Assembly: GCA_017469685.1 (NCBI GenBank)
Contig: JAFUFW010000016.1
Span: 1 to 64,000 of the forward strand
From: Bacteroidaceae bacterium
GTDB taxonomy: Bacteria; Bacteroidota; Bacteroidia; Bacteroidales; Bacteroidaceae
Direction: 5' to 3'
Length of the DNA stretch: 64,000 nt
Shown here piece by piece: positions 1 through 64,000 of this stretch. The position numbers and the translations under genes are program-made. The notes below the pieces were generated by a model. That model was not told the DNA's origin. It searched no databases and was given only the letters and a program-made list of their open reading frames with translations. How positions within the stretch are numbered: the first letter of the stretch is position 1; each line of letters starts with the position of its first letter.

Positions 1-318
1 CAGCCCAAGGAACTGTTCGCGGGAGACGTGCACATCTTGATCGTACCAGCGATAGGTGACAGCGTCGTCAGCTATCCTCGTGACCAACGCCAAGTCTCCT
101 GACACTTGAGCCACAAATGGTGTCCCAAGTTCCGCGAGGGCAGCAGCCTTGTCGCTGAATCGCACGCCGCAGTTCTCCACGCCGTAGTCTGTGAGCATCC
201 GCGACAGCCCGAACAGACTGTACTTATAAGGATGCTCATCGAACGTGCGGTTGGTGAAGGCACGAGTATGGGGCACGTGCAGCGCCTCGCAGATTTGCAA
301 GAACAGATTCTTTGCCAT
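1..318 (-). CDS. C39-like/VKOR family protein, N-terminal part (runs off the window)
   Basis: The frame is open from the ATG at 318 to the window edge (106 codons, no stop), so only the N-terminal domain is visible. It begins MAKNLFLQICEALHV and continues with H-T-x-x-F-x-N-R-x-F and E-H-P-Y-K-Y-S-L-F-G-L-S. That matches my memory of the N-terminal, catalytically degenerate C39-peptidase-like domain that precedes the vitamin K epoxide reductase and thioredoxin-like domains in Bacteroidetes proteins. The start was chosen because GAGG lies 5 nt upstream; an in-frame ATG 21 nt further out is possible. It follows the DUF3244 gene on the same strand, 64 nt away, and could share its transcript. The family assignment comes from the N-terminus only and is moderate; the VKOR part is not seen. 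Confidence 0.55.
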   Translation of the reverse strand, partial: MAKNLFLQICEALHVPHTRAFTNRTFDEHPYKYSLFGLSRMLTDYGVENCGVRFSDKAAALAELGTPFVAQVSGDLALVTRIADDAVTYRWYDQDVHVSREQFLGL

Positions 319-334
319 TCTTTCCTCATTTTGG

Positions 335-378
335 CCCATTCCATCGAACACTTGAATCGATGAAATGGGCGTTTTTTG
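335..378. terminator. Imperfect palindrome of the shared CCCATTnCATCGA family
   Basis: A 13-bp arm at 335-347 pairs with 357-369 with a single mismatch, and six T follow at 372-377 on the plus strand. The arm sequence matches the hairpins at 13971-14001 and 14882-14918. Here it lies in the 64-nt gap between two minus-strand genes, where the T-run is on the wrong side for stopping the minus-strand transcript. It may therefore act on transcription entering from the left, or act as an RNA hairpin before the start at 318. Confidence 0.5.
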
Positions 379-382
379 AAAG

Positions 383-736
383 TTAGAGGCTGATTGTACC
401 CTCGAAAGTCTGGCTGCCGCGGAGGACCTGGATGGTATAGGTGCCAGAGAGGGTTTCAGGCAGCTCGATGTCACCCTCTATATATACGAATGTAGAGAAG
501 ACGACCGTGCCATCCTCATCCAAGATCTGGATGGTGGAGCCGAGGGTGTAATCGTCCGCCATCAGTGTGTAACCGTCAAGATATAAGACGGGTACGAGGA
601 TGGGAGAACGCTGAAGGCCTCCATTGTCAGGCGTGGTAGGAACGTCGATTAAGGGAATGATTAAGCCAGAAGGATCGGCTTTGATGGGCATGGCTGCAAG
701 TAGCGCCAGAAGTAAGATTAATGTTTCTTTTTTCAT
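383..736 (-). CDS. DUF3244-type small secreted protein
   Basis: The product is 117 residues: a Sec signal peptide (MKKETLILLLALLAAMPIKA) followed by about 97 residues of predicted beta structure, with G-x-x-I-x-I-x-D-E-D-G-T-V-V-F and the closing G-T-Y-T-I-Q-V-L-R-G-x-x-x-F-E-G. This is the layout of DUF3244, a small immunoglobulin-like domain common in Bacteroidetes; its function is unknown. I use the ATG at 736 rather than the upstream in-frame codons because it opens directly on the signal peptide. The nearby promoter (763-794) would also place the longer version's first codons in or before the -7 box. The gene sits between the regulator at 950-2812 and the C39/VKOR-like gene, all on the minus strand. 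Confidence 0.7.
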   Translation of the reverse strand: MKKETLILLLALLAAMPIKADPSGLIIPLIDVPTTPDNGGLQRSPILVPVLYLDGYTLMADDYTLGSTIQILDEDGTVVFSTFVYIEGDIELPETLSGTYTIQVLRGSQTFEGTISL

Positions 737-762
737 ATTTACTGCCTTTTGTTTTGGCGGTG

Positions 763-794
763 CAAAAGTATGGCAGATTATGAAAAACATCAAA
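763..794 (-). promoter_or_regulatory. Bacteroidetes-type promoter for the DUF3244 gene
   Basis: On the minus strand a -7 box TACTTTTG (763-770) is preceded by a -33 TTTG (791-794) with 20 nt between them. Both elements fit the sigma-ABfr consensus. Transcription would start about 25-28 nt before the ATG at 736. Confidence 0.7.
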
Positions 795-811
795 TATAAT
801 CAAGGAAACGA

Positions 812-913
812 TTTCACTTTAATTTCACTTTTTTTTAAATAAGGGGGGGCGCCTGGTAATCAGGTGTTTGACTTTTGGTCCAATTTTCATTTTAGATTTC
901 ACTTTTATTTCAC
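812..913 (-). promoter_or_regulatory. Two pairs of 11-bp-phased GTGAAA direct repeats (candidate activator sites)
   Basis: GTGAAA (minus strand; TTTCAC on plus) occurs at 812-817 and 823-828, and again at 897-902 and 908-913. Within each pair the period is exactly 11 bp. The first pair lies 18-34 nt upstream of the -33 element of the DUF3244 promoter, a usual place for an activator. The second pair lies about 85 bp further out, next to the 3' end of the regulator gene. Which protein binds is an inference; the adjacent TPR/HTH protein is the obvious candidate. Confidence 0.45.
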
Positions 914-949
914 TTTTTAATAAATTGTACTTTAATTAGCCTATGTTAT

Positions 950-2812
950 CTATATGTATCGCAGCATTTCATCCAGTAGAGAAAGGTCTTTAATAGCAAA
1001 TAAAGCGTTCGCAATCTTGCTTCGAAGATTGGAAATATTCGAAAAAGATGTGTTCATCAAAACCGCCATTTCTTGGTTGCTAAAAAATAGCCGTGATAAA
1101 ATGCAGACTTTGAATTGACGTTTGGGAAGCTTATGCTTTACTGTAATGAAGTAATAAAGGTTATGATGATATTTTTGTATCTCTTTGACCAGTCCTTCCC
1201 ACTCACCGTCAGTGAAAGGCCTTGATGATTCTTGCCATATTTTTGCGTTCTCTCTAACTGTATGGGGATTGGCTATTTGCTTAAAGAGTTGAACAATTTC
1301 AGTATTCATCAGCTCCGTTTCATCATTGTTATATGAACCTTCAAGACCTATCTCTTCCCAGAATGATTGAATCTGGGATAGCATGTGCTGCCGAAGAGAC
1401 TCTTTTTCGTTCAGAAGGTCTACCGTTTCCTTTTGTGACGGAAGTTTTTCTCTGAGATAAGAGATGTCTTTCTGAAGCCTGTCAAGATTTTTCTTGGCTT
1501 CTATGTAGGAGTTTTGCGCGGATAATAAAGCTAACCTGTCAGCGCGCCTTTTCTTTCGGTTGTAAAATAAGATGGAAGCAAAGGAGGTGAAGGTAATCAA
1601 AGTTAAGCCCATCATAAGCAAGCCTTTTCGACGCGCCTTGGCTCTCTGCTTTTGGGCAATTCTTTGTTGGCGGTTGTAATCATACAAACCCTTAACTTGT
1701 GTGATGGCAAATGTGTGGGTATCTTCTATGTAACGTCCTATCGCCTTTTCGTATTTTCTGGCGTATTTGAAGATTGAATCCGCATCATTTCTCTGTTCAT
1801 AAAGGATCAAAAGTCCCCGGTAGGCATCAACAAGATTTGGCTCATGGTTCAAGAGACGGCGGAATTGCTGTTCTGCTGAGTCTAGTTTGTGAACACCTAA
1901 ATAATATATGCCCTTGCGATAATAGTATATTTCATGACTCGGGGCGATATTTCCCAAAGGATCAAACAATCCCGATTCATTCTCAAAGATTTGCATCATG
2001 GAATCAGCTCTCTCGTGTTCTCCCCTATCAAGCGCAATATGTATGGCTGATGGATAGACCCGAGCTGCTTCCTGTGTCAGGCCACGGTCAAGGTACAGAT
2101 TCCGGACGAGCTTAATGTTCTCAAGAACGGCGGAAGTATCACGGAGATATAGTAAAGCATCATTCCTTGATAATAGCCCCCGGATATAATTTAATGTGTC
2201 ACCAGCGAGTAAAGCATATTTGCTGTAATTGTTTCGTGCTTTTAGACCTTCCTCCGGCATAGATTGTCGGAAATATATCTCTGCCATCTGCCCATACACC
2301 CTGAATAGCGTTGCAAAGTCGCAGTCGGCAGAGGTGGTGTCGGCGGCAGCTATGGCATCCTCCCATGTAAGGAGGGCGACGGGTGCCTCGTGAAGGTCGC
2401 GGTAGGTGCAGCCGAGGAGGTAGCGGGCCTTGAGAGCCTCTCCCCCGCCCCCTACCCCATAGGGAGGGGGGATAAATATCTGGTATACGGAGTTGATAAA
2501 CTTCCGCCATGGTGAGTCGTAGTAACGGACGACATCACGAAGGACGGAGTCTGTTCGGAAGGGGATGCAGAGCTTGTTCTGCGCTTCGGCACGCAGCAGT
2601 TCATAGCGCATGCGAACGTTCTTTCGCTGACTATGGAGACCGACAGAGTCTACAGAAGTGAGCAGGGCATAGGCAGAGTCAGGATGTCCGGCCATAAGAG
2701 AGTCCGCCTGTTCCAGCAGCGCACGATATTGTCTCCCTCCAGTGCATCCGAATAAGAAGATGATAAGAAGGGCTGGCGTAAGAAAATGTCTTAGCAAACG
2801 AACCTTATTCAT
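950..2812 (-). CDS. Membrane TPR protein with C-terminal LuxR-like HTH (transcriptional regulator)
   Basis: The product is 620 residues. An N-terminal lipoprotein-like or signal-anchor segment ends in F-L-F-G-C (Cys about 23). A long helical TPR-like region runs to about residue 390, followed by one clear transmembrane helix (about 397-418), a coiled coil (about 420-490), and a C-terminal segment near 560-610 (V-C-I-L-S-R-L-F-F-S-N-Q-E-M-A-V-L-M) that reads like the LuxR/GerE helix-turn-helix. Such proteins are known in Bacteroidetes as membrane one-component regulators; the signal is unknown. About 25 residues near 100-126, rich in P and G, look like an in-frame repeat insertion (see 2437-2471). 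The gene ends 37 nt from the outer GTGAAA pair and shares its strand with the DUF3244 gene. The stop codon is TAG. Confidence 0.6.
   Translation of the reverse strand: MNKVRLLRHFLTPALLIIFLFGCTGGRQYRALLEQADSLMAGHPDSAYALLTSVDSVGLHSQRKNVRMRYELLRAEAQNKLCIPFRTDSVLRDVVRYYDSPWRKFINSVYQIFIPPPYGVGGGGEALKARYLLGCTYRDLHEAPVALLTWEDAIAAADTTSADCDFATLFRVYGQMAEIYFRQSMPEEGLKARNNYSKYALLAGDTLNYIRGLLSRNDALLYLRDTSAVLENIKLVRNLYLDRGLTQEAARVYPSAIHIALDRGEHERADSMMQIFENESGLFDPLGNIAPSHEIYYYRKGIYYLGVHKLDSAEQQFRRLLNHEPNLVDAYRGLLILYEQRNDADSIFKYARKYEKAIGRYIEDTHTFAITQVKGLYDYNRQQRIAQKQRAKARRKGLLMMGLTLITFTSFASILFYNRKKRRADRLALLSAQNSYIEAKKNLDRLQKDISYLREKLPSQKETVDLLNEKESLRQHMLSQIQSFWEEIGLEGSYNNDETELMNTEIVQLFKQIANPHTVRENAKIWQESSRPFTDGEWEGLVKEIQKYHHNLYYFITVKHKLPKRQFKVCILSRLFFSNQEMAVLMNTSFSNISNLRSKIANALFAIKDLSLLDEMLRYI
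2437..2471. repeat. C-rich/G-rich palindromic repeat inside the TPR regulator gene
   Basis: A C-run block (2440-2457) and a G-run block (2461-2471) surround CCCCATAGGG, giving a strong potential hairpin in coding sequence. It encodes the low-complexity stretch P-P-P-Y-G-V-G-G-G-G. Similar CCCTCCC...GGGAGGG palindromes are, from memory, frequent between genes in Bacteroidales, so this looks like a dispersed repeat inserted in frame. Confidence 0.5.
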
Positions 2813-2862
2813 GTGTTATAGAATGTTTTCCGCCACAGGTATATTTAAAGGTTGATGGCTGA

Positions 2863-3672
2863 TTATAGTAGCCTTGAGTACCAAGTCTCGAATCTCTGCC
2901 ACCACGCCTGTCGGGCCACTATGCCCTCGAAGAGCGATAGGCCGAGGATGGTAGTAGTGATGCCGAGAAGGACGTCGATGGTGTAGTGGTGGCTTGTGTA
3001 GATGGCCGTCCACCAGATGCCTACGCCTACAATGGCGAGCACGGCTGACCACAGGGGCAGCTGCCGCGTGCGCAGGGCGTAGAAGCAGGCGATGGGGCAG
3101 TAGGCTGCGTGCAGCGAAGGCACGGCGGCGAAGACGTTGGCATTGTTCACGTAGATGCTGCCGAAGACGGGGAAGCCTACCAGCTCATCGAAGCGGCCGA
3201 GGCCGGCGGTGTCGCCGCCGGTGTTGAAGATAGGCTCGAAGCCGAACTTCTCGACGTACCATGGCGGGGCGGCGGGATGGATATAGTAGCCGATGAAGCC
3301 TATCAGGTTCACGAAGAGGAAGGCGGCGGCGAAATGGAACGCCTGCTGGCGACGGCCGCTGAAGAAGAGGTAGAAGCCGAAGGCCACGGGCAGAGGCACC
3401 CAGCAGAGATAGAAGATGCCGGCCAGAAGGTCCATAGCTGGCCGGGCATGGAGCGCAAACCATTCGTTGGGCGTCAGGCGTGCCGCGCCCTCGCCTATGC
3501 CGAAGAGCGCCTTCTCTGTCTCGTAGATGCCGCGGATATCTATGTCGCCAAACAGATAGTTGGGGTAATAGCGCATGGAATCGTAGATGAGGCCGAACAG
3601 GATGAACGGCATCATCGCCAGCACCAGTTTTATAAGCTGTAAAAAAATAATATTTATGTTTCGCATGTCCAT
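2863..3672 (-). CDS. PAP2-superfamily / inositol-phosphorylceramide-synthase-like membrane enzyme
   Basis: The product is 269 residues from the ATG at 3672 (a GTG at 3681 and an ATG at 3666 are alternatives), with six or so hydrophobic segments. Near the C-terminus, V-P-S-L-H-A-A-Y (His188) and S-H-H-Y-T-I-D-V-L-L-G (His229, Asp233) form the His/His/Asp arrangement of AUR1-type inositol phosphorylceramide synthases and other PAP2 enzymes. In that family the enzyme transfers a phospho-inositol head group from a phospholipid to a ceramide. It is the last of four genes in a lipid head-group cluster on the minus strand, 50 nt before the TPR regulator. An ordinary PAP2 phosphatase is the alternative. 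The gap to the gene before it holds small repeats, so co-transcription is likely but unproven. Confidence 0.7.
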   Translation of the reverse strand: MDMRNINIIFLQLIKLVLAMMPFILFGLIYDSMRYYPNYLFGDIDIRGIYETEKALFGIGEGAARLTPNEWFALHARPAMDLLAGIFYLCWVPLPVAFGFYLFFSGRRQQAFHFAAAFLFVNLIGFIGYYIHPAAPPWYVEKFGFEPIFNTGGDTAGLGRFDELVGFPVFGSIYVNNANVFAAVPSLHAAYCPIACFYALRTRQLPLWSAVLAIVGVGIWWTAIYTSHHYTIDVLLGITTTILGLSLFEGIVARQAWWQRFETWYSRLL

Positions 3673-3678
3673 TTTGAC

Positions 3679-3712
3679 CACAGATTACACGTATTACACA
3701 GATTAATCTGTG
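3679..3712. repeat. Inverted repeat with ATTACAC units
   Basis: CACAGATTA (3679-3687) pairs with TAATCTGTG (3704-3712), with two ATTACAC units between them. The following 60 nt hold diverged copies in the other orientation. A related stretch occurs at about 62688-62800. It fills most of the gap between two genes of the lipid cluster. No T-run follows. Confidence 0.4.
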
Positions 3713-3808
3713 AGATACTTATCAAATACAAGCGCGGGGATTGGCAATCCGCGTAATCAGTGTAACCAGTGGTTTATTCTTAATTCATCATTCATCAATC
3801 TTCATCCT

Positions 3809-4477
3809 TCATTCGTCACTATTCGCTCTTCCGTCCATCTGTCCGCGAACATGCAGTATGCGGACAATGGCCGTGCCGTTGGCCAGGATGGCGATAAGAA
3901 TCATTGGGGCGGCGGCGCACCAGAGGGCATCAAAACCCTTGATGCCGCTCAGCAGGCCGCAGAGCAGCAGGCCGAGCGAGGTGACGACGACGCGCTCGGG
4001 GCGCTGCATAAGTCCTACCTTACATTCCTTGCCTAAGCCTTCGGCGCGGGCGCGGATGTAGCTCACCATGATGCTGCCCATGAGGGCGAGGAATGTCCAT
4101 AGGGCGAAGATCAGATGGCCCGTCTGCATGAAATAATAGGCGAGGGCTGAGAGGGTGGCGAGCTCGCAGTAGCGGTCGAGCACCGAGTCGTAGAAGGCCC
4201 CGAACTCGCTCTCGAGGTGCCCTGTGCGGGCCATGTAGCCGTCAACCATATCCATGATGGAGAAGGCTATGATGGCGAAGCCTGCCCAGCCAAGCAGGAC
4301 GAGCGACGCCGTAGAGGCTGCACGCACAATAAGATAGGCGGCCAGAAGGTTGCCCAGTAGGCCTAAGGTGGTAATCATGTTAGGCGTTACGCCCACTTTG
4401 ATGAGAGCCCGCACAGCGGGGTCGATGATGCGATACACTCCGTTCTGGATGCCATCGCGAAACGCTTTGAATGTCAT
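3809..4477 (-). CDS. CDP-alcohol phosphatidyltransferase (candidate phosphatidylinositol-phosphate synthase)
   Basis: The product is 222 residues with about six membrane helices. The family signature D-x2-D-G-x2-A-R-x8-G-x3-D-x3-D is complete: Asp76, Asp79, Gly80, Ala83, Arg84, Gly93, Asp97, Asp101. Enzymes of this family displace CMP from a CDP-alcohol. Beside a PAP2/IPC-synthase-like gene and PgpA, the likely reaction is CDP-diacylglycerol plus inositol phosphate giving phosphatidylinositol phosphate, as described for gut Bacteroides inositol-lipid genes. Phosphatidylglycerophosphate synthase (PgsA) is the alternative and sequence alone cannot decide. It starts 16 nt after the GtrA gene, so the two are probably one operon. 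Confidence 0.75.
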   Translation of the reverse strand: MTFKAFRDGIQNGVYRIIDPAVRALIKVGVTPNMITTLGLLGNLLAAYLIVRAASTASLVLLGWAGFAIIAFSIMDMVDGYMARTGHLESEFGAFYDSVLDRYCELATLSALAYYFMQTGHLIFALWTFLALMGSIMVSYIRARAEGLGKECKVGLMQRPERVVVTSLGLLLCGLLSGIKGFDALWCAAAPMILIAILANGTAIVRILHVRGQMDGRANSDE

Positions 4478-4493
4478 ATTTTAATTATTAATC

Positions 4494-4910
4494 CTAAATC
4501 CTATACACCCACTTCTTCTGAAGCATGAAGTTCCAGACTATGCCAATGATTATAGATACGATGATGCGCACTGCCATGAAGCCGGCGAGTGGGGGAGTGG
4601 TGCCCCCCCAAAGCAGGCCCACGGCCAACTTCACTCCCCATGCATTAAACAGGATGCTGCCTATCCAAACAACTATGTAGCGTATGGCTACACCGCGCAT
4701 CGTGCGGTCAGTGCCGCGGAAGGTCCATTCGTAGTTGACGACGCAGTTTAGCAGCCCCCCACTCACAGCTCCTATGGCTGTACTCCAGAATGGAGATAAA
4801 CCAGCCAGGCGGAATAGCAGAGCCGTGACGCAGAGATCCACAGCCGAAGCTCCCAGCGACGAGAATTGGGCCTTTGCGAACTGATGTATTGTGGGGCGTG
4901 ACGGTCTCAT
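4494..4910 (-). CDS. GtrA-family membrane protein
   Basis: The product is 138 residues with four hydrophobic helices. The GtrA signature is visible near the N-terminus (Q-F-A-K-A-Q-F-S-S-L-G-A-S-A-V-D) and in the loop with N-Y-x-W-T-F. GtrA proteins are small four-helix membrane proteins often paired with lipid-linked sugar or head-group transfer, proposed to flip lipid-linked intermediates. Here it lies between PgpA (22 nt upstream) and the CDP-alcohol transferase (16 nt downstream), so a role in the same lipid pathway is the natural reading. No catalytic residues are expected. Confidence 0.75.
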   Translation of the reverse strand: MRPSRPTIHQFAKAQFSSLGASAVDLCVTALLFRLAGLSPFWSTAIGAVSGGLLNCVVNYEWTFRGTDRTMRGVAIRYIVVWIGSILFNAWGVKLAVGLLWGGTTPPLAGFMAVRIIVSIIIGIVWNFMLQKKWVYRI

Positions 4911-4932
4911 GGAATTTGGAATAAACTATGGC

Positions 4933-5433
4933 TTACAAGAATAACGTCAGCGCAAGGAGGATGATGTAGCCGTAGACGCCCGCAAGGAGGTCGTCGGCCA
5001 TGACACCCCATCCACCAGGCAACGATTCCATCTTACGCACGCCCAAAGGCTTCACAATGTCGAAGAAACGGAACAGAATGAAAGCTGAGAGAACCCACCC
5101 CCACAAAGGCACTGGACTGCCACCTGCGAGCGCGGCATGAGGTACGCCCAGCAATACAACCCACACGCCAGCCACCTCGTCGATGACCACGCGACTGGGA
5201 TCCTCGCCCCATTGGCGCTCGAGGCGGTTGATGCTGGGCACGGAGATGAGGGTGACGAAGACAATGGCGATGATGGTAGCTATCAAAAGATTCTGGGACG
5301 AGAGTACAAGACTTGCCAACCACCACAGCAGCACGCCTACGGCGGCTCCCATAGTGCCTGGCCCCCAAGGCCAGTAGCCTGCTCCGAGAGCTGTGGCAAG
5401 TGCTTTATCGTAGAAATCTGTAACCTTATTCAT
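4933..5433 (-). CDS. pgpA: Phosphatidylglycerophosphatase A-like phosphatase
   Basis: The product is 166 residues from the ATG at 5433, close to the family's usual length. An in-frame ATG at 5514 would add 27 polar residues unlike the family. The PgpA core is present: A-T-A-L-G-x-G-Y-W-P-W-G-P-G-T-M-G near the N-terminus, V-I-D-E-V-A-G-V-W in the middle, and F-R-F-F-D-I-V-K-P-L-G followed by P-G-G-W-G-V-M-A-D-D-L-L-A-G. PgpA removes the terminal phosphate of phosphatidylglycerophosphate. In this cluster it could equally dephosphorylate phosphatidylinositol phosphate. It lies between the lipocalin-like gene and gtrA on the same strand. Confidence 0.8.
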   Translation of the reverse strand: MNKVTDFYDKALATALGAGYWPWGPGTMGAAVGVLLWWLASLVLSSQNLLIATIIAIVFVTLISVPSINRLERQWGEDPSRVVIDEVAGVWVVLLGVPHAALAGGSPVPLWGWVLSAFILFRFFDIVKPLGVRKMESLPGGWGVMADDLLAGVYGYIILLALTLFL

Positions 5434-5532
5434 TATCTGTAGCTTTGTTCGAGTGTCTTTCCTTTGCTTCTTTAGCTCTACCTCGGGTCGCTCCACATTG
5501 GGAGAACTTCCCATCTCTTATGCTTTCTGATC

Positions 5533-5988
5533 TCAGAACTTTCGGAACGACAGCACCGTGTCCTCTCGCTCGAGCACGAGGCTGCTGCTGTTGAGCTGAC
5601 GGACGTGGTAGGTGATGTCCACTGAGTGTATGCCCCAGTCGTCGAGGGCTCCCTCATTCATTTGGCGGGGCGTCACCCATTCGTCGTTGTCGCCTTCGGC
5701 AGTCTGTGCAGAGACGCTGACGAAGTCGAAGAAGCGTATGCTGTCGGCTACGTGGGTGAAGTGGGCGTAGAAGCTTTTGCGTTCTGGGCGCGCCCACTGG
5801 GTAAGATGCAGTTGGAAGCAGAGGTATGTGGCATTAGCCTTCGTGTCGCGCAGTCCGTTGGGCGTGGCTATACTCATGAGCTGCCATTGTCCATCCAACG
5901 GTCCGTTCATGGGCGTCTTGTCGCAGCCGCCTGTCGTCAGCAATATGGCAACAAGGGCAATAGCCTTATGAAGTTTCGTATTATTCAA
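5533..5988 (-). CDS. Lipocalin-like lipoprotein
   Basis: The product is 151 residues with a lipoprotein signal (L-L-T-T-G-G-C, Cys22), then a compact beta-rich domain beginning L-D-G-Q-W-Q-L-M-S-I, the pattern that opens lipocalin-like domains of Bacteroidetes lipoproteins. It contains Y-L-C-F-Q-L-H-L and ends in S-L-V-L-E-R-E-D-T-V-L-S-F-R-K-F, consistent with a small barrel. The ligand is unknown. It starts 3 nt after the stop of the Wzi-like gene, so the two are probably translated from one message, and it is followed by pgpA. The stop is TGA. Confidence 0.6.
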   Translation of the reverse strand: MNNTKLHKAIALVAILLTTGGCDKTPMNGPLDGQWQLMSIATPNGLRDTKANATYLCFQLHLTQWARPERKSFYAHFTHVADSIRFFDFVSVSAQTAEGDNDEWVTPRQMNEGALDDWGIHSVDITYHVRQLNSSSLVLEREDTVLSFRKF

Positions 5989-5991
5989 TTG

Positions 5992-7503
5992 TCAATTTTT
6001 CAAATTAATTCGTTTCGTGACTGTCAGCTGGCCGCCCACACTGTTGCCGAGCAGTTTGCCGTGGTCGAGGCCAATCCCAAGTGTAGCCTGCCATCCTTGC
6101 GTCCAGCGTGGCTTGTAGGTGGCTTCGGCCAGAGCGTAAGTCTGGCGTAGGCAGTCGGGCAGCGGCTGCGAATAGGTGCCCCAGTTGCGAGTGAGGGTCA
6201 GCAATGCGCGCCAGTGCCATTCCACGCTCGGGTCGCCTGCGAAGGCTATGTGCCAAGCCTTAACTCGATTGTTATAGAACCTGAGTGTGTGAGAGCGCCC
6301 CAAAGCCTCGTTGTAGAGGGGCGACGTCAGCAACGGGTTGCCTAATGTAAGGCCATAATGCTGCCACCCGGCGTAGAGGTTATGGTTGTAGTAGTCGTCG
6401 CGCCCGTTCATCTTATCGTGGATGTTGGGGGAGCGGTCGTGGTAGACGGCTCCGCTTTGGTTGGTAGTCGTAACGAACTCCAAGGCCGCTTTTGTGACGA
6501 TGCGGTTATTGGGCAATGTGGCGGCAGCGCCAATGAGCATGTCGCGGATGCCGTACTGCACCGTGAGCATTGACTGGTCTTCAAAGAAACGTTCGAAGTA
6601 GGCCGAAGCCTGCCAGCGCGTGCCGTGGTAGCGCAGTTCCATTATGTAGCTGCCGAGCGTGTTGCCGGCGGTGTTGGGCTGCAGACCGTCGGTCTGGTCG
6701 CTGCCCTGACAGGTCAACGCATTCCAGAATGCTCGCAGGCCCGTGGGATGGTGGAAGGTGGTGGGGGTGTTGTAGCCTCGCCCACGGCCGTTGTAAGTCG
6801 TGCCTCCGAACTGCGATGCCATCTGCAGCCCGAACTCATAGGTCAGCGGCAGCACATCAGTGCGCCCGAAGCGCCAATAAAGTGCTTTCTCGTGATATAG
6901 AACGTGGCGGGTGTAGCGTTCGCCTGCTCCTGCCCAAGAAGCCTGCCAGCGCCCGTCGGTAGTAATGCCATAGCTGCCGTAGAGCTTCCATTGCCACCAA
7001 CCGTGCGTGCCGGGGATACCGAACCAGTCTATGTCTAAGCGTGCCTGGGGAATAGCTCTGGCGTTGGCCCCAAGGCTGAGACCTCCGCTCGTCAGTTCAA
7101 GATTCTTTGTCTCCATGGGTTGCTGCTTGGCGCCGAGGGTGATGCCGAGCTTGCGGTAGCGCCCTTCGACGTATGCCTGATTGAGCACGAAGCGGCGGGT
7201 GTGGCTGAGGGCGACAGCCACATCGACTGCGTAGCCAACGCCCCAGCGCTGGGCATCATCGAGATGGATGTCGCGCCCAAGGGCTGCACGCTCGTAGTTG
7301 GAACTGGGTTCCACACTTGCCAACCCGTAGCGGTTGGATGTCAGCCATAGGGGGGCGAAGGAACCAGATGCGGCAGTGACAGATGTCTCTATGCTCGCCA
7401 CCGTGCTGGAAATCAGGTCGTGCGTGCGTATGCTGTCGGACGCTTTGGCATATCCCCTTAGGCCGGCAAGAGCGAGGATTATGGTGAGCAGGATATACTT
7501 CAT
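5992..7503 (-). CDS. Wzi-type capsule-assembly outer-membrane beta-barrel protein
   Basis: The product is 503 residues with a Sec signal peptide (cut after about A-L-A-G-L-R-G-Y-A-K-A) and a beta-barrel composition: alternating aromatic/polar strands and many W and Y. Motifs such as A-P-L-W-L-T-S-N-R-Y-G near residue 50 and R-x-D-I-D-W-F are typical of the Bacteroidetes 'capsule assembly Wzi family'. E. coli Wzi anchors capsular polysaccharide at the outer membrane; here the substrate is unknown. It is the first gene of the minus-strand run 7503-2863 and has its own promoter at 7511-7518, which would give a leader of only a few nucleotides. No surface polysaccharide biosynthesis genes lie next to it. 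Confidence 0.7.
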   Translation of the reverse strand: MKYILLTIILALAGLRGYAKASDSIRTHDLISSTVASIETSVTAASGSFAPLWLTSNRYGLASVEPSSNYERAALGRDIHLDDAQRWGVGYAVDVAVALSHTRRFVLNQAYVEGRYRKLGITLGAKQQPMETKNLELTSGGLSLGANARAIPQARLDIDWFGIPGTHGWWQWKLYGSYGITTDGRWQASWAGAGERYTRHVLYHEKALYWRFGRTDVLPLTYEFGLQMASQFGGTTYNGRGRGYNTPTTFHHPTGLRAFWNALTCQGSDQTDGLQPNTAGNTLGSYIMELRYHGTRWQASAYFERFFEDQSMLTVQYGIRDMLIGAAATLPNNRIVTKAALEFVTTTNQSGAVYHDRSPNIHDKMNGRDDYYNHNLYAGWQHYGLTLGNPLLTSPLYNEALGRSHTLRFYNNRVKAWHIAFAGDPSVEWHWRALLTLTRNWGTYSQPLPDCLRQTYALAEATYKPRWTQGWQATLGIGLDHGKLLGNSVGGQLTVTKRINLKN

Positions 7504-7510
7504 TGCGCAG

Positions 7511-7518
7511 CAAAGGTA
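7511..7518 (-). promoter_or_regulatory. -7 box TACCTTTG for the Wzi-like gene
   Basis: On the minus strand TACCTTTG ends only 7 nt before the ATG at 7503, so the transcript would be almost leaderless. No good TTTG sits about 19-21 nt upstream; the region is T-rich (CTTTTTATC). Confidence 0.5.
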
Positions 7519-7652
7519 GCATAAAAATGATAAAAAGCAGAAGGGAAGAAAAGAAAAATGAGAGAAAAGCTAAAAACGGAGTCATAAAACAGAAAAAAGG
7601 ATTAAAAAGGAATAAAAAATGTTATCTTTAATTCCCAATCTGTAATCTTTAC

Positions 7653-7660
7653 TACATTTG
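7653..7660 (+). promoter_or_regulatory. -7 box TACATTTG for the alanine-rich lipoprotein
   Basis: TACATTTG fits TAnnTTTG and lies 54 nt before the ATG at 7715. The -33 region is A/T-rich without a clean TTTG. It is divergent from the Wzi-like promoter across an A-rich 135-bp gap. Confidence 0.55.
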
Positions 7661-7714
7661 CCAACGCGATAATCAAAAAAGATGTCGCAATCAATAATAA
7701 TTAAAGAAGCAAAA

Positions 7715-8419
7715 ATGAAGAAACTTTTCTATCTGGCAATGGCTGTAGCAGCCATTAGCCTTGCCTCCTGCGGAGGCCGTACGGCAGCGACTGCCGAACT
7801 CGACTCACTGGCATGTGATTCATCTGCTTGCTGCGAGAAACAATGTCCTAAGGCTCAAGCCAATGAGGTTGTAGCCCTGCTGGGTGAGCAGCTCAAGAGC
7901 GCAGACCCCGAGCAGATTAAGGGCATTGCCACCACTATCGGCGAGAAGGTTGCTCAGTTCCTTTCTAAGGGCGACACTGAAGCTGCCGAGACCTACACCG
8001 CCGTCATCTCAAACTTCATTGCCGAGAATGCTGCCAAGCTCCAGGAGATTGGAGCCACTGAAGCCGTAACACAGGCCCTCGCTAAGGTCGAAGGTCTGCC
8101 CTCTGACATCATTGAGACTGCCACTGAGGCTGTCACTGGCGTCAAGAGCGCTGCCCTCACCTCCGCCATCAGCGCTATTGCCAAGGGCGAGAGCGTGGTC
8201 GACGCTGTCAAGGCTGCTGCCACCGAGGTGGCTGCCGACGGTCAGCAAATAGCCGACGATGCTAAGGCTACTGTAGAAGCTGTCCCCGAGGCTGTGCAGG
8301 AAGCTGCCAAGGCTAAGACTGAGGAAGCTGCCGAGAACGTGAAGCAGCAGGCTACCGATGCTGCCAACAAGGCTATCGACGATGCCGCAGCCGCTGCAAA
8401 AAAGAAGCTCGGCCTGTAA
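7715..8419 (+). CDS. Alanine-rich helical lipoprotein of unknown function
   Basis: The product is 234 residues from the ATG at 7715, which opens on MKKLFYLAMAVAAISLASC, a lipoprotein signal with Cys19. The upstream ATG at 7682 would bury that signal and was rejected. After the lipobox comes a cysteine cluster (C-D-S-S-A-C-C-E-K-Q-C), then an almost entirely helical Ala/Glu/Lys/Val sequence with A-x-x-A-x-x-A spacing. It ends in K-x-x-A-x-D-A-A-N-K-A-I-D-D-A-A-A-A-A-K-K-K-L-G-L, like an amphipathic or coiled-coil tail. I do not recognise a named family. It has its own promoter and a strong terminator, so it is a single-gene unit. Confidence 0.7.
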   Translation: MKKLFYLAMAVAAISLASCGGRTAATAELDSLACDSSACCEKQCPKAQANEVVALLGEQLKSADPEQIKGIATTIGEKVAQFLSKGDTEAAETYTAVISNFIAENAAKLQEIGATEAVTQALAKVEGLPSDIIETATEAVTGVKSAALTSAISAIAKGESVVDAVKAAATEVAADGQQIADDAKATVEAVPEAVQEAAKAKTEEAAENVKQQATDAANKAIDDAAAAAKKKLGL

Positions 8420-8439
8420 GTCCTACAATAGTTTATCAA

Positions 8440-8484
8440 CGAACGGATGGAGAACCCTTGCTCTCCATCCGTTCGTTTTTTTTT
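8440..8484 (+). terminator. Intrinsic terminator after the alanine-rich lipoprotein gene
   Basis: Perfect 14-bp stem (8440-8453 with 8462-8475), 8-nt loop, and nine T immediately after. Confidence 0.9.
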
Positions 8485-8787
8485 CTGTATTCCTCATTAT
8501 CTTATTGCTCATCCCTTGGGTGGGCAGTACAAGTTTTTCTGTTAACTCTTCAAGTTTTGTATGAAATTACTATTGTTTTATAGGTGCTTTTTTCTGTTCT
8601 TATAAGGTTAAACTATGAATAATCGCAATTTTTTTCACCCTTTTCGTGATTATTTTATCTTTTTATTGCCCTATATATTAAAATATCTTTTTACCTTTGC
8701 GTCGTTTTTTTAAGTCTTTTTGGCTTTACTATTCAGTTTTTAAGATTAATAATATAATTTACAAGATTCATGACAGAAGTAAAAACG
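8485..8787 (+). promoter_or_regulatory. A/T-rich gap with -7 box before the subtilase gene
   Basis: This 300-nt gap is A/T-rich and holds no ORF of note. A -7 box TACCTTTG at 8692-8699 suggests transcription starts near 8705, leaving a leader of about 80 nt. The best -33 candidate (ATTG) is spaced too far, so the promoter may be weak or activator-dependent. Confidence 0.45.
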
Positions 8788-11700
8788 ATGATGAAGAGAT
8801 TGTTGTTAGCGCTGTTCATCGGAAGCGTAGCTGCAAGCGGACTGGCACAGGATGACAACAGCAGCAAGTTCTCGGTTACGACACAGATGTTCCTCGACGA
8901 GATGGCAGGGAATATTACTGTTGAACGCGAAACGAAGAAAGAGAAGCAACTGGGCTTGAAGCCTATCGATGAGTCGTGGCAGCGTCGCCACAGCAAAAAC
9001 GATGGCCGTCTTTACGCAGCCCCCGACACAATTGACGGTAAGGCCTATATCGCTGCCTACCTGCGGCTGGCTGATGCCTCAGCCGTGAGCGAGGTGGAGG
9101 CTTTGGGCGTGGTGCTTCAGGAAGAGTTCAACAACGGACTCTGGACTTCACTCATACCTGTGGATAAAATCAACGAGGTTTCCGGCATCTCCAATGTGCG
9201 ACGCATCAACGTCTCGCCCTTGAAGAATGCATTCACCAAGACAGCTCGTGAGAAGACCAATACGGACGACGCTCTTACACTCTCTACTGATGCTATCTCG
9301 GCCGGCCTGAAACAGAAGTACGACGGCACGGGCGTTGTGCTCGGCATCATCGATGCGGGTATCGACTTCAACCACATTGCCTTTAAGGACGCCAGCGGCA
9401 ACAGCCGTATCAAGCAGGCTTATGTTTATAATGGCAGTAAGGCTACAACCTACACAGGAAGCCAAATTACCAGTAGCCTGACTGATGACAATACAGGCGA
9501 CCACGGCACCCACACTTCAACGACAGCCGGCGGTTCGAGCGTTAAGGTCAGTGGCTCCACGGTGACTGTGACCGACGACCACGCAAACGCCACCTATGGC
9601 GGTATGGCCCCGGGCGCTGACCTCTATCTGGCTGGCATCAACGGTTTGTCTTCAACATATCTGGACAATGCTGTAAAAAATATGTGTACCTATGCCGACG
9701 GCCAGGGCAAACCGCTGGTGGTCAGCAACAGCTGGGGCTCGCAGTTCGGTCCGCATGATGGAACGGGCGATGAGGCTGATGTCTATAACTCACTCTTCGG
9801 CGACAGCCACCCCAACCGTGTGGCCTTGTTTGCAGCCTCTAACGATGGTGGAAAGTCGAAGGACAATGAAGGCGGCGGTTACCACCTTACGGGTACGGCC
9901 TCCAGCAGCAGCCCGCTGCGTTCTATCTTGCGTGCAGCCTCATATTCTAATACCGATGCAGGCTACTACTATTATGGCGTAATAGCAAATGCCTGGTGCC
10001 GTTCGACGAGCGTCAGCAGCATGACCTGCAAGATTTATGTACTTGATAGCAGTACCGGAGCCGTGAAGACTACGGTGACGGTAAATCCTTCTGCGAACGG
10101 CACCACGGTGTCGGGCCTGAGCTCTTACTACACCGGCACGCTCTATGCCTATAAGGACTATGTCAGCTCCAACAAGACTCAGATTCTGCTCTACGCCTCT
10201 GGTCTGACGTCGAAGAGCACTTCCACCACCACCCAAAATGGTTCAACCTATTACAAAAGTAAATATACCTTGGCCGTTGAGTTCGCGCCCAGCAGCGGCA
10301 CGGCGGTCATCGACGCATGGGGAGGCTCGTACGGCTACTTCACCAATCATCTGACGACCAGCGGCTACACGTGGACGGCGGGCACCGATGATGGTTGCTA
10401 CAGCGATGAGGCCACAATCTCCAACGCCATCTCCATCGGCGCCTACGTATCGGCTAATACTTGGAAGGACTACAACGGTACGTCGCATAGCATGGCCGAT
10501 GAGTACACCATAGGCGACATCGCCGGTTTCTCCAGTTGGGGTACGGCAGCGAAGAACCCTGTCGGCGTGATGATTCCTTGGATCTCGGCACCGGGTGCCC
10601 GTCTGGCTGCTGGTGTCAATCACAACCACACGGCATCGGTCGATGACTATAGCTACTACGATGCATACAAGGAAGACCTGGTTGTCAACAGCACGACCAA
10701 TCCCTATGCCATGATGGAGGGAACCTCGATGGCTACGCCTACGGCGGCCGGCATCGTGGCTCTTTGGATGCAGGCCTCGCTCGACGCGAATGCACAGCAC
10801 AAGAACTTGACCGTCAACGACGTGAAGACCATCATGAAGGAGACGGCCATCACCGACTCCTACACCACCACAGGCGCCAACAAGGACCACTTCGGCAACG
10901 GAAAGATCGATGCCCTGGCTGGTATCAAGTACATCCTCGGCGCTACCAGCGACCCAAGCATTTCGGTGGACCAGAACGAGGTGGCCTTCGAGGAATGCTA
11001 CGCCACGAAGCAGTACACCAAGACAGTCACGGTGTCTGGTGCGAACCTGGAGGGGGACATCACGGTTAGCAAGTCGGGAAGCAACGTCTTCTCCGTCGAT
11101 AAGACCAGCATCACGCAATCGAACGGCATGGCTTCGGCCACGCTGACCATTACCTATGCCCCCACCTCGGCCGGCACACATACGGGTACCATTACCCTCA
11201 CGAGCACCAATGCTGAGACAGTGACCATCAGTCTCACCGGTACAGCAGAGGCCGCAACGCCGACCATCGTAGCCGACAAGGAGGGCCTTGAGTTTGCCGC
11301 TCTGCTCGAAAAGGATGCCACGCAGACTGTTAACGTCAGCAGCCGCTTCCTCACGGGTGACATCACGGCAACGCTTACTGATGCCGCCGGCGTCTTCTCA
11401 TTGGATAGGACCAGCCTTGAGGCTACAGAGGATGGCGTGGAACTGACCGTCACCTTCAATGCTTCGGAGGAAGGCACTTACACAGGCACTCTCCTGCTCG
11501 CCAGCGCCGGTGCCGCTAACGTATCCATCACCCTTTCGGCCACTGCCAAGGAGGGCGGCACGGCAAGCGATGCCTTCCTCAATATAGCCAAGTACGAGAC
11601 TATCGACGAGGCAGGTTGGAATAAGACCTATGTGAACTCCTTGTATCAATATACGCGTTACGAGGACGACGAGGTGGCTTGGCTCACCTTGCCGCTCTAT

Positions 11701-13938
11701 GGAGCATGGAGCTCTGTCTACTATTCGCCTTACGCTCAGAAGTGGATAGCAAGTAGCATGGGCACGTCGAACACCTATGCCGGAGTTGACTGGACGGCGA
11801 ATGATGTGTTCCCGGGCAGTGCGAAGTACTTCACTGGAACGTCGGGTAATGGCCGCGCTCGAGCTATAGGTTATAACAACAGTAGTACCACAGATGTCAA
11901 AGCGGTCTCTTTCTACGTGACCAACACATCTGCCGTGAAGGCTTCCGGACTTGGACGCTCTGGCGTGAGCAGCTCCTATCCCGCTGCCTTGAAGGCGTAT
12001 GAGTGCACCGTCAATGCCGACGGTTCGCTCACTGCTGCAACAACGGCTGCGAAGAGTGCCACAAGTACTTCTACCAGCACAACGCCGTTCGTTATCTCCG
12101 TCGACGGCCTCGATGCCGCGAAGGTTTATAAGGTTGAGGCCAGCATCTACCGTGGATATATGTACGAAATCGCCTTCCAGACACCTATCGAAGTCGACAA
12201 GACGCCGCAGCTCGCCGTAGAGCCTACCGAACTGACGTTTGAGACTCCGCTGGGCGTGGAGCAGGTGAAGCAGTTCGCCGTGAAGGGTAAGTACCTGACG
12301 AACCCCGTCACCATCGAATGTGACAACGAAGCCTTCCAGCTCGATGCAGAGGGAATAACGGCTGCCAAAGCCAACGCCGGAGCCACCATTAGCGTATCCT
12401 TTAATCCTAAAGAGAAGGGCGAACAGACAGGCATCCTCACGCTCTCCTCCGAGGGCGCAGAGTCCATCACCGTCAGCCTGACAGCTACTCCCCTGCAGCC
12501 CACGCTGAGCGCCGAGCCTACGTCGGTAGCCTTCAATACCATCGAAGCTGGCCTAACAACCACAGCCACCTTCACAGTGATGGGTACGAACCTCTCCAGC
12601 GCCGTGCAGGCCTCGTTGACAGACGACAATGGCGTATTCCTCCTTAGCGAGGACGATGCAACGCTGTCTCTCGACGAAGTAGCGCAGGGCAAGGCCGTAA
12701 CGCTGACCTTTGCGCCCTCTGCGGCAGGCAGCTATGCGGGCAGCATTGAACTTACCAGCACCTATGCTGAGCCTGTCATCATCACCCTGACGGCTACTGC
12801 AACGGATCCCGTGCCGACCATCACGGCCAGCGAGAGCGCCCTCGCCTTCTCGGGAAGCACCGACACCGACATAACCAAGACCTTCATCGTCAGTGGTCGT
12901 GCGCTGTCGGAAGATATAGCCGTGATACTGACAGACCCGCGTCACGTCTTTGCCGTCAGCGCACAGAGCGTTGCCGCAACCTCTGAAGGCACGGAAGTCA
13001 CCGTCACCTTCAACTCTGCCGAGGAGGGCGACTTCACCGGTTCCATAAAGCTTTCGAGCGAAGGCGCTGCCGACGTCGTCGTTGCCCTCACCGCCTCTGC
13101 CATGAACGGTGGCACAGCCAGCGACAACTACCTCAACATCGCCAAATACCAGACGATTGACGAGGCTGGATGGAACAAGACGTATGTCAATACGCTCTAC
13201 AAGTACACCGAGTACGAGGACGACGAGGTGGCATGGCTTACAATGCCTGTCTATGGAGCATGGGTAGGTACCTATTACAACTCACACCCACAAAAGTGGA
13301 TTACGAGCAATGTAACCTCTACAAACAATAAGTATGCAGGTACGACTTGGAGCAGCAGTGCGGAACTGCTTGGTAGTTCGCCCTACTTTACTGCTTCAAG
13401 CGGTAATGGTTCTCCACGCGCCATGGGCTACAACGCCAGACTGAGCTATACTCAAGAGACTGTAACCTTCTACGTCACCAATACCACAGCCGTGAAATTG
13501 CTTGGTACTGGGCAAAGCCGCTCGAGCAGCAGCTATCCTGCAACCTTGAAGGTTTATGAGTGCACCGTAAGCGATGAAGGCGTACCTGCGGCTTCTACAA
13601 CCGCCGTGAAGAGCGCCGCGAACTCTGCTACATCCGGAACTTTCGTACTGACGGCAACAGACCTTGATGCCGCGAAGGTCTATAAGGTTGAGGCTGCCAC
13701 CTATCGCAGCTACATCTGCGAGATTGCTTTCCAGACGCCGCTGAAGAAGAAACTCATCGGTGATGTCAACCGCGACGGAACGATCACCATCGCCGACGTT
13801 ACAGCCATCGTCAACATCATCCTCGGTAAGGAGACGGCCGAAGATAACTACGACCACGAAGCTGCCGACGTCAACCGCGATGCAAGCATCACCATTGCCG
13901 ATGTCACAGCCCTCGTCAACATCATTCTCGGGAAATAA
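8788..13938 (+). CDS. Secreted S8 (subtilisin-like) serine protease with repeat modules and C-terminal dockerin
   Basis: The product is about 1716 residues. ATGs at 8788 and 8791 both open on a Sec signal (M-K-R-L-L-L-A-L-F); the earlier one at 8770 adds six polar residues. A propeptide-like region runs to about 165. The S8 triad is intact: Asp189 in I-I-D-A-G-I-D, His239 in G-D-H-G-T-H-T, Ser647 in E-G-T-S-M-A-T-P, with a large insertion between His and Ser. From about 720 there are several HYDIN/ASPM-like Ig repeats (I-T-L-T-S-x-x-A-E-x-V-x-I-x-L-T). Two copies of a roughly 200-residue module begin G-G-T-A-S-D-x-x-L-N-I-A-K-Y. Residues from about 1656 form two dockerin repeats (D-V-N-R-D-x-x-I-T-I-A-D-V-T). 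No T9SS tail is seen. It is probably exported and cell-associated, and degrades protein. Confidence 0.9.
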   Translation: MMKRLLLALFIGSVAASGLAQDDNSSKFSVTTQMFLDEMAGNITVERETKKEKQLGLKPIDESWQRRHSKNDGRLYAAPDTIDGKAYIAAYLRLADASAVSEVEALGVVLQEEFNNGLWTSLIPVDKINEVSGISNVRRINVSPLKNAFTKTAREKTNTDDALTLSTDAISAGLKQKYDGTGVVLGIIDAGIDFNHIAFKDASGNSRIKQAYVYNGSKATTYTGSQITSSLTDDNTGDHGTHTSTTAGGSSVKVSGSTVTVTDDHANATYGGMAPGADLYLAGINGLSSTYLDNAVKNMCTYADGQGKPLVVSNSWGSQFGPHDGTGDEADVYNSLFGDSHPNRVALFAASNDGGKSKDNEGGGYHLTGTASSSSPLRSILRAASYSNTDAGYYYYGVIANAWCRSTSVSSMTCKIYVLDSSTGAVKTTVTVNPSANGTTVSGLSSYYTGTLYAYKDYVSSNKTQILLYASGLTSKSTSTTTQNGSTYYKSKYTLAVEFAPSSGTAVIDAWGGSYGYFTNHLTTSGYTWTAGTDDGCYSDEATISNAISIGAYVSANTWKDYNGTSHSMADEYTIGDIAGFSSWGTAAKNPVGVMIPWISAPGARLAAGVNHNHTASVDDYSYYDAYKEDLVVNSTTNPYAMMEGTSMATPTAAGIVALWMQASLDANAQHKNLTVNDVKTIMKETAITDSYTTTGANKDHFGNGKIDALAGIKYILGATSDPSISVDQNEVAFEECYATKQYTKTVTVSGANLEGDITVSKSGSNVFSVDKTSITQSNGMASATLTITYAPTSAGTHTGTITLTSTNAETVTISLTGTAEAATPTIVADKEGLEFAALLEKDATQTVNVSSRFLTGDITATLTDAAGVFSLDRTSLEATEDGVELTVTFNASEEGTYTGTLLLASAGAANVSITLSATAKEGGTASDAFLNIAKYETIDEAGWNKTYVNSLYQYTRYEDDEVAWLTLPLYGAWSSVYYSPYAQKWIASSMGTSNTYAGVDWTANDVFPGSAKYFTGTSGNGRARAIGYNNSSTTDVKAVSFYVTNTSAVKASGLGRSGVSSSYPAALKAYECTVNADGSLTAATTAAKSATSTSTSTTPFVISVDGLDAAKVYKVEASIYRGYMYEIAFQTPIEVDKTPQLAVEPTELTFETPLGVEQVKQFAVKGKYLTNPVTIECDNEAFQLDAEGITAAKANAGATISVSFNPKEKGEQTGILTLSSEGAESITVSLTATPLQPTLSAEPTSVAFNTIEAGLTTTATFTVMGTNLSSAVQASLTDDNGVFLLSEDDATLSLDEVAQGKAVTLTFAPSAAGSYAGSIELTSTYAEPVIITLTATATDPVPTITASESALAFSGSTDTDITKTFIVSGRALSEDIAVILTDPRHVFAVSAQSVAATSEGTEVTVTFNSAEEGDFTGSIKLSSEGAADVVVALTASAMNGGTASDNYLNIAKYQTIDEAGWNKTYVNTLYKYTEYEDDEVAWLTMPVYGAWVGTYYNSHPQKWITSNVTSTNNKYAGTTWSSSAELLGSSPYFTASSGNGSPRAMGYNARLSYTQETVTFYVTNTTAVKLLGTGQSRSSSSYPATLKVYECTVSDEGVPAASTTAVKSAANSATSGTFVLTATDLDAAKVYKVEAATYRSYICEIAFQTPLKKKLIGDVNRDGTITIADVTAIVNIILGKETAEDNYDHEAADVNRDASITIADVTALVNIILGK

Positions 13939-13970
13939 AAATCACCCCCAAAACCACATTTCAATCAGAA

Positions 13971-14001
13971 AACGCCCATTCCATCGATTGGAATGGGCGT
14001 T
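13971..14001 (+). terminator. Perfect palindromic hairpin (shared terminator family)
   Basis: A 13-bp perfect stem, 13971-13983 with 13989-14001, loop TCGAT. Its arms are nearly identical to those of the hairpins at 335-369 and 14882-14918. The following T-run is weak (CTCGTTTCC), so it may stop transcription poorly or mainly protect the mRNA end. Confidence 0.7.
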
Positions 14002-14168
14002 CTCGTTTCCTCACCTGTGCGGGCGAGTGGGAGAGGAGGGTTGGCGGTTTTGGGTGGATCACCATGGTGGGACACCTAAAAGAGCCGGCCGTGTTGCGGA
14101 ATTGTTGCGGGCGGCAGCTTATTTCTTCGCGCGTCATATTGATATATGTTAATGGCGTTATGAATTTG

Positions 14169-14198
14169 TTTGCTTATGATGATTTTTTGTTATCTTTG
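14169..14198 (+). promoter_or_regulatory. Promoter of the HU-like gene
   Basis: TTTG at 14169-14172, 18-nt spacer, TATCTTTG at 14191-14198; leader about 65 nt. Confidence 0.65.
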
Positions 14199-14266
14199 CA
14201 GCGTTATATTACTTCATAAGAGATAAATACATCGTAATATCATTACATTTTAAGACATTACACGTT

Positions 14267-14881
14267 ATGGCAATACATACTGTTAAATATACAGTTCATC
14301 AGGACCCTCCGCGTCAGGACGGACAGCCCGCAGGTTTGCACGTGCGTGCGCATGAGTTAGAAGGTGTGAATACCGCGCAGCTGGTGGCCGATGTAGGTCG
14401 GCGCGAGGGGCAATTGTATTCTGCGGGCACAATTTCGGGCGTTCTCACAGACCTCTCTGATTGGTTGGCTGAATATCTTGCCGGCGGCCATGCCGTGACG
14501 CTCACGGGCATAGGCACCTTCACCCCGCACGTAGAGGGCGAGGTGGCAGATGACGAGCGTGGCCGGAGCGTCGGGCGTCTGCGCGTCGGCAGCGTGCATT
14601 TCGCACCTTCAGCCGAGTTGCTGGAGAGCGTCAATAGGCTCACGTCGTTCGAGCGTGTGGCTGCTACGCGCACGGCGGAGATCACTGATGCCGAACTTGA
14701 CGCCTTCCTCGCGAGCCACTTTGCCGCGCATCCATGCCTGCAGCGCCACCACGTAGAGCGCCACTTCAGCCTCTCGAAGCGCCGCGCCCTTGCCCTCGTC
14801 GGCCGCCTCGTAGCTTCCGGCCGCCTACGCCTCGCCCCAGGCGCTACTCTCCACTCCGCCGCCTACGTGCCTGCCAACTAA
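14267..14881 (+). CDS. HU-family (HU-like) DNA-binding protein with C-terminal extension
   Basis: The product is 204 residues. Residues about 1-125 follow the Bacteroidetes 'HU-like' fold: an N-terminal strand (V-K-Y-T-V-H-Q-D-P), helices with V-A-D-V-G-R-R-E-G, then G-H-A-V-T-L-T-G-I-G-T-F-T-P-H, equivalent to the HU strand after the dimerisation helices. The C-terminal 75 residues (from about I-T-D-A-E-L) form a helical domain with R-H-H-V-E-R-H-F-S-L-S-K-R-R-A-L-A-L-V-G-R-L, resembling a small winged-helix-like unit. It is a nucleoid-type protein by family; its target is unknown. It has its own promoter and ends at the bidirectional terminator, so it is monocistronic. Confidence 0.75.
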   Translation: MAIHTVKYTVHQDPPRQDGQPAGLHVRAHELEGVNTAQLVADVGRREGQLYSAGTISGVLTDLSDWLAEYLAGGHAVTLTGIGTFTPHVEGEVADDERGRSVGRLRVGSVHFAPSAELLESVNRLTSFERVAATRTAEITDAELDAFLASHFAAHPCLQRHHVERHFSLSKRRALALVGRLVASGRLRLAPGATLHSAAYVPAN

Positions 14882-14918
14882 AAAAACGCCCATTTCATCG
14901 ATTGAAATGGGCGTTTTT
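14882..14918. terminator. Bidirectional terminator between HU-like and GH88 genes
   Basis: Perfect 16-bp stem, 14882-14897 with 14903-14918, loop TCGAT. The A-run and T-run at the stem ends give a usable U-tract on both strands. It sits between convergent genes. Confidence 0.9.
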
Positions 14919-14938
14919 GTCTTCGCGCGGGTATGACT

Positions 14939-16186
14939 TTACGAGGCTTTGCGTGCTCTGATTAGGGCTTCGATATAATAGTAGTCGGCGTAGCTCATAG
15001 AAGCGTTTATCTCGGAGCCTGCGGGATGGTGGCCGGTGCTGTGGAGCAGGAAGGCGGGGCAGAGGTCGCCTCCGCGCCATTCAGGCTGGCGCAGGGTCTC
15101 TAATGTAAGATTGGCCACTCGGAGGTATTCTTTGGCTTTGTCTGGGGCTACATAGCCGGCCAGCTCAAAGAGGGCTGATGCCACGACGCAAGCCGCCGAG
15201 GCATCGCGCGGAGCCACAGAGTCGGAGGGCGTAAGCTCGGTGAGAGCCGTCGTGGCGATGCGTGGGTCGTTGAAATCCCAGAATGGCACGCCGTCGGCTG
15301 GCAGTTGCTTCAGATAGGCGTCAGTGACTTTTTGTGCGAAGTCGAGATAGCGCTGTTCGTGGGTGTAGCGATAACACATGGTGTAGCCGTAGATGGCCCA
15401 AGCCTGCCCGCGGGCCCACATCGTGGTGTCGCCCAGCCCCTGATGGGTGCAGCCGCGGATGAAATGACCGTCGAGGGAGTCGTAGACGGCCACGTGGTAG
15501 CCTACGCCGTCGTCATGGAAATGGTAAGTCATAGTCGTGTCGGCATGGCTCATGGCTATCTGTCGCAGAGAATCGCTGCCGCCGTTCTCGGCTGCCCAGA
15601 AGAGGAGCTCGAGGTTGATCATGTTGTCCATGATGGTGTTGTGGCCGCCATAGTCCGCTACGTGGCGGGGCCAGGAGAGGATAGTGCCGGCGCGAGGGTT
15701 GAAGAGGGTGGCCAAAGTGTCGGCACAGGCCAGCAACACATGCTTATATTCTTCGTCGGCAGTGAGGCGGTAGCCGTTGAGGAAACTGATGATGACGAGG
15801 AAGCCGAGGTCGTGGTCGTAGGCTGGCGTCTGAGCAAGGAAGGCCAGCGGCTGGGTGAAGCGCCGTGCCTGAGAGAGGATGGCAGTGTCGGCTGTGGCTT
15901 CGTAGTCGTACCAGAGCGTGCCAGGGAAGAATCCTCCGCACCACTCCGTTTTATCAACGCGCCTCAGGTTCCAATGTTGCTCGCCGGCGAGGATGTTGCG
16001 GGGTGAGAGGGTGTAGTCGATGACACCGGTCGAGTCGGCGAGCTCGGCGAGGGTGCGACGCAGCTGGCTGTCGCAGTAGGCCAAGTCGGAGTCTACGGTG
16101 TCGCGGTCGGCGGCAACTGATGTGCAGGCTGTGACCATTAGCATCGCTAATGTGGCTAATGTGAAGGTTTTAGCAATCTTTCTCAT
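14939..16186 (-). CDS. GH88 unsaturated glucuronyl hydrolase-like lipoprotein
   Basis: The product is 415 residues with a lipoprotein signal (M-V-T-A-C, Cys21). The (alpha/alpha)6-barrel GH88 family is recognised from W-C-G-G-F-F-P-G-T-L-W, Y-D-H-D-L-G-F (Asp126), I-M-D-N-M-I-N-L (Asp187) and W-A-R-G-Q-A-W-A-I-Y-G-Y. The two Asp match the catalytic pair of Bacillus unsaturated glucuronyl hydrolase. Such enzymes hydrate and release the 4,5-unsaturated uronic acid left by polysaccharide lyases. The start overlaps the stop of the GH97 gene in an ATGA, so translation is coupled. No lyase is seen in the window, so the polysaccharide is unknown. It is probably periplasmic and membrane-anchored. Confidence 0.88.
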   Translation of the reverse strand: MRKIAKTFTLATLAMLMVTACTSVAADRDTVDSDLAYCDSQLRRTLAELADSTGVIDYTLSPRNILAGEQHWNLRRVDKTEWCGGFFPGTLWYDYEATADTAILSQARRFTQPLAFLAQTPAYDHDLGFLVIISFLNGYRLTADEEYKHVLLACADTLATLFNPRAGTILSWPRHVADYGGHNTIMDNMINLELLFWAAENGGSDSLRQIAMSHADTTMTYHFHDDGVGYHVAVYDSLDGHFIRGCTHQGLGDTTMWARGQAWAIYGYTMCYRYTHEQRYLDFAQKVTDAYLKQLPADGVPFWDFNDPRIATTALTELTPSDSVAPRDASAACVVASALFELAGYVAPDKAKEYLRVANLTLETLRQPEWRGGDLCPAFLLHSTGHHPAGSEINASMSYADYYYIEALIRARKAS

Positions 16187-18075
16187 TTTATTGGACTGAA
16201 ATGTAAGGCGGCACCGCCAGAGGGCTGGAGTGGCAGTGTTATGGGCTTTCCTGCCTTGACCTTGACGGTCTTGGCAGAGACTTTTGTCTGGGTGCTGAGT
16301 GTGGGGTCGTCATTATAAATCTCTACCTCATACTTGCCCTTGGGTAGGAAATCGGTAGGGATCGTGACGGTGCGGGCTTCGGTGTTTGTCATGGCGCCCA
16401 CGAACCATTCGTCGGCAGCGCGGCGTGCTTGGATGATGTACTCGCCAGGCCTGCCGTCGAGGGCTATGCTCTCATCGAACACGGTGGGGCAGTCGCGCCA
16501 GAACTTCAGCTCGGGCGACTCCCAACCCTTCGGGAAGGGATCGTCGTACCAGAACATGAACTGAATGGGGCTGTAATAGACGGCTGCCATCGCCAGCTGA
16601 TGTGCCTTGGTGTTCTTCACGCGGCTGTTGAAATAACAGAGTGTATAGTCACCAGGTCCGCAAAGGAAACGTGTAAAGGGGAGAAGTGTGTTGTGCGTGG
16701 CGTCGGGCATCTCCTCATTGCCTCGGATACCTTCCTGAGTCATCAGGTTGGGCAATGTTCGACTGACTCCCGTGGGCCGATACTCATCGTGTATGTCTAC
16801 CATCAATCCATAGTCGGCACAACGACGCACGGCCTGATGGAGCCAAGTGGTCCATCGCTGACTGCCAATCTGCACGAAGCCGAACTTGATGCCGCTGATT
16901 CCCCACTGCTTGTAAAGAGGCAGTATCTCGTCGAGTTGATAGTAGAGTGCCCGCTGGTTGACATAGAGCCAGATGCCAATGCCTTTTGAGCGTGCATACT
17001 GGCAAATATCCGGCATGGTGAAGTCGCGGTTGTCGGCAACCTTAGTGGCATCTGAAGAGGCTTTCATCTCAGGACCATACCAACCGGCATCGAGTTCGAC
17101 ATACTCAAAACCAAATTCCGCGGCAAAATCAATGCTTTGCATGATGGTGGCACGATCAAGCCTGCAGCAGCGGAATGCTTTGCCAGGACGGATCCATTGA
17201 ACGTCGTCCAGTGAACACGGATCATTCAGGTTCAGAATGAGGTCTTTGTGATTGATCAAGTCAACAGCCCGCTCGGCAGCCATCACTACACGCCAGGGCG
17301 TATCGTAAGCGGTAATGACATCAGCAGAATCAAACAGCGACACTTGAACCGTATTTTCTGCTGCGAGGGCGAACTTCCCACGAGGATAGTCGACAAGTCC
17401 TGCTTCCAACAAAGCCACCGACAGGCCGTTGGGCAACGAGAGTAGCAACGGGCGCTCACACTCATCATGCCAATCCTTCAGGGGCAGCAACTGGTAGGGG
17501 CCTTGTGCCCAGGTCTCATGCCATCCCATTGTGTGAGGAGCAAAAGGGAAGGTCGTACGCTCATTGGTGATATGAAGGAACAGGCCGTTAGTGGCTTCGG
17601 GAAAATGATATCGCAGGGCAATGCCTTCATCATAGGCACGGACAATGATATCCATCAAATAGTTTTTGCTCTTGTTGTAGCCATCACGCAACTGACCGCC
17701 ATCGCTTCCCTTCACAAAATGAAGTGTCATCTCGTTGTAATGATCGCGAACGGCAGAACGCTCGCCATAGATCGGATGCCATTCGGTATCACATTGTTGA
17801 TGGTCAATCCCTGTCAGGCGAAGACCTTCCGTCCAAACTTCAGAACTGTAAACAGGAATGCCCATGGCCGACTCTACTAAATGATTGTCGATATCAACGC
17901 CTAATTCACCGTTGCTGATAATCGTCTGTGACTTGAAATCAATGGAATATCGAAGTCGTGAATCCACCTGTGAGAAGGAGAACAGATAGCTGCCATCAGG
18001 AGAACTCAGGGACTGGGCCTGTGAAGCGCAGAATGATAATTGTAGCGTGAAGAATAATAGCAGGATCTTTTTCAT
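16183..18075 (-). CDS. GH97 glycoside hydrolase
   Basis: The product is 630 residues with a signal peptide (M-K-K-I-L-L-L-F-F-T-L-Q-L), a GH97 N-terminal beta-sandwich, the catalytic barrel, and a C-terminal beta domain. In the barrel, K-F-G-F (397-400) has Gly399 where retaining alpha-galactosidase members carry the nucleophile Asp. H-D-E-Y-R-P-T-G (Glu431) and N-L-M-T-Q-E-G-I-R-G (Glu448) supply glutamates in the region used by inverting SusB-like members. It is therefore probably an inverting alpha-glycosidase; the sugar is not determined. It is the first gene of a two-gene operon with GH88, driven by the promoter at 18167-18198. The pairing suggests a glycan with both alpha-linked hexose and uronic acid. 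Confidence 0.85.
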   Translation of the reverse strand: MKKILLLFFTLQLSFCASQAQSLSSPDGSYLFSFSQVDSRLRYSIDFKSQTIISNGELGVDIDNHLVESAMGIPVYSSEVWTEGLRLTGIDHQQCDTEWHPIYGERSAVRDHYNEMTLHFVKGSDGGQLRDGYNKSKNYLMDIIVRAYDEGIALRYHFPEATNGLFLHITNERTTFPFAPHTMGWHETWAQGPYQLLPLKDWHDECERPLLLSLPNGLSVALLEAGLVDYPRGKFALAAENTVQVSLFDSADVITAYDTPWRVVMAAERAVDLINHKDLILNLNDPCSLDDVQWIRPGKAFRCCRLDRATIMQSIDFAAEFGFEYVELDAGWYGPEMKASSDATKVADNRDFTMPDICQYARSKGIGIWLYVNQRALYYQLDEILPLYKQWGISGIKFGFVQIGSQRWTTWLHQAVRRCADYGLMVDIHDEYRPTGVSRTLPNLMTQEGIRGNEEMPDATHNTLLPFTRFLCGPGDYTLCYFNSRVKNTKAHQLAMAAVYYSPIQFMFWYDDPFPKGWESPELKFWRDCPTVFDESIALDGRPGEYIIQARRAADEWFVGAMTNTEARTVTIPTDFLPKGKYEVEIYNDDPTLSTQTKVSAKTVKVKAGKPITLPLQPSGGAALHFSPIK

Positions 18076-18166
18076 TGCTCTATGATGGTTCTTTTATCGG
18101 ACATAACTTTACAATGCTCTGGAGAAGGCACTATGGTGTAGCTGTAGGCGTAGAGATGTCCGCCCG

Positions 18167-18198
18167 CAAAGGTAATGACTTTGGTGCAGTCGGGCAAA
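18167..18198 (-). promoter_or_regulatory. Promoter of the GH97-GH88 operon
   Basis: On the minus strand -7 TACCTTTG (18167-18174) and -33 TTTG (18195-18198), 20 nt apart; leader about 90 nt. It is divergent from the DUF3467 promoter about 30 bp away. Confidence 0.75.
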
Positions 18199-18226
18199 AG
18201 AAAGCGAAAGTTTTTCGCTGTTTTCC

Positions 18227-18257
18227 TTTGACTGCTTGGCGGAATGTGCTACCTTTG
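18227..18257 (+). promoter_or_regulatory. Promoter of the DUF3467 gene
   Basis: -33 TTTG (18227-18230), 19-nt spacer, -7 TACCTTTG (18250-18257). Consensus in both elements; leader about 95 nt. Confidence 0.75.
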
Positions 18258-18353
18258 CAGACGAATCCTTTTTTCGGAGCTTCCTTCAATCATGAGATCA
18301 TAATCATTTTCTCGATATCCTATTCATCGAATTAAATTTTCAATATATTAATT

Positions 18354-18671
18354 ATGGCTAACAACAACGAACAACAGAAGCAGGGGCAGGTTCAGGTGAA
18401 CATGACTCCTGAGGTGGAGAAAGGCGTCTACTCGAACCTTACCATCATGGGCTTCACACCCACAGAGTTTATCATGGATTTCGTGTTCCATCACCCCGGA
18501 ATGCCGCGAGCAAACGTGCAGAGCCGCGTCGTAATGTCGCCTGTTCAGGCAAAGCGGCTGATGCGTCTGCTGGAACAGAATATAATGAACTACGAGAAGA
18601 ACAATGGCGTCATCGCGCTTCCGGAGGACAACCAGCCGAAGGGGCCCATTTCGCCGTTTAAGATCAACTGA
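18354..18671 (+). CDS. DUF3467 family protein
   Basis: The product is 105 residues, with no signal peptide and so cytoplasmic. After a polar N-terminus (M-A-N-N-N-E-Q-Q-K-Q-G-Q) comes V-N-M-T-P-E-V-E-K-G-V-Y-S-N-L, then F-I-M-D-F-V-F-H-H-P-G-M-P-R-A-N-V-Q-S-R-V-V-M-S-P-V-Q-A-K-R-L, the DUF3467 pattern (small proteins that replace bound peptide-like sequence 'lfs..aD.v.' in many phyla). Function is not established. It is transcribed alone from a consensus promoter and is followed by 400 nt without a clear gene, then the ribosomal cluster. Confidence 0.8.
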   Translation: MANNNEQQKQGQVQVNMTPEVEKGVYSNLTIMGFTPTEFIMDFVFHHPGMPRANVQSRVVMSPVQAKRLMRLLEQNIMNYEKNNGVIALPEDNQPKGPISPFKIN

Positions 18672-18702
18672 TGGGTGACAGGGCAATGCCCGTTTGAAGG
18701 TT

Positions 18703-18740
18703 CGCGCGCGCGTACATTATTAATAATATGTGTGCGTGCG
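18703..18740. repeat. CGCGCG-TACATTATTAATA palindromic repeat, copy A
   Basis: A 38-bp GC-rich/AT-rich/GC-rich palindrome-like element with ATTATTAATAAT at its centre. Related copies lie at 37440-37477 and 59723-59752, and a similar stretch lies inside radC at 57601-57632. Confidence 0.6.
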
Positions 18741-18785
18741 ATGTGCCGGAGCTGATGCTTGCAGGTTATTCCTTGAGGAGTCCAG

Positions 18786-18842
18786 ATGAAAGCAGATGAA
18801 CTTATAGTTTCGCTCGAAGGCCTGTTGACTCCAGAGCGCTAA
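18786..18842 (+). other. Possible 18-residue small ORF upstream of rpsL
   Basis: ATG at 18786 with GAGGAG 6 nt upstream, 18 codons (M-K-A-D-E-L-I-V-S-L-E-G-L-L-T-P-E-R), stop TAA. The unusual strong Shine-Dalgarno is the only support; it may be chance. No promoter was found immediately upstream. Confidence 0.2.
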
Positions 18843-18910
18843 AACCAGTGTCTTGCAGTTCAAAAGCGGGCGGAAAAGGTAGGTCTAAAAGTTAAACTTT
18901 CTTAAATATG

Positions 18911-18929
18911 AAGCCTTTTCGGGCTTTTT
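18911..18929 (+). terminator. Small terminator upstream of rpsL
   Basis: AAGCC pairs with GGCTT around a short loop and five T follow. It would stop read-through from the left before the rpsL promoter. Confidence 0.6.
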
Positions 18930-18930
18930 G

Positions 18931-18965
18931 ATACCCTTGGGGCGTTTTTTTGGCCCTGAGGGTAT
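18931..18965 (+). terminator. Second hairpin abutting the rpsL promoter
   Basis: ATACCCT (18931-18937) pairs with AGGGTAT (18959-18965), with an inner GGGC/GCCC stem and seven T in the loop. Its right arm touches the -33 element of the rpsL promoter. It may act as a terminator/insulator. Confidence 0.45.
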
Positions 18966-18994
18966 TGTTGTTTGAGGGATTTTGTCTACCTTTG
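18964..18994 (+). promoter_or_regulatory. Promoter of the rpsL-led ribosomal cluster
   Basis: ATTG at 18964-18967, 19-nt spacer, TACCTTTG at 18987-18994; leader about 80 nt to rpsL, A/T-rich before the start codon. Confidence 0.65.
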
Positions 18995-19078
18995 CAGCCC
19001 GAATGGGCATAATGTGCCCGTTTGAGTTGTGCTCTGACAATTAATATACAATATATAAATAATTAAAAATTAAACAAA

Positions 19079-19459
19079 ATGCCTACAATTCAACAACTCG
19101 TGCGGAAAGGCCGCAAGGTGCTTGTGGACAAGAGCAAGAGCCCTGCGCTGGACAACTGCCCCCAGCGCCGTGGCGTGTGTGTGCGCGTCTACACTACGAC
19201 ACCTAAGAAGCCTAACTCCGCCATGCGTAAGGTTGCGCGTGTGCGCCTTACCAACACAAAGGAAGTCAACAGCTACATCCCCGGAGAGGGTCATAACCTG
19301 CAGGAGCACTCAATCGTGCTTGTCCGTGGTGGTCGCGTCAAGGATCTCCCAGGTGTACGCTACCACATCGTTCGCGGCACTCTCGATACCGCAGGCGTAG
19401 CCAACCGTACGCAGCGCCGCTCGAAGTATGGAGCTAAGCGTCCGAAGCAGAAGAAGTAA
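19079..19459 (+). CDS. rpsL: 30S ribosomal protein S12
   Basis: The product is 126 residues, full length for S12, beginning [12 protein letters not shown]. It is part of the decoding centre of the 30S subunit. The T-P-K-K-P-N-S-A loop has Lys43 and the later [10 protein letters not shown] loop has its Lys, so the usual streptomycin-resistance positions are wild type. It is the first gene of the cluster, behind the promoter at 18964-18994. The upstream leader is A/T-rich without a Shine-Dalgarno. A 168-nt gap follows before rpsG. Confidence 0.98.
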
Positions 19460-19627
19460 AAAGTAAAACGCCGGAAGGTCCGGTTGCTCCGGAGATTCTG
19501 GAATACAATCAAAACCAGTTTTGTGTTGTATAAACGCGGTTGAGTAAATGCGCAGAGTCCTCGTGACGAGGCAGAGCGTGTTGAAGAACAAACGAATACA
19601 GCCAAACAACAAAAATCACACAAAACA

Positions 19628-20104
19628 ATGCGTAAAGCAAAACCAAAGAAAAGACAAGTCCTTCCCGATCCCGTGTATGGCGACGTGAAGGTGTCGAAGT
19701 TCGTCAACCATCTGATGTATGACGGCAAGAAGAGCATCTCGTATCGTATCTTCTATGATGCTCTCGAAATCGTAAAGAACAAGATGCAGAACGAGGAGAA
19801 GAGTTCTCTCGAAATCTGGAAGGAAGCCCTCGCAAAGGTCACCCCGCAGGTGGAGGTGAAGAGCCGTCGTATTGGCGGTGCCACTTTCCAGGTGCCTACT
19901 GAGATCCGTCCCAGCCGTAAGGAGAGCGTCTCCATGAAGAACCTCATCCAGTATGCCCGTAAGCGCGGTGGTAAGACCATGGCCGACAAGCTCGCCGCTG
20001 AGATCATGGACGCCTACAACGAGCAGGGTGGCGCATTCAAGCGTAAGGAAGACATGCACCGCATGGCTGAGGCTAACCGTGCATTCGCACACTTCCGTTT
20101 CTAA
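19628..20104 (+). CDS. rpsG: 30S ribosomal protein S7
   Basis: The product is 158 residues, the normal length, beginning M-R-K-A-K-P-K-K-R and containing [12 protein letters not shown] and the [14 protein letters not shown] segment. It is the primary binder of the 3' domain of 16S rRNA and, in other bacteria, the translational regulator of the str operon. It lies between rpsL and fusA; the 34-nt gap to fusA is usual. The initiator is preceded by CAAAACA rather than a Shine-Dalgarno. Confidence 0.98.
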
Positions 20105-20138
20105 GAAGAAGATTTAATTTCAAGGTAACAATCTAAGA

Positions 20139-22256
20139 ATGGCAAAAAAAGATTTGCATCTGACCCGCAATATCGGCATCATGGCTCACATCGATGCCGG
20201 TAAGACAACTACGTCTGAACGTATACTCTTCTACACGGGTCTGACACATAAGATCGGTGAGGTACACGACGGTGCCGCCACTATGGACTGGATGGCTCAG
20301 GAGCAGGAGCGCGGCATCACTATCACCTCCGCTGCCACAACAACGTTCTGGAACTGGAACGACCATAAGTACAAAATAAACCTGATTGACACTCCGGGAC
20401 ACGTGGACTTCACTGCCGAGGTGGAGCGTTCGCTGCGAGTGCTCGATGGTGCTGTGGCTGCTTACTGCGCTGTTGGCGGCGTAGAACCCCAGTCGGAGAC
20501 TGTCTGGCGTCAGGCTGACAAGTACAACGTGCCCCGCATAGGCTATGTCAATAAGATGGACCGCAGCGGAGCCGACTTCTTTGAGGTCGTGCGTCAGATG
20601 AAGGATGTGCTGGGCGCCAAGGCTGTGCCCGTTGTCATCCCCATCGGCGCGGAAGAGAACTTCAAGGGCGTTGTCGACCTCATCAAAATGAAAGCTATCC
20701 TCTGGCACGACGAAACAATGGGTGCCGAGTACAGCGTTGAAGAGATTCCTGCCAACCTCGTCAGCGAGGCTCAGGAGTGGCGCGACAAAATGCTCGAGGC
20801 TGTGGCTGAGTATGATGAGGCTCTCATGGAGAAGTTCTTCGACGACCCCGCCAGCATTACAGAAGAAGAGATTCTCGCTGCCCTGCGCGCCGCTACAGTC
20901 AGCATGGAAATTACCCCAATGCTCTGCGGCTCATCGTTCAAGAATAAGGGCGTGCAGACCCTTCTCGATTACGTCTGCGCTTTCCTGCCCAGCCCGCTGG
21001 ACACGCCCAACGTCGTAGGTACAAACCCCGACAGCGGCGAAGAGGAGGACAGACGTCCCGACGAGGACGAGAAGACCAGCGCTCTGGCCTTCAAGATCGC
21101 CACTGACCCGTATGTCGGTCGTCTGACCTTCATCCGCGTCTACTCTGGTAAGGTGGAGGCTGGCAGCTATATCTACAACACCCGCTCCGGTAAGAAAGAG
21201 CGCGTAAGCCGTCTCTTCCAGATGCACAGCAACCATCAGAATCCCGTCGAGGTCATCGGCGCTGGCGATATCGGTGCAGGCGTTGGCTTCAAGGATATCC
21301 GCACGGGCGACACACTCTGCGACGAAGATGCACCCATCGTGCTCGAGTCGATGGAGTTCCCCGATCCCGTTATCGGTATCGCCGTGGAGCCCAAGACGCA
21401 GAAGGATCTCGACAAGCTCTCGAACGGCCTGGCCAAGCTGGCTGAGGAGGATCCTACGTTCACCGTCCGCACCGACGAGCAGAGCGGCCAGACGATCATC
21501 AGCGGTATGGGCGAGCTCCATCTCGACATCATCATAGACCGTCTGAAGCGCGAGTTCTAGGTTGAGTGCAACCAGGGTAAACCTCAGGTCAACTACAAGG
21601 AGGCCATCACCAAGACTGTCAACCTCCGCGAGGTTTACAAAAAGCAGTCAGGTGGTCGCGGTAAGTTTGCTGACATTATCGTCAACGTAGGCCCTGTCGA
21701 TGCCGACTTCGAGGGTACCGGACTTCAGTTCGTTAACCTCGTCACCGGTGGTAATATCCCCAAGGAGTTCATCCCCTCGGTGCAGAAGGGCTTCGAGAGC
21801 GCCATGAAGAACGGCGTGCTCGGCGGCTTCCCGATGGACAGCTTGAAGGTAGAACTCCTCGACGGCTCATTCCACCCCGTAGACTCCGACCAACTCTCGT
21901 TCGAGATTGCAGCCATTCAGGCATACCGCAACGCTTGCGCTCAGGCCAAGCCCGTGCTGATGGAGCCCATCATGAAGCTCGAGGTGGTAACGCCCGAGGA
22001 GAATATGGGTGACGTCATTGGCGACCTCAATAAGCGCCGCGGACAGGTAGAGGGCATGGATACCAGCCGCAGCGGTGCCCGCATCGTGAAGGCCATGGTG
22101 CCCCTGGGCGAGATGTTCGGCTACGTGACAGCACTGCGTACTATCACTTCAGGTCGCGCAACCTCCAGCATGACCTATGATCATCATGCCCCCGTATCCT
22201 CCAGCATCGCCAAGGCTGTACTCGAAGAGTGCCGTGGACGTGTTGACCTGGTCTAA
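20139..22256 (+). CDS. fusA: Elongation factor G, interrupted by an in-frame TAG at codon 474
   Basis: The full frame (20139-22256) codes for 705 residues, the normal EF-G length, except for a single TAG at 21558-21560. Upstream: the G1 loop A-H-I-D-A-G-K-T-T, the R-G-I-T-I-T-S-A-A effector segment, D-T-P-G-H-V-D-F and N-K-M-D. Downstream: [16 protein letters not shown] through domains IV and V to the end. The affected residue is Lys or Asn in other EF-Gs (R-E-F-K-V-E...), so AAG to TAG is a one-base change. If TAG is read as stop, the 473-residue product ends late in domain III and lacks the tRNA-mimicking domain IV, so it could not translocate. No frame damage is seen after the TAG. Sequencing error, recent mutation, or suppression are the options. 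Confidence 0.9.
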
Positions 22257-22303
22257 ACGGAAACGTGATAACGAAATGCCGTTACAACGATAATAGTAAG
22301 GCC

Positions 22304-22339
22304 GGCGACTGCCGAGCAAATGACTCTTTGGCAGTCGCC
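22304..22339 (+). terminator. Strong hairpin between fusA and rpsJ
   Basis: Perfect 10-bp stem GGCGACTGCC (22304-22313) with GGCAGTCGCC (22330-22339), loop 16 nt. No T-run follows, so it may be an RNA processing or attenuation structure rather than a full terminator. A direct repeat of AAATCGTAAAT follows before rpsJ. Confidence 0.55.
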
Positions 22340-22397
22340 AGCCACACTAATATAAACAAATAGTAAATCGTAAATTGTTAAATCGTAAATTAACAAC

Positions 22398-22703
22398 ATG
22401 AGTCAGAAAATCAGAATCAAACTGAAGTCCTACGACCACAACCTCGTAGACAAGTCAGCCGAGAAAATCGTGAAGACTGTCAAGGCTACCGGCGCAATCG
22501 TGAGCGGCCCGATACCCCTCCCCACCCACAAGCGCATCTTCACCGTCAATCGTTCAACCTTCGTCAACAAGAAGGCACGCGAGCAGTTCCAGCTCTGCAA
22601 CTACAAGCGCCTCATCGACATTTACTCGAGCACCGCTCAGACCGTCGATGCACTGATGAAGCTCGAACTACCCAGCGGCGTAGAGGTTGAGATCAAGGTA
22701 TAG
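22398..22703 (+). CDS. rpsJ: 30S ribosomal protein S10
   Basis: The product is 101 residues, normal for S10, with [14 protein letters not shown] and [10 protein letters not shown]. It is part of the 30S head and of the antitermination complex with NusB. It leads the S10 segment and is separated from fusA by 141 nt with a strong hairpin. The stop codon is TAG, which shows that TAG is a normal stop in this genome. Confidence 0.98.
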
Positions 22704-22759
22704 TGAAAAAGTCTAGAACATCTAGAAATATAAACAAATTTTTTAATTTAATTACTGAA

Positions 22760-23374
22760 ATGCCAGGATTATTAGGAAAGAAAATCGGAATGACTTCCAT
22801 TTTCAGTGCCGACGGTAATAATGTACCGTGCACTGTTATCGAATTAGGTCCTTGCGTAGTTACCCAAATCAAGAGCGTTGAGAAGGACGGCTATGCAGCC
22901 GTACAGCTCGGTTTCGAGGAGGCTAAGGAGAAGAATACCACCAAGCCTTTGCTCGGACACTTCGCTAAGAGCGGTACAACACCCAAGCGCCACTTGGCCG
23001 AGTTCACAGGTTTTGAAGAAGTGAATTTGGGAGACACCATCACGGTGGATCTCTTCGCTGACACTGCTTTTGTCGACGTGATTGCCACGAGCAAAGGTAA
23101 GGGCTTCCAGGGCGTCGTGAAACGCCATGGCTTCGGTGGCGTAGGCCAGAGCACCCACGGTCAGGACGACCGTCTGCGTAAACCAGGTTCCATCGGAGCA
23201 TGCTCCTACCCCGCAAAGGTCTTCAAGGGCCTGCGCATGGGCGGTCAGATGGGTAATGTACGCGTTACTACGCACAACCTGCAAGTGTTAAAGGTGATTC
23301 CCGAGCATAACCTGCTCCTCATCAAGGGCAGCATACCGGGTTTCAAAGGTTCAATCGTAAGCGTTATTAAGTAA
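22760..23374 (+). CDS. rplC: 50S ribosomal protein L3
   Basis: The product is 204 residues from the ATG at 22760 ([12 protein letters not shown]). A longer reading from 22703 adds 19 unrelated residues and was rejected because L3 proteins begin at this point. The long loop [20 protein letters not shown] reaches towards the peptidyl-transferase centre. One nucleotide separates it from rplD. Confidence 0.97.
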
Positions 23375-23375
23375 G

Positions 23376-24005
23376 ATGGAAGTCAGTGTATTGAATATCA
23401 AAGGTCAGGACACCGGTCGCAAGGTAGTCCTCGACGATGCCATCTATGGTATCGAACCCAATGACCATGCAGTCTATCTCGATGTCCGCCTTCTCCAAGC
23501 TAACCAGCGCCAGGGTACAGCCAAGGCAAAGGAGCGCTCCGAGGTGAGCGGTTCAACCCGCAAGCTCGGTCGCCAGAAAGGCGGCGGCGGTGCTCGCCGT
23601 GGTGACATCAATTCACCCGTCCTCATTGGCGGTGGCCGCGTATTCGGTCCTAAGCCCCGCGACTATGGCTTCAAGCTCAACAAGAAAGTGCGTCGACTCG
23701 CCCGCAAGAGCGCTCTGACCTACAAGGCTCAGGAGAACGCTATCGTGGTGGTGGAAGACTTTACTTTTGATGCACCCAAGACAAAAAGCTTCATCGAAGT
23801 CATAAATAATCTTAAAGTTGACGGCAAAAAGGCGCTTTTCGTTTTGCCAGGTACAGACAAAGCAGTATATTTGTCAGCTCGCAATATCGAGCGCGTCAAA
23901 GTGATGACTGCTTCTGCGCTGAACACCTACCGGGTGCTCGACGCAGATGTTCTTGTGCTCACTGAAAGCGCTGTCGGCGTTGTCGGAGAAAACCTTAACA
24001 AGTAA
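23376..24005 (+). CDS. rplD: 50S ribosomal protein L4
   Basis: The product is 209 residues, the usual length, beginning [11 protein letters not shown]. The tunnel loop is seen as [21 protein letters not shown] with Lys and Arg unchanged. In E. coli, L4 also represses its own operon; no leader of that kind was identified here. It starts 2 nt after rplC ends and 12 nt before rplW. Confidence 0.97.
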
Positions 24006-24017
24006 AGAGCAACAACA

Positions 24018-24308
24018 ATGGGATACATAGTAAAACCTCTGGTCACTGAGAAGATGACCAATATCACAGAGAAGCAGAACAAGTTCGGCTTCATCGTGCG
24101 CCCTGAGGCTAACAAGCTCGAGATTAAGAAGGAAATTGAAGAGCTCTACAACGTCACCGTTACCGGCATCAGCACAGCTAAATATGCTGGCAAGAACAAG
24201 AGCCGCTACACAAAGTCTGGCCTCATCAAGGGCCGCACGAACGCATTCAAGAAGGCCATCGTCACCCTCAAGGAAGGCGAGACCATCGATTTCTACGCTA
24301 ATATTTAA
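24018..24308 (+). CDS. rplW: 50S ribosomal protein L23
   Basis: The product is 96 residues, beginning [14 protein letters not shown], with the [14 protein letters not shown] core of L23. It lines the exit-tunnel rim, where SRP and trigger factor dock. It lies between rplD (12 nt) and rplB (8 nt). Confidence 0.97.
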
Positions 24309-24316
24309 TAAGAAAG

Positions 24317-25144
24317 ATGGCAGTACGTAAATTAAAGCCCACAACACCGGGCCAAAGACACAAAATTATAGGTACATTCGAAGAGATTACTGCATCTGTA
24401 CCTGAGAAGTCTCTCACCTATGGTAAGCGCTCTTCTGGCGGCCGTAATAACTACGGTAAGATGACCGTCCGCTACATCGGCGGTGGCCACAAGCGCAAGT
24501 ATCGCTTCATCGATTTCAAGAGAGATAAAGATGGTGTTCCCGCAGTCGTGAAGACTATCGAGTACGATCCGAACCGCTCGGCTCGCATCGCCCTCCTCTT
24601 CTATGCTGACGGTGAGAAACGTTATATTATTGCTCCCAACGGCCTGCAGGTTGGCATGACGCTGATGTCGGGCGCTGAGGCAGCCCCCGAAGTAGGCAAT
24701 GCCCTCCCTATGCAGAACATCCCCGTTGGTACGGTGATTCACAACATTGAGCTCCGTCCTGGCCAGGGCGCTCTGCTCGTTCGCTCTGCTGGTAACTTTG
24801 CACAACTCACCTCGCGTGAAGGCCGCTACTGCGTCATCAAGCTCCCCTCGGGCGAGACACGTAAGATCCTCAGCGCCTGCAAAGCCACAGTCGGCAGCGT
24901 AGGTAACAGCGACCACGCACTCGAGAGCTCCGGTAAGGCCGGACGTAGCCGCTGGCTCGGCCGTCGCCCCCACAACCGTGGTGTCGTCATGAACCCGCAC
25001 GATCACCCGATGGGCGGTGGTGAAGGTCGCCAGAGCGGTGGACACCCGCGTTCACGTAAGGGCCTCTATGCTAAGGGCCTCAAGACTCGTGCTCCTAAGA
25101 AGCAGTCGAACAAGTACATCATTGAAAGAGCCAATAAAAAGTAA
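24317..25144 (+). CDS. rplB: 50S ribosomal protein L2
   Basis: The product is 275 residues, normal length, with [11 protein letters not shown], the conserved D-F-K-R core and the C-terminal [13 protein letters not shown] containing the peptidyl-transferase-region His. It is needed for subunit joining. It starts 8 nt after rplW and is followed by rpsS after 25 nt. Confidence 0.98.
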
Positions 25145-25169
25145 TCACAGTTAAACTCAAAGAAACATT

Positions 25170-25439
25170 ATGAGTCGTTCACTTAAGAAAGGTCCATACA
25201 TCGCAGTAAGCCTCGAAAAGAAGGTTCTCGCCATGAACGAGAGCGGCAAGAAGAACGTCGTGAAGACTTGGGCTCGTGCTTCAATGATCAGCCCTGACTT
25301 CGTAGGCCACACTATTGCCGTACACAACGGCAACAAGTTCATTCCTGTGTACGTAACTGAAAACATGGTAGGCCACAAGCTCGGCGAGTTCGCTCCCACG
25401 CGCAAGTTCGGCGGCCATGCAGGTCAGAAGAAAAAGTAA
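25170..25439 (+). CDS. rpsS: 30S ribosomal protein S19
   Basis: The product is 89 residues, beginning [10 protein letters not shown] and containing the conserved [23 protein letters not shown] segment. It is in the 30S head and forms a bridge to the 50S. A 52-nt A/T-rich gap precedes rplV. Confidence 0.98.
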
Positions 25440-25491
25440 GCAGGACGCTGCACATTCAAGATTCATTATTTGAATAAATAGTAATAATATA

Positions 25492-25890
25492 ATGGGAAAA
25501 AGAAAAAGACTGGCAGCCGAAGCACGAAAGGCTGCACTGAAAACCCAGTACTTTGCAAAGGCTAAGAGCGTACCGTCCTCTCCTCGGAAGATGCGTTACG
25601 TGGTGGATTTGATCCGCGGCATGGAGGTCAATCGCGCTCTGGCTACCCTGCACTTCAACAAGAAGGCTGCTGCCGCAGACGTGGAGAAACTCCTGCGCTC
25701 GGCTATCGCCAACTGGGAACAGAAGAATGATCGCAAGGCCGAGGATGGCGAGCTGATCGTATCGAGAGTATTCGTCGACGAAGGTGCTACACTTAAGCGT
25801 ATGCGCCCTGCACCCCAGGGCCGTGGATATCGCATCCGCAAGCGCAGCAACCACGTCACCTTGTTCGTTGACACTAAAACTAATGACTAA
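25492..25890 (+). CDS. rplV: 50S ribosomal protein L22
   Basis: The product is 132 residues. A Lys/Arg-rich N-terminus ([13 protein letters not shown]) longer than in E. coli precedes the L22 core [14 protein letters not shown]. The tunnel beta-hairpin is [14 protein letters not shown]. It ends 8 nt before rpsC. Confidence 0.97.
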
Positions 25891-25898
25891 GTAAAAGT

Positions 25899-26633
25899 AT
25901 GGGACAGAAAGTTAATCCTATAAGCAACCGCCTCGGCATCGTCCGCGGTTGGGATTCCAATTGGTATGGTGGCAAAAACTTCGGTGATTCCATCCTCGAG
26001 GATAGCAAGATCCGCAAGTACCTCATGGTTCGCCTGGGTGAAGCCAGCATCTCCCGCATCGTCATCGAACGTACGCTGAAGCTCGTGACCATCACCATCT
26101 GCACCTCGCGCCCCGGTCTGATCATCGGTAAGGGCGGTGAGAAGGTTGATGCCCTCAAGAAGGAACTCAAGAAGATTACTGACAAGGAAATCCAAATCAA
26201 CATCTTCGAGATTAAGAAGCCTGACCTCGATGCAAACATCGTAGGTGCCAACATCGCCAAGCAGGTAGAAGGTAAGATCGCTTACCGCCGTGCCATCAAG
26301 ATGGCTATCGCCAACGCTATGCGCGCAGGTGCCGAAGGTATTAAAGTGCTGATCTCTGGCCGTCTCAACGGCGCTGAAATAGCACGCAGCGAGATGTTCA
26401 AGGAAGGCCGTACGCCACTGCACACCTTCCGTGCCGACATCGACTACTGCCAGACTGAGGCTCTGACTAAGGTCGGCCTCCTCGGCATCAAGGTGTGGAT
26501 TTGCCGCGGCGAAGTTTATGGCAAGAAAGACCTCGCTCCTAACTTCTCTCAGCAGAAGGAGACTGGCCGTTTCGGCGGTAACGACCGCAGCGGCCGTCGT
26601 GGCCCCCGCCGCCCCCGCAACAATAATCGTTAA
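25899..26633 (+). CDS. rpsC: 30S ribosomal protein S3
   Basis: The product is 244 residues, beginning [13 protein letters not shown]. The KH domain signature is [11 protein letters not shown], and the C-terminal half holds the mRNA-entry helicase residues. A basic tail ([13 protein letters not shown]) extends the usual C-terminus. It is 20 nt from rplP. Confidence 0.98.
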
Positions 26634-26653
26634 ACCACAGAAAGAACGTAATT

Positions 26654-27079
26654 ATGTTACAGCCGAAAAGAACTAAATATAGAAGGCCGCAAAAAGGTCG
26701 TTGCAAAGGCAACGCACAGCGCGGTAATCAGCTCGCTTTCGGATCCTTCGGCATCAAGAGCCTTGAGACGCACTGGATCACCAGCCGCCAGATTGAGGCC
26801 GCCCGTGTCGCCGTGACCCGTTATATGCAGCGTGAAGGTCAGGTCTGGATCCGTATCTTCCCTGACAAACCAATCACCAAGAAGCCTGCCGACGTGCGTA
26901 TGGGTAAAGGTAAGGGTGACCCCGTGGGTTACGTCTTCCCCATCACCCCTGGCCGCATCATCTTCGAGGTAGAGGGTGTACCTTACGAGACTGCTAAAGA
27001 AGCTCTGCGCCTCGCAGCTCAGAAGCTTCCCGTGACAACAAAGTTCATTGTTAGACGAGACTACGACAAAAACGCTTGA
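26654..27079 (+). CDS. rplP: 50S ribosomal protein L16
   Basis: The product is 141 residues, beginning [12 protein letters not shown] and with the G-S-F-G-I-K-S-L-E and [12 protein letters not shown] segments. L16 contacts the A-site tRNA. Its TGA stop is 2 nt before the rpmC start. Confidence 0.98.
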
Positions 27080-27081
27080 TT

Positions 27082-27276
27082 ATGAAGACTACAGAAGTAA
27101 GAGCCCTTACACTCGAGGAGCTCGCCGAGAAAATTGAAACGGCAAAGGCACAGTACAACCAGATGCTGCTCAACCATGCCGTATCACCCCTGGAGAACCC
27201 TTCTGAAATCAAGAAGGCACGTCGTGACATCGCACGTATGATGACGATCCTCACGGAGAAGAAGAATGCTAATTAA
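27082..27276 (+). CDS. rpmC: 50S ribosomal protein L29
   Basis: The product is 64 residues from the ATG at 27082 ([10 protein letters not shown]); the ATG two codons upstream overlaps the rplP stop region and is less likely. Two helices typical of L29 are visible, with R-A-L-T-L-E-E-L and K-K-A-R-R-D-I-A-R. It sits at the exit tunnel near L23. Confidence 0.95.
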
Positions 27277-27290
27277 TAATGGTCTTAGAC

Positions 27291-27548
27291 ATGGAAGCAA
27301 GAAACTTAAGAAAAACGAGAACCGGCGTTGTCACCAGCGACAAGATGGATAAGACCATTGTAGTGGCTGCCAAGTATAAGGAAAGACACCCGATCTATGG
27401 TAAGTTCGTCCAGAAGACGAAGAAGTACCATGCTCACGACGAGAAGAACGACTGCCGCCGTGGCGACACAGTGACCATCATGGAAACCCGTCCCCTGAGC
27501 AAAACCAAGAGATGGAGAGTAGTAGAAATCGTAGAAAGAGCTAAGTAA
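27291..27548 (+). CDS. rpsQ: 30S ribosomal protein S17
   Basis: The product is 85 residues from the ATG at 27291 (M-E-A-R-N-L-R-K-T), where Bacteroidetes S17 normally begins; the ATG at 27279 would add four residues. The core [15 protein letters not shown] and [10 protein letters not shown] are clear. It lies 2 nt before rplN. Confidence 0.96.
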
Positions 27549-27550
27549 TT

Positions 27551-27916
27551 ATGATACAAGCAGAATCTAGATTAGTAGTTGCAGATAACAGCGGCGCTAA
27601 GGAGTGCCTCTGCATCCGCGTGCTGGGCGGTACCCGTCGCCGTTATGCAACAGTAGGGGACATCATCGTCGTCTCTGTGAAGAGCGTCATCCCCTCAAGT
27701 GATATCAAAAAGGGTGCTGTGTCGAAAGCTTTGATCGTCCGCACAAGCAAGGAAGTCCGTCGTGCCGATGGCTCCTATATACGTTTTGACGACAACGCTT
27801 GCGTACTGTTGAACAATGCTGGTGAGCTTCGCGGCAGCCGCATCTTCGGCCCTGTGGCCCGTGAGTTGCGCGCTACCAATATGAAGGTGGTTTCACTCGC
27901 ACCCGAGGTACTTTAA
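27551..27916 (+). CDS. rplN: 50S ribosomal protein L14
   Basis: The product is 121 residues, beginning [17 protein letters not shown] and ending in the [11 protein letters not shown] motif of L14. It forms an intersubunit bridge and is the RsfS docking site. It begins 2 nt after rpsQ. Confidence 0.98.
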
Positions 27917-27941
27917 TCATCAATAAAGATTCATTACAGTA

Positions 27942-28262
27942 ATGGCTAAGTTACATATTAAGAAAGGCGACACCGTGCAGATCCTCGCTGGCAACAGCAA
28001 GGGCCAGACAGGACAGGTGCTGAAGGTGCTCGTCAAGGAGCAGAAGGCTATCGTGGAAGGCCAGAACATGGTTTCCAAGAGCCAGAAGCCCAGTGCCAAG
28101 AACCCTCAGGGTGGCATCGTTAAGCAGGAAGCCCCCATCCACATCTCCAATCTCAACGTTGTGGATCCCAAAACCGGTAAGGCTACCCGCATAGGTCGTA
28201 AGTTGAACGCAGATGGCAAGCTCGTACGCTATGCCAAAAAATCAGGAGAGGAGATCAAATAA
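27942..28262 (+). CDS. rplX: 50S ribosomal protein L24
   Basis: The product is 106 residues with the KOW motif ([19 protein letters not shown]) and the assembly-initiator core. It shares one base with the rplE start (TAATG), so translation is probably coupled. Confidence 0.98.
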
Positions 28263-28816
28263 TGGCAAATACAGCAAGACTGAAGCAGGAGTATGCTGAG
28301 CGCATAGCTCCCGCACTCAAGGAAAAGTTCGGCTACACATCAGCCATGCAGATTCCCGTCCTCAAGAAGATCGTCGTCAACCAGGGCCTCGGCATCGCTA
28401 CCGCCGACAAGAAGATTATCGAAGTAGCTATCAACGAGCTCACTGCCATCACAGGTCAGAAGGCCGTTGCTACTGTCTCCAAGAAGGACGTGGCTAACTT
28501 CAAGCTCCGTAAGAAGATGCCTATCGGCGTCATGGTAACCCTGCGCCGTGAGCGCATGTATGAGTTCCTCGAGAAGCTCGTAAAGGTGGCTCTGCCACGT
28601 ATTCGCGACTTCAAGGGTATTGAGAGCAAGCTCGACGGCCGTGGCAACTACACCCTCGGCATTCAGGAGCAGATCATCTTCCCCGAGATCAACATTGATG
28701 CCATCGACCGCATCGTCGGTATGAACATCACCTTCGTGACCACCGCACAGACCGATGAGGAAGGCTTTGCCCTTCTCAAGGAGTTCGGCCTTCCCTTCAA
28801 AACCGCTAAAGACTAA
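28262..28816 (+). CDS. rplE: 50S ribosomal protein L5
   Basis: The product is 184 residues, normal length, with the N-terminal [11 protein letters not shown] and the [17 protein letters not shown]-site loop region. It binds 5S rRNA. Its start overlaps the rplX stop by one base, and rpsN follows after 6 nt. Confidence 0.98.
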
Positions 28817-28822
28817 GGAACT

Positions 28823-29122
28823 ATGGCAAAAGAATCAATGAAAGCCCGCGAGGTTAAGCGCGCTAAGCTCGTTGCCAAGTACGCTGCAAAGCGTGCAGCC
28901 CTCAAGAAAGTCGTCAATACCGGCGACCCCGTTGAGGCCTTCGAGGCAGCCCAGAAGCTGCAGAGCATTCCTCGCAATGCCAACCCCATCCGCCTGCACA
29001 ACCGCTGCAAGATCACGGGCCGTCCGAAAGGCTACATCCGCCAGTTCGGTATCTCCCGTATCCAGTTCCGCGAGATGGCCTCTCAGGGTCTCATCCCCGG
29101 CGTGCGCAAGGCCAGTTGGTAA
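28823..29122 (+). CDS. rpsN: 30S ribosomal protein S14, long zinc-free type
   Basis: The product is 99 residues (long form). The C-X2-C...C-X2-C zinc ribbon of short S14 is missing: in the segment [12 protein letters not shown] only one Cys remains. This is the zinc-independent type. The end [18 protein letters not shown] is typical. A 78-nt gap precedes rpsH. Confidence 0.97.
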
Positions 29123-29200
29123 GCTCACAGATAGCACCCAAATTAACATTATCTTTTAATATTGTCGGCAGAGTGCCGATTAATTAAATCTTAAACAACA

Positions 29201-29596
29201 ATGACAGATCCTATTGCAGATTATTTGACGCGGCTACGCAATGCCATTATGGCAAAGCACCGTGTGGTCGAAGTGCCCGCGTCGAATCTGAAGAAGGAGA
29301 TCACCAAGATCCTCTTCGAGAAGGGCTACATCCTCAACTACAAGTTCGTTGAAGATGGCCCTCAGGGCACCATCAAGATTGCCCTGAAGTACGATGCTGT
29401 TAACAAGGTTAACGCCATCAAGAAACTCATCCGCGTGTCCAAGCCCGGTATGCGTAAGTACACCGGCTACAAGGATATGCCGCGCGTCATCAACGGTCTC
29501 GGCATCGCCGTCATCTCCACCTCCAAGGGAGTTATGACCAACAAGGAAGCCGCCGAGCAGAAGATTGGTGGCGAAGTTCTTTGCTACGTTTATTAA
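29201..29596 (+). CDS. rpsH: 30S ribosomal protein S8
   Basis: The product is 131 residues, beginning M-T-D-P-I-A-D-Y-L-T-R-L-R-N-A and ending G-G-E-V-L-C-Y-V-Y. S8 binds central-domain 16S rRNA and in E. coli represses the spc operon. It is followed by rplF after 17 nt with a strong Shine-Dalgarno. Confidence 0.98.
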   Translation: MTDPIADYLTRLRNAIMAKHRVVEVPASNLKKEITKILFEKGYILNYKFVEDGPQGTIKIALKYDAVNKVNAIKKLIRVSKPGMRKYTGYKDMPRVINGLGIAVISTSKGVMTNKEAAEQKIGGEVLCYVY

Positions 29597-29613
29597 TTTA
29601 AGGAGGAATTAAC

Positions 29614-30195
29614 ATGTCAAGAATTGGTAAATTGCCCATTAACATCCCCGCCGGTGTTGAGATTTCCATTGACGATAACAAGGTTACCGTCAAAGGCAAG
29701 GAGGGTGTTTTAACCCAAGAGGTTAATCCTTCCATTAAGATTAATTACGACAAGGACAATGCTGAGATTACCTTCGATATCGACGAAGAGTATGATCCCA
29801 TTAACGTCTCCCTGAAGCAGAAGCAGGCCTACCACGGCCTCTACCGCTCGCTCATCCACAACATGGTGGTCGGCGTCAGCGAGGGCTTCACCAAGCACAT
29901 GGAGCTCGTGGGCGTAGGTTACCGCGTGACTAACAAGGGTAACCTCCTGGAGTTTGCACTCGGCTATACCCACCCCATCCTCATCCAGCTGCCCGACACT
30001 ATCAAGGTAGAGACTAAGATGGAGCGTAACCAGAACCCCCAGATTATTTTGAAGTCTTGCGACAAACAACTCCTCGGACAAGTTTGCGCCAAGATTCGTT
30101 CTTTCCGTAAGCCCGAGCCTTACAAGGGCAAAGGTATCTTGTTCGTTGGCGAACAGATTCGCAGAAAGTCTGGTAAGTCAGCAGGTGCTAAATAA
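29614..30195 (+). CDS. rplF: 50S ribosomal protein L6
   Basis: The product is 193 residues, beginning M-S-R-I-G-K-L-P-I-N-I-P-A-G-V and containing two L6 domains. A perfect AAGGAGG lies 8 nt before the ATG, which is exceptional in this cluster, where most genes lack one. The C-terminus (K-P-E-P-Y-K-G-K-G-I-L-F-V-G-E) fits the family. Confidence 0.97.
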   Translation: MSRIGKLPINIPAGVEISIDDNKVTVKGKEGVLTQEVNPSIKINYDKDNAEITFDIDEEYDPINVSLKQKQAYHGLYRSLIHNMVVGVSEGFTKHMELVGVGYRVTNKGNLLEFALGYTHPILIQLPDTIKVETKMERNQNPQIILKSCDKQLLGQVCAKIRSFRKPEPYKGKGILFVGEQIRRKSGKSAGAK

Positions 30196-30219
30196 TAGTA
30201 ACTCTAAAATCGCGTAATC

Positions 30220-30561
30220 ATGACAACGAAAATAGAAAGACGAATCAAGATTAAGTATAGAGTTCGCAACAAAATCTCTGGCACTGCCGAGCGCCCCCGC
30301 ATGAGCGTATTCCGCAGCAACAAGCAGATTTATGTTCAGGTCATCAACGACCTTAATGGTACCACCCTCTGCGCCGCCTCATCGCTCGGCATGGAAGCAT
30401 GCCCCAAGAAGGAGCAGGCCGCTAAGGTTGGTGAACTCATTGCAAAGAAAGCCCTTGAAGCAGGTATTACCACTGTGGTCTTCGACCGCAATGGCTATCT
30501 CTATCACGGACGTGTGAAAGAAGTTGCTGACGCAGCACGTAAAGGTGGACTTAAATTCTAA
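30220..30561 (+). CDS. rplR: 50S ribosomal protein L18
   Basis: The product is 113 residues with the [26 protein letters not shown] core, which binds 5S rRNA, and the C-terminal [12 protein letters not shown]. It is 6 nt from rpsE. Confidence 0.97.
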
Positions 30562-30567
30562 ATCATT

Positions 30568-31080
30568 ATGGCAATCAAGAATGTAAAGATTAATAGCGAT
30601 GTTGAATTGAAGGACCGCCTCGTAGCCATCAACCGCGTTACCAAGGTAACAAAGGGTGGTCGCACCTTCACATTTGCAGCAATCGTAGTAGTAGGCGACG
30701 GCAAGGGTATCATCGGTTATGGCCTCGGCAAGGCCGGTGAAGTCACCGCAGCTATCGCTAAGGGCGTCGAAGCAGCCAAGAAGAACTTGGTGCAGGTGCC
30801 CGTCATTAAAGGTACGGTTCCACACGAGCAGGCTGCCAAGTTCGGCGGCGCCGAGGTGCTCATCATGCCGGCTTCTACCGGTACTGGTGTAGTGGCTGGT
30901 GGTGCTATGCGTGCCGTACTCGAGAGTGTTGGTATCACTGACTGTCTGGCCAAGTCGAAGGGGTCTTCCAACCCTCACAACCTGGTGAAGGCTACCATCG
31001 CCGCCCTCGCAGAGATGCGCGACGCACGTCAGGTGGCCCAGAACCGTGGCATCAGTGTAGAGAAAGTATTCAGAGGTTAA
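30568..31080 (+). CDS. rpsE: 30S ribosomal protein S5
   Basis: The product is 170 residues, the usual length, with [12 protein letters not shown] in the double-stranded-RNA-binding half and [15 protein letters not shown] in the C-terminal half. It contributes to translational accuracy. The next gene, rpmD, begins 21 nt later. Confidence 0.98.
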
Positions 31081-31101
31081 CAAGTAAGGAGGACCAAGAT
31101 T

Positions 31102-31278
31102 ATGGCAACAATCAAGATCAAGCAGATTAAGAGCCGCATCGGCGCTCCCAAGAACCAGAAGCGCACCCTCGACGCCATGGGCCTTCGCAAGCTCAACCAC
31201 GTCGTGGAGCTCGAGGACACTCCCTCTGTGCGCGGTCAGATTCGTACCGTACACCATCTGGTGAAGGTTATCGATTAA
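31102..31278 (+). CDS. rpmD: 50S ribosomal protein L30
   Basis: The product is 58 residues: M-A-T-I-K-I-K-Q-I-K-S-R-I-G, then P-K-N-Q-K-R-T-L-D-A-M-G-L-R-K and the closing V-R-G-Q-I-R-T-V-H-H-L-V. The start is supported by AAGGAGG about 10 nt upstream, one of the few strong Shine-Dalgarno sequences here. It lies between rpsE and rplO in the standard order. Confidence 0.96.
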   Translation: MATIKIKQIKSRIGAPKNQKRTLDAMGLRKLNHVVELEDTPSVRGQIRTVHHLVKVID

Positions 31279-31316
31279 GTTAATCCATTATCAACGTATT
31301 AAACCGACACACGAAT

Positions 31317-31760
31317 ATGAAATTGAATAATTTGACACCTGCAGCAGGCAGCACCAAGACGCGCAAGCGCATTGGCCGCGGTCCCGGCTCTGGTCTCGGT
31401 GGCACCTCCACTCGTGGTCATAAGGGTGCTAAGGCTCGTTCGGGCTACAAGAAGAAGATCGGTTTCGAAGGCGGTCAGATGCCCCTTCAGCGCCGTCTGC
31501 CGAAGTTCGGCTTCAAGAACATCAACCGTAAGGAGTATGCAGCCATCAACCTTAGCACCATCCAGAAGCTCGCTGAGCGCGGAATGGAAAAGGTCGGCGT
31601 AGAGGAACTCGTAGCAGCTCGTCTGGTCAAGGCCGGTGAACTCGTTAAGGTCCTCGGCTATGGCGAGCTCACTGCTAAGGTAGAGGTCGTAGCTAACGCC
31701 TTCTCCAAGACTGCCGAGGCTGCTATCACAGCCGCAGGTGGAACTGCAACAACTCTGTAA
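31317..31760 (+). CDS. rplO: 50S ribosomal protein L15
   Basis: The product is 147 residues with the Gly/Arg-rich N-terminus G-S-T-K-T-R-K-R-I-G-R-G-P-G-S-G-L-G and the F-E-G-G-Q-M-P-L-Q-R-R-L-P-K motif. It is a late assembly protein of the 50S. It is 12 nt from secY. Confidence 0.98.
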   Translation: MKLNNLTPAAGSTKTRKRIGRGPGSGLGGTSTRGHKGAKARSGYKKKIGFEGGQMPLQRRLPKFGFKNINRKEYAAINLSTIQKLAERGMEKVGVEELVAARLVKAGELVKVLGYGELTAKVEVVANAFSKTAEAAITAAGGTATTL

Positions 31761-31772
31761 GACTAAAAGCTC

Positions 31773-33119
31773 ATGAAGAAGTTTTTTGCAACACTGAAGA
31801 ACATTTGGAAAATTGAAGACCTTCGTACGAAGATCCTCATCACGCTGTTCTTCGCAGCCGTCTACCGCTTCGGTTCGTTTGTTGTGCTTCCCGGCATCAA
31901 CCCGAACATGCTGGTGGCCCTGCGCGAGCAGACCAGTGAGGGCCTTATGAGCCTGCTCAATATGTTCTCTGGAGGTGCTTTCTCCAATGCGTCAATCTTC
32001 GCACTGGGAATTATGCCTTATATCACGGCTTCGATCGTCATTCAGCTTCTGGCTGTCGCTGTGCCTTATTTCCAGAAGATGCAGCGCGAGGGCGAGAGCG
32101 GCCGTCGTAAGATCAATCAGTACACCCGCTATCTGACCATCTTCATCCTTCTGTTCCAGGCTCCCGGATATCTGGTGAACCTGCGGCACATGTCTGGCGG
32201 CGCCCTGTCGCCCGCCATCGGATGGACGACGTTCATGATTTCATCTACCATCATCCTGGCAGCCGGCTCTATGTTCATCCTCTGGCTGGGCGAGCGCATC
32301 ACTGACAAGGGTATTGGTAACGGTGTCTCAATGATCATTATGTTGGGTATCATCGCCCGTCTGCCTCAGGCTTTCGGCCAGGAGGCTGTAAGCCGTCTGA
32401 ACAATCTCAGCGGCGGCGGTCTGGTGATGTTCCTCATCGAGCTTGTCATCCTCTTCCTGGCTATCATCGCCGCTATTATGCTGACGCAGGCCACCCGCAA
32501 AGTGCCTGTGCAGTATGCCAAGCGTGTGATGAATGGGCAGCAGATAGGCGGTGCACGTCAGTACATCCCCCTGAAGCTGTTCGCAGCCAATGTGATGCCT
32601 ATCATCTTCGCACAGGCTATCATGTTCCTGCCTATCACTCTGATGCAGGGTTTCAGCGATGGCCAGAACCCCTCTGCTCTGCTGATGGCTCTCTCCGACC
32701 ATCGCAGCTGGGCTTACAACGTAGTGTTCGCTCTTCTCATCATCCTCTTTACCTATCTTTACACGGCAATCACAATGAATCCCGTGCAGATGGCAGAGGA
32801 TATGAAGCGCAACAACGGCTTCATCCCGGGCGTACGTCCGGGCAAGGATACTGCCAACTACATCGACGACGTGATGTCGCACATCACGCTGCCGGGCTCC
32901 ATCTTCTTGGCTTTCATCGCATGTATGCCTGCTTTCGCCGGCCTGCTGAATGTGACGCCTGAGTTCGCCCAGTTCTTCGGTGGTACATCGTTGCTCATTC
33001 TGGTGGGTGTCGTCCTCGACACACTCCAGCAGATCGAGAGTCATCTGCTCATGCGTCACTACGACGGCCTGCTCGAGTCGGGTCGCATCCGTGGACGTGG
33101 CGGAATGAGTGCCTACTAA
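31773..33119 (+). CDS. secY: Protein translocase channel subunit SecY
   Basis: The product is 448 residues with ten transmembrane helices, beginning L-R-T-K-I-L-I-T-L-F-F-A-A-V-Y-R-F-G-S. The plug region and the cytoplasmic loop with R-K-V-P-V-Q-Y-A-K-R (SecA/ribosome contact) are visible. With SecE and SecG it forms the Sec channel used by all the signal-peptide proteins of this window. It is preceded by rplO and followed by map after 22 nt. Confidence 0.98.
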   Translation: MKKFFATLKNIWKIEDLRTKILITLFFAAVYRFGSFVVLPGINPNMLVALREQTSEGLMSLLNMFSGGAFSNASIFALGIMPYITASIVIQLLAVAVPYFQKMQREGESGRRKINQYTRYLTIFILLFQAPGYLVNLRHMSGGALSPAIGWTTFMISSTIILAAGSMFILWLGERITDKGIGNGVSMIIMLGIIARLPQAFGQEAVSRLNNLSGGGLVMFLIELVILFLAIIAAIMLTQATRKVPVQYAKRVMNGQQIGGARQYIPLKLFAANVMPIIFAQAIMFLPITLMQGFSDGQNPSALLMALSDHRSWAYNVVFALLIILFTYLYTAITMNPVQMAEDMKRNNGFIPGVRPGKDTANYIDDVMSHITLPGSIFLAFIACMPAFAGLLNVTPEFAQFFGGTSLLILVGVVLDTLQQIESHLLMRHYDGLLESGRIRGRGGMSAY

Positions 33120-33141
33120 ACATTAGAGGAGTATCTGAAAG

Positions 33142-33948
33142 ATGATATTTCTGAAGACAGAAGACGAAATTGAACTGATGCGGGCTGCCAATCAGTTGGT
33201 AGCAGCCACTCTGGCCGAGGTGGCCAAGGCCATCCGCCCGGGAGTGACAACCGCTCAGCTCGATCGTCTGGCTGAAGAGTTCATCCGCGATCATGGTGCA
33301 GAGCCTACCTTCAAAGGCTTCCCTAACCCCTATGGAGGACCTTTCCCTGGGAGTATCTGCACGTCGGTCAACGAAGTGGTAGTGCATGGAGTCCCCGGCG
33401 AGGACACAGTCCTTCGCGACGGCGACATAATCTCAGTGGACTGCGGTACGCTCCTGAACGGCTACAATGGCGATTCTTGCTACACATTCCAAGTGGGTGA
33501 AGTAGCAGAGGATGTCCGCCAGCTGCTGAGGACGACCAAAGAGTCGCTCTACAAAGGCATAGCAACCGCAGTGGCAGGCCATCGCATCGGCGACATTGGA
33601 TTTGCTGTGCAGACCCACTGTGAAGCCCAAGGCTACGGAGTCGTACGTGAGTTCGTAGGGCACGGCATAGGCCGTGCCATGCACGAAGACCCGCAAGTGC
33701 CTAACTACGGGCAGCGTGGTAATGGCAAGCAAATCAAGAATGGTCTCTGCATTGCCATCGAGCCTATGATAGCAATGGGCACCCACGAAGTATATATGAT
33801 GCCCGACAAGTGGACCATCAAGACGCGTGACGGACGCCCCGCAGCTCACTTCGAACACACTATTGCCATCCACAATGGCAAGACCGATATCCTCTCATCC
33901 TTCGAGGAGGTAGAACGTATCGAAGCTGAAAGGGCACAAAGCCTTTAG
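33142..33948 (+). CDS. map: Methionine aminopeptidase, type I
   Basis: The product is 268 residues. It removes the initiator methionine from nascent proteins. The metal-binding residues of the pita-bread fold are in place: S-V-D-C-G-T, N-G-Y-N-G-D-S, G-H-G-I-G-R-x-M-H-E-D-P and I-A-I-E-P-M, plus the final E in F-E-H-T. GAGGAG about 10 nt upstream supports the start. It sits between secY and infA. The stop is TAG. Confidence 0.97.
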
Positions 33949-34004
33949 TCACTCTTCAACTCATAAAGTCAGAACTTACCAACTCAGAAACTCAATTGCA
34001 CAGT

Positions 34005-34223
34005 ATGGCAAAACAATCCGCTATCGAACAAGACGGGCAGATTATCGAAGCCCTCTCCAATGCTATGTTCCGCGTAGAACTGGAGAATGGTCACCAGATT
34101 ACAGCTCACATCTCAGGGAAGATGCGTATGCACTACATTAAAATACTTCCTGGCGACAAGGTGAAGGTAGAGATGAGCCCGTATGACCTCACAAAAGGTC
34201 GCATCGTATTCCGATTCAAATAA
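34005..34223 (+). CDS. infA: Translation initiation factor IF-1
   Basis: The product is 72 residues from the ATG at 34005 ([11 protein letters not shown]), the standard length; an ATG three codons earlier was rejected. The OB-fold core [11 protein letters not shown] and the ending L-T-K-G-R-I-V-F-R are clear. It is followed by rpmJ after 11 nt. Confidence 0.97.
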
Positions 34224-34234
34224 AAAGCAATAAT

Positions 34235-34351
34235 ATGAAAACAAGAGCATCCCTTAAGAAGCGCACCCCCGACTGTAAGATTGTACGTCGCAAGGGCCGT
34301 CTGTATGTGATTAACAAGAAAAACCCTAAGTTCAAAGCACGTCAGGGTTAG
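34235..34351 (+). CDS. rpmJ: 50S ribosomal protein L36, zinc-free type
   Basis: The product is 38 residues: [25 protein letters not shown], ending F-K-A-R-Q-G. Only one cysteine (Cys14) remains, so the C-C-C-H zinc ribbon of the metal form is lost. The stop is TAG. It lies in the usual place between infA and rpsM. Confidence 0.96.
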
Positions 34352-34381
34352 GCTAATCGAAAATAAACGTAACTATTAGAT

Positions 34382-34762
34382 ATGGCAATAAGAATTGTTG
34401 GTGTCGATTTGCCTCAGAACAAGCGAGGCGAAATCGCTTTGACCTATGTCTACGGCATCGGTCGCAGTAGCGCAGCAAAGATTCTCGAGACCGCAGGTGT
34501 CGACAAGGACATCAAGGTAAAGGACTGGACCGACGAACAGGCCGGTAAGATTCGTGAGGTAATCGCTGCCGATTATAAAGTAGAGGGTGATCTCCGCTCC
34601 GAGATTGCAATGAACATCAAGCGCCTGATGGATATCGGCTGCTACCGCGGCGTCCGTCATCGTAACGGTCTCCCCGTGCGCGGCCAGAGCACTAAGAATA
34701 ATGCCCGCACACGCAAGGGTAAGAAGAAGACCGTTGCTAACAAGAAGAAGGCCACGAAGTAA
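34382..34762 (+). CDS. rpsM: 30S ribosomal protein S13
   Basis: The product is 126 residues, beginning [11 protein letters not shown] and containing [10 protein letters not shown] and the [22 protein letters not shown] segment, with a Lys-rich tail. It contacts the P-site tRNA and forms a subunit bridge. It opens the alpha segment (rpsM-rpsK-rpsD-rpoA-rplQ). Confidence 0.98.
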
Positions 34763-34788
34763 TTGATAATTGATAATCGAATATTAAT

Positions 34789-35178
34789 ATGGCAAAGAAA
34801 ACAGTTGCAGCAAAGAAAAGAAACGTGAAGGTTGATGCCCTGGGCCAGCTCCATGTGCACAGTTCCTTCAACAATGTCATCGTTTCACTTGCCAACAGCG
34901 AGGGTCAGGTCATCTCTTGGTCCAGCGCCGGCAAGATGGGTTTCCGTGGTTCTAAGAAGAACACGCCCTACGCCGCTCAGATGGCCGCTCAGGATTGCGC
35001 AAAGATTGCTTATGACCTCGGTCTCCGCAAGGTAAAGGCTTACGTCAAGGGTCCCGGCAATGGCCGCGAGTCAGCTATCCGCACTATCCATGGTGCCGGC
35101 ATTGAGGTCGTAGAAATCATCGACGTCACTCCGCTTCCCTTCAACGGATGCCGCCCCCCGAAGCGCCGTCGCGTGTAA
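34789..35178 (+). CDS. rpsK: 30S ribosomal protein S11
   Basis: The product is 129 residues with [32 protein letters not shown] and the end [13 protein letters not shown]. It lies in the 30S platform. A 61-nt gap with the repeat AATAACGTAATATCG follows. Confidence 0.98.
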
Positions 35179-35196
35179 TATTATGCGTTATATCGT

Positions 35197-35211
35197 AATA
35201 ACGTAATATCG
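35197..35211 (+). repeat. AATAACGTAATATCG unit, copy 1
   Basis: The 15-mer is identical to 57251-57265 in front of radC. Here it lies in the rpsK-rpsD gap within a run of TAATAT/CGTAAT words. Confidence 0.5.
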
Positions 35212-35239
35212 CAAAAAAACGAAATTATTTTAATAGATT

Positions 35240-35845
35240 ATGGCAAGATATACAGGTCCAAAGTCAAAGATCGCCCGCCGCTTCGGCGAGGCTATATTCG
35301 GTCCAGACAAGGTGTTGTCAAAGCGCAACTTCCCCCCGGGCCAGCACGGCAACAATCGTCGTCGCAAGACCTCCGAGTACGGTGTCATGCTTGCTGAGAA
35401 GCAAAAGGCTAAGTACACCTATGGCGTACTCGAGAAGCAGTTCCGCAATATGTTTGAGAAGGCTGCCCGCACCAATGGCATTACCGGTGAGATCCTCCTC
35501 CAGAACCTCGAGTGTCGTCTCGACAACGTAGTGTTCCGCCTTGGCATCGCTCCCACCCGCGCCGCAGCGCGTCAGCTCGTCAGCCACCGCCACATCGTTG
35601 TCGACGGTAAGGTTGTGAACATCCCCTCCTTCAGCGTTAAGCCCGGCCAGATCGTCGGTGTACGTGAGAAGGCCAAGAACCTCGAGGTCATCACCGCAGC
35701 TCTCGCTGGCTTCAACCACAGCAAATATCCTTGGATAGAGTGGGACGAGGCCCAGAAGGCAGGCAAGCTCCTCCACAAGCCCGAGCGCGCTGACATTCCC
35801 GAGAACATTAAGGAACAATTGATCGTTGAGTTGTACTCTAAATAA
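35240..35845 (+). CDS. rpsD: 30S ribosomal protein S4
   Basis: The product is 201 residues with the S4 RNA-binding domain ([16 protein letters not shown]). It lacks the N-terminal zinc cysteines. S4 starts 16S assembly and, in E. coli, represses the alpha operon. The end [10 protein letters not shown] is typical. It is 9 nt from rpoA. Confidence 0.97.
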
Positions 35846-35854
35846 GAAATAGTT

Positions 35855-36847
35855 ATGGCGATATTAGCATTTCAAAAACCCGATAAGGTGTTAATGGTGG
35901 AGGCCGACGACAAATACGGCAAGTTCGAATTTCGTCCGTTGGAGCCCGGCTTCGGTATTACCGTAGGTAATGCTCTTCGCCGTATTCTGCTTTCTTCACT
36001 CGAAGGCTATGCCATCAATACCATCCGTATCGACGGCGTAGAACATGAGTTCGCTTCTGTCCCCGGCGTTAAGGAAGACGTGACAAACATGATCCTCAAC
36101 CTCAAGCAAGTGCGTTTCAAACAAGTCGTTGAAGAGTTTGAGAGCGAGAAGGTCAGCGTCAGCGTAGAGAACACAACAGTGTTCACAGCCGGCGATTTCA
36201 ACAAGTACCTGACAGGCTTTGAGGTCCTCAACCCCGACCTCGTCATCTGCCACCTCGACCCGAAGGCAACCCTGAAGATGGAAATCTCCGTCAACAAGGG
36301 CCGCGGCTATGTCCCCTCAGAGGAGAACCGCGAGTTCTGCACCGACGTGAATGTTATTCCCATCGACTCTATCTACACGCCAATCCGCAACGTCAAGTAT
36401 CAGGTAGAGAATTTCCGCGTGGAGCAGAAGACCGACTACGAGAAACTCATCCTCGAGATCACCACCGATGGTTCCATCCACCCGAAGGACGCCCTCAAGG
36501 AAGCCGCCAAGATCCTCATCTACCACTTCATGCTCTTCTCCGACGATAAGATCACGCTCGAGAATATCGACGCCGAGGGTAACGAAGAGTTCGACGAGGA
36601 AGTGCTGCATATGCGACAGCTCCTCAAGACAAAGCTCGTCGACATGGATCTCTCCGTACGTGCGCTCAACTGCCTCAAGGCAGCCGACGTAGAGACACTC
36701 GGAGACCTCGTGCAGTACAACAAGACCGACCTCCTCAAGTTCCGCAACTTCGGTAAGAAATCGCTCACCGAGCTTGATGATTTGCTCGAGAGTCTGAATC
36801 TGTCGTTTGGAACTGACATTTCAAAGTATAAATTAGAAAAAGAATAA
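35855..36847 (+). CDS. rpoA: RNA polymerase alpha subunit
   Basis: The product is 330 residues: the N-terminal domain with [19 protein letters not shown] (dimer and beta/beta' assembly), a short linker, and a C-terminal HhH domain ([18 protein letters not shown], then [12 protein letters not shown]) that reads UP elements and activators. It lies between rpsD and rplQ, 2 nt before the latter. Confidence 0.98.
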
Positions 36848-36849
36848 CA

Positions 36850-37350
36850 ATGAGACACGGAAAGAAATTCAACCACCTGAGCCGTACTGCATCTCATCGC
36901 GACGCCATGCTTTCCAATATGGCCGTCTCCTTGATAATGCACAAAAGAATCACTACGACTCTCGCCAAGGCCAAGGCTCTCAAGAAATTCGTTGAGCCCC
37001 TGCTGACCAAGGCAAAGCAGGATACCACCAACGCACGTCGCGTGGTATTCAGCCATCTTCAGGACAAGCACGCCATCACCGAGCTGTTCCAGAACATCAG
37101 CCCGAAGATTGCCGACCGTCCAGGTGGCTACACTCGCATCATCAAAACAGGCTTCCGTAAGGGCGATATGGCTCCCATCTGTTTCATCGAGCTCGTAGAC
37201 TTCGATGAGAACATGGCTAAGGCCCAGAAGAAGGCTACACGCACACGTCGCAGCCGCAAGAGCAGCGCTGCCGAAGCTCCCGTAGCTGAAGCTCCCGCCG
37301 AGGAAGCCGCAGAAGCACCAGCCGAAGAGGCAACTGCTGCAGCCGAATAA
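36850..37350 (+). CDS. rplQ: 50S ribosomal protein L17 with acidic Ala-rich tail
   Basis: The product is 166 residues. Residues about 1-118 are ordinary L17 ([26 protein letters not shown]). The remaining roughly 48 residues are a basic linker (T-R-T-R-R-S-R-K-S) and a low-complexity A/E/P tail ([13 protein letters not shown]), an extension seen in Bacteroidetes. It is the last gene of the ribosomal cluster and is followed by a hairpin. Confidence 0.97.
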
Positions 37351-37364
37351 TTCTAAATTGCTAT

Positions 37365-37410
37365 ACCAACCGAAAAGGGCAACCCGCGAGGGCTGCCCTT
37401 TTCAGTTGGT
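37365..37410 (+). terminator. Hairpin at the end of the ribosomal cluster
   Basis: ACCAAC (37365-37370) pairs with GTTGGT (37405-37410) and AAAAGGGCA (37374-37382) pairs with TGCCCTTTT. The stem is long, but no T-run follows the outer stem; four T lie in the inner right arm. A terminator role is likely from position. Confidence 0.7.
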
Positions 37411-37602
37411 GTCGGAGCTATGAACACCCGGAAATCCCTCGCGCGCGTACATATTATAATATACGTGCGCGCACGCGACACAGAGGAAATGGCGCTTTCA
37501 AGGTTATAAGCCCCAAACATGCGTATTTCAGCACTTTTTTATGTGGAAACGCCCCAAATACGGCTTTTTTTCAATATTTCTCGCATTTTTTTATAAACTT
37601 TT
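37411..37602 (+). other. Gap between rplQ and the surface locus
   Basis: This A/T-rich 190-nt stretch contains palindromic repeat copy B (37440-37477) and no ORF of note. The promoter of the next gene follows at 37603. Confidence 0.5.
37440..37477. repeat. CGCGCG-TACATATTATAATA palindromic repeat, copy B
   Basis: 38 bp, GC-rich flanks around TACATATTATAATATACG. Same architecture and length as copy A (18703-18740); both follow the end of a transcription unit. Confidence 0.6.
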
Positions 37603-37633
37603 TTTGGTGAGAATGAAATTATGTGTACATTTG
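37603..37633 (+). promoter_or_regulatory. Strong promoter of the surface lipoprotein
   Basis: -33 TTTG at 37603-37606, 19-nt spacer, -7 TACATTTG at 37626-37633. Both elements match consensus. Confidence 0.8.
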
Positions 37634-37639
37634 CACCGA

Positions 37640-37898
37640 ATTAGACATCCATCTCTGCCGGAGAGATGGGTATAACGACGTGAAGAAGTAGGGATTTCTG
37701 GCGAGAGACCCTGCGTTCTCCGCGCTAAAGCTGGGTAAAAGGAGGCCCATTAAAGCTATACGAAACAGAAAAGAGCGATTAACCCAATCCACCTACGCCC
37801 GGCGGCCCGCTGCCGCAGGCTGCTAAGCAAAAGTGAATTTACCACAGAAGAACAAAGTATTAATTAATCAATAACCCTTTATTTAAAGTTTTACACTT
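37640..37898 (+). ncRNA. Structured leader or separate small RNA before the 1305-residue lipoprotein
   Basis: About 260 nt lie between the promoter and the ATG. Near the 5' end is a perfect 8-bp hairpin (37649-37656 with 37662-37669, loop GCCGG). GTATA (37670-37674) can pair with TATAC (37757-37761), enclosing a hairpin GTAGGG...CCCTGC with an inner TTTCT/AGAGA stem and a CTCC/GGAG stem: a three-way-junction outline. A GC-rich segment (37795-37830) follows, then an A/T-rich tract before the ATG. No known RNA family (tmRNA, RNase P, SRP, riboswitch) was recognised. It could be a regulated leader, a stability element or an independent RNA. Confidence 0.45.
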
Positions 37899-40800
37899 AT
37901 GTACAGAAAATTTTTAAGCGCTATCTTGTTCGGGGCACTTACCATTGCTTCGACAAGTACGTTCGTGTCATGTAAGGACTATGATGACGACATCGATGCC
38001 CTTAACGCACGCGTTGACGCCAATGACAAGGACAATCTGGCACTTCACACAGCTCTCGCTGATGCAGAGAATGAGCTGAAGAATCTCAAAAAAGATCTTG
38101 CTGACCAGGTTACCCGTCTTGACGGTCTTGTGGCTACTGCTCAGAGTACTGCAAACGATGCTCTGAAACTTTCACAGGAGAATGAGAAAGCTATTGCCAA
38201 CGAGATTGTTCGCGCAACAGCTGCCGAGGCTGCTCTTGAGGTTCGCATCAAGGATCTCGAGGAGAAGGTTATTCCCGAGCTCCGTCAGCTGATTAAGGAT
38301 CTTCAGGACAACAAGCTCGACAAGAAGACTTTCGAAGATGAGCTCGTTAAGATCTATGGCCGCATGGAAGCTATCGAGACCGATCTCGGCAAGGCCCTCA
38401 AGGACATCGAGTCTCTTCAGCAGGGTCTGAAGGACGAGATTGCTGCCCGCGAAGCTCTTGGTCGCGACCTCGAAGAGCAGAAGGAGATCATCAAGAAGCA
38501 CGGCGAGCGTCTCGACGACCTCGAGAATAAGGTTGTGCCTGAACTCCGTGAGCTCATCAAGAAGCTCCGTGAGGACTACGAGGCTGACGTGAAGCGTATT
38601 GATGAGGATATCACTAAGCTTACTGCACGCGTTAAGGCCAATGAGGACGACATCGCAACCCTGAAGGAGGATGTCAAGAAGATTAACGAAGAATTGACCA
38701 AGATCAATGACAAACTCAATGAGCTGAACGTCCTGATCCTCCGCTCACTTCGTAGCCTCGTCTTTATCCCCGACTTCTACTATTTCGGTATCGAAGCCAC
38801 TGAGCTTTCTGGCGTGTACTACAAGTATTGGAGAATTGAGGATATGCCCGAGGTAAGCGCTGATAAGGCCGATCCTACTTGGGATGATGGTACTAAGGTT
38901 TATTGCTACGACCACAAGGGCCACAAGGCAGAGCGCAAGGAAGACTTCCTTGTTGAGAACTTCGTAGCTCGCTACCACCTTAACCCCTCCAGCGCTGACT
39001 TCAGCAAGCTGACTGTTGACAACTTCGCAGTCCTCTCTGGTGACCGTGAATATCGCACCAAGGCTGCTGCCACCGATAAGAAGAATAGCAACATCACTGT
39101 TGCCAGCTTCGATCCCGAGGCTGACGTCAAGAATGGCGACCTCTTCCTGAACCTCAGCATCACTGATCCAGAGAAGATTAAGGCTATCGGTCACATCGAG
39201 GACGGTCTCTTCGTTGCTGATGACGAGCAGGTGACTGTCTTCGCTACTGAGGTAACTCTGAACGATGAGATGAAGAATACCGTTACTTCTGACTATGCAG
39301 CTCTTCTTGCTACCACTTATATCAATGGTTATCGTCTGGCTCACACCGACAAGGGTGATACAGATGTTAAGATCAAGGGCCTCAACCAGTCTTACACTGG
39401 TGTTGTCAACAACACTGACGTTGTAGATCCCACACCTGGTCACGAGAAGATTGTCTGCAGACCTTGTGGCGTAAGTCAGGTTCCCAACCGTCACCTCTTC
39501 ACCGATGCTGATGAGACTGTTTATGGTCTTGAGGATCAAGTTGTGACTCTTCAGGAACAGGAACTTGTTGCTGCCATCAATGCAGATCCTTCCACTACCA
39601 CCGCTCAGGATGTCGTTGTTTGGAACAGCACCATCAACCTCTCCAAGCTTGCTGAGGTTCACCGCCTCGGCGATGACAATACTCCCGAGTCTCTCGTGAA
39701 GGCTGCTGACATGGAGAAGAACGGCTTCGAAATCCGCTTCGAGCTCACTGGTCTCTTCATGAAGAAGAATGCTACCTCCGAGTCCGCTCACGCTGCTATC
39801 CAGAAGAACGACAAGGGTGAGTACATCCTTCGTCCTCAGCTCCCTGAGATGACTTATCAGGAGGATGGTCAGAATGTCGGTAAGGCTGCCGTTTACGGCG
39901 CTACCAAGCAGGATCGCACTACTATCGGTCGTACTCCTCTGGTTCGTGTACTCCTCGTTGACACCAAGCACAACGACCACGTCCTCGACTATGGTTACAT
40001 CCGTCTCGTCATCGTGAATGACAATCCTGAGGTTGTTGTTCCTACTCGTGAGTTCGTCACTGTTGAGTACACCACAGGCTTCAGCGCTGACTACGAGTAC
40101 TCTGACTGCAACAAGCCTTCTGGCGAAGCTCAGAACTGGGATCAGAAGTGGGGTTCGTTCGAGAACGATATCTACAACTTGTTCAGCCTCTCACAGGTAG
40201 ACTTCGAGAATAAGTATGTAGCTGAATACGCTAACGCTCCCGAGCTGAAGCAGTATGAGGTTAAGCTTGTCAATGGCAAGTATCAGCCCACTCGTAAGGA
40301 GCTTGCTGCTGCTGACTACATTGGTAAGATCCAGGTCCGCGAGGGTGACGATGTTGGTCCAGGTACCAAGACCGACGTTATCACATGGAACATCACTTCT
40401 GACGAGATGACTCAGATCGGCCAGAAGGGTGGTGTTAAGGATCCCACACGTGCTATCAAGTACACTGTTAAGGATGGTGAAGACCTCGGCACATACAAGG
40501 ATATCTATGTAATCCTCAAGGCTGGTGAGTTCACCTCTAAGAAGGTTGCTGATCAGAAGCCTACCGTTACTGGTAAGTTCGATGCAAACAAGATTAAGGA
40601 GTACTGGTATGATGAGAACACTCAGAAGGCTAAGAACACACTCCATGAGGCTCACCTGAATGTTCCTTCACCTGAAGACTGGATCAGCACATGGGGCGAG
40701 AGCCGTACATGTCCGTTCGAGTTCCTCCTCAGCTCTGACTTTAACAACAACTACATCCTCAACGAGACCAACCTTGCTCAGTACATCCAGGTTGACGATC

Positions 40801-41816
40801 CTACGCCCAACAAGCTCTACGCAATCAGCAAGGCTGAGAAGACTTTCGGCTTCGTAGTTCTCTCTGCTGAGAAGGACGGCTTCAAGGCTAATAATAAGGC
40901 TAAGGGTTATTCTGGTAAGACCTATACACTGTATGTTGATGAGTACAACCAGACAGCTAACTGGGGCCTCTATGCATACGTAAACAGCAAGCGTGACGCT
41001 GAGCTCGTAGCTTATCTCGAGTACGACGACGCTGATGTCCAGAACATCAACCACGTGAAGATTGTCCTGAACAAGGCTACTCACCGCGACGATCACATCA
41101 ACAGCTATGCTGAGGACCTCCTCAACTACAAGGCTCACAACGATCTCAACGACGATCTCCTGAAGGTTATCCTTGGTATCGGTCTGAAGTGGAATGGCGA
41201 CTGCCCGTTCGAGGCTGAGATTCCTGCCTTCCAGGTACGCTTCCTCCGCCCAATCAATATGTTCAGCGAAGGCATGCAGGTTCAGGATGCTGCTAACACC
41301 ACGCAGATCTTCCCGCTCTATGACCTCGTACGCTTTACCGATTGGCGCGAGCAGTGGAACCCGACAGAAGCTTCTACTCAGAACAAGGCTCGTCGCGACC
41401 GCGTAGTGCCCGATGGCGGTAAGTACATCGTTGACTACTGGTACTACTACAACATCAAGCACATCATCATTGGTAATGCAACTGAGGTTATCGATCCCGC
41501 TCAGGAGACCGCCCTCAACGACATCATGCATACCAACATGAACGGCAACGATATCACGAAGACCATCCTGGCTCGCGTATCTAACAATGTTGAGTTCACT
41601 TATGTTCCCGCCGACGCTACAACGGGTGCTGACGCTGAAATCGGCGATCCCGCTTACTACGGCAGCATCAAGTACACCAACAACCGTTCTACTGTTGATG
41701 AGTTCGACGTAACAGTGCCCATCACCGTATGCTACGAGTGGGGTCACCTCTACCAGGATGTTACCATCCACGTAGTGAAGACTCTTGAGAACACCACCGT
41801 TAAGGTTCGTCGTTAA
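37899..41816 (+). CDS. Large coiled-coil surface lipoprotein (DUF4988-like N-terminus)
   Basis: The product is 1305 residues. The N-terminus M-Y-R-K-F-L-S-A-I-L-F-G ends in the lipobox F-V-S-C-K-D-Y-D-D-D-I-D (Cys25), the form of Bacteroidetes lipoproteins with a DUF4988-type start. Residues about 30-280 are heptad-rich coiled coil (repeated L-x-x-x-I/V-x-x-L; D-L-E-x-K-V-x-P-E-L-R-x-L-I appears twice), giving a stalk. The next roughly 1000 residues are beta-rich with few cysteines and no family I can name. The gene has a consensus promoter, long leader, uniformly biased codon use and a perfect terminator, so it is probably a very abundant protein. It may be a surface-layer or adhesin-like stalk protein; this is inference. 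Two long antisense frames are shadows of the codon bias. Confidence 0.8.
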   Translation: MYRKFLSAILFGALTIASTSTFVSCKDYDDDIDALNARVDANDKDNLALHTALADAENELKNLKKDLADQVTRLDGLVATAQSTANDALKLSQENEKAIANEIVRATAAEAALEVRIKDLEEKVIPELRQLIKDLQDNKLDKKTFEDELVKIYGRMEAIETDLGKALKDIESLQQGLKDEIAAREALGRDLEEQKEIIKKHGERLDDLENKVVPELRELIKKLREDYEADVKRIDEDITKLTARVKANEDDIATLKEDVKKINEELTKINDKLNELNVLILRSLRSLVFIPDFYYFGIEATELSGVYYKYWRIEDMPEVSADKADPTWDDGTKVYCYDHKGHKAERKEDFLVENFVARYHLNPSSADFSKLTVDNFAVLSGDREYRTKAAATDKKNSNITVASFDPEADVKNGDLFLNLSITDPEKIKAIGHIEDGLFVADDEQVTVFATEVTLNDEMKNTVTSDYAALLATTYINGYRLAHTDKGDTDVKIKGLNQSYTGVVNNTDVVDPTPGHEKIVCRPCGVSQVPNRHLFTDADETVYGLEDQVVTLQEQELVAAINADPSTTTAQDVVVWNSTINLSKLAEVHRLGDDNTPESLVKAADMEKNGFEIRFELTGLFMKKNATSESAHAAIQKNDKGEYILRPQLPEMTYQEDGQNVGKAAVYGATKQDRTTIGRTPLVRVLLVDTKHNDHVLDYGYIRLVIVNDNPEVVVPTREFVTVEYTTGFSADYEYSDCNKPSGEAQNWDQKWGSFENDIYNLFSLSQVDFENKYVAEYANAPELKQYEVKLVNGKYQPTRKELAAADYIGKIQVREGDDVGPGTKTDVITWNITSDEMTQIGQKGGVKDPTRAIKYTVKDGEDLGTYKDIYVILKAGEFTSKKVADQKPTVTGKFDANKIKEYWYDENTQKAKNTLHEAHLNVPSPEDWISTWGESRTCPFEFLLSSDFNNNYILNETNLAQYIQVDDPTPNKLYAISKAEKTFGFVVLSAEKDGFKANNKAKGYSGKTYTLYVDEYNQTANWGLYAYVNSKRDAELVAYLEYDDADVQNINHVKIVLNKATHRDDHINSYAEDLLNYKAHNDLNDDLLKVILGIGLKWNGDCPFEAEIPAFQVRFLRPINMFSEGMQVQDAANTTQIFPLYDLVRFTDWREQWNPTEASTQNKARRDRVVPDGGKYIVDYWYYYNIKHIIIGNATEVIDPAQETALNDIMHTNMNGNDITKTILARVSNNVEFTYVPADATTGADAEIGDPAYYGSIKYTNNRSTVDEFDVTVPITVCYEWGHLYQDVTIHVVKTLENTTVKVRR

Positions 41817-41837
41817 TCCCGCCAACCGCTAAACAAT

Positions 41838-41873
41838 AAAAGGGAGGAGGAGTGTTAGTCTCCTCCTCCCTTT
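41838..41873 (+). terminator. Terminator after the coiled-coil lipoprotein
   Basis: Perfect 13-bp stem, 41839-41851 with 41861-41873, loop 9 nt, ending in TTTCTACTTTT. Confidence 0.85.
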
Positions 41874-41912
41874 CTACTTTTAAAGAACATTTCTCATTAA
41901 CCCCCTTTTATA

Positions 41913-42392
41913 ATGAAATCACGCATTTTCCTTTGCACACTCCTTCTCGGCCTGCTCTTCGTGGGCTGCCGTAACAAGGAGTCAAAGGCTTCCTACATTC
42001 CGCCAGCCTCAATGGATTATTCAGGCGCAGACACTACTGAGATTCTGAACCTTGTCAACCAGTACATCTCTTGTCTCAACAATCATGACTATGATGGTAT
42101 GGCGGATATGCTTTATTATCTTCAGGATAGCCGCGTTTATCCCTATGAAGGCGCTAAACGAGATAGTCTTATCCGTGGCTTAAAGGAGATCCCAATCTAT
42201 GCAGCAAAGCTCTATAGTATCTCTCTCCGTAGCAATGTCAACAATGAAGTTGGTATCCTTGTCCAGCTTATCGAGAATGGAGATCTGGAGAATGAAATCG
42301 GAGTCAGTAAGCTCTATCTCAATCCTATAATAATCAAAGATAAATGGTATCTCACCCTTCTTGACGTTAACGCAGAGGGTGTTGTTAGATAA
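41913..42392 (+). CDS. Small lipoprotein, NTF2-like
   Basis: The product is 159 residues with a lipoprotein signal (L-L-G-L-L-F-V-G-C, Cys19). The remainder (T-E-I-L-N-L-V-N-Q-Y-I-S-C-L-N-N-H-D-Y-D-G-M-A-D-M-L, ending K-W-Y-L-T-L-L-D-V-N) has the helix/sheet order of NTF2/SnoaL-like domains. Its function is unknown. It lies 40 nt after the terminator of the large lipoprotein, and its stop directly abuts the next start (TAAATG), so it is the first gene of an operon of surface proteins. Confidence 0.6.
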   Translation: MKSRIFLCTLLLGLLFVGCRNKESKASYIPPASMDYSGADTTEILNLVNQYISCLNNHDYDGMADMLYYLQDSRVYPYEGAKRDSLIRGLKEIPIYAAKLYSISLRSNVNNEVGILVQLIENGDLENEIGVSKLYLNPIIIKDKWYLTLLDVNAEGVVR

Positions 42393-42806
42393 ATGAAACA
42401 TCTGGTGAATTATATCCTGCCGCTTATGGCTGTGGCCTTACTCTCAGCCACTGCTTCATGCAGGCATGGCAATGAAAAGCTTGCTCATGGGGCTTTAATC
42501 CAGTTCGAGGACACTATTCTCGACCTTGGCGACGTACCCCTTACAGAAATTCAGCATTTCAGCTTTCGTTTCACCAATGTTGGCGATTCCGGTCTTGTGC
42601 TATTGGGCGTACAACCCGACTGCAACAGCTGCACGAAAGTGGAATTCCCTTCCGATACTATTCCGCCTGGTGGCAGTGAAGAGATACATGTAACTTTTGA
42701 CGGGTCTGAACGTTTTATCCATGGCCCTCACCAGTTCTACATCCATGTCCATAGCAATTCTGCCAAAGCATACCAAGACCTTGAGTTCAGAACAGACTTT
42801 TTATAG
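42393..42806 (+). CDS. DUF1573 lipoprotein
   Basis: The product is 137 residues with a lipoprotein signal (L-S-A-T-A-S-C, Cys23). An Ig-like DUF1573 domain follows: F-E-D-T-I-L-D-L-G-D-V-P-L-T-E-I-Q-H-F-S-F-R-F-T-N-V-G, then D-C-N-S-C-T-K-V-E-F-P and the P-P-G-G-S-E-E-I-H-V-T-F-D turn. These domains are common in Bacteroidetes outer-membrane proteins and have no assigned activity. Its start is the base after the previous stop, and the stop is TAG. Confidence 0.75.
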   Translation: MKHLVNYILPLMAVALLSATASCRHGNEKLAHGALIQFEDTILDLGDVPLTEIQHFSFRFTNVGDSGLVLLGVQPDCNSCTKVEFPSDTIPPGGSEEIHVTFDGSERFIHGPHQFYIHVHSNSAKAYQDLEFRTDFL

Positions 42807-42827
42807 TACATTATAAGTAATATCCCG

Positions 42828-45158
42828 ATGAGAAAGCCCTTACTCTTCATCCTTCTCTTTGTTTCTTCCCTGCTTTCAGCGCAGCAGCAAGCTATCATCA
42901 CTCAGACAGATGGTACTAAGTTGATTATTCCTGTTTGGAAAATTGACAATATCAGTTTCCAAGACTCTGAGAAGCTCGACGCTCCTGCACCTCCCTCTGC
43001 TGTGGATCTTGGGCTGAAGAGTGGAATACTTTGGTCTCCATGGAACATTGGTGCCACTTCAGAGACTGAAGTTGGCTTCCTTCTCGGCTGGGGTAATCAC
43101 GATTCCACAAACCTCTCTACAGACCTGAAATATTTCCCCACACCTACGGCCACAAAGAATATCTCAAATACCGAGTTTGACGTTGCCAAATACTACTGGG
43201 GCTCTGATGATCCTCTCTGGCACATGCCCACGCTTGAGGACTTTCAGGAACTTATGTCGCTCAAGTGGGAGTGGGACGCAGAGAAAAGAGCGTATAAGAT
43301 CAGCAACCCCGATGCTGAGGATGAGTCTGTGCGCGAGAACTACATTTATCTGCCCGTCACGGGACAGCGCATCGGCGAAGCCGAGGCGGACTCAACAGAC
43401 TTTGGCTTCTATTGGTCTGGTAGCGTTGCAAAGAATGATTCTGCCTCATACCTCCGAACAACCATCGACGAAAGCGGAGACAATGGCGGAAATGATGATG
43501 AGGAACAACCTGTTGTTGATGGTGACGAAGAAAACAGCGGTGAGGATGTTGATGAGCCAGACGTTGTGGCACCTACTTTCTGGCAGCTGCTCAATGGCTT
43601 CCGAGCTCGTCACTTCGCCGTACGCCCAGTTTATGGCAAATATAGAGTGCCGGTAACGGTTAGCTCGGACGATGCTGAGGTTGAACATCTGCAGGCCACG
43701 ATTACGGTTACTGTCGAAGGACAGGCAGACAATGTCAAATACTATATCATTTATTCTAAGGTCGACGACCTCAGCGAGTCAACGGCTTATAAGAGTGAAG
43801 AGTATAGTATAAATGCTCTCGACGGCACTTTCAAGGAGCGCGTTACCATCAAGAATTTAGAGTATGACACAAAATATTTTTATCGTGTAGTAGCCGTTGT
43901 CGGTCCTGACATGGTTGAAGAAAATGCGACCCACGAGTTTGTGACCGAGCCAGACAACCGAATCGTAGATCTTGGATTGAGCGTGAAGTGGGCTCGATGG
44001 AATGTCGGCGCGGAAGCCGAGAATGAAGTTGGATACCATGTCCGCTGGGGCGCTCTGAACGAGACCGACAACTACTATAACGAGGCTGTTGACATCAGCG
44101 GTAACCCCCTCTATGATATCGCAACAAGCGAGTGGGGCGGAGAATGGCGTATGCCTACTAAGGAAGAGTATGAAGAACTCATTAAATATTGCAAGGTAGA
44201 ATTAGATAACGTCGGAGGCATCAATGGTGTACGTTTCTCCAGGAACGGCGACTCTATCTTCATGCCATTTGGCGGCATCCGTTCTGGTTCTCGCATCGGT
44301 AATCACAACACAAAGGGTTTCTATTGGATAAGCAGTGGCTATTCTGCCGTGGCTGAATTTCTTAAGATAGAAGATGTCATTTATTCAGACTGGTACCTCT
44401 TCCACACCTACGAAAAAGGTCTTGGCCTGACGGTGCGCCCAGTCTACGGGAAGAACGACAAGAACAATTTTATTGTCAATCCCGACGACCCGAACAATGA
44501 CGACCCTAATAATGACGATCCGAACAATGACGACCCCAACAATAATGAGGAGCCAGAGAATCCACGCGACGATGTGGAGATGGTTGATCTCGGCCTTACC
44601 TCTGGCACGCTTTGGGCCAACAAGAATATAGGTGCCGAGAGCGTTTCCGACTATGGTTCGTTCTATGCTTGGGGTGAAACGGAGACAAAATCCACGTACC
44701 TGCTTACCAACTATTCTCATTATAATGAAGGCTACGATACTTTTGACAGCCCGTACAGGGGTGTCAAGGGTATTCAGGGAACAGAACAGGATGTGGCACA
44801 CATCCAATGGGAAGGTGACTGGGTTATTCCCTCACCAACTCAATTTGAGGAACTTGTGGATGAATGTACATGGGAGTGGAATAACGCCGTGCCAGGCTAC
44901 AAAGTGAAGTCCAAGAAGAACAGCAACTACATTTTCCTGCCCACAACAGGATACTATAGCGGCTCAAGTCGCACGGCTCAGATACGAGGCTACTACTGGA
45001 CATCGTCGCTCTATCTCTTCCCCGCCGACTGGAATAAGGCGAAGCAGGCCATGGAGTTTGTCATAGCCCAAGCCGAGGATGATGCCGACAAGCACTATCA
45101 AGTAAATGCGGCTCGCCAGAATGGTCTGGCCATACGTCCTGTTATACTAACGAAATAA
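42828..45158 (+). CDS. Secreted protein with three FISUMP-type domains
   Basis: The product is 776 residues with a Sec signal (M-R-K-P-L-L-F-I-L-L-F-V-S-S-L-L-S-A). Three copies of a domain open with V-D-L-G-L-x-S-G-x-L-W and continue with N-I-G-A, G-x-G/E-W-x-x-P-T-x-x-x-F/Y-E-E-L and x-Y-W-x-S-S/G: the pattern of the Fibrobacter succinogenes major paralogous domain. They lie at about 56-275, 375-545 and 584-776. A fibronectin-III-like segment (about 275-370) separates the first two. Acidic linkers, one of four tandem D-D-P-N-N units (44484-44543), separate the modules. It is probably surface exposed; ligand unknown. It follows the DUF1573 gene after 21 nt, in the same operon. Confidence 0.75.
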   Translation: MRKPLLFILLFVSSLLSAQQQAIITQTDGTKLIIPVWKIDNISFQDSEKLDAPAPPSAVDLGLKSGILWSPWNIGATSETEVGFLLGWGNHDSTNLSTDLKYFPTPTATKNISNTEFDVAKYYWGSDDPLWHMPTLEDFQELMSLKWEWDAEKRAYKISNPDAEDESVRENYIYLPVTGQRIGEAEADSTDFGFYWSGSVAKNDSASYLRTTIDESGDNGGNDDEEQPVVDGDEENSGEDVDEPDVVAPTFWQLLNGFRARHFAVRPVYGKYRVPVTVSSDDAEVEHLQATITVTVEGQADNVKYYIIYSKVDDLSESTAYKSEEYSINALDGTFKERVTIKNLEYDTKYFYRVVAVVGPDMVEENATHEFVTEPDNRIVDLGLSVKWARWNVGAEAENEVGYHVRWGALNETDNYYNEAVDISGNPLYDIATSEWGGEWRMPTKEEYEELIKYCKVELDNVGGINGVRFSRNGDSIFMPFGGIRSGSRIGNHNTKGFYWISSGYSAVAEFLKIEDVIYSDWYLFHTYEKGLGLTVRPVYGKNDKNNFIVNPDDPNNDDPNNDDPNNDDPNNNEEPENPRDDVEMVDLGLTSGTLWANKNIGAESVSDYGSFYAWGETETKSTYLLTNYSHYNEGYDTFDSPYRGVKGIQGTEQDVAHIQWEGDWVIPSPTQFEELVDECTWEWNNAVPGYKVKSKKNSNYIFLPTTGYYSGSSRTAQIRGYYWTSSLYLFPADWNKAKQAMEFVIAQAEDDADKHYQVNAARQNGLAIRPVILTK
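44484..44543 (+). repeat. Four 15-nt tandem units encoding D-D-P-N-N
   Basis: GACGACCCGAACAAT and close variants occur four times in register (44484, 44499, 44514, 44529). They form a flexible acidic linker between the second and third FISUMP domains. Copy number may vary between strains. Confidence 0.8.
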
Positions 45159-45168
45159 GCTACAACTG

Positions 45169-45714
45169 ATGAGATACATAAAGTCTTTATTAATTATTCT
45201 TGTCTGTTCCTTCCTTTGTCTGACAGCATATGCTGTTGGTGGGCATAAGTTGTTCATCCTTCTCATAGACGGCAAATCAGATGCCTTCTTATTGAAGGAG
45301 AAACCGGTGGTGACCTTCGACGGTGAGAGCGTTCACATTAAGAGTGCTCAGATGGAAACCACTATGCCCTATAAATATAAAGATGTTGAGAAGTTCTACT
45401 TCGATGTCGTCCAGGATGAGATTATAGACTCGACGCAAGTTGACCCGAAACCAGTTGACCCCGATGCCATAGATGAGCTGAAGGATGAGAACAAACCTGA
45501 GCAGGTCCTTACTTTCGCCTACGACGGCCGTACGGTGCAGATAAAGGGACTGGGTAATGCGCCGAAGGTGGCGGTATTCAACACCACAGGCGTGCGCATG
45601 CAGCCCCGCATGAACATCACTTCCACTGCCGTAACGTTCTCCGTCGCCGACATGCCCGCAGGCATCTATGTGGTACGCGCTGGCGACAGGTCGTTCAAGA
45701 TAATAAAGAAATGA
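45169..45714 (+). CDS. Secreted protein with T9SS-type C-terminal sorting tail
   Basis: The product is 181 residues with a signal peptide (S-L-L-I-I-L-V-C-S-F-L-C-L-T-A-Y-A). Two beta-rich parts surround a D-P-K-P-V-D-P-D linker. The last 80 residues read F-A-Y-D-G-R-T-V-Q-I-K-G-L-G, V-F-N-T-T-G-V-R, and finish M-P-A-G-I-Y-V-V-R-A-G-D-R-S-F-K-I-I-K-K, the pattern of type A sorting domains recognised by type IX secretion. It follows the FISUMP gene after 10 nt and overlaps the next start (ATGA), so all are one operon. Confidence 0.7.
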   Translation: MRYIKSLLIILVCSFLCLTAYAVGGHKLFILLIDGKSDAFLLKEKPVVTFDGESVHIKSAQMETTMPYKYKDVEKFYFDVVQDEIIDSTQVDPKPVDPDAIDELKDENKPEQVLTFAYDGRTVQIKGLGNAPKVAVFNTTGVRMQPRMNITSTAVTFSVADMPAGIYVVRAGDRSFKIIKK

Positions 45715-46442
45715 AGAAGATAATAATCATAATTGCTGCTGCAGCCCTGCTTCTGCCATCGTGCAAGGGCGGGCTGATGGGTGCCTTCTCCGGCGCCGAC
45801 AGCACGTCAGTGGCCGACAGCGACTCACTGGCTCCGCGTGTGCTCACGTCGGTGTTCGGGCATATCCCGGGCATCTACGAGGCTGAGATGCGGGCTATCA
45901 CCGAGCAGGCGCGGGCAGAGGCCGGCAACAATGCCGACAACATACGCGGCATCATGGCCAATCTGGCCGACTCCGCCTATCAGGTGGCTGAGGAGAAGGC
46001 GATGAGCGAGATCGTCAGCATGCAGGGCGGCATCATCCGCTGCACGGCCGACGAGGGGCTGCCCTACAAGGTGGCGCCCGAAGCGTCGGTGCTCACCGTG
46101 CTGCTGCCGAAGCTGCAGAACGTAGGCGGCGAGGAGCGCGTCTTCCTGCAGATGGAGTTCACGCCCGACAGTGTGGCCAGTAAGGCATACTACGTACTCA
46201 CGGGCAGCGAGGGTAAGATAGCCACAGGCACCATAGCCTTGCCTCTGACGAAAGAGCCGACGAAGGTCACAGCCGTCATCGTGGCCCCCAACGCCCCTGC
46301 CAAATACCTCGAGGCCTGCTCCGAGATCCACTTCACCGACCAGAAGACCTACACCAAGCTGCGTGAGTTCGTCAAGGACCGCCAGAAGATATGGCGCGCA
46401 ACGTACGCCAAGGAGCTGGGGATAGAGATTGAGGAGGATTGA
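45711..46442 (+). CDS. Lipoprotein of unknown function
   Basis: The product is 243 residues with a lipoprotein signal (A-A-A-L-L-L-P-S-C-K-G-G, Cys18). After a low-complexity spacer, residues about 45-110 are helical and the rest is beta-rich (A-P-E-A-S-V-L-T-V-L-L-P-K-L and V-F-L-Q-M-E-F-T-P-D-S). No family was recognised. Its ATG overlaps the preceding stop. It ends the operon; no clear hairpin follows, and an A/T-rich gap of 118 nt precedes the OmpA gene. Confidence 0.65.
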   Translation: MKKIIIIIAAAALLLPSCKGGLMGAFSGADSTSVADSDSLAPRVLTSVFGHIPGIYEAEMRAITEQARAEAGNNADNIRGIMANLADSAYQVAEEKAMSEIVSMQGGIIRCTADEGLPYKVAPEASVLTVLLPKLQNVGGEERVFLQMEFTPDSVASKAYYVLTGSEGKIATGTIALPLTKEPTKVTAVIVAPNAPAKYLEACSEIHFTDQKTYTKLREFVKDRQKIWRATYAKELGIEIEED

Positions 46443-46560
46443 AGATTGAAGATTGAAAATTGAGAATTGTAAAAAGAAATATCGAGATAAATAGAAAAGA
46501 GTATTAACTTTAAAGACAACGAAAATCAATTATTAACCCTTTATTAAAAACAAAACGGAA

Positions 46561-47676
46561 ATGAAAAAGTTTATGTTTTTGGCAGCAATGCTGTTTGCTG
46601 CATTCACCACGGCTTCCGCTCAGGAGGACCAGGTAATCGAAGAGTTCCAGCCCCACTGGTTCCTGCAGCTGCAGGGCGGCGGTGCCTACACCCTCGGTGA
46701 GGCCAAGTTCAAGGATCTCCTCTCTCCTGCAGCCCAGGTGGCCGTAGGCTATCAGTTCAACCCCGTGCTCGGTCTGCGCCTGCAGGGTAGCGGCTGGGAG
46801 AGCAAGGGCGGTTGGGTAAGCCACCCCAAGGTAGACTACAAGTGGAACTACGCCAGCGCAGGTCTCGACCTGAAGGTCAGCCTCACAAACCTCATCGGTG
46901 GCTGGAAGCCCAAGCGTTTTCTCAACATGGGCCTTATCCTCGGCGGTGCAGCCAATATCGCATGGAACAACGACGAAGCTCAGGATCTTCAGGCTGTCCT
47001 GGCTGATATGCCTCCTGTGTTCGATAAGGACGGCTACACCCACGAGCTCGAATATCTGTGGGACGGCACGAAGGTTCGCCCTGTCGGCCGCGTAGGTCTT
47101 GACTTCGACTTCCGCTGTTCCGACCGCGTAGCCATCACCCTCGAAGGCAACGCCAACGTCATCTCCGACAAGTACAACTCGAAGAAGGCCGAGAAGAAGA
47201 TGAAGGCAGACTGGTACTTCAACGCCCTGCTTGGTGTGAAGGTTGCCCTCGGTCCCACCGTGAAGCGCACCATCATCCCCGCTCCCGTCATCGAGGAGCC
47301 CGCTCCCGTCGTTGAGGAGCCGAAGCCCGTTGTCAAGCCCGAGCCCGTCAAGAAGCCCGAGATGCGCACCGAGATCTTCTACGCTATCCGCGAGACCGTT
47401 GCCGTCGGCACCGAGGCTGCCAAGCTCGAGAACCTTATCGCCTTCCTGAAGGCTAACCCCGAGACGAAGGTCAGCGTTACCAGCTATGCCGACGCCGGCA
47501 CCGGTAACCCGAAGATCAACCAGATGTACGCTTCGAAGCGCGCCGAGAACGTTGCCAAGGCTCTCACCGAGGCTGGCATCGACGCAGCCCGCATCACCGT
47601 CGACAGCAAGGGTGACACCGTTCAGCCCTTCGCTGAGAACGACAAGAACCGCGTCAGCATCGCTATCGCAAAGTAA
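46561..47676 (+). CDS. OmpA-family outer-membrane protein
   Basis: The product is 371 residues: a signal peptide (M-K-K-F-M-F-L-A-A-M-L-F-A-A-F-T-T-A-S-A), an eight-stranded-type beta barrel (about 25-235), a proline-rich linker with P-A-P-V-x-E-E-P repeats (about 240-272), and a C-terminal OmpA-like domain. The barrel holds the outer membrane; the C-terminal domain binds peptidoglycan in this family. The usual N-x-x-x-x-x-x-R-R motif is altered to N-Q-M-Y-A-S-K-R-A near the end. The leader carries T-T-A-A-C-C-C-T-T-T-A-T-T as at 37871-37883. A terminator follows. Confidence 0.8.
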   Translation: MKKFMFLAAMLFAAFTTASAQEDQVIEEFQPHWFLQLQGGGAYTLGEAKFKDLLSPAAQVAVGYQFNPVLGLRLQGSGWESKGGWVSHPKVDYKWNYASAGLDLKVSLTNLIGGWKPKRFLNMGLILGGAANIAWNNDEAQDLQAVLADMPPVFDKDGYTHELEYLWDGTKVRPVGRVGLDFDFRCSDRVAITLEGNANVISDKYNSKKAEKKMKADWYFNALLGVKVALGPTVKRTIIPAPVIEEPAPVVEEPKPVVKPEPVKKPEMRTEIFYAIRETVAVGTEAAKLENLIAFLKANPETKVSVTSYADAGTGNPKINQMYASKRAENVAKALTEAGIDAARITVDSKGDTVQPFAENDKNRVSIAIAK

Positions 47677-47736
47677 TTTGGATTAGAGATTAGAGCTTTT
47701 TGGTTTTAATTTAGTCTTTAATCCTCGAATATTTAA

Positions 47737-47775
47737 AAAAAGAGGCCCGCCATGTAACGGCGGGTCTTTTTTTTT
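47737..47775 (+). terminator. Intrinsic terminator after the OmpA-family gene
   Basis: A GC-rich stem around CCCGCC/GGCGGG with flanking A/T pairs and G-U pairs, 7-nt loop, then nine T. It lies directly before the -7 box of the next gene. Confidence 0.9.
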
Positions 47776-47777
47776 GT

Positions 47778-47785
47778 TAACTTTG
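47778..47785 (+). promoter_or_regulatory. -7 box TAACTTTG for the OPT transporter
   Basis: It fits TAnnTTTG; the -33 region is occupied by the terminator stem and has no TTTG. It lies 56 nt before the ATG. Confidence 0.5.
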
Positions 47786-47841
47786 CGGCGCAGTATATCG
47801 AGCGGGCCATTTTTCCGGTCTGCTAACACATTATTCATACA

Positions 47842-49800
47842 ATGGAACAGAACGAACGAATGCAGTTGCCTGAGAACGCCTTCCGCGAGATGCGCGAGGG
47901 CGAGCAGTATGAACCTCTTATGAGCCCAGAGCGCGAATATCCTGAGGTGAACGCTTGGAGCGTGTCGTGGGGCATCGTCATGGCCGTGCTCTTCTCGGCC
48001 GCAGCCGCCTACCTCGGCTTGAAAGTCGGTCAGGTCTTCGAGGCCGCGATTCCCATCGCCATCATCGCAGTTGGCTTGAGCACTGCCGCACATCGTAAGG
48101 GCGCGTTGGGCGAGAATGTCATCATCCAGAGTATCGGTGCCTCGTCTGGTGTCATCGTGGCTGGTGCCATCTTCACTCTGCCAGCGCTCTATATCCTGCA
48201 GGCCAAATACCCCGACATCACAGTCAATTTCATGCAGGTGTTCCTTGCCTCACTGCTTGGCGGCTGCCTTGGCATCCTCTTCCTCATTCCTTTCCGCCGC
48301 TATTTCGTCAAGGAGATGCATGGCAAGTACCCCTTCCCCGAGGCCACGGCTACAACGCAGGTGCTTGTTAGCGGCCAGCAGGGTGGCTCACAGGCCCGTC
48401 CTCTCATCTGGGCGGCCGCTGTCGGCGGACTGTATGACTTTATCGTGTCGACCTTCGGCTGGTGGCACGAGACTCTCTCCACCCGCATGACGACCTGGGG
48501 CGAGGCCGTGGCACAGAAGGCCAAGCTCACCTTCTCGATCAACACCGGCGCTGCCGTTCTCGGCCTGGGCTATATCGTAGGTCTGAAGTACGCCGCCATC
48601 ATCTGTGCCGGCAGCCTGTTCGTATGGTGGTTCCTTATCCCCCTGTTGGGTATGACTACAGTCGACAGCGTCATGCTCTCGCAGATGGATCCCCAGTATA
48701 TCTTCACCAACTATGCCCGCTACATAGGCATCGGCGCTATTGCCATGGCCGGTGTCATCGGCATCGTCAAGAGCTGGGGCGTCATCAAGAGCGCTGTAGG
48801 TCTGGCCGGCCGCGAGCTTCGCGGCAAGGGCAAGGATGTCGCCGCTGCGACGCTCCGCACTGACCGCGACCTGAACATGCGTTTCCTTGCGATTGCCGTC
48901 ATCGCAGCCCTTGCTGTCGTGTTCGTCTTCTTCTATTTCGGCCTAATCCACAATCTGGCTCAGGCTCTCGTTGCATGGCTTGTGGTTACGTTGATAGCCT
49001 TCCTTTTCACCACTGTAGCTGCCAACGCTATTGCCATTGTGGGCACTAATCCCGTCTCGGGCATGACGCTCATGACGCTTATCATCGCTTCAATCGTTCT
49101 CGTAGCCGTGGGTCTGAAAGGCACCAGCGGCATCGTAGCCTCGATGGTTATCGGCGGTGTCGTGTGCACGGCGCTGTCTATGGCCGGCGGTTTCATCACC
49201 GACCTTAAGATCGGCTATTGGCTTGGCACTACTCCTGCCAAGCAGGAGACGTGGAAGTTCCTCGGCACGCTCGTCTCGGCGGCCACCGTGGGCGGCGTCA
49301 TCATCATCCTCAACAAGACCTACGGCTTCACGGGTGAGCACGCTCTCGTAGCTCCTCAGGCCAACGCCATGGCCGCAGTCATAGAACCCTTGATGATGGG
49401 GCAGGGCGCCCCCTGGACTCTTTATGGCGTCGGTGCCGTTCTGGCCCTGTTGCTTAATGTCCTCGACGTGCCCGTGTTGGCCTTTGCCCTCGGCATGTTC
49501 ATCCCCTTGGAGCTTAACGTACCCCTTGTCGTAGGCGGTGCTGTTCACTGGCTTGTCTCCCACCGCTCTGCCGATGCAACCATCAACAAAGCGCGCAGCG
49601 AGCGCGGCACCCTGATTGCCAGCGGCTTCATAGCCGGCGGCGCACTGATGGGCGTTGTCGCTGCTCTGCTCAGGTTCCTCGAAGTGAACCTCGTCAACGA
49701 GGCCTGGATGGCCAATCCCCTTTCGGAGGTGCTCTCGATAGTCGCCTATGTGCTCCTGATTATATATATGGTCGTTGCAAGCGTGCGGGCGAAGGAGTAA
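47842..49800 (+). CDS. OPT-family oligopeptide transporter
   Basis: The product is 652 residues with about 15 hydrophobic segments. N-terminal cytoplasmic residues include P-E-R-E-Y-P-E-V-N, followed by W-S-V-S-W-G-I-V-M-A-V-L-F-S-A-A-A-A-Y-L-G-L-K, the entry of bacterial OPT proteins, and later A-T-A-T-T-Q-V-L-V-S-G-Q-Q-G-G. The family imports small peptides or metal chelates; the substrate here is not known. It is a single-gene unit. Three-and-a-half palindromes follow its stop. Confidence 0.9.
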   Translation: MEQNERMQLPENAFREMREGEQYEPLMSPEREYPEVNAWSVSWGIVMAVLFSAAAAYLGLKVGQVFEAAIPIAIIAVGLSTAAHRKGALGENVIIQSIGASSGVIVAGAIFTLPALYILQAKYPDITVNFMQVFLASLLGGCLGILFLIPFRRYFVKEMHGKYPFPEATATTQVLVSGQQGGSQARPLIWAAAVGGLYDFIVSTFGWWHETLSTRMTTWGEAVAQKAKLTFSINTGAAVLGLGYIVGLKYAAIICAGSLFVWWFLIPLLGMTTVDSVMLSQMDPQYIFTNYARYIGIGAIAMAGVIGIVKSWGVIKSAVGLAGRELRGKGKDVAAATLRTDRDLNMRFLAIAVIAALAVVFVFFYFGLIHNLAQALVAWLVVTLIAFLFTTVAANAIAIVGTNPVSGMTLMTLIIASIVLVAVGLKGTSGIVASMVIGGVVCTALSMAGGFITDLKIGYWLGTTPAKQETWKFLGTLVSAATVGGVIIILNKTYGFTGEHALVAPQANAMAAVIEPLMMGQGAPWTLYGVGAVLALLLNVLDVPVLAFALGMFIPLELNVPLVVGGAVHWLVSHRSADATINKARSERGTLIASGFIAGGALMGVVAALLRFLEVNLVNEAWMANPLSEVLSIVAYVLLIIYMVVASVRAKE

Positions 49801-49815
49801 TATGGCGGCATCCAG

Positions 49816-49895
49816 AACCCTTAAGGGTTATGCGCCGAACCCTTAAGGGTTATTGCCAAAACCCTTAAGGGTTTTCCACGAAACCCTTGACCCTT
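49816..49895. repeat. Array of AACCCTTAAGGGTT palindromes at 22-bp period
   Basis: Perfect 14-bp palindromes start at 49816, 49838 and 49860, and a degenerate fourth at 49882: exactly 22 bp apart each time, two helical turns. The array lies 16 nt after the OPT stop and about 60 nt before the GH2 start. It could be an operator array for the GH2 gene or a terminator cluster for OPT. No -7 box was found between the array and 49955. Confidence 0.6.
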
Positions 49896-49954
49896 TTCCT
49901 GCGGAGCCTTGAGCATTCTGAAAACACACGTATAACATTCATTACCTTATAACG

Positions 49955-52900
49955 ATGAAAAGAATATTTTTTGCCTTAGCCCTCGTCACGCTGAGCCTTG
50001 CTTCAGTGGCCCAGGAGTGGCAGCGCCTGTCAGCTCCCGTGATGACACCCTGGGGCGAGCAGCTCGACCCCGAGCATGTGTGGCAGGAATACCCACGTCC
50101 GCAGCTCGTGCGCCCTGACTGGATGAACCTCAACGGCGTATGGAGCTATTTCCGCCGCGATAACGCTGTTCGCCTTACGGCAGAGCCCGTGGTGAGCCGT
50201 TTCAATAAGAGCATACTCGTGCCCTTCGGTGTGGAGTCGGCCCTTTCGGGCATCATGCACTCCGACCTCGGCACCACAGCCAACTCCACGCTGATGTACC
50301 GCCGCACGTTCACGCTCACCGATGCGTTCAAGAACCGCCGCGTGCTGCTCCATTTCGGAGCCGTCGACTGGCGCTGCGCTGTCTACGTCAACCGCACGAA
50401 GGTTGCAGAGCACGACGGTGGCAACGACCCCTTCACCGTCGACATCACACAGGCACTGCTCCCCGAAGGCGAGCAAGAGTTGCAGGTGGCCGTCTACGAT
50501 CCCAGCAGCCGAGGCGGCCAGCCGCGCGGCAAGCAGACCACCAACCCCGGCGGCATCTGGTATGTCAGCTGCAGTGGCATCTGGCAGACGGTGTGGCTGG
50601 AACCTGTCAACGAGAACTACGTTGAGCGCTACGAAGTCGTCCCCGATGCCGCGAGCGGCACGGTGCGCGTGCGCGTCATCGCCAACAACCCAACGTGCAA
50701 GTACCAGCTCATAGCCCGCGACGGAGAGGACATCGTGGCCACCTCTGAGCGCGTGCCCGCCGGCGAGGAGGTGACGCTCGTCATCCCCGACGCCAAACTA
50801 TGGTCGCCCGACTCCCCCTTCCTCTACAACCTCGACATCGTGCTATGCAATACGGATTGCCAGGAGTGCGACCGCGCCCGCGGCTACTTCGGCCTGCGCA
50901 CCCTCACGACGGCAATGATCGATGGTCATCCCGCCTTCCTGCTCAACGGCAAGCCCCTCTTCATGTACGGGCCGCTGGATCAGGGCTGGTGGCCTGATGG
51001 CCTTCTGACGCCCCCGTCCTACGAGGCTATGATTTATGATCTTCAGACTATCAAGTCGTTAGGCATGAACATGGTGCGTAAGCATATCAAGGTGGAGCCC
51101 GACCTCTGGTACGAATGGTGCGACCGCAACGGCCTCATCGTGTGGCAGGACATGCCCAACGGGAGCGAGAGCGGCAACCTCGGCAGCAAGGACGAGCTCC
51201 AGCATATCTTCTACTCTGAGAGCGAGCGCATCGTGACGGCCCTGAAGCAACACCCGTGCATCTGCGTCTGGGTGCCCTACAACGAGGGTTGGGGCCAGGA
51301 TGCTGGCGCCGGTGCCGGTCACACCATGCGTGGCTACCTCGTCGTCCGCAACGCCGATGCCGATCATGGACGCCTGATGAATGCCGCGTCCGGCTGGACC
51401 GACTTCCAGATAGGCGACATCACCGATGCCCACAGCTACCCCTCGCCCAACGGCACTTCCAACCCCGGCAACAACCGCGTCAACGTCTGCGGCGAGTTCG
51501 GCGGAATAACCTACCTCATCGACGGTCACCTCTGGGCTGGCAGTCAGCAGGTCTACACATCAGTCGACAACAGTCAGGACTATACCGAGCGCTTCAACCA
51601 GTACACCTCAGCGCTGCAAAGCCTGCAGCTCGAAAAGGGCCTCTGGGCCGCCGTCTACACGCAGATCACCGACGTAGAGCAGGAAGTCAACGGCATACTC
51701 ACCTACGACCGCAAGGTCCTGAAAGTGGATGCCGACCAGCTCGCGTCAATCCGCAAGAACGTGGAGCAGACCATCAACTCGCGCCTGAGCGGAGCTACGA
51801 GCGTAGTGGCAGCTGCCGACAATGCCACAAACGTTTACTGGCGCTACACCACGGATGAGCCTGCAACCGGCTGGGAACAACCCGACTTCGACGACAGCGC
51901 GTGGAAGCGCGGCATGGCAGGCTTCGGCGACATCAGTCAGCCCGCAGCCCGCGTACATACCAAATGGAGCACGCCCGAGATATGGATACGCCGCTCCTTC
52001 ACCCTCGACGGCATCAGCGCCGCCGACCTCCCTCGCCTCTGCCTGCGCCTGTTCTACGACGAGGATTCTGAGGTCTACATCAACGGCGTACTGGCCTTCA
52101 GCATCACAGGCTACAACACCACCTACCAGCTATTCGACATCTCAGAAGCCGCACGCAGGACCCTTAATCTCGACGGAGAGAACGTCATCGCCATACACAC
52201 TCTGCAGACCAGCGGCGGGCAGTACATAGACGCCGGCTTCAGTCTACGCTCCTACACCCCCAACAGCGAACTCACGCCGCAGCCCATGGCCATGCTTAAC
52301 CGTCCTGCACCAGCCGAGGATCCGGCCCACGCTTACCTCCTGTGCTATTCCAAGACCACTGACGATAAGCTCTACTATGCCAGCAGTCTCGACGGACAGA
52401 CGTGGCAAAGCGTCAACGACGGCAAACCCGTCTTCGGCCACGCCGATGGCCAGCCTGCAGTAGTGCGCCCTTTTATCCGTAGGCTGGAGGACGAAAGCGG
52501 CACGCCCACCTTCCATCTCGTCTTCGGAGGCTCTGCCGATGCCCCCGGCCTATACCATTTCATCTCCAAGGACCTCGTCACGTGGACTACCGTAGGCCCC
52601 GGCGGCGGCCAGGTCAACACCAGCCCTGTCGAAGGTCCTGAGGTGGAACTCGATGCCACTACCGGCTACTATTTCTACTATTGGACAGCTCGCTCCGGCT
52701 CAACCTACGTGCCTCAGTGGATTCGCACCAATAACTTCCAGAACTTCACCCGGCCCACGAGCTTCTTCACCCCCGGCTCATCCGTGCGCGACCTCCACGT
52801 CTTCAAGACCGACCAGCAGTACATAGCCCTCTATACCGACCCCGACAATCAGGGCCTCTGTATGGCTCAGTCTGCTACAATCAATCCCTCGCGAGGCAAG

Positions 52901-53326
52901 TTCCGCGATTTCAAGCGCGTATTCCCTAACAGCCGCAAGCTCTTCACGCCGGCAACCTTCCCGTCGTTCGACGGCAAAGGCTGGCTGCTCTTCGGCGCAG
53001 AGGACGGCAACCTCGAGTTCTACTGCGCCGCCACGGCCGCAGCCGCCGACCTCACATGGCTTTTCTCTGACTACGCCGTCAGCGGCTTCCCGTCCGATGC
53101 CAACGGCGGAAAGGTCCTCGTCGTCAGTCGCGACGAACTGCAGCGCATCACCGACACCATCGTAGGCATAGGCAATCTGCGCGCAGCCAACCCGCACGAA
53201 GGTCGCGCCCCAGGCGTCTACACCCTTGCCGGCCAGCGCGTAGGCAATTCAGTATCCAAGGGCATGAGCACAAGTCTGCCTAAGGGCGTATATATCACCG
53301 GCGGGCGCAAGGTGCTGGTGAAGTAA
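49955..53326 (+). CDS. Secreted GH2 glycoside hydrolase fused to a beta-propeller and T9SS tail
   Basis: The product is 1123 residues. The order is: signal peptide (F-F-A-L-A-L-V-T-L-S-L-A-S-V-A-Q); a GH2 jelly-roll with W-M-N-L-N-G-V-W (about 45-220); an Ig-like region; and a TIM barrel with acid/base Glu444 in W-V-P-Y-N-E-G-W and nucleophile Glu514 in V-C-G-E-F-G-G. A second jelly-roll follows (D-D-S-A-W-K-R-G-M-A-G-F-G, about 620-770), then a five-bladed-propeller-like domain (L-L-C-Y-S-K-T-T-D-D-K-L-Y-Y-A-S-S, K-D-L-V-T-W) and a tail ending L-P-K-G-V-Y-I-T-G-G-R-K-V-L-V-K like T9SS sorting signals. Both catalytic Glu are kept, so it should be active. The sugar specificity is unknown. Confidence 0.85.
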   Translation: MKRIFFALALVTLSLASVAQEWQRLSAPVMTPWGEQLDPEHVWQEYPRPQLVRPDWMNLNGVWSYFRRDNAVRLTAEPVVSRFNKSILVPFGVESALSGIMHSDLGTTANSTLMYRRTFTLTDAFKNRRVLLHFGAVDWRCAVYVNRTKVAEHDGGNDPFTVDITQALLPEGEQELQVAVYDPSSRGGQPRGKQTTNPGGIWYVSCSGIWQTVWLEPVNENYVERYEVVPDAASGTVRVRVIANNPTCKYQLIARDGEDIVATSERVPAGEEVTLVIPDAKLWSPDSPFLYNLDIVLCNTDCQECDRARGYFGLRTLTTAMIDGHPAFLLNGKPLFMYGPLDQGWWPDGLLTPPSYEAMIYDLQTIKSLGMNMVRKHIKVEPDLWYEWCDRNGLIVWQDMPNGSESGNLGSKDELQHIFYSESERIVTALKQHPCICVWVPYNEGWGQDAGAGAGHTMRGYLVVRNADADHGRLMNAASGWTDFQIGDITDAHSYPSPNGTSNPGNNRVNVCGEFGGITYLIDGHLWAGSQQVYTSVDNSQDYTERFNQYTSALQSLQLEKGLWAAVYTQITDVEQEVNGILTYDRKVLKVDADQLASIRKNVEQTINSRLSGATSVVAAADNATNVYWRYTTDEPATGWEQPDFDDSAWKRGMAGFGDISQPAARVHTKWSTPEIWIRRSFTLDGISAADLPRLCLRLFYDEDSEVYINGVLAFSITGYNTTYQLFDISEAARRTLNLDGENVIAIHTLQTSGGQYIDAGFSLRSYTPNSELTPQPMAMLNRPAPAEDPAHAYLLCYSKTTDDKLYYASSLDGQTWQSVNDGKPVFGHADGQPAVVRPFIRRLEDESGTPTFHLVFGGSADAPGLYHFISKDLVTWTTVGPGGGQVNTSPVEGPEVELDATTGYYFYYWTARSGSTYVPQWIRTNNFQNFTRPTSFFTPGSSVRDLHVFKTDQQYIALYTDPDNQGLCMAQSATINPSRGKFRDFKRVFPNSRKLFTPATFPSFDGKGWLLFGAEDGNLEFYCAATAAAADLTWLFSDYAVSGFPSDANGGKVLVVSRDELQRITDTIVGIGNLRAANPHEGRAPGVYTLAGQRVGNSVSKGMSTSLPKGVYITGGRKVLVK

Positions 53327-53401
53327 TGCGGATATCGTGCCAGGGCTGTTAGTCTTGAGCCAAAGAATATTTTAAACATTTCAATAGTCCAACTTATAAT
53401 T

Positions 53402-54409
53402 ATGTCATTAATCGAGAAAATCATCGCACGGGCGCAGGCCAACCCCCAGCGCATCATTCTGCCCGAGGCTGAAGAGGAACGCACACTCATCGCAGCCGAC
53501 AAGGCCCTGGCCGACCGCCTGGCCGACCTCATCCTCATCGGTAATCCAGAAAAAGTCTATGCTCTCGCCGAGAAGCACGGCCTGACGCACATAGGCGAGG
53601 CCACGCTCATCGACCCCGAGAACTTCGAACGCTCTGAGGAACTGGCCCAACTGCTCTGCGAACTGCGCAAGAGCAAAGGCATGACAATCGAGCAGGCTCG
53701 CGAGCTCGTGAAGAACCCGCTATACCTCGGATGCATGATCATCAAGACAGAAGGTGCCGACGGCCAGATCTCAGGAGCACTCTCCACCACTGGCGAGACC
53801 CTCCGCCCAGCCCTGCAGATCATCAAATGCTCCCCGGGCATCACCTGCGTCAGCGGAGCCATGCTTCTCATCACCGACCGTCCCGAATATGGCGAGAACG
53901 GCGTCCTCGTCGTGGGCGACGTAGCCGTGACCCCCACGCCCGATGCCGATCAGCTCGCACAAATCGCCGTTTGCACAGCCCAGACCGCAAAGAGCGTGGC
54001 AGGCTTTGAAGACCCGCGTGTTGCCATGCTCAGCTTCTCCACCAAGGGCTCGGCCAAGCACGAAGTGGTCGACAAGGTCGTTGAGGCTACCCGCCTGGCC
54101 AAGGAGCGCTGCCCCGAACTGAAAGTCGACGGCGAGCTGCAGGCCGACGCCGCCCTCGTACCCGCCGTAGGTGAGAAGAAAGCGCCCGGCAGCGCCATTG
54201 CCGGCCACGCCAATGTCCTCGTCTATCCCAACCTTGAAGTGGGCAACATCAGCTACAAGCTCGTCCAGCGCCTCGGCGGTGCCATAGCCATCGGACCTAT
54301 CCTCCAGGGCATTGCCCGTCCCGTCAACGACCTCAGCCGCGGCTGTTCTGTCGACGATATTTACTACCTGATAGCCATCACGGCCTGCCAGGCCATGGAC
54401 GCTCGCTGA
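53402..54409 (+). CDS. pta: Phosphate acetyltransferase
   Basis: The product is 335 residues, the short form with only the PTA/PTB catalytic domain. It interconverts acetyl-CoA and acetyl phosphate, feeding AckA for ATP. Conserved parts: I-I-A-R-A-Q-A-N-P-Q-R-I-I-L-P-E, G-C-M-I-I-K-T-E-G-A-D-G-Q-I-S-G-A, F-S-T-K-G-S-A-K-H-E and K-A-P-G-S-A-I-A-G-H-A-N-V. The stop overlaps a 22-bp palindrome. ackA would normally follow directly; here a four-helix-bundle gene is between them. Confidence 0.96.
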   Translation: MSLIEKIIARAQANPQRIILPEAEEERTLIAADKALADRLADLILIGNPEKVYALAEKHGLTHIGEATLIDPENFERSEELAQLLCELRKSKGMTIEQARELVKNPLYLGCMIIKTEGADGQISGALSTTGETLRPALQIIKCSPGITCVSGAMLLITDRPEYGENGVLVVGDVAVTPTPDADQLAQIAVCTAQTAKSVAGFEDPRVAMLSFSTKGSAKHEVVDKVVEATRLAKERCPELKVDGELQADAALVPAVGEKKAPGSAIAGHANVLVYPNLEVGNISYKLVQRLGGAIAIGPILQGIARPVNDLSRGCSVDDIYYLIAITACQAMDAR

Positions 54410-54425
54410 ACGCGCGCGTTCAGCG
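54404..54425. repeat. Perfect 22-bp palindrome at the 3' end of pta
   Basis: CGCTGAACGCG (54404-54414) is exactly repeated inverted at 54415-54425, centred on CGCG, and includes the stop codon. No T-run follows. It marks the left border of the four-helix-bundle cassette. Confidence 0.6.
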
Positions 54426-54426
54426 G

Positions 54427-54462
54427 AGTGAAAAGTGAAAGAATGAAAAGTGAAAAATAAAA
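54427..54462. repeat. Left simple-repeat arm (TGAAAAGTG units)
   Basis: GTGAAAAGTGAAAGAATGAA-type sequence runs from just after the palindrome to before the four-helix-bundle ATG. It reads as the reverse complement of the array at 54889-54968. Confidence 0.55.
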
Positions 54463-54474
54463 GTATCTTTTGCA

Positions 54475-54855
54475 ATGGGACATATCGCACGTCAAGGCAT
54501 AGATTCACCTCTACATTTAAAGAGTAAATCGTTTGCTGTCGCAATCGTAAGAATGGCGAAACAAAACAATGATTGGCACGTGAATAGCCTATTCCAGCAG
54601 ATACTGCGTTCTGGCACGTCCATTCATGCCAATGTGCGTGAATCAGAGTTTGCACAAACTTCACCTGATTTCATTACCAAACTCACTATTTCACTCAAGG
54701 AAGCCAATGAGACAAAGGGATGGTTAGAAGTCCTGTATGAGGCAGATTGTGTGGACAATTCCACTTTTAACAACCTCTATTCACTATGCAAGGAATTGAT
54801 TGCCATCCTCGTCGCTTCAATAAAAACAGCAAAGTTAAACAGTCAATTAAAATGA
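54475..54855 (+). CDS. Four-helix-bundle protein (23S rRNA IVP / Avd-like fold)
   Basis: The product is 126 residues, helical throughout. S-F-A-V-A-I-V-R-M-A, Q-I-L-R-S-G-T-S-I-H-A-N-V-R-E-S-E-F-A and L-K-E-A-N-E-T-K-G-W-L-E are the family signature of the 23S rRNA intervening-sequence proteins ('S23/IVP'), the fold also used by Avd of diversity-generating retroelements. No reverse transcriptase or variable repeat is nearby. Inverted A/T-rich repeat arms flank the gene, and it separates pta from ackA, so it looks like an inserted cassette. The leader is very short; TATCTTTTG lies just before the ATG. Confidence 0.75.
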   Translation: MGHIARQGIDSPLHLKSKSFAVAIVRMAKQNNDWHVNSLFQQILRSGTSIHANVRESEFAQTSPDFITKLTISLKEANETKGWLEVLYEADCVDNSTFNNLYSLCKELIAILVASIKTAKLNSQLK

Positions 54856-54888
54856 TGTGAGAAAGGAAAGCTGTGAGCAGAGGTAACT

Positions 54889-54968
54889 CTTATTTTTCAC
54901 TTTTCACTTTTCATTTTTCACTTTTCATTCTTCACTTTTCACTTTTCACTCTTCATTCTTCACTCGTC
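54889..54968. repeat. Right simple-repeat arm (CACTTTTCA units)
   Basis: About 80 nt of imperfect CACTTTTCA tandem units with TTCATTCTT interruptions, ending 13 nt before the ackA ATG. It is the inverted counterpart of the left arm at 54427-54462. Confidence 0.6.
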
Positions 54969-54980
54969 ATTAATAGTGCA

Positions 54981-56174
54981 ATGAAAATACTTGTTCTCAA
55001 CTGCGGAAGCAGCAGTATAAAATACGCTTTGTACGACATGGCCGACCGCTCAGTCATCACCAGTGGCGGCATCGAGAAAATCGGCTTGCCCGACTCATTC
55101 ATCAAATATAAGGCCGATGGCCAGAAATTCCAGTTTGAAGCCCCTGTGCCCGAGCACACCGCCGGCGTGCAACTCATCTTTAAGGTGCTTACAGAAGGCG
55201 AGCACGCTGTGCTGAGCGACCTCCACGAGCTCAGTGCCGTAGGCCACCGCATGGTCCATGGCGGCGAGAAGTTCCAGAAAAGCGTAGTCCTCACCCCTGA
55301 GGTGATGCGCGACTTCGAGGCATGCAACGACCTCGCCCCACTCCACAATCCTGCCAACATCAAGGGCGTCAATGCCGTCAAGGCCCTGCTGCCCGACCTG
55401 CCTCAGGTGGGAGTCTTCGACACCGCCTTCCATCAGACCATGCCCGATTACGCCTATATGTACGCCTTGCCCTACGACCTCTATAGGAAATATGGCGTTC
55501 GTCGCTACGGCTTCCACGGCACCAGCCATCGCTACGTCTCGGCTCGCGTGCTCGAGTTCCTCGGGATGCCCGTTGAAGGCAGCAAGGTCATCACGTGTCA
55601 TATTGGCGGTGGCGCCTCCATCGCAGCCGTCAAGGATGGCAAGGTCGTCGACACCTCCATGGGGCTCACCCCGCTTGAAGGCCTGATGATGGGCACTCGC
55701 AGCGGCGATATCGATGCCGGCGCTGTCACTTTCATTATGGACAAGCTCGGCCTCGATACTAAGGGCATCTCAAACCTCCTCAATAAGCAGTCCGGCCTGC
55801 TCGGCGTCAGCGAGGGCCGCAGCGACTTCCGCGACATCCTTGCCGGCATTGCTGAGGGCAACGGTCTCGCCCGCCTGGCCAAGGAGATGTACACCTATCG
55901 CATCAAGAAGTATATCGGCAGCTACGCTGCAGCCATGGGAGGCGTCGACGTAATCCTGTTCACAGCAGGAGCCGGCGAGAACCAGCACGAGGTCCGTGAA
56001 GGTGCTACCCGCGGCCTGGAGTTCCTCGGCGTGGAGCTCGACGACGAGAAGAACCGTGCCTGCCGTGCCACTGAGGCTGTCATCTCGAAGGACAGCTCGC
56101 GTGTAAAAGTGTGCGTCATCCCCACCGACGAGGAGCTGATGATTGCAACGGACACGTACGAATTAACGAAATAA
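54981..56174 (+). CDS. ackA: Acetate kinase
   Basis: The product is 397 residues from the ATG at 54981 (M-K-I-L-V-L-N-C-G-S-S-S-I-K-Y). A longer frame beginning at 54873 is read through the simple repeat and was rejected. Key parts: the phosphate-binding N-C-G-S-S-S, H-R-M-V-H-G-G, F-D-T-A-F-H, H-G-T-S-H and G-A-G-E-N. It converts acetyl phosphate and ADP to acetate and ATP. With pta it gives the acetate branch of fermentation. A GT2 gene follows after 3 nt. Confidence 0.97.
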   Translation: MKILVLNCGSSSIKYALYDMADRSVITSGGIEKIGLPDSFIKYKADGQKFQFEAPVPEHTAGVQLIFKVLTEGEHAVLSDLHELSAVGHRMVHGGEKFQKSVVLTPEVMRDFEACNDLAPLHNPANIKGVNAVKALLPDLPQVGVFDTAFHQTMPDYAYMYALPYDLYRKYGVRRYGFHGTSHRYVSARVLEFLGMPVEGSKVITCHIGGGASIAAVKDGKVVDTSMGLTPLEGLMMGTRSGDIDAGAVTFIMDKLGLDTKGISNLLNKQSGLLGVSEGRSDFRDILAGIAEGNGLARLAKEMYTYRIKKYIGSYAAAMGGVDVILFTAGAGENQHEVREGATRGLEFLGVELDDEKNRACRATEAVISKDSSRVKVCVIPTDEELMIATDTYELTK

Positions 56175-56177
56175 TAT

Positions 56178-57236
56178 ATGCCAGCCTATTCTATTATAGT
56201 CCCGGTCTACAACCGTCCGGAAGAGGTTGCTGAGCTGCTGCTGAGCCTGACGAAGCAGACCTTCCGCGACTTCGACGTACATGTCGTCGAGGACGGCAGC
56301 GAGGTCGTGTGCGAGGGGGCGTGCAACCATTTCGCCAACCACCTTGACATCCACTACTATGTCAAGGACAATGGCGGACCTGGCGCTGCCCGCAACTTCG
56401 GAGCAGAGCATGCCACGGGCGACTACTTCATAGTCCTTGACTCCGATGTCGTGCTTCCACCGGGCTATATTGCGGCCATCGATGATGAGCTGAGAGGCGA
56501 GCCGGCCGATGCCTTCGGAGGCCCAGACCGCGCTCATGAGGATTTCACCCCCGTGCAGAAGGCTATCAGCTATGCCATGACATCGTTCTTCACGACGGGT
56601 GGCATACGTGGCGGCAAGCAGAAGCTCGACAAGTTCTACCCCCGCTCCTTCAATATGGGTGTTAGCCGCGGGCTGTGGCATAAGTTAGGAGGCTTCCGGC
56701 AGATGCGTTTCGGCGAGGATATTGACTTCAGCATTCGCATCTTCAAGGCCGGTGCGCGCTGCAGGCTCTTCCCCGATGCGTGGGTGTGGCACAAGCGCCG
56801 CACCGACTTCCGGCGCTTCTTCCGCCAGGTGCGCAACTCAGGCGCAGCACGCATCAACCTGCACCTGCTGCACCCAGGTTCGATGAAGCTCGTGCACATG
56901 CTGCCAGCGCTGTTCACTGTCGGTTGCCTGTGCCTGCTCATCCTGTTCTGCTTCGGCCTGTTCCTGTTCTTCTTCGGCCCCGATCACATGAACCAGGCAT
57001 GTGGCTTTGCGCTGTGCGAGCTCACGTTGCTGCTGCCTTTGCTCTACGCCCTGCTCATCTTCGTGGACTCGTCCGTCAGAAACCGCAGCCTGTGGGTAGG
57101 CCTGCTCTCAGTTCCCGCCTCCTTTATCCAGCTCATAGGCTACGGCACAGGCTTCCTCAGCGCCGCCTGGAAGCGGCTGGTGATGAAGGAGAAAGGGGAG
57201 GGCTTTGACAGCAATGCCCAGTTGTATGGGGCCTAA
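56178..57236 (+). CDS. Family 2 glycosyltransferase with C-terminal membrane helices
   Basis: The product is 352 residues. A GT-A fold: S-I-I-V-P-V-Y-N-R-P-E-E-V at the N-terminus, V-L-D-S-D-V as the DxD, F-N-M-G-V-S-R-G and G-E-D-I-D-F-S as acceptor and base. About residue 245 onward are hydrophobic helices (L-L-I-L-F-C-F-G-L-F-L-F-F-F and others), so it is membrane-bound and faces the cytoplasm. Donor and acceptor are unknown. It starts 3 nt after ackA, so it may be co-transcribed. Confidence 0.85.
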   Translation: MPAYSIIVPVYNRPEEVAELLLSLTKQTFRDFDVHVVEDGSEVVCEGACNHFANHLDIHYYVKDNGGPGAARNFGAEHATGDYFIVLDSDVVLPPGYIAAIDDELRGEPADAFGGPDRAHEDFTPVQKAISYAMTSFFTTGGIRGGKQKLDKFYPRSFNMGVSRGLWHKLGGFRQMRFGEDIDFSIRIFKAGARCRLFPDAWVWHKRRTDFRRFFRQVRNSGAARINLHLLHPGSMKLVHMLPALFTVGCLCLLILFCFGLFLFFFGPDHMNQACGFALCELTLLLPLLYALLIFVDSSVRNRSLWVGLLSVPASFIQLIGYGTGFLSAAWKRLVMKEKGEGFDSNAQLYGA

Positions 57237-57250
57237 TGTAGTGACTTCGG

Positions 57251-57265
57251 AATAACGTAATATCG
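57251..57265 (+). repeat. AATAACGTAATATCG unit, copy 2
   Basis: Identical to 35197-35211. It lies directly before the TTG start of radC. Confidence 0.5.
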
Positions 57266-57271
57266 GAAGAT

Positions 57272-57955
57272 TTGAATATAAAAGACCTACCCACCGATGA
57301 GCGTCCCCGTGAGCGGATGATAGAGCAGGGTGCTTCAGCGCTATCGCCTGCTGAGCTGCTGGCTATTCTTATCGGTAGCGGCAACACAGAGGAGACTGCC
57401 GTTCAGCTGATGCAGCGCCTGCTCTCAGACTGCGGCGGCAGCCTGAAAGCCTTGAGCCGCCTGTCGGTCAGCGATCTTTCGAAACGCTATAAGGGCCTCG
57501 GCCCTGCGAAAGCCGTAAGTATCCTTGCTGCCTGCGAGCTCGGACGCCGGCGTGCGATGGAAGTAGCGGCAGAGAAGCGCTACGTGAAGAGTGCGGTGGA
57601 CATATATAATATAATGTACCCGCGCGTGCGCGACCTCGCTCACGAAGAGAGCTATGCCCTGTACGTGAGGGCTGACAACAGCCTCGAGGGGCAGCCCTGC
57701 CTCATCAGCAAGGGCGGACTTACGAGCACGATGGTCGATGTTCGCTTGGTCGTCCGCGAGGCTCTGATACGTCAGACTCCTGCATTAGCCTTCGTGCACA
57801 ACCACCCTTCGGGCAACAAGAGACCGTCGCGCGACGACGACCAGCTGACAGAGCGCATCGCTGAGGCTTGCCGCCTGATGAGCCTGAAGTTGATAGACCA
57901 CGTCATCGTCACTGACGGCGACTACTTCAGCTACCATGAGGAGGGGAAGATTTAG
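57272..57955 (+). CDS. radC: RadC-family JAB/MPN protein
   Basis: The product is 227 residues starting with TTG at 57272: no in-frame ATG exists between it and the upstream stop at 57242, and the reading L-N-I-K-D-L-P-T-D-E-R-P-R-E matches the family's N-terminus. The HhH-like region is near 70-80. The JAMM metal motif V-H-N-H-P-S-G (His176, His178) continues to Asp188/189. The stop is TAG. Its biochemical role is not settled despite the name. The coding stretch 57601-57632 resembles the dispersed CGCGCG-TACATTATT palindromes. Confidence 0.88.
   Translation: MNIKDLPTDERPRERMIEQGASALSPAELLAILIGSGNTEETAVQLMQRLLSDCGGSLKALSRLSVSDLSKRYKGLGPAKAVSILAACELGRRRAMEVAAEKRYVKSAVDIYNIMYPRVRDLAHEESYALYVRADNSLEGQPCLISKGGLTSTMVDVRLVVREALIRQTPALAFVHNHPSGNKRPSRDDDQLTERIAEACRLMSLKLIDHVIVTDGDYFSYHEEGKI
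57601..57632 (-). repeat. Repeat-like palindrome inside radC
   Basis: On the minus strand this reads CGCGCACGCGCGGGTACATT then ATATTATATATG, close to copies A and B. It encodes I-Y-N-I-M-Y-P-R-V-R-D, a conserved part of RadC, so resemblance may be chance. Confidence 0.3.
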
Positions 57956-58096
57956 GGAATTTACCATTCATAATTCACAATACACAATTCATAATTCACA
58001 ATTAATAATTAAGCCCTGCCCAAAAGAGCCCCCACGGGGAGCTCTCGGAGAATCGACGCGGCCTGTGGTCGAGCGAGTGAGGGGCCTCAAAGAAGG

Positions 58097-58411
58097 ATGG
58101 ATAAGATTCAGATAGAAGAAAAAGTCGTGGACCTGCTCAAGACGGTGTACGACCCTGAGATTCCCGTCAATGTTTATGATCTTGGGCTGATATACCGCAT
58201 TGAGGTGAGCGACGACCTCAAGCAGCTTGAGGTGGATATGACCATGACGGCTCCGTCGTGCCCCATGGCCGACTTTATTCTTGAGGATGTCCGTCAGAAG
58301 CTGGAGAGCATTGAAGGCATTGACAGCGTCAGCGTCAACCTCGTCTTCGAGCCTGAGTGGGACAAGGATATGATGAGTGAAGAAGCAAAACTGGAACTTG
58401 GAATGCTATGA
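58097..58411 (+). CDS. DUF59/MIP18-family iron-sulfur assembly protein
   Basis: The product is 104 residues. V-Y-D-P-E-I-P-V-N-V-Y-D-L-G-L-I-Y and M-T-A-P-S-C-P-M-A-D are the family signature with its reactive Cys. SufT/PaaD/MIP18 proteins help mature Fe-S proteins. Its stop overlaps the lpxH start (ATGA), so the two are translated together. Upstream is a 140-nt gap with CAATTCA/TAATTC simple repeats and a GC-rich hairpin. Confidence 0.85.
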   Translation: MDKIQIEEKVVDLLKTVYDPEIPVNVYDLGLIYRIEVSDDLKQLEVDMTMTAPSCPMADFILEDVRQKLESIEGIDSVSVNLVFEPEWDKDMMSEEAKLELGML

Positions 58412-59172
58412 AGCCTGTTTATTTCCTCTCTGATGCCCACTTGGGCTGCCGTGCTCTCAAGCACGGGCGCACGCAGGAGCGGCGGCTGGTTCGTTTCCTC
58501 GACTCTGTCAAGGATAAGGCTGGGGCTGTGTACCTCCTGGGCGACATCTTTGATTTCTGGTACGAGTACAAGACAGTAGTGCCTAAGGGCTACACGCGCC
58601 TGCTGGGTAAACTGAGCGAGCTGACCGACCTCGGCGTGGAAGTGCATTTCTTCACGGGCAACCACGACATCTGGGCTTACGACTATCTGGAGCAGGAGTG
58701 CGGCGCCGTGGTTCATCGTGAGCCGCTGACCGTAGAGCTTGGCGACAAGCTTTTCTTCCTGGCTCACGGCGATGGGCTCGGCGACCCCGACCCAAAGTTC
58801 AAGTTGCTTCGCTTCATCTTCCACAACCGTTTGTGCCAGATGCTCTTCTCTGCCATTCATCCGCGTTGGGGCCTGGAGCTTGGCCTCTCGTGGGCCAAGC
58901 ACAGCATGCAGAAGCATCTGACGGAGGCCCCCCCCCACTATGAGGGCGAGGACAGAGAGCATCTGGTGCTCTTCTCAAAGGACTATCTGACGACTCACCC
59001 CGGCGTGAACTTCTTCGTCTTCGGCCACCGCCACATAGAGCTCGACCTGATGCTCTCTCGCACGTCGCGCGTATTGATCTTGGGCGACTGGATCTCAAAG
59101 TTCACCTATGCCGTCTTCGACGGCGAACAGCTTTGGATGGAGAACTATATCGAGGGCGAAACGGAGCTGTAG
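58408..59172 (+). CDS. lpxH: UDP-2,3-diacylglucosamine diphosphatase-like phosphoesterase
   Basis: The product is 254 residues. The calcineurin-like metal motifs are complete: S-D-A-H-L-G (Asp9, His11), L-G-D-I-F-D-F-W (Asp46), T-G-N-H-D (Asn85, His86), A-H-G-D-G (His120) and F-G-H-R-H. LpxH removes UMP from UDP-diacylglucosamine in lipid A synthesis. The family in Bacteroidetes is this length. It is translationally coupled to the DUF59 gene. The stop is TAG. Confidence 0.9.
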   Translation: MKPVYFLSDAHLGCRALKHGRTQERRLVRFLDSVKDKAGAVYLLGDIFDFWYEYKTVVPKGYTRLLGKLSELTDLGVEVHFFTGNHDIWAYDYLEQECGAVVHREPLTVELGDKLFFLAHGDGLGDPDPKFKLLRFIFHNRLCQMLFSAIHPRWGLELGLSWAKHSMQKHLTEAPPHYEGEDREHLVLFSKDYLTTHPGVNFFVFGHRHIELDLMLSRTSRVLILGDWISKFTYAVFDGEQLWMENYIEGETEL

Positions 59173-59223
59173 GGCCGTGCAGAGTGCCTTCATAACAAGA
59201 ATTGTCATTAACACAGAACCGTA

Positions 59224-59718
59224 ATGGAAGTTATTCAGAGTTTCACTATCGACCATACCCGCCTGAAGCCGGGGATATACGTCTCGCGTGAGGATAAGGG
59301 CTTCACTACGTTTGACCTGCGCATCACCGAGCCTAACAAGGAGCCTGCCGTGGCGCCAGCTGCCATGCATAGCTTGGAGCACTTGATGGCCACGTGGTTT
59401 CGTAATTCACGAGTGAAGGACGATGTCGTCTACGTAGGGCCTATGGGTTGCCTGACAGGCATGTACGTCATTATGACCGGCACCTATGGCGTCGAGGCAA
59501 TGCGTCGACTGACCATCGAATGCCTGCAGTGGATACTCGAGCAGACGGAAGTGCCTGCTACGCGCCCCGAGGCGTGTGGCAACTATCTTCTGCACGACCT
59601 GCCGATGTGCAAGTGGGAGAGCGCCCGCTACCTCGACCGCCTGGAGCATGATTTCCACAGCGAATACTCGAAGCTGCAGGTGATCCTTGACGACGGCCGC
59701 GTCTTTGCCGATGCATAG
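59224..59718 (+). CDS. luxS: S-ribosylhomocysteine lyase (autoinducer-2 synthase)
   Basis: The product is 164 residues. Iron/zinc site H-S-L-E-H (His49, His53) and Cys118 in E-A-C-G-N-Y; catalytic Cys76 in G-P-M-G-C-L-T-G. It cleaves S-ribosylhomocysteine to homocysteine and the AI-2 precursor. It follows lpxH after 51 nt. A repeat copy and a long bidirectional hairpin follow. The stop is TAG. Confidence 0.97.
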   Translation: MEVIQSFTIDHTRLKPGIYVSREDKGFTTFDLRITEPNKEPAVAPAAMHSLEHLMATWFRNSRVKDDVVYVGPMGCLTGMYVIMTGTYGVEAMRRLTIECLQWILEQTEVPATRPEACGNYLLHDLPMCKWESARYLDRLEHDFHSEYSKLQVILDDGRVFADA

Positions 59719-59722
59719 CCTC

Positions 59723-59752
59723 GTGCGCGCGTACTTAATATTTAATGTGTAT
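59723..59752. repeat. GTGCGCGCG-TACTTAATATTTAA repeat, copy C (partial)
   Basis: GC-rich left arm and TACTTAATATTTAATGTG core, like copies A and B but with the right GC arm lost. It again follows the end of a transcription unit. Confidence 0.5.
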
Positions 59753-59756
59753 CTTT

Positions 59757-59814
59757 CATAAACGCAAAGAAGGCGCAAAGGATTTGGTTCCTTTGCGCCT
59801 TCTTCGCGTTTATG
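59757..59814. terminator. 26-bp hairpin between luxS and efp
   Basis: 59757-59782 pairs with 59789-59814 with one mismatch; loop TTTGGT. It lies between convergent genes (luxS plus, efp minus) and is unusually long. T-runs are short on both sides. Confidence 0.85.
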
Positions 59815-59836
59815 AGTGTTAGTTCCCGGACAGGGC

Positions 59837-60403
59837 TCAGGACTTTACGCGGCCCTGATAGCTGCCGTCGCGGGTGTCAATCTCGATGATTTCGCCTTCA
59901 TTGATGAAGAGAGGTACTCGCACCTCGGCACCTGTCTCTACCTTGGCGGGCTTGAGGGTGTTGGTGGCGGTGTCGCCCTTGAGGCCAGGCTCGGTCCACG
60001 TCACGGCGAGCTTCACCTTCACGGGAACGTCGGCATAGAGGACGGTCTCGGTGGAGGCATCGGTGACGACCTCAACGTTCTCGCCTTCCTTCATGAAATC
60101 CACGCCGTTGATCTGGTCCTTGGCGATGGGAATTTGCTCGAAAGTCTCGTTGTTCATGAAGATGTAGTCCTCGCCTTCCATGTAGAGGAATTGGTAGCTG
60201 CGGCGCTCGACGCGTACGTCTTCGAGCTTCTCGCCGATGTTGAAGCGACGCTCCAGCACGTTGCCGCTCACGACGTCCTTGAGTGTTGTGCGCATGATGG
60301 TGTTGCCCTTTCCAGGCTTCACGTGCAGGAAGTCGATGCAGAAATAGAGCTTGCCATCCATGCGGATGCATGTGCCCTTCTTAATGTCTTGTGAGTTAAT
60401 CAT
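59837..60403 (-). CDS. efp: Elongation factor P
   Basis: The product is 188 residues, three beta-barrel domains, beginning M-I-N-S-Q-D-I-K-K-G. The loop that reaches the peptidyl-transferase centre is V-K-P-G-K-G-N with Lys32 at the tip. EF-P relieves stalling at proline runs. It is monocistronic on the minus strand with its own promoter at 60473-60480. Confidence 0.96.
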   Translation of the reverse strand: MINSQDIKKGTCIRMDGKLYFCIDFLHVKPGKGNTIMRTTLKDVVSGNVLERRFNIGEKLEDVRVERRSYQFLYMEGEDYIFMNNETFEQIPIAKDQINGVDFMKEGENVEVVTDASTETVLYADVPVKVKLAVTWTEPGLKGDTATNTLKPAKVETGAEVRVPLFINEGEIIEIDTRDGSYQGRVKS

Positions 60404-60472
60404 ACTCTTGTGGGAAGTAAAAAAGTGATATATTAAGTATTGAATTCAGAAGCTATCGTTCTTTTTCGGGCG

Positions 60473-60506
60473 CAAAGGTAGTGAAAATTAACGGAAAATA
60501 CGCAAA
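60473..60506 (-). promoter_or_regulatory. Promoter of efp
   Basis: On the minus strand -7 TACCTTTG (60473-60480); a TTTG at 60503-60506 is 22 nt away, slightly long. Divergent from the rpmH promoter. Confidence 0.6.
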
Positions 60507-60520
60507 AGTTTAGGGAAAAT

Positions 60521-60552
60521 CTTGCGTGAATGAAAAAAAGTATCTACTTTTG
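60521..60552 (+). promoter_or_regulatory. Promoter of rpmH
   Basis: CTTG at 60521-60524, 20-nt spacer, TACTTTTG at 60545-60552; leader about 42 nt. Confidence 0.65.
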
Positions 60553-60599
60553 CAGCCCGATAAGCTCATACAGCGAACAAATATATAAAAGATATAGCA

Positions 60600-60755
60600 A
60601 TGAAAAGAACATTCCAACCCTCCAATCGCAGAAGAAAGAACAAGCACGGTTTCCGTGAACGTATGCTCACCGCTAATGGCCGCCGCGTGCTCGCCGCACG
60701 TCGTGCTAAGGGCCGTAAGAAGCTCACCGTGTCGGACGAGCGCCACGGCAAATAA
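60600..60755 (+). CDS. rpmH: 50S ribosomal protein L34
   Basis: The product is 51 residues, below the length limit of most ORF listings. [22 protein letters not shown] and [16 protein letters not shown] define L34, with a 7-residue C-terminal extension. It has its own promoter. In many Bacteroidetes it precedes the same PASTA-RluD-Ddl run as here. Confidence 0.97.
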
Positions 60756-60777
60756 TTTTCGTTAACACGTTAACTTA

Positions 60778-60848
60778 TTAACACGTTAACAGACTGACAA
60801 GTTGAGTGCCTCGCGGCCTGTTAACTTGTTGGCCTGTTAGCGTGTTAA
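60778..60848 (+). other. Nested inverted repeat between rpmH and the PASTA gene
   Basis: TTAACACGTTAACAG (60778-60792) pairs with 60834-60848 with one G-U. Inside, CAAGTT (60798-60803) pairs with AACTTG (60823-60828). Another TTAACACGTTAAC copy lies just before, at 60762-60774. No T-run ends the stem. A terminator, processing site or binding site are possible. Confidence 0.45.
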
Positions 60849-60905
60849 ATGTTTTATGAAGTCAGACCTTAAGCGGCCTGGCAAGCGATGCTAAACGGAA
60901 CAACG

Positions 60906-61556
60906 ATGGGTTTCTTCAAGAAATTATTCAGCGCTTATGTCTGGGGCAACCTGCTGGCTATGGTGGCCGTGGCTGCCTTGGCCGTATTCCTGTTGTGGAA
61001 AGGGCTTGCGCTCTACACCAAGCACGGCGAGACCGTCAGTGTGCCGTCCCTCATAGGCTTGCAGGAGAGCGATGCCATGTACACGCTCGAGCGGCTGGGG
61101 CTCAGAGGGGTGGTGGCCGATTCAGCCTACAACAAACGTAAGCCCACTGACAGCATACTTGAGCAGCATCCCGTGGCGGGAGCTAAGGTGAAGGCGGGGC
61201 GTGAGATACAGCTCACCATAAACTCTGCCCATACGCCTACGCTGCCGCTGCCTGACGTGGCCGACAACAGCTCGCTACGCGAGGCGCAGGCCAAGCTGAC
61301 GGCTATGGGCTTCAAGCTGGGGCCCGTGGAATACATCCCAGGCGACCGTGACTGGGTCTACGGCGTCAAGAGCCGTGGGCACAATGTCTACACCGGTGAG
61401 CGCGTGCCACTCGACGTGCCCCTTATCCTGCAGGTGGGTAACAACTCGACCGACGAGGAGATTGACGAGTGGGACGATGATATCGACGAAGAGCTCAGCG
61501 ATGATGATGCCCTGGCCGACGACGACCGCTACGGCATCGACCTTATCGACCCGTAA
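60906..61556 (+). CDS. PASTA-domain membrane protein
   Basis: The product is 216 residues from the ATG at 60906 (M-G-F-F-K-K-L-F-S); the ATG at 60888 adds six. One N-terminal transmembrane helix (A-M-V-A-V-A-A-L-A-V-F-L-L-W) is followed by PASTA-like domains (V-S-V-P-S-L-I-G-L-Q-E-S-D-A, then T-L-P-L-P-D-V-A-D-N-S-S-L-R-E-A) and a strongly acidic tail (E-E-I-D-E-W-D-D-D-I-D-E-E-L-S-D-D-D). PASTA domains bind peptidoglycan pieces in other phyla. It is 10 nt from the RluD-like gene. Confidence 0.82.
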   Translation: MGFFKKLFSAYVWGNLLAMVAVAALAVFLLWKGLALYTKHGETVSVPSLIGLQESDAMYTLERLGLRGVVADSAYNKRKPTDSILEQHPVAGAKVKAGREIQLTINSAHTPTLPLPDVADNSSLREAQAKLTAMGFKLGPVEYIPGDRDWVYGVKSRGHNVYTGERVPLDVPLILQVGNNSTDEEIDEWDDDIDEELSDDDALADDDRYGIDLIDP

Positions 61557-61566
61557 ACCCTATGTT

Positions 61567-62658
61567 ATGACAGACGAGCAGCCGATAGCAGAGCCGCCGA
61601 AGCCCGTAGCCGACGAGCTGGAACTCGACGACGAGGGCCTGGAAGTGGGAGCAGACGGGATGCTCTATGAGCACCGCCGCGTAGTGGCCGACAAGGGTCA
61701 GACGCTGCTCCGCGTGGACAAGTTCCTGATGGAACACCTGCGCGACACAAGCCGCGCCCGCATACAGCGCGCTGCCGAAGCGGGCTGCATCCACGTGAAC
61801 GATCGCCCCGTCAAGAGCAACTATCGCGTGAAGCCCCTCGATGTGGTGACGCTGATGCTCGACCATCCCCGCTTCGAGACGGAGATAACCGCCGAGGACA
61901 TTCCGCTCGACATCGTCTACGAGGATGATGACCTGCTCGTAGTGAACAAGGCGGCGGGCATGGTGGTGCATCCGGGCGTAGGCAACTACAGCGGAACGCT
62001 TGTCAACGCGCTGGCCTGGCACCTTCGTGGCGACCAGAAATACAACCCCAACGATCCCAATGTGGGGCTCGTGCACCGCATAGACAAGGACACAAGTGGC
62101 CTGCTGGTGGTGGCTAAGACTCCTGAGGCTAAGACTTATCTGTGTCATCAGTTTTTTGTTAAGTCAACAAAACGTCAGTATAATGCCCTCGTCTGGGGAG
62201 GCTTCGACGCCGATGGGGGCAGGGTAGAGGGTAATATAGCCCGCGACCCGCGCGACCGCCAGCGCATGACAGTCTTCCCGCCCGAGAGCGAGATAGGCAA
62301 ACACGCCGTGACCCACTGGCGCGTGCTGGAGGCTTTCGGCCCCGTGACGTGGGTGGAATGTGTGCTCGAGACTGGACGTACACACCAGATACGCGCCCAC
62401 ATGAAGCACATCGGGCACCCTCTCTTTGCCGACGAGCGCTACGGCGGATGTGAGATCCTGCGCGGACAGCCTACGGCCAAGTACAAGCAGTTCGTGCAGA
62501 ACGCCTTCACTCTATGCCCGCGACAGGCACTGCACGCCCGCACCCTCGGCTTCATGCATCCCCGCACAAAGGATGAGATGTTCTTCGAGAGCCCGCTGCC
62601 AGCCGACCTCGAACAATTAATAGATAAGTGGCGCGCCTACTCGCGTACAATAATATAA
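61567..62658 (+). CDS. rluD: RluA/RluD-family 23S rRNA pseudouridine synthase
   Basis: The product is 363 residues from the ATG at 61567, where the frame opens with a polar 45-residue lead before the S4-like domain (V-D-K-F-L-M-E-H-L-R-D-T-S-R-A-R-I-Q-R). A longer frame from 61348 overlaps the PASTA gene and was rejected. The catalytic motif is H-R-I-D-K-D-T-S-G (Asp173), with the family's G-R-T-H-Q-I-R-A-H-M. The exact uridines are not known. The operon is rpmH-PASTA-rluD-ddl-like. Confidence 0.88.
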   Translation: MTDEQPIAEPPKPVADELELDDEGLEVGADGMLYEHRRVVADKGQTLLRVDKFLMEHLRDTSRARIQRAAEAGCIHVNDRPVKSNYRVKPLDVVTLMLDHPRFETEITAEDIPLDIVYEDDDLLVVNKAAGMVVHPGVGNYSGTLVNALAWHLRGDQKYNPNDPNVGLVHRIDKDTSGLLVVAKTPEAKTYLCHQFFVKSTKRQYNALVWGGFDADGGRVEGNIARDPRDRQRMTVFPPESEIGKHAVTHWRVLEAFGPVTWVECVLETGRTHQIRAHMKHIGHPLFADERYGGCEILRGQPTAKYKQFVQNAFTLCPRQALHARTLGFMHPRTKDEMFFESPLPADLEQLIDKWRAYSRTII

Positions 62659-62815
62659 ATAGAACAGACAAAAATGATAAAGGCCTCAGATTACACGGAT
62701 CCCTTGCATGCTGCCTGCTTCAGTCTGTGAAAAATGGATGATAATTGCACGGATTGGAAGCGGACGTGAATATGTTTAATCTGTGAAATCTGCGGTTATA
62801 TAATTAATTTGTAGT
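62659..62815. repeat. ATTACACGGAT-type repeat remnants before ddl
   Basis: This 157-nt gap contains CAGATTACACGGAT, TTGCACGGATT and AATCTGTGAAATCTGCGG, degenerate units in both orientations of the repeat seen at 3679-3712. No gene is visible. Confidence 0.4.
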
Positions 62816-63826
62816 ATGAGTACAAGGAAAGTGATAGCCATCGTCTGCGGTGGCGACAGTTCAGAGCACGACGTGTCGTTGCGCAGTGCTCAAGGCATAT
62901 ACAGCTTTATCGATAAGGAGCGCTTTGAAGTCTATATCGTAGAGCTGAAAGGTCAGATGTGGGAGGCTCATCTCGAGGGCGAAAAGCGTGCCCCGGTCAG
63001 CCGTGAGGATTTCTCGTTCAAGGCAGGCCGCCGCACCGTGCGCCCCGATTTCGCCTACATCACCATCCACGGCACCCCAGGCGAGGACGGCACCCTACAG
63101 GGCTACTTCGACCTCATCCGCATGCCATACTCCACGAGCGGCGTGCTCGTCGAAGCCATGACCTTCAACAAGTTTACTCTTAACCAGTACCTTAAAGGCT
63201 TTGGCGTCAGCGTCTCAGAGAGCCTCGTAGTGCGCAAAGGCAGTGAGGACCTTGTCACCGACGATGAGATCATCAACCACATAGGCCTGCCCTGCTTCGT
63301 TAAGCCCAATGCAGGTGGCTCCAGCTTCGGCGTTACTAAGGTGAAATCGCTCGACCAGCTGCGCCCCGCCATAGCCCTGGCCATGGGTGAGAGTGACGAG
63401 GTGATGGTGGAGGCTTTCATGCCCGGCACGGAGCTCACCTGCGGCTGCTATAAGACTGCTGCCGGCTCGCACGTGTTCCCCGTCACGGAAGTGGTGACCC
63501 ACAATGAGTTCTTTGACTACGATGCCAAGTACAATGGTTCGGTCGACGAGATTACGCCTGCCCGTATCAGCGATGACCTGCGCGACCGCGTGCAGGCTCT
63601 CACCTCTGCTATCTACGACATCCTTGGCTGCTCTGGCATCATCCGCATCGACTACATCGTGACTAAGGCCGAGGATGCCGATGGCCACGAGCGCGAACGC
63701 ATCAACATGCTTGAGATCAATACGACGCCGGGAATGACGGCCACCAGCTTCATACCCCAGCAGGTGCGCGCTGCCGGTCTCGACATCAAGGATGTGCTGA
63801 CTGAGATTATTGAGGACAAACTATAG
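62816..63826 (+). CDS. ddl: D-alanine--D-alanine ligase
   Basis: The product is 336 residues, a normal length. ATP-grasp fold with G-G-D-S-S-E-H-D-V-S at the N-terminus, F-V-K-P-N-A-G-G-S-S-F-G-V in the ATP loop, E-A-F-M-P-G-T-E and the metal-site N-M-L-E-I-N-T-T-P-G-M-T. It makes the D-Ala-D-Ala dipeptide for peptidoglycan. The stop is TAG. It stands 33 nt before the acyltransferase-like gene. Confidence 0.96.
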   Translation: MSTRKVIAIVCGGDSSEHDVSLRSAQGIYSFIDKERFEVYIVELKGQMWEAHLEGEKRAPVSREDFSFKAGRRTVRPDFAYITIHGTPGEDGTLQGYFDLIRMPYSTSGVLVEAMTFNKFTLNQYLKGFGVSVSESLVVRKGSEDLVTDDEIINHIGLPCFVKPNAGGSSFGVTKVKSLDQLRPAIALAMGESDEVMVEAFMPGTELTCGCYKTAAGSHVFPVTEVVTHNEFFDYDAKYNGSVDEITPARISDDLRDRVQALTSAIYDILGCSGIIRIDYIVTKAEDADGHERERINMLEINTTPGMTATSFIPQQVRAAGLDIKDVLTEIIEDKL

Positions 63827-63858
63827 CTTGGATCATGGATTAGAGATTAGGGAATATT

Positions 63859-64000
63859 ATGCTGAGTAGACAAATACCTGAAGAGTTTAACGAGATTCGC
63901 CCCTATACGCCCGACGAATTGCCGCAGGTGATGCATGAGCTGCTCGCCGACGAGCAGTTCGTGGCGGCTGTGTCAAAGGTGATGCCCGACGTTGAGGCCA
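63859..64000 (+). CDS. Acyltransferase-like protein, N-terminal part (runs off the window)
   Basis: Only 47 codons are present: M-L-S-R-Q-I-P-E-E-F-N-E-I-R-P-Y-T-P-D-E-L-P-Q-V-M, then L-L-A-D-E-Q-F-V-A-A-V-S. This resembles the N-terminus of the Bacteroidetes 1-acyl-glycerol-3-phosphate acyltransferase-like proteins that follow ddl. The catalytic H-x4-D motif would lie beyond the edge, so the assignment rests on context and a short match. Confidence 0.5.
   Translation, partial: MLSRQIPEEFNEIRPYTPDELPQVMHELLADEQFVAAVSKVMPDVEA

Follow-up and report, generated by a model that had tools for sequence, protein, structure and literature searches.

A single in-frame TAG in fusA of a Bacteroidaceae draft genome is most likely an artefact or a rare allele

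The canonical EF-G is encoded by fusA and described by the NCBIfam model TIGR00484, and a second type, EF-G2 (fusA2), occurs in Bacteroides. According to the accessible part of PMC6989115, fusA of B. thetaiotaomicron is essential under all conditions although fusA2 is present, fusA2 is required for gut colonization and otherwise dispensable, and EF-G2 is proposed to compensate for low EF-G in Bacteroides. Code 15 crAss-like phages, in which TAG is reassigned, are described in the accessible part of PMC9523058. Here we analysed a stretch of 64,000 nucleotides (the window; bases 1-64000 of a 76,193-base contig) from a draft genome of 94 contigs (87.03% complete, 0.72% contamination) that appears to be a metagenome assembly. 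The fusA gene of the window resembles the canonical gene in domain set and in gene order (rpsL-rpsG-fusA-rpsJ-rplC, with fusA between rpsG and rpsJ) but differs from it by an in-frame TAG at codon 474, which was seen in none of the anchored relatives. A divergent paralog elsewhere in the genome, which we take to be of the EF-G2 type, is distinct from the TAG-bearing fusA and scores below the EF-G cut-off. With the code 15 phages the locus shares an in-frame TAG and a Bacteroidales setting, whereas the TAG studied here lies in a host gene, at one site, in a genome that uses TAG as a normal terminator and whose assembled part yielded no suppressor tRNA. The locus is also like fusA, gyrA and dnaK in three other draft genomes of the genus (G024, G073 and G051, respectively), each carrying a single stop flanked by gene sequence; the stop is TAA in those three and TAG in the window. 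The fusA TAG most likely arose in sequencing or assembly, or else is a rare allele, and is unlikely to represent new biology.

An earlier note on this DNA, made from the sequence alone, had described one stop in a 706-codon EF-G frame with conserved EF-G sequence on either side. Translation of the frame confirmed that the TAG is its only internal stop (Table 1), and a profile search reading through the stop scored the gene at 1028.8 bits against TIGR00484 (curated cut-off 659.4), with the one TAG inside the match. The conservation was likewise borne out, as the residues upstream of the TAG matched the Pfam domains GTP_EFTU, domain 2 and EFG_III (67 of 75 profile positions) and those downstream matched EFG_IV and EFG_C. 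The full EF-G domain set is hence present, split over two pieces by the TAG, which falls close to the end of domain III with the domain III/IV junction nearby. It maps between residues 477 and 479 of the solved EF-G chain 2rdo_7 and between residues 470 and 472 of chain 1fnm_A, which we take to be the E. coli and T. thermophilus proteins, respectively.

Table 1. Positions in the window of fusA, its in-frame stop and the two pieces that the stop delimits.
Feature	Positions	Strand	Basis
fusA (canonical EF-G), 706 codons including terminal TAA	20139-22256	+	TIGR00484 profile and gene order
Single in-frame TAG, codon 474, context TTC TAG GTT	21558-21560	+	Frame translation
Upstream fusA piece, 473 residues: G domain, domain II, most of domain III	20139-21557	+	Pfam
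Downstream fusA piece, 231 residues: domains IV and V	21561-22253	+	Pfam

We compared 110 fusA relatives, of which 104 could be anchored at codon 474 and six loci were left out as not anchorable. All 104 anchored relatives carry a sense codon and none a stop at the site (101 Lys, 2 Asn and 1 Gly), which agrees with the statement in the earlier note that Lys or Asn is usual there and supplies the comparison with close relatives for which it had called; a tblastn count gave 102 Lys, 3 Asn and 1 Gly in 106 of the 110. Identity of the window fusA to the 20 closest relatives compared is 93.6-96.6%, and at columns invariant in 20 relatives of more than 93% identity it has one private amino-acid change upstream of the TAG and none downstream. 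Against its eight closest relatives it shows 6-12 amino-acid differences over the 231 downstream residues and 11-20 over the 473 upstream residues. The ratio of the downstream to the upstream difference rate, calculated by hand, is about 1.4 for the window fusA (8 pairs) and about 1.5 among the relatives (7 pairs). These ratios, together with the private changes, suggest that the half of the gene past the TAG is under no relaxed constraint and has undergone no clear decay. Silent changes separate even the nearest relative widely from the window fusA (149 of the 473 codons upstream), too widely to date the TAG change. The best 11 of 80 listed EF-G relatives are metagenome or bin records from Prevotellaceae, Bacteroidaceae and other Bacteroidales. 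A family-wide search matched fusA in 328 of 399 genomes and revealed no stop among the matches listed, a weak control as these all score at least 1029.3 bits and the window's own match 1028.8. In the genus search the top score belongs to the best fusA match of one congener, G006 (L042, contig C52); since it could not be anchored at the codon 474 site, it is of another type, and its contig is perhaps foreign to that genome.

The TAG might be real and decoded as an amino acid, either through a suppressor tRNA of the cell, a phage or a mobile element or through near-cognate readthrough, so that some full-length EF-G is made. An essential translation factor would then rely on stop-codon readthrough. 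The apparent lack of clear decay in the downstream half would fit such decoding, as would the TAG reassignment published for crAss-like phages (PMC9523058), and the assembly lacks about 13% of the genome. Against such decoding, RF1 is present, with a profile score over cut-off and an open frame, and the genome routinely uses TAG to end genes. TAG ends 31 of 179 long frames (at least 300 codons, in a 471-kb sample) and 10 of 58 window ORFs that were picked as likely genes from 137 listed, with the upstream fusA piece included in both counts. The earlier note had considered TAG an ordinary terminator and its global recoding unlikely, naming several genes that end in it, and these data support both statements. 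Among the genes named, rpsJ, map, radC, luxS and ddl passed the NCBIfam cut-off, the lpxH match fell below cut-off, and the DUF1573 ORF had no NCBIfam match at 1e-10. Global recoding was therefore rejected, and the signs of TAG reassignment, namely TAG within several genes, its avoidance as terminator and loss of RF1, were not found. Furthermore, no CUA anticodon occurs among the 45 tRNAs typed with ARAGORN in the assembled part of the genome (87% complete), comprising all 44 Rfam tRNA matches and one tRNA-Pro reported by ARAGORN alone, so the suppressor tRNA offered as an option by the note did not materialize there. No same-species DNA was found in viral contigs. The RNA past the TAG shows no unusual degree of structure (z -1.37; 17 of 200 shuffles as stable or more), and structure-driven readthrough was rejected on this ground; in addition, only one gene was judged to be affected in 471 kb. 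Given RF1, ordinary termination at TAG and no CUA anticodon found, there is little sign of readthrough at the fusA TAG, and we regard its decoding as very improbable. The narrower version, a fixed real TAG translated by a suppressor tRNA that is encoded outside the assembled 87% of the genome or supplied by a TAG-reassigning phage, has next to no likelihood in our judgement; if it were true with a suppressor borne by a phage or a mobile element, the viability of the host would depend on that mobile element.

How often lone stops arise in such assemblies bears directly on an artefactual origin. Within the genome itself, a scan of 471,305 bases for genes interrupted in the same frame gave 32 candidates including fusA, which alone was judged by eye to have its stop within a gene; on visual inspection, the remaining 31 looked like tandem genes or shadow ORFs. 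As no further mid-gene stop was seen in these 471 kb by that judgement, the assembly is not visibly error-ridden, which speaks against an artefact. A syntenic comparison of ORFs in stretches from five congeners with the 76-kb contig covered 39,459 of its 76,193 bases, shadow matches included. Of the many stop flags that it raised, all but the one in fusA were put down by eye to weak matches, to shadow ORFs on the antisense strand or to an upstream extension ahead of rpsL. The window genome's rpoB and rpoC are without stops, its dnaK is partial and without a stop, and gyrA gave no match at the threshold used.

Across the genus, five core genes were searched in 139 congeneric genomes, and the genomes over cut-off numbered 95 for fusA with two in-frame stops (the window TAG and the TAA in G024), 100 for rpoB and 103 for rpoC with none, 119 for gyrA with one (TAA in G073, L203) and 82 for dnaK with one (TAA in G051, L204). 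Of the 499 genome-gene pairs that pass cut-off, 4 thus have a lone stop when the window TAG is counted, and outside fusA 2 of 404 do. This equals about 9e-6 per codon (about nine per million codons) when model lengths are taken as exposure and partial copies are counted whole, or about one lone stop in a core set assumed to comprise 300 genes with 400 codons each. If the five-gene rate holds elsewhere, a single lone stop is background, expected about once per draft genome of the genus, an argument which presumes that the stops in the sister genomes are errors too. The lone TAA of G024 is at fusA codon 32 (L084; contig C20, 17000-21000), and the TAA in dnaK of G051 presumably could not have arisen by a single base change from a codon for the residue expected at that position. 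To our knowledge, not all bacteria strictly require dnaK. It is unlikely that G024, G073, G051 and the window strain each truly lost a different core gene. Moreover, rpoB lies in two neighbouring pieces in G108 and G065, as does rpoC in G095 and G087 and, with gaps, also in G004, G005 and G008; the two-piece copies may be frame errors.

It is therefore very probable that the fusA TAG is not fixed in a living lineage, an error or a rare dead allele being the best account because RF1 is present, TAG use is ordinary, no suppressor was found in the assembled part and the sequence past the TAG shows no clear decay. In a draft genome apparently derived from a metagenome, the TAG would go back to an error of base calling, consensus or assembly or, alternatively, to a rare dead allele picked by the assembler out of a mixed population. 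The organism would make an ordinary full-length EF-G and TAG would serve as terminator only, read by RF1; the reads or the majority of the population should then carry a sense codon at codon 474. Sequence or assembly error, one of the options in the earlier note, became the best supported of them, since core genes of sister genomes carry lone stops as well. Both observations expected of an artefact were made, namely that the lesion is missing from relatives (no stop at the site in the 104 of 110 that were anchored) and that similar lesions are present in other core genes of comparable assemblies. Against an artefact, two of the four stops fall in fusA, a weak excess that is not significant (Fisher p = 0.17). 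The case is useful as a caution: with 4 of 499 pairs affected in five core genes, one lone stop in a draft assembly from this genus carries little weight as evidence for biology.

The TAG might also be real and have inactivated fusA only very recently, with another EF-G taking over translocation. In the assembled 87% of the genome EF-G domain IV was found in only two genes, the window fusA and a divergent paralog, and no second canonical EF-G scored over cut-off. The paralog lies at the edge of contig C35, where 684 codons are open and the main part scores 340.5 bits, below the EF-G cut-off, and a C-terminal piece of an EF-G paralog lies at the start of contig C37. We tentatively assign the paralog to the fusA2 type, from its low EF-G score and general knowledge rather than from a fusA2 model. 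This gene is broken by a contig end (L085 at the C35 start and L086 at the C37 start of the window's genome, G000), and its pieces overlap in profile coordinates. Hence the part of the earlier note's option that foresaw another EF-G-like gene was right, but the gene is of the divergent fusA2 type only. Its presence and the suggested compensation of low EF-G by EF-G2 in Bacteroides favour a null mutation, while the score under the EF-G cut-off and the essentiality of fusA in B. thetaiotaomicron under all conditions despite fusA2 argue against one (both Bacteroides statements from the accessible part of PMC6989115). Because of that essentiality, rescue of fusA by the paralog would be unlikely in this organism as well, and we give a recent null mutation only a slim chance compared with an error or a rare dead allele. 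Finally, EF-G made as two separate, cooperating polypeptides would suit a break near the domain III/IV junction but is extremely unlikely, as the first in-frame ATG, GTG or TTG past the TAG does not come until 73 codons later (GTG at 21780), within domain IV, and no anchored relative has a stop at the site.

Downstream of fusA, the initial GTG of the listed rplC frame overlaps the rpsJ stop (window 22698-22770). Since the L3 profile matches from residue 22 only, the true start of rplC is probably further downstream than this GTG.
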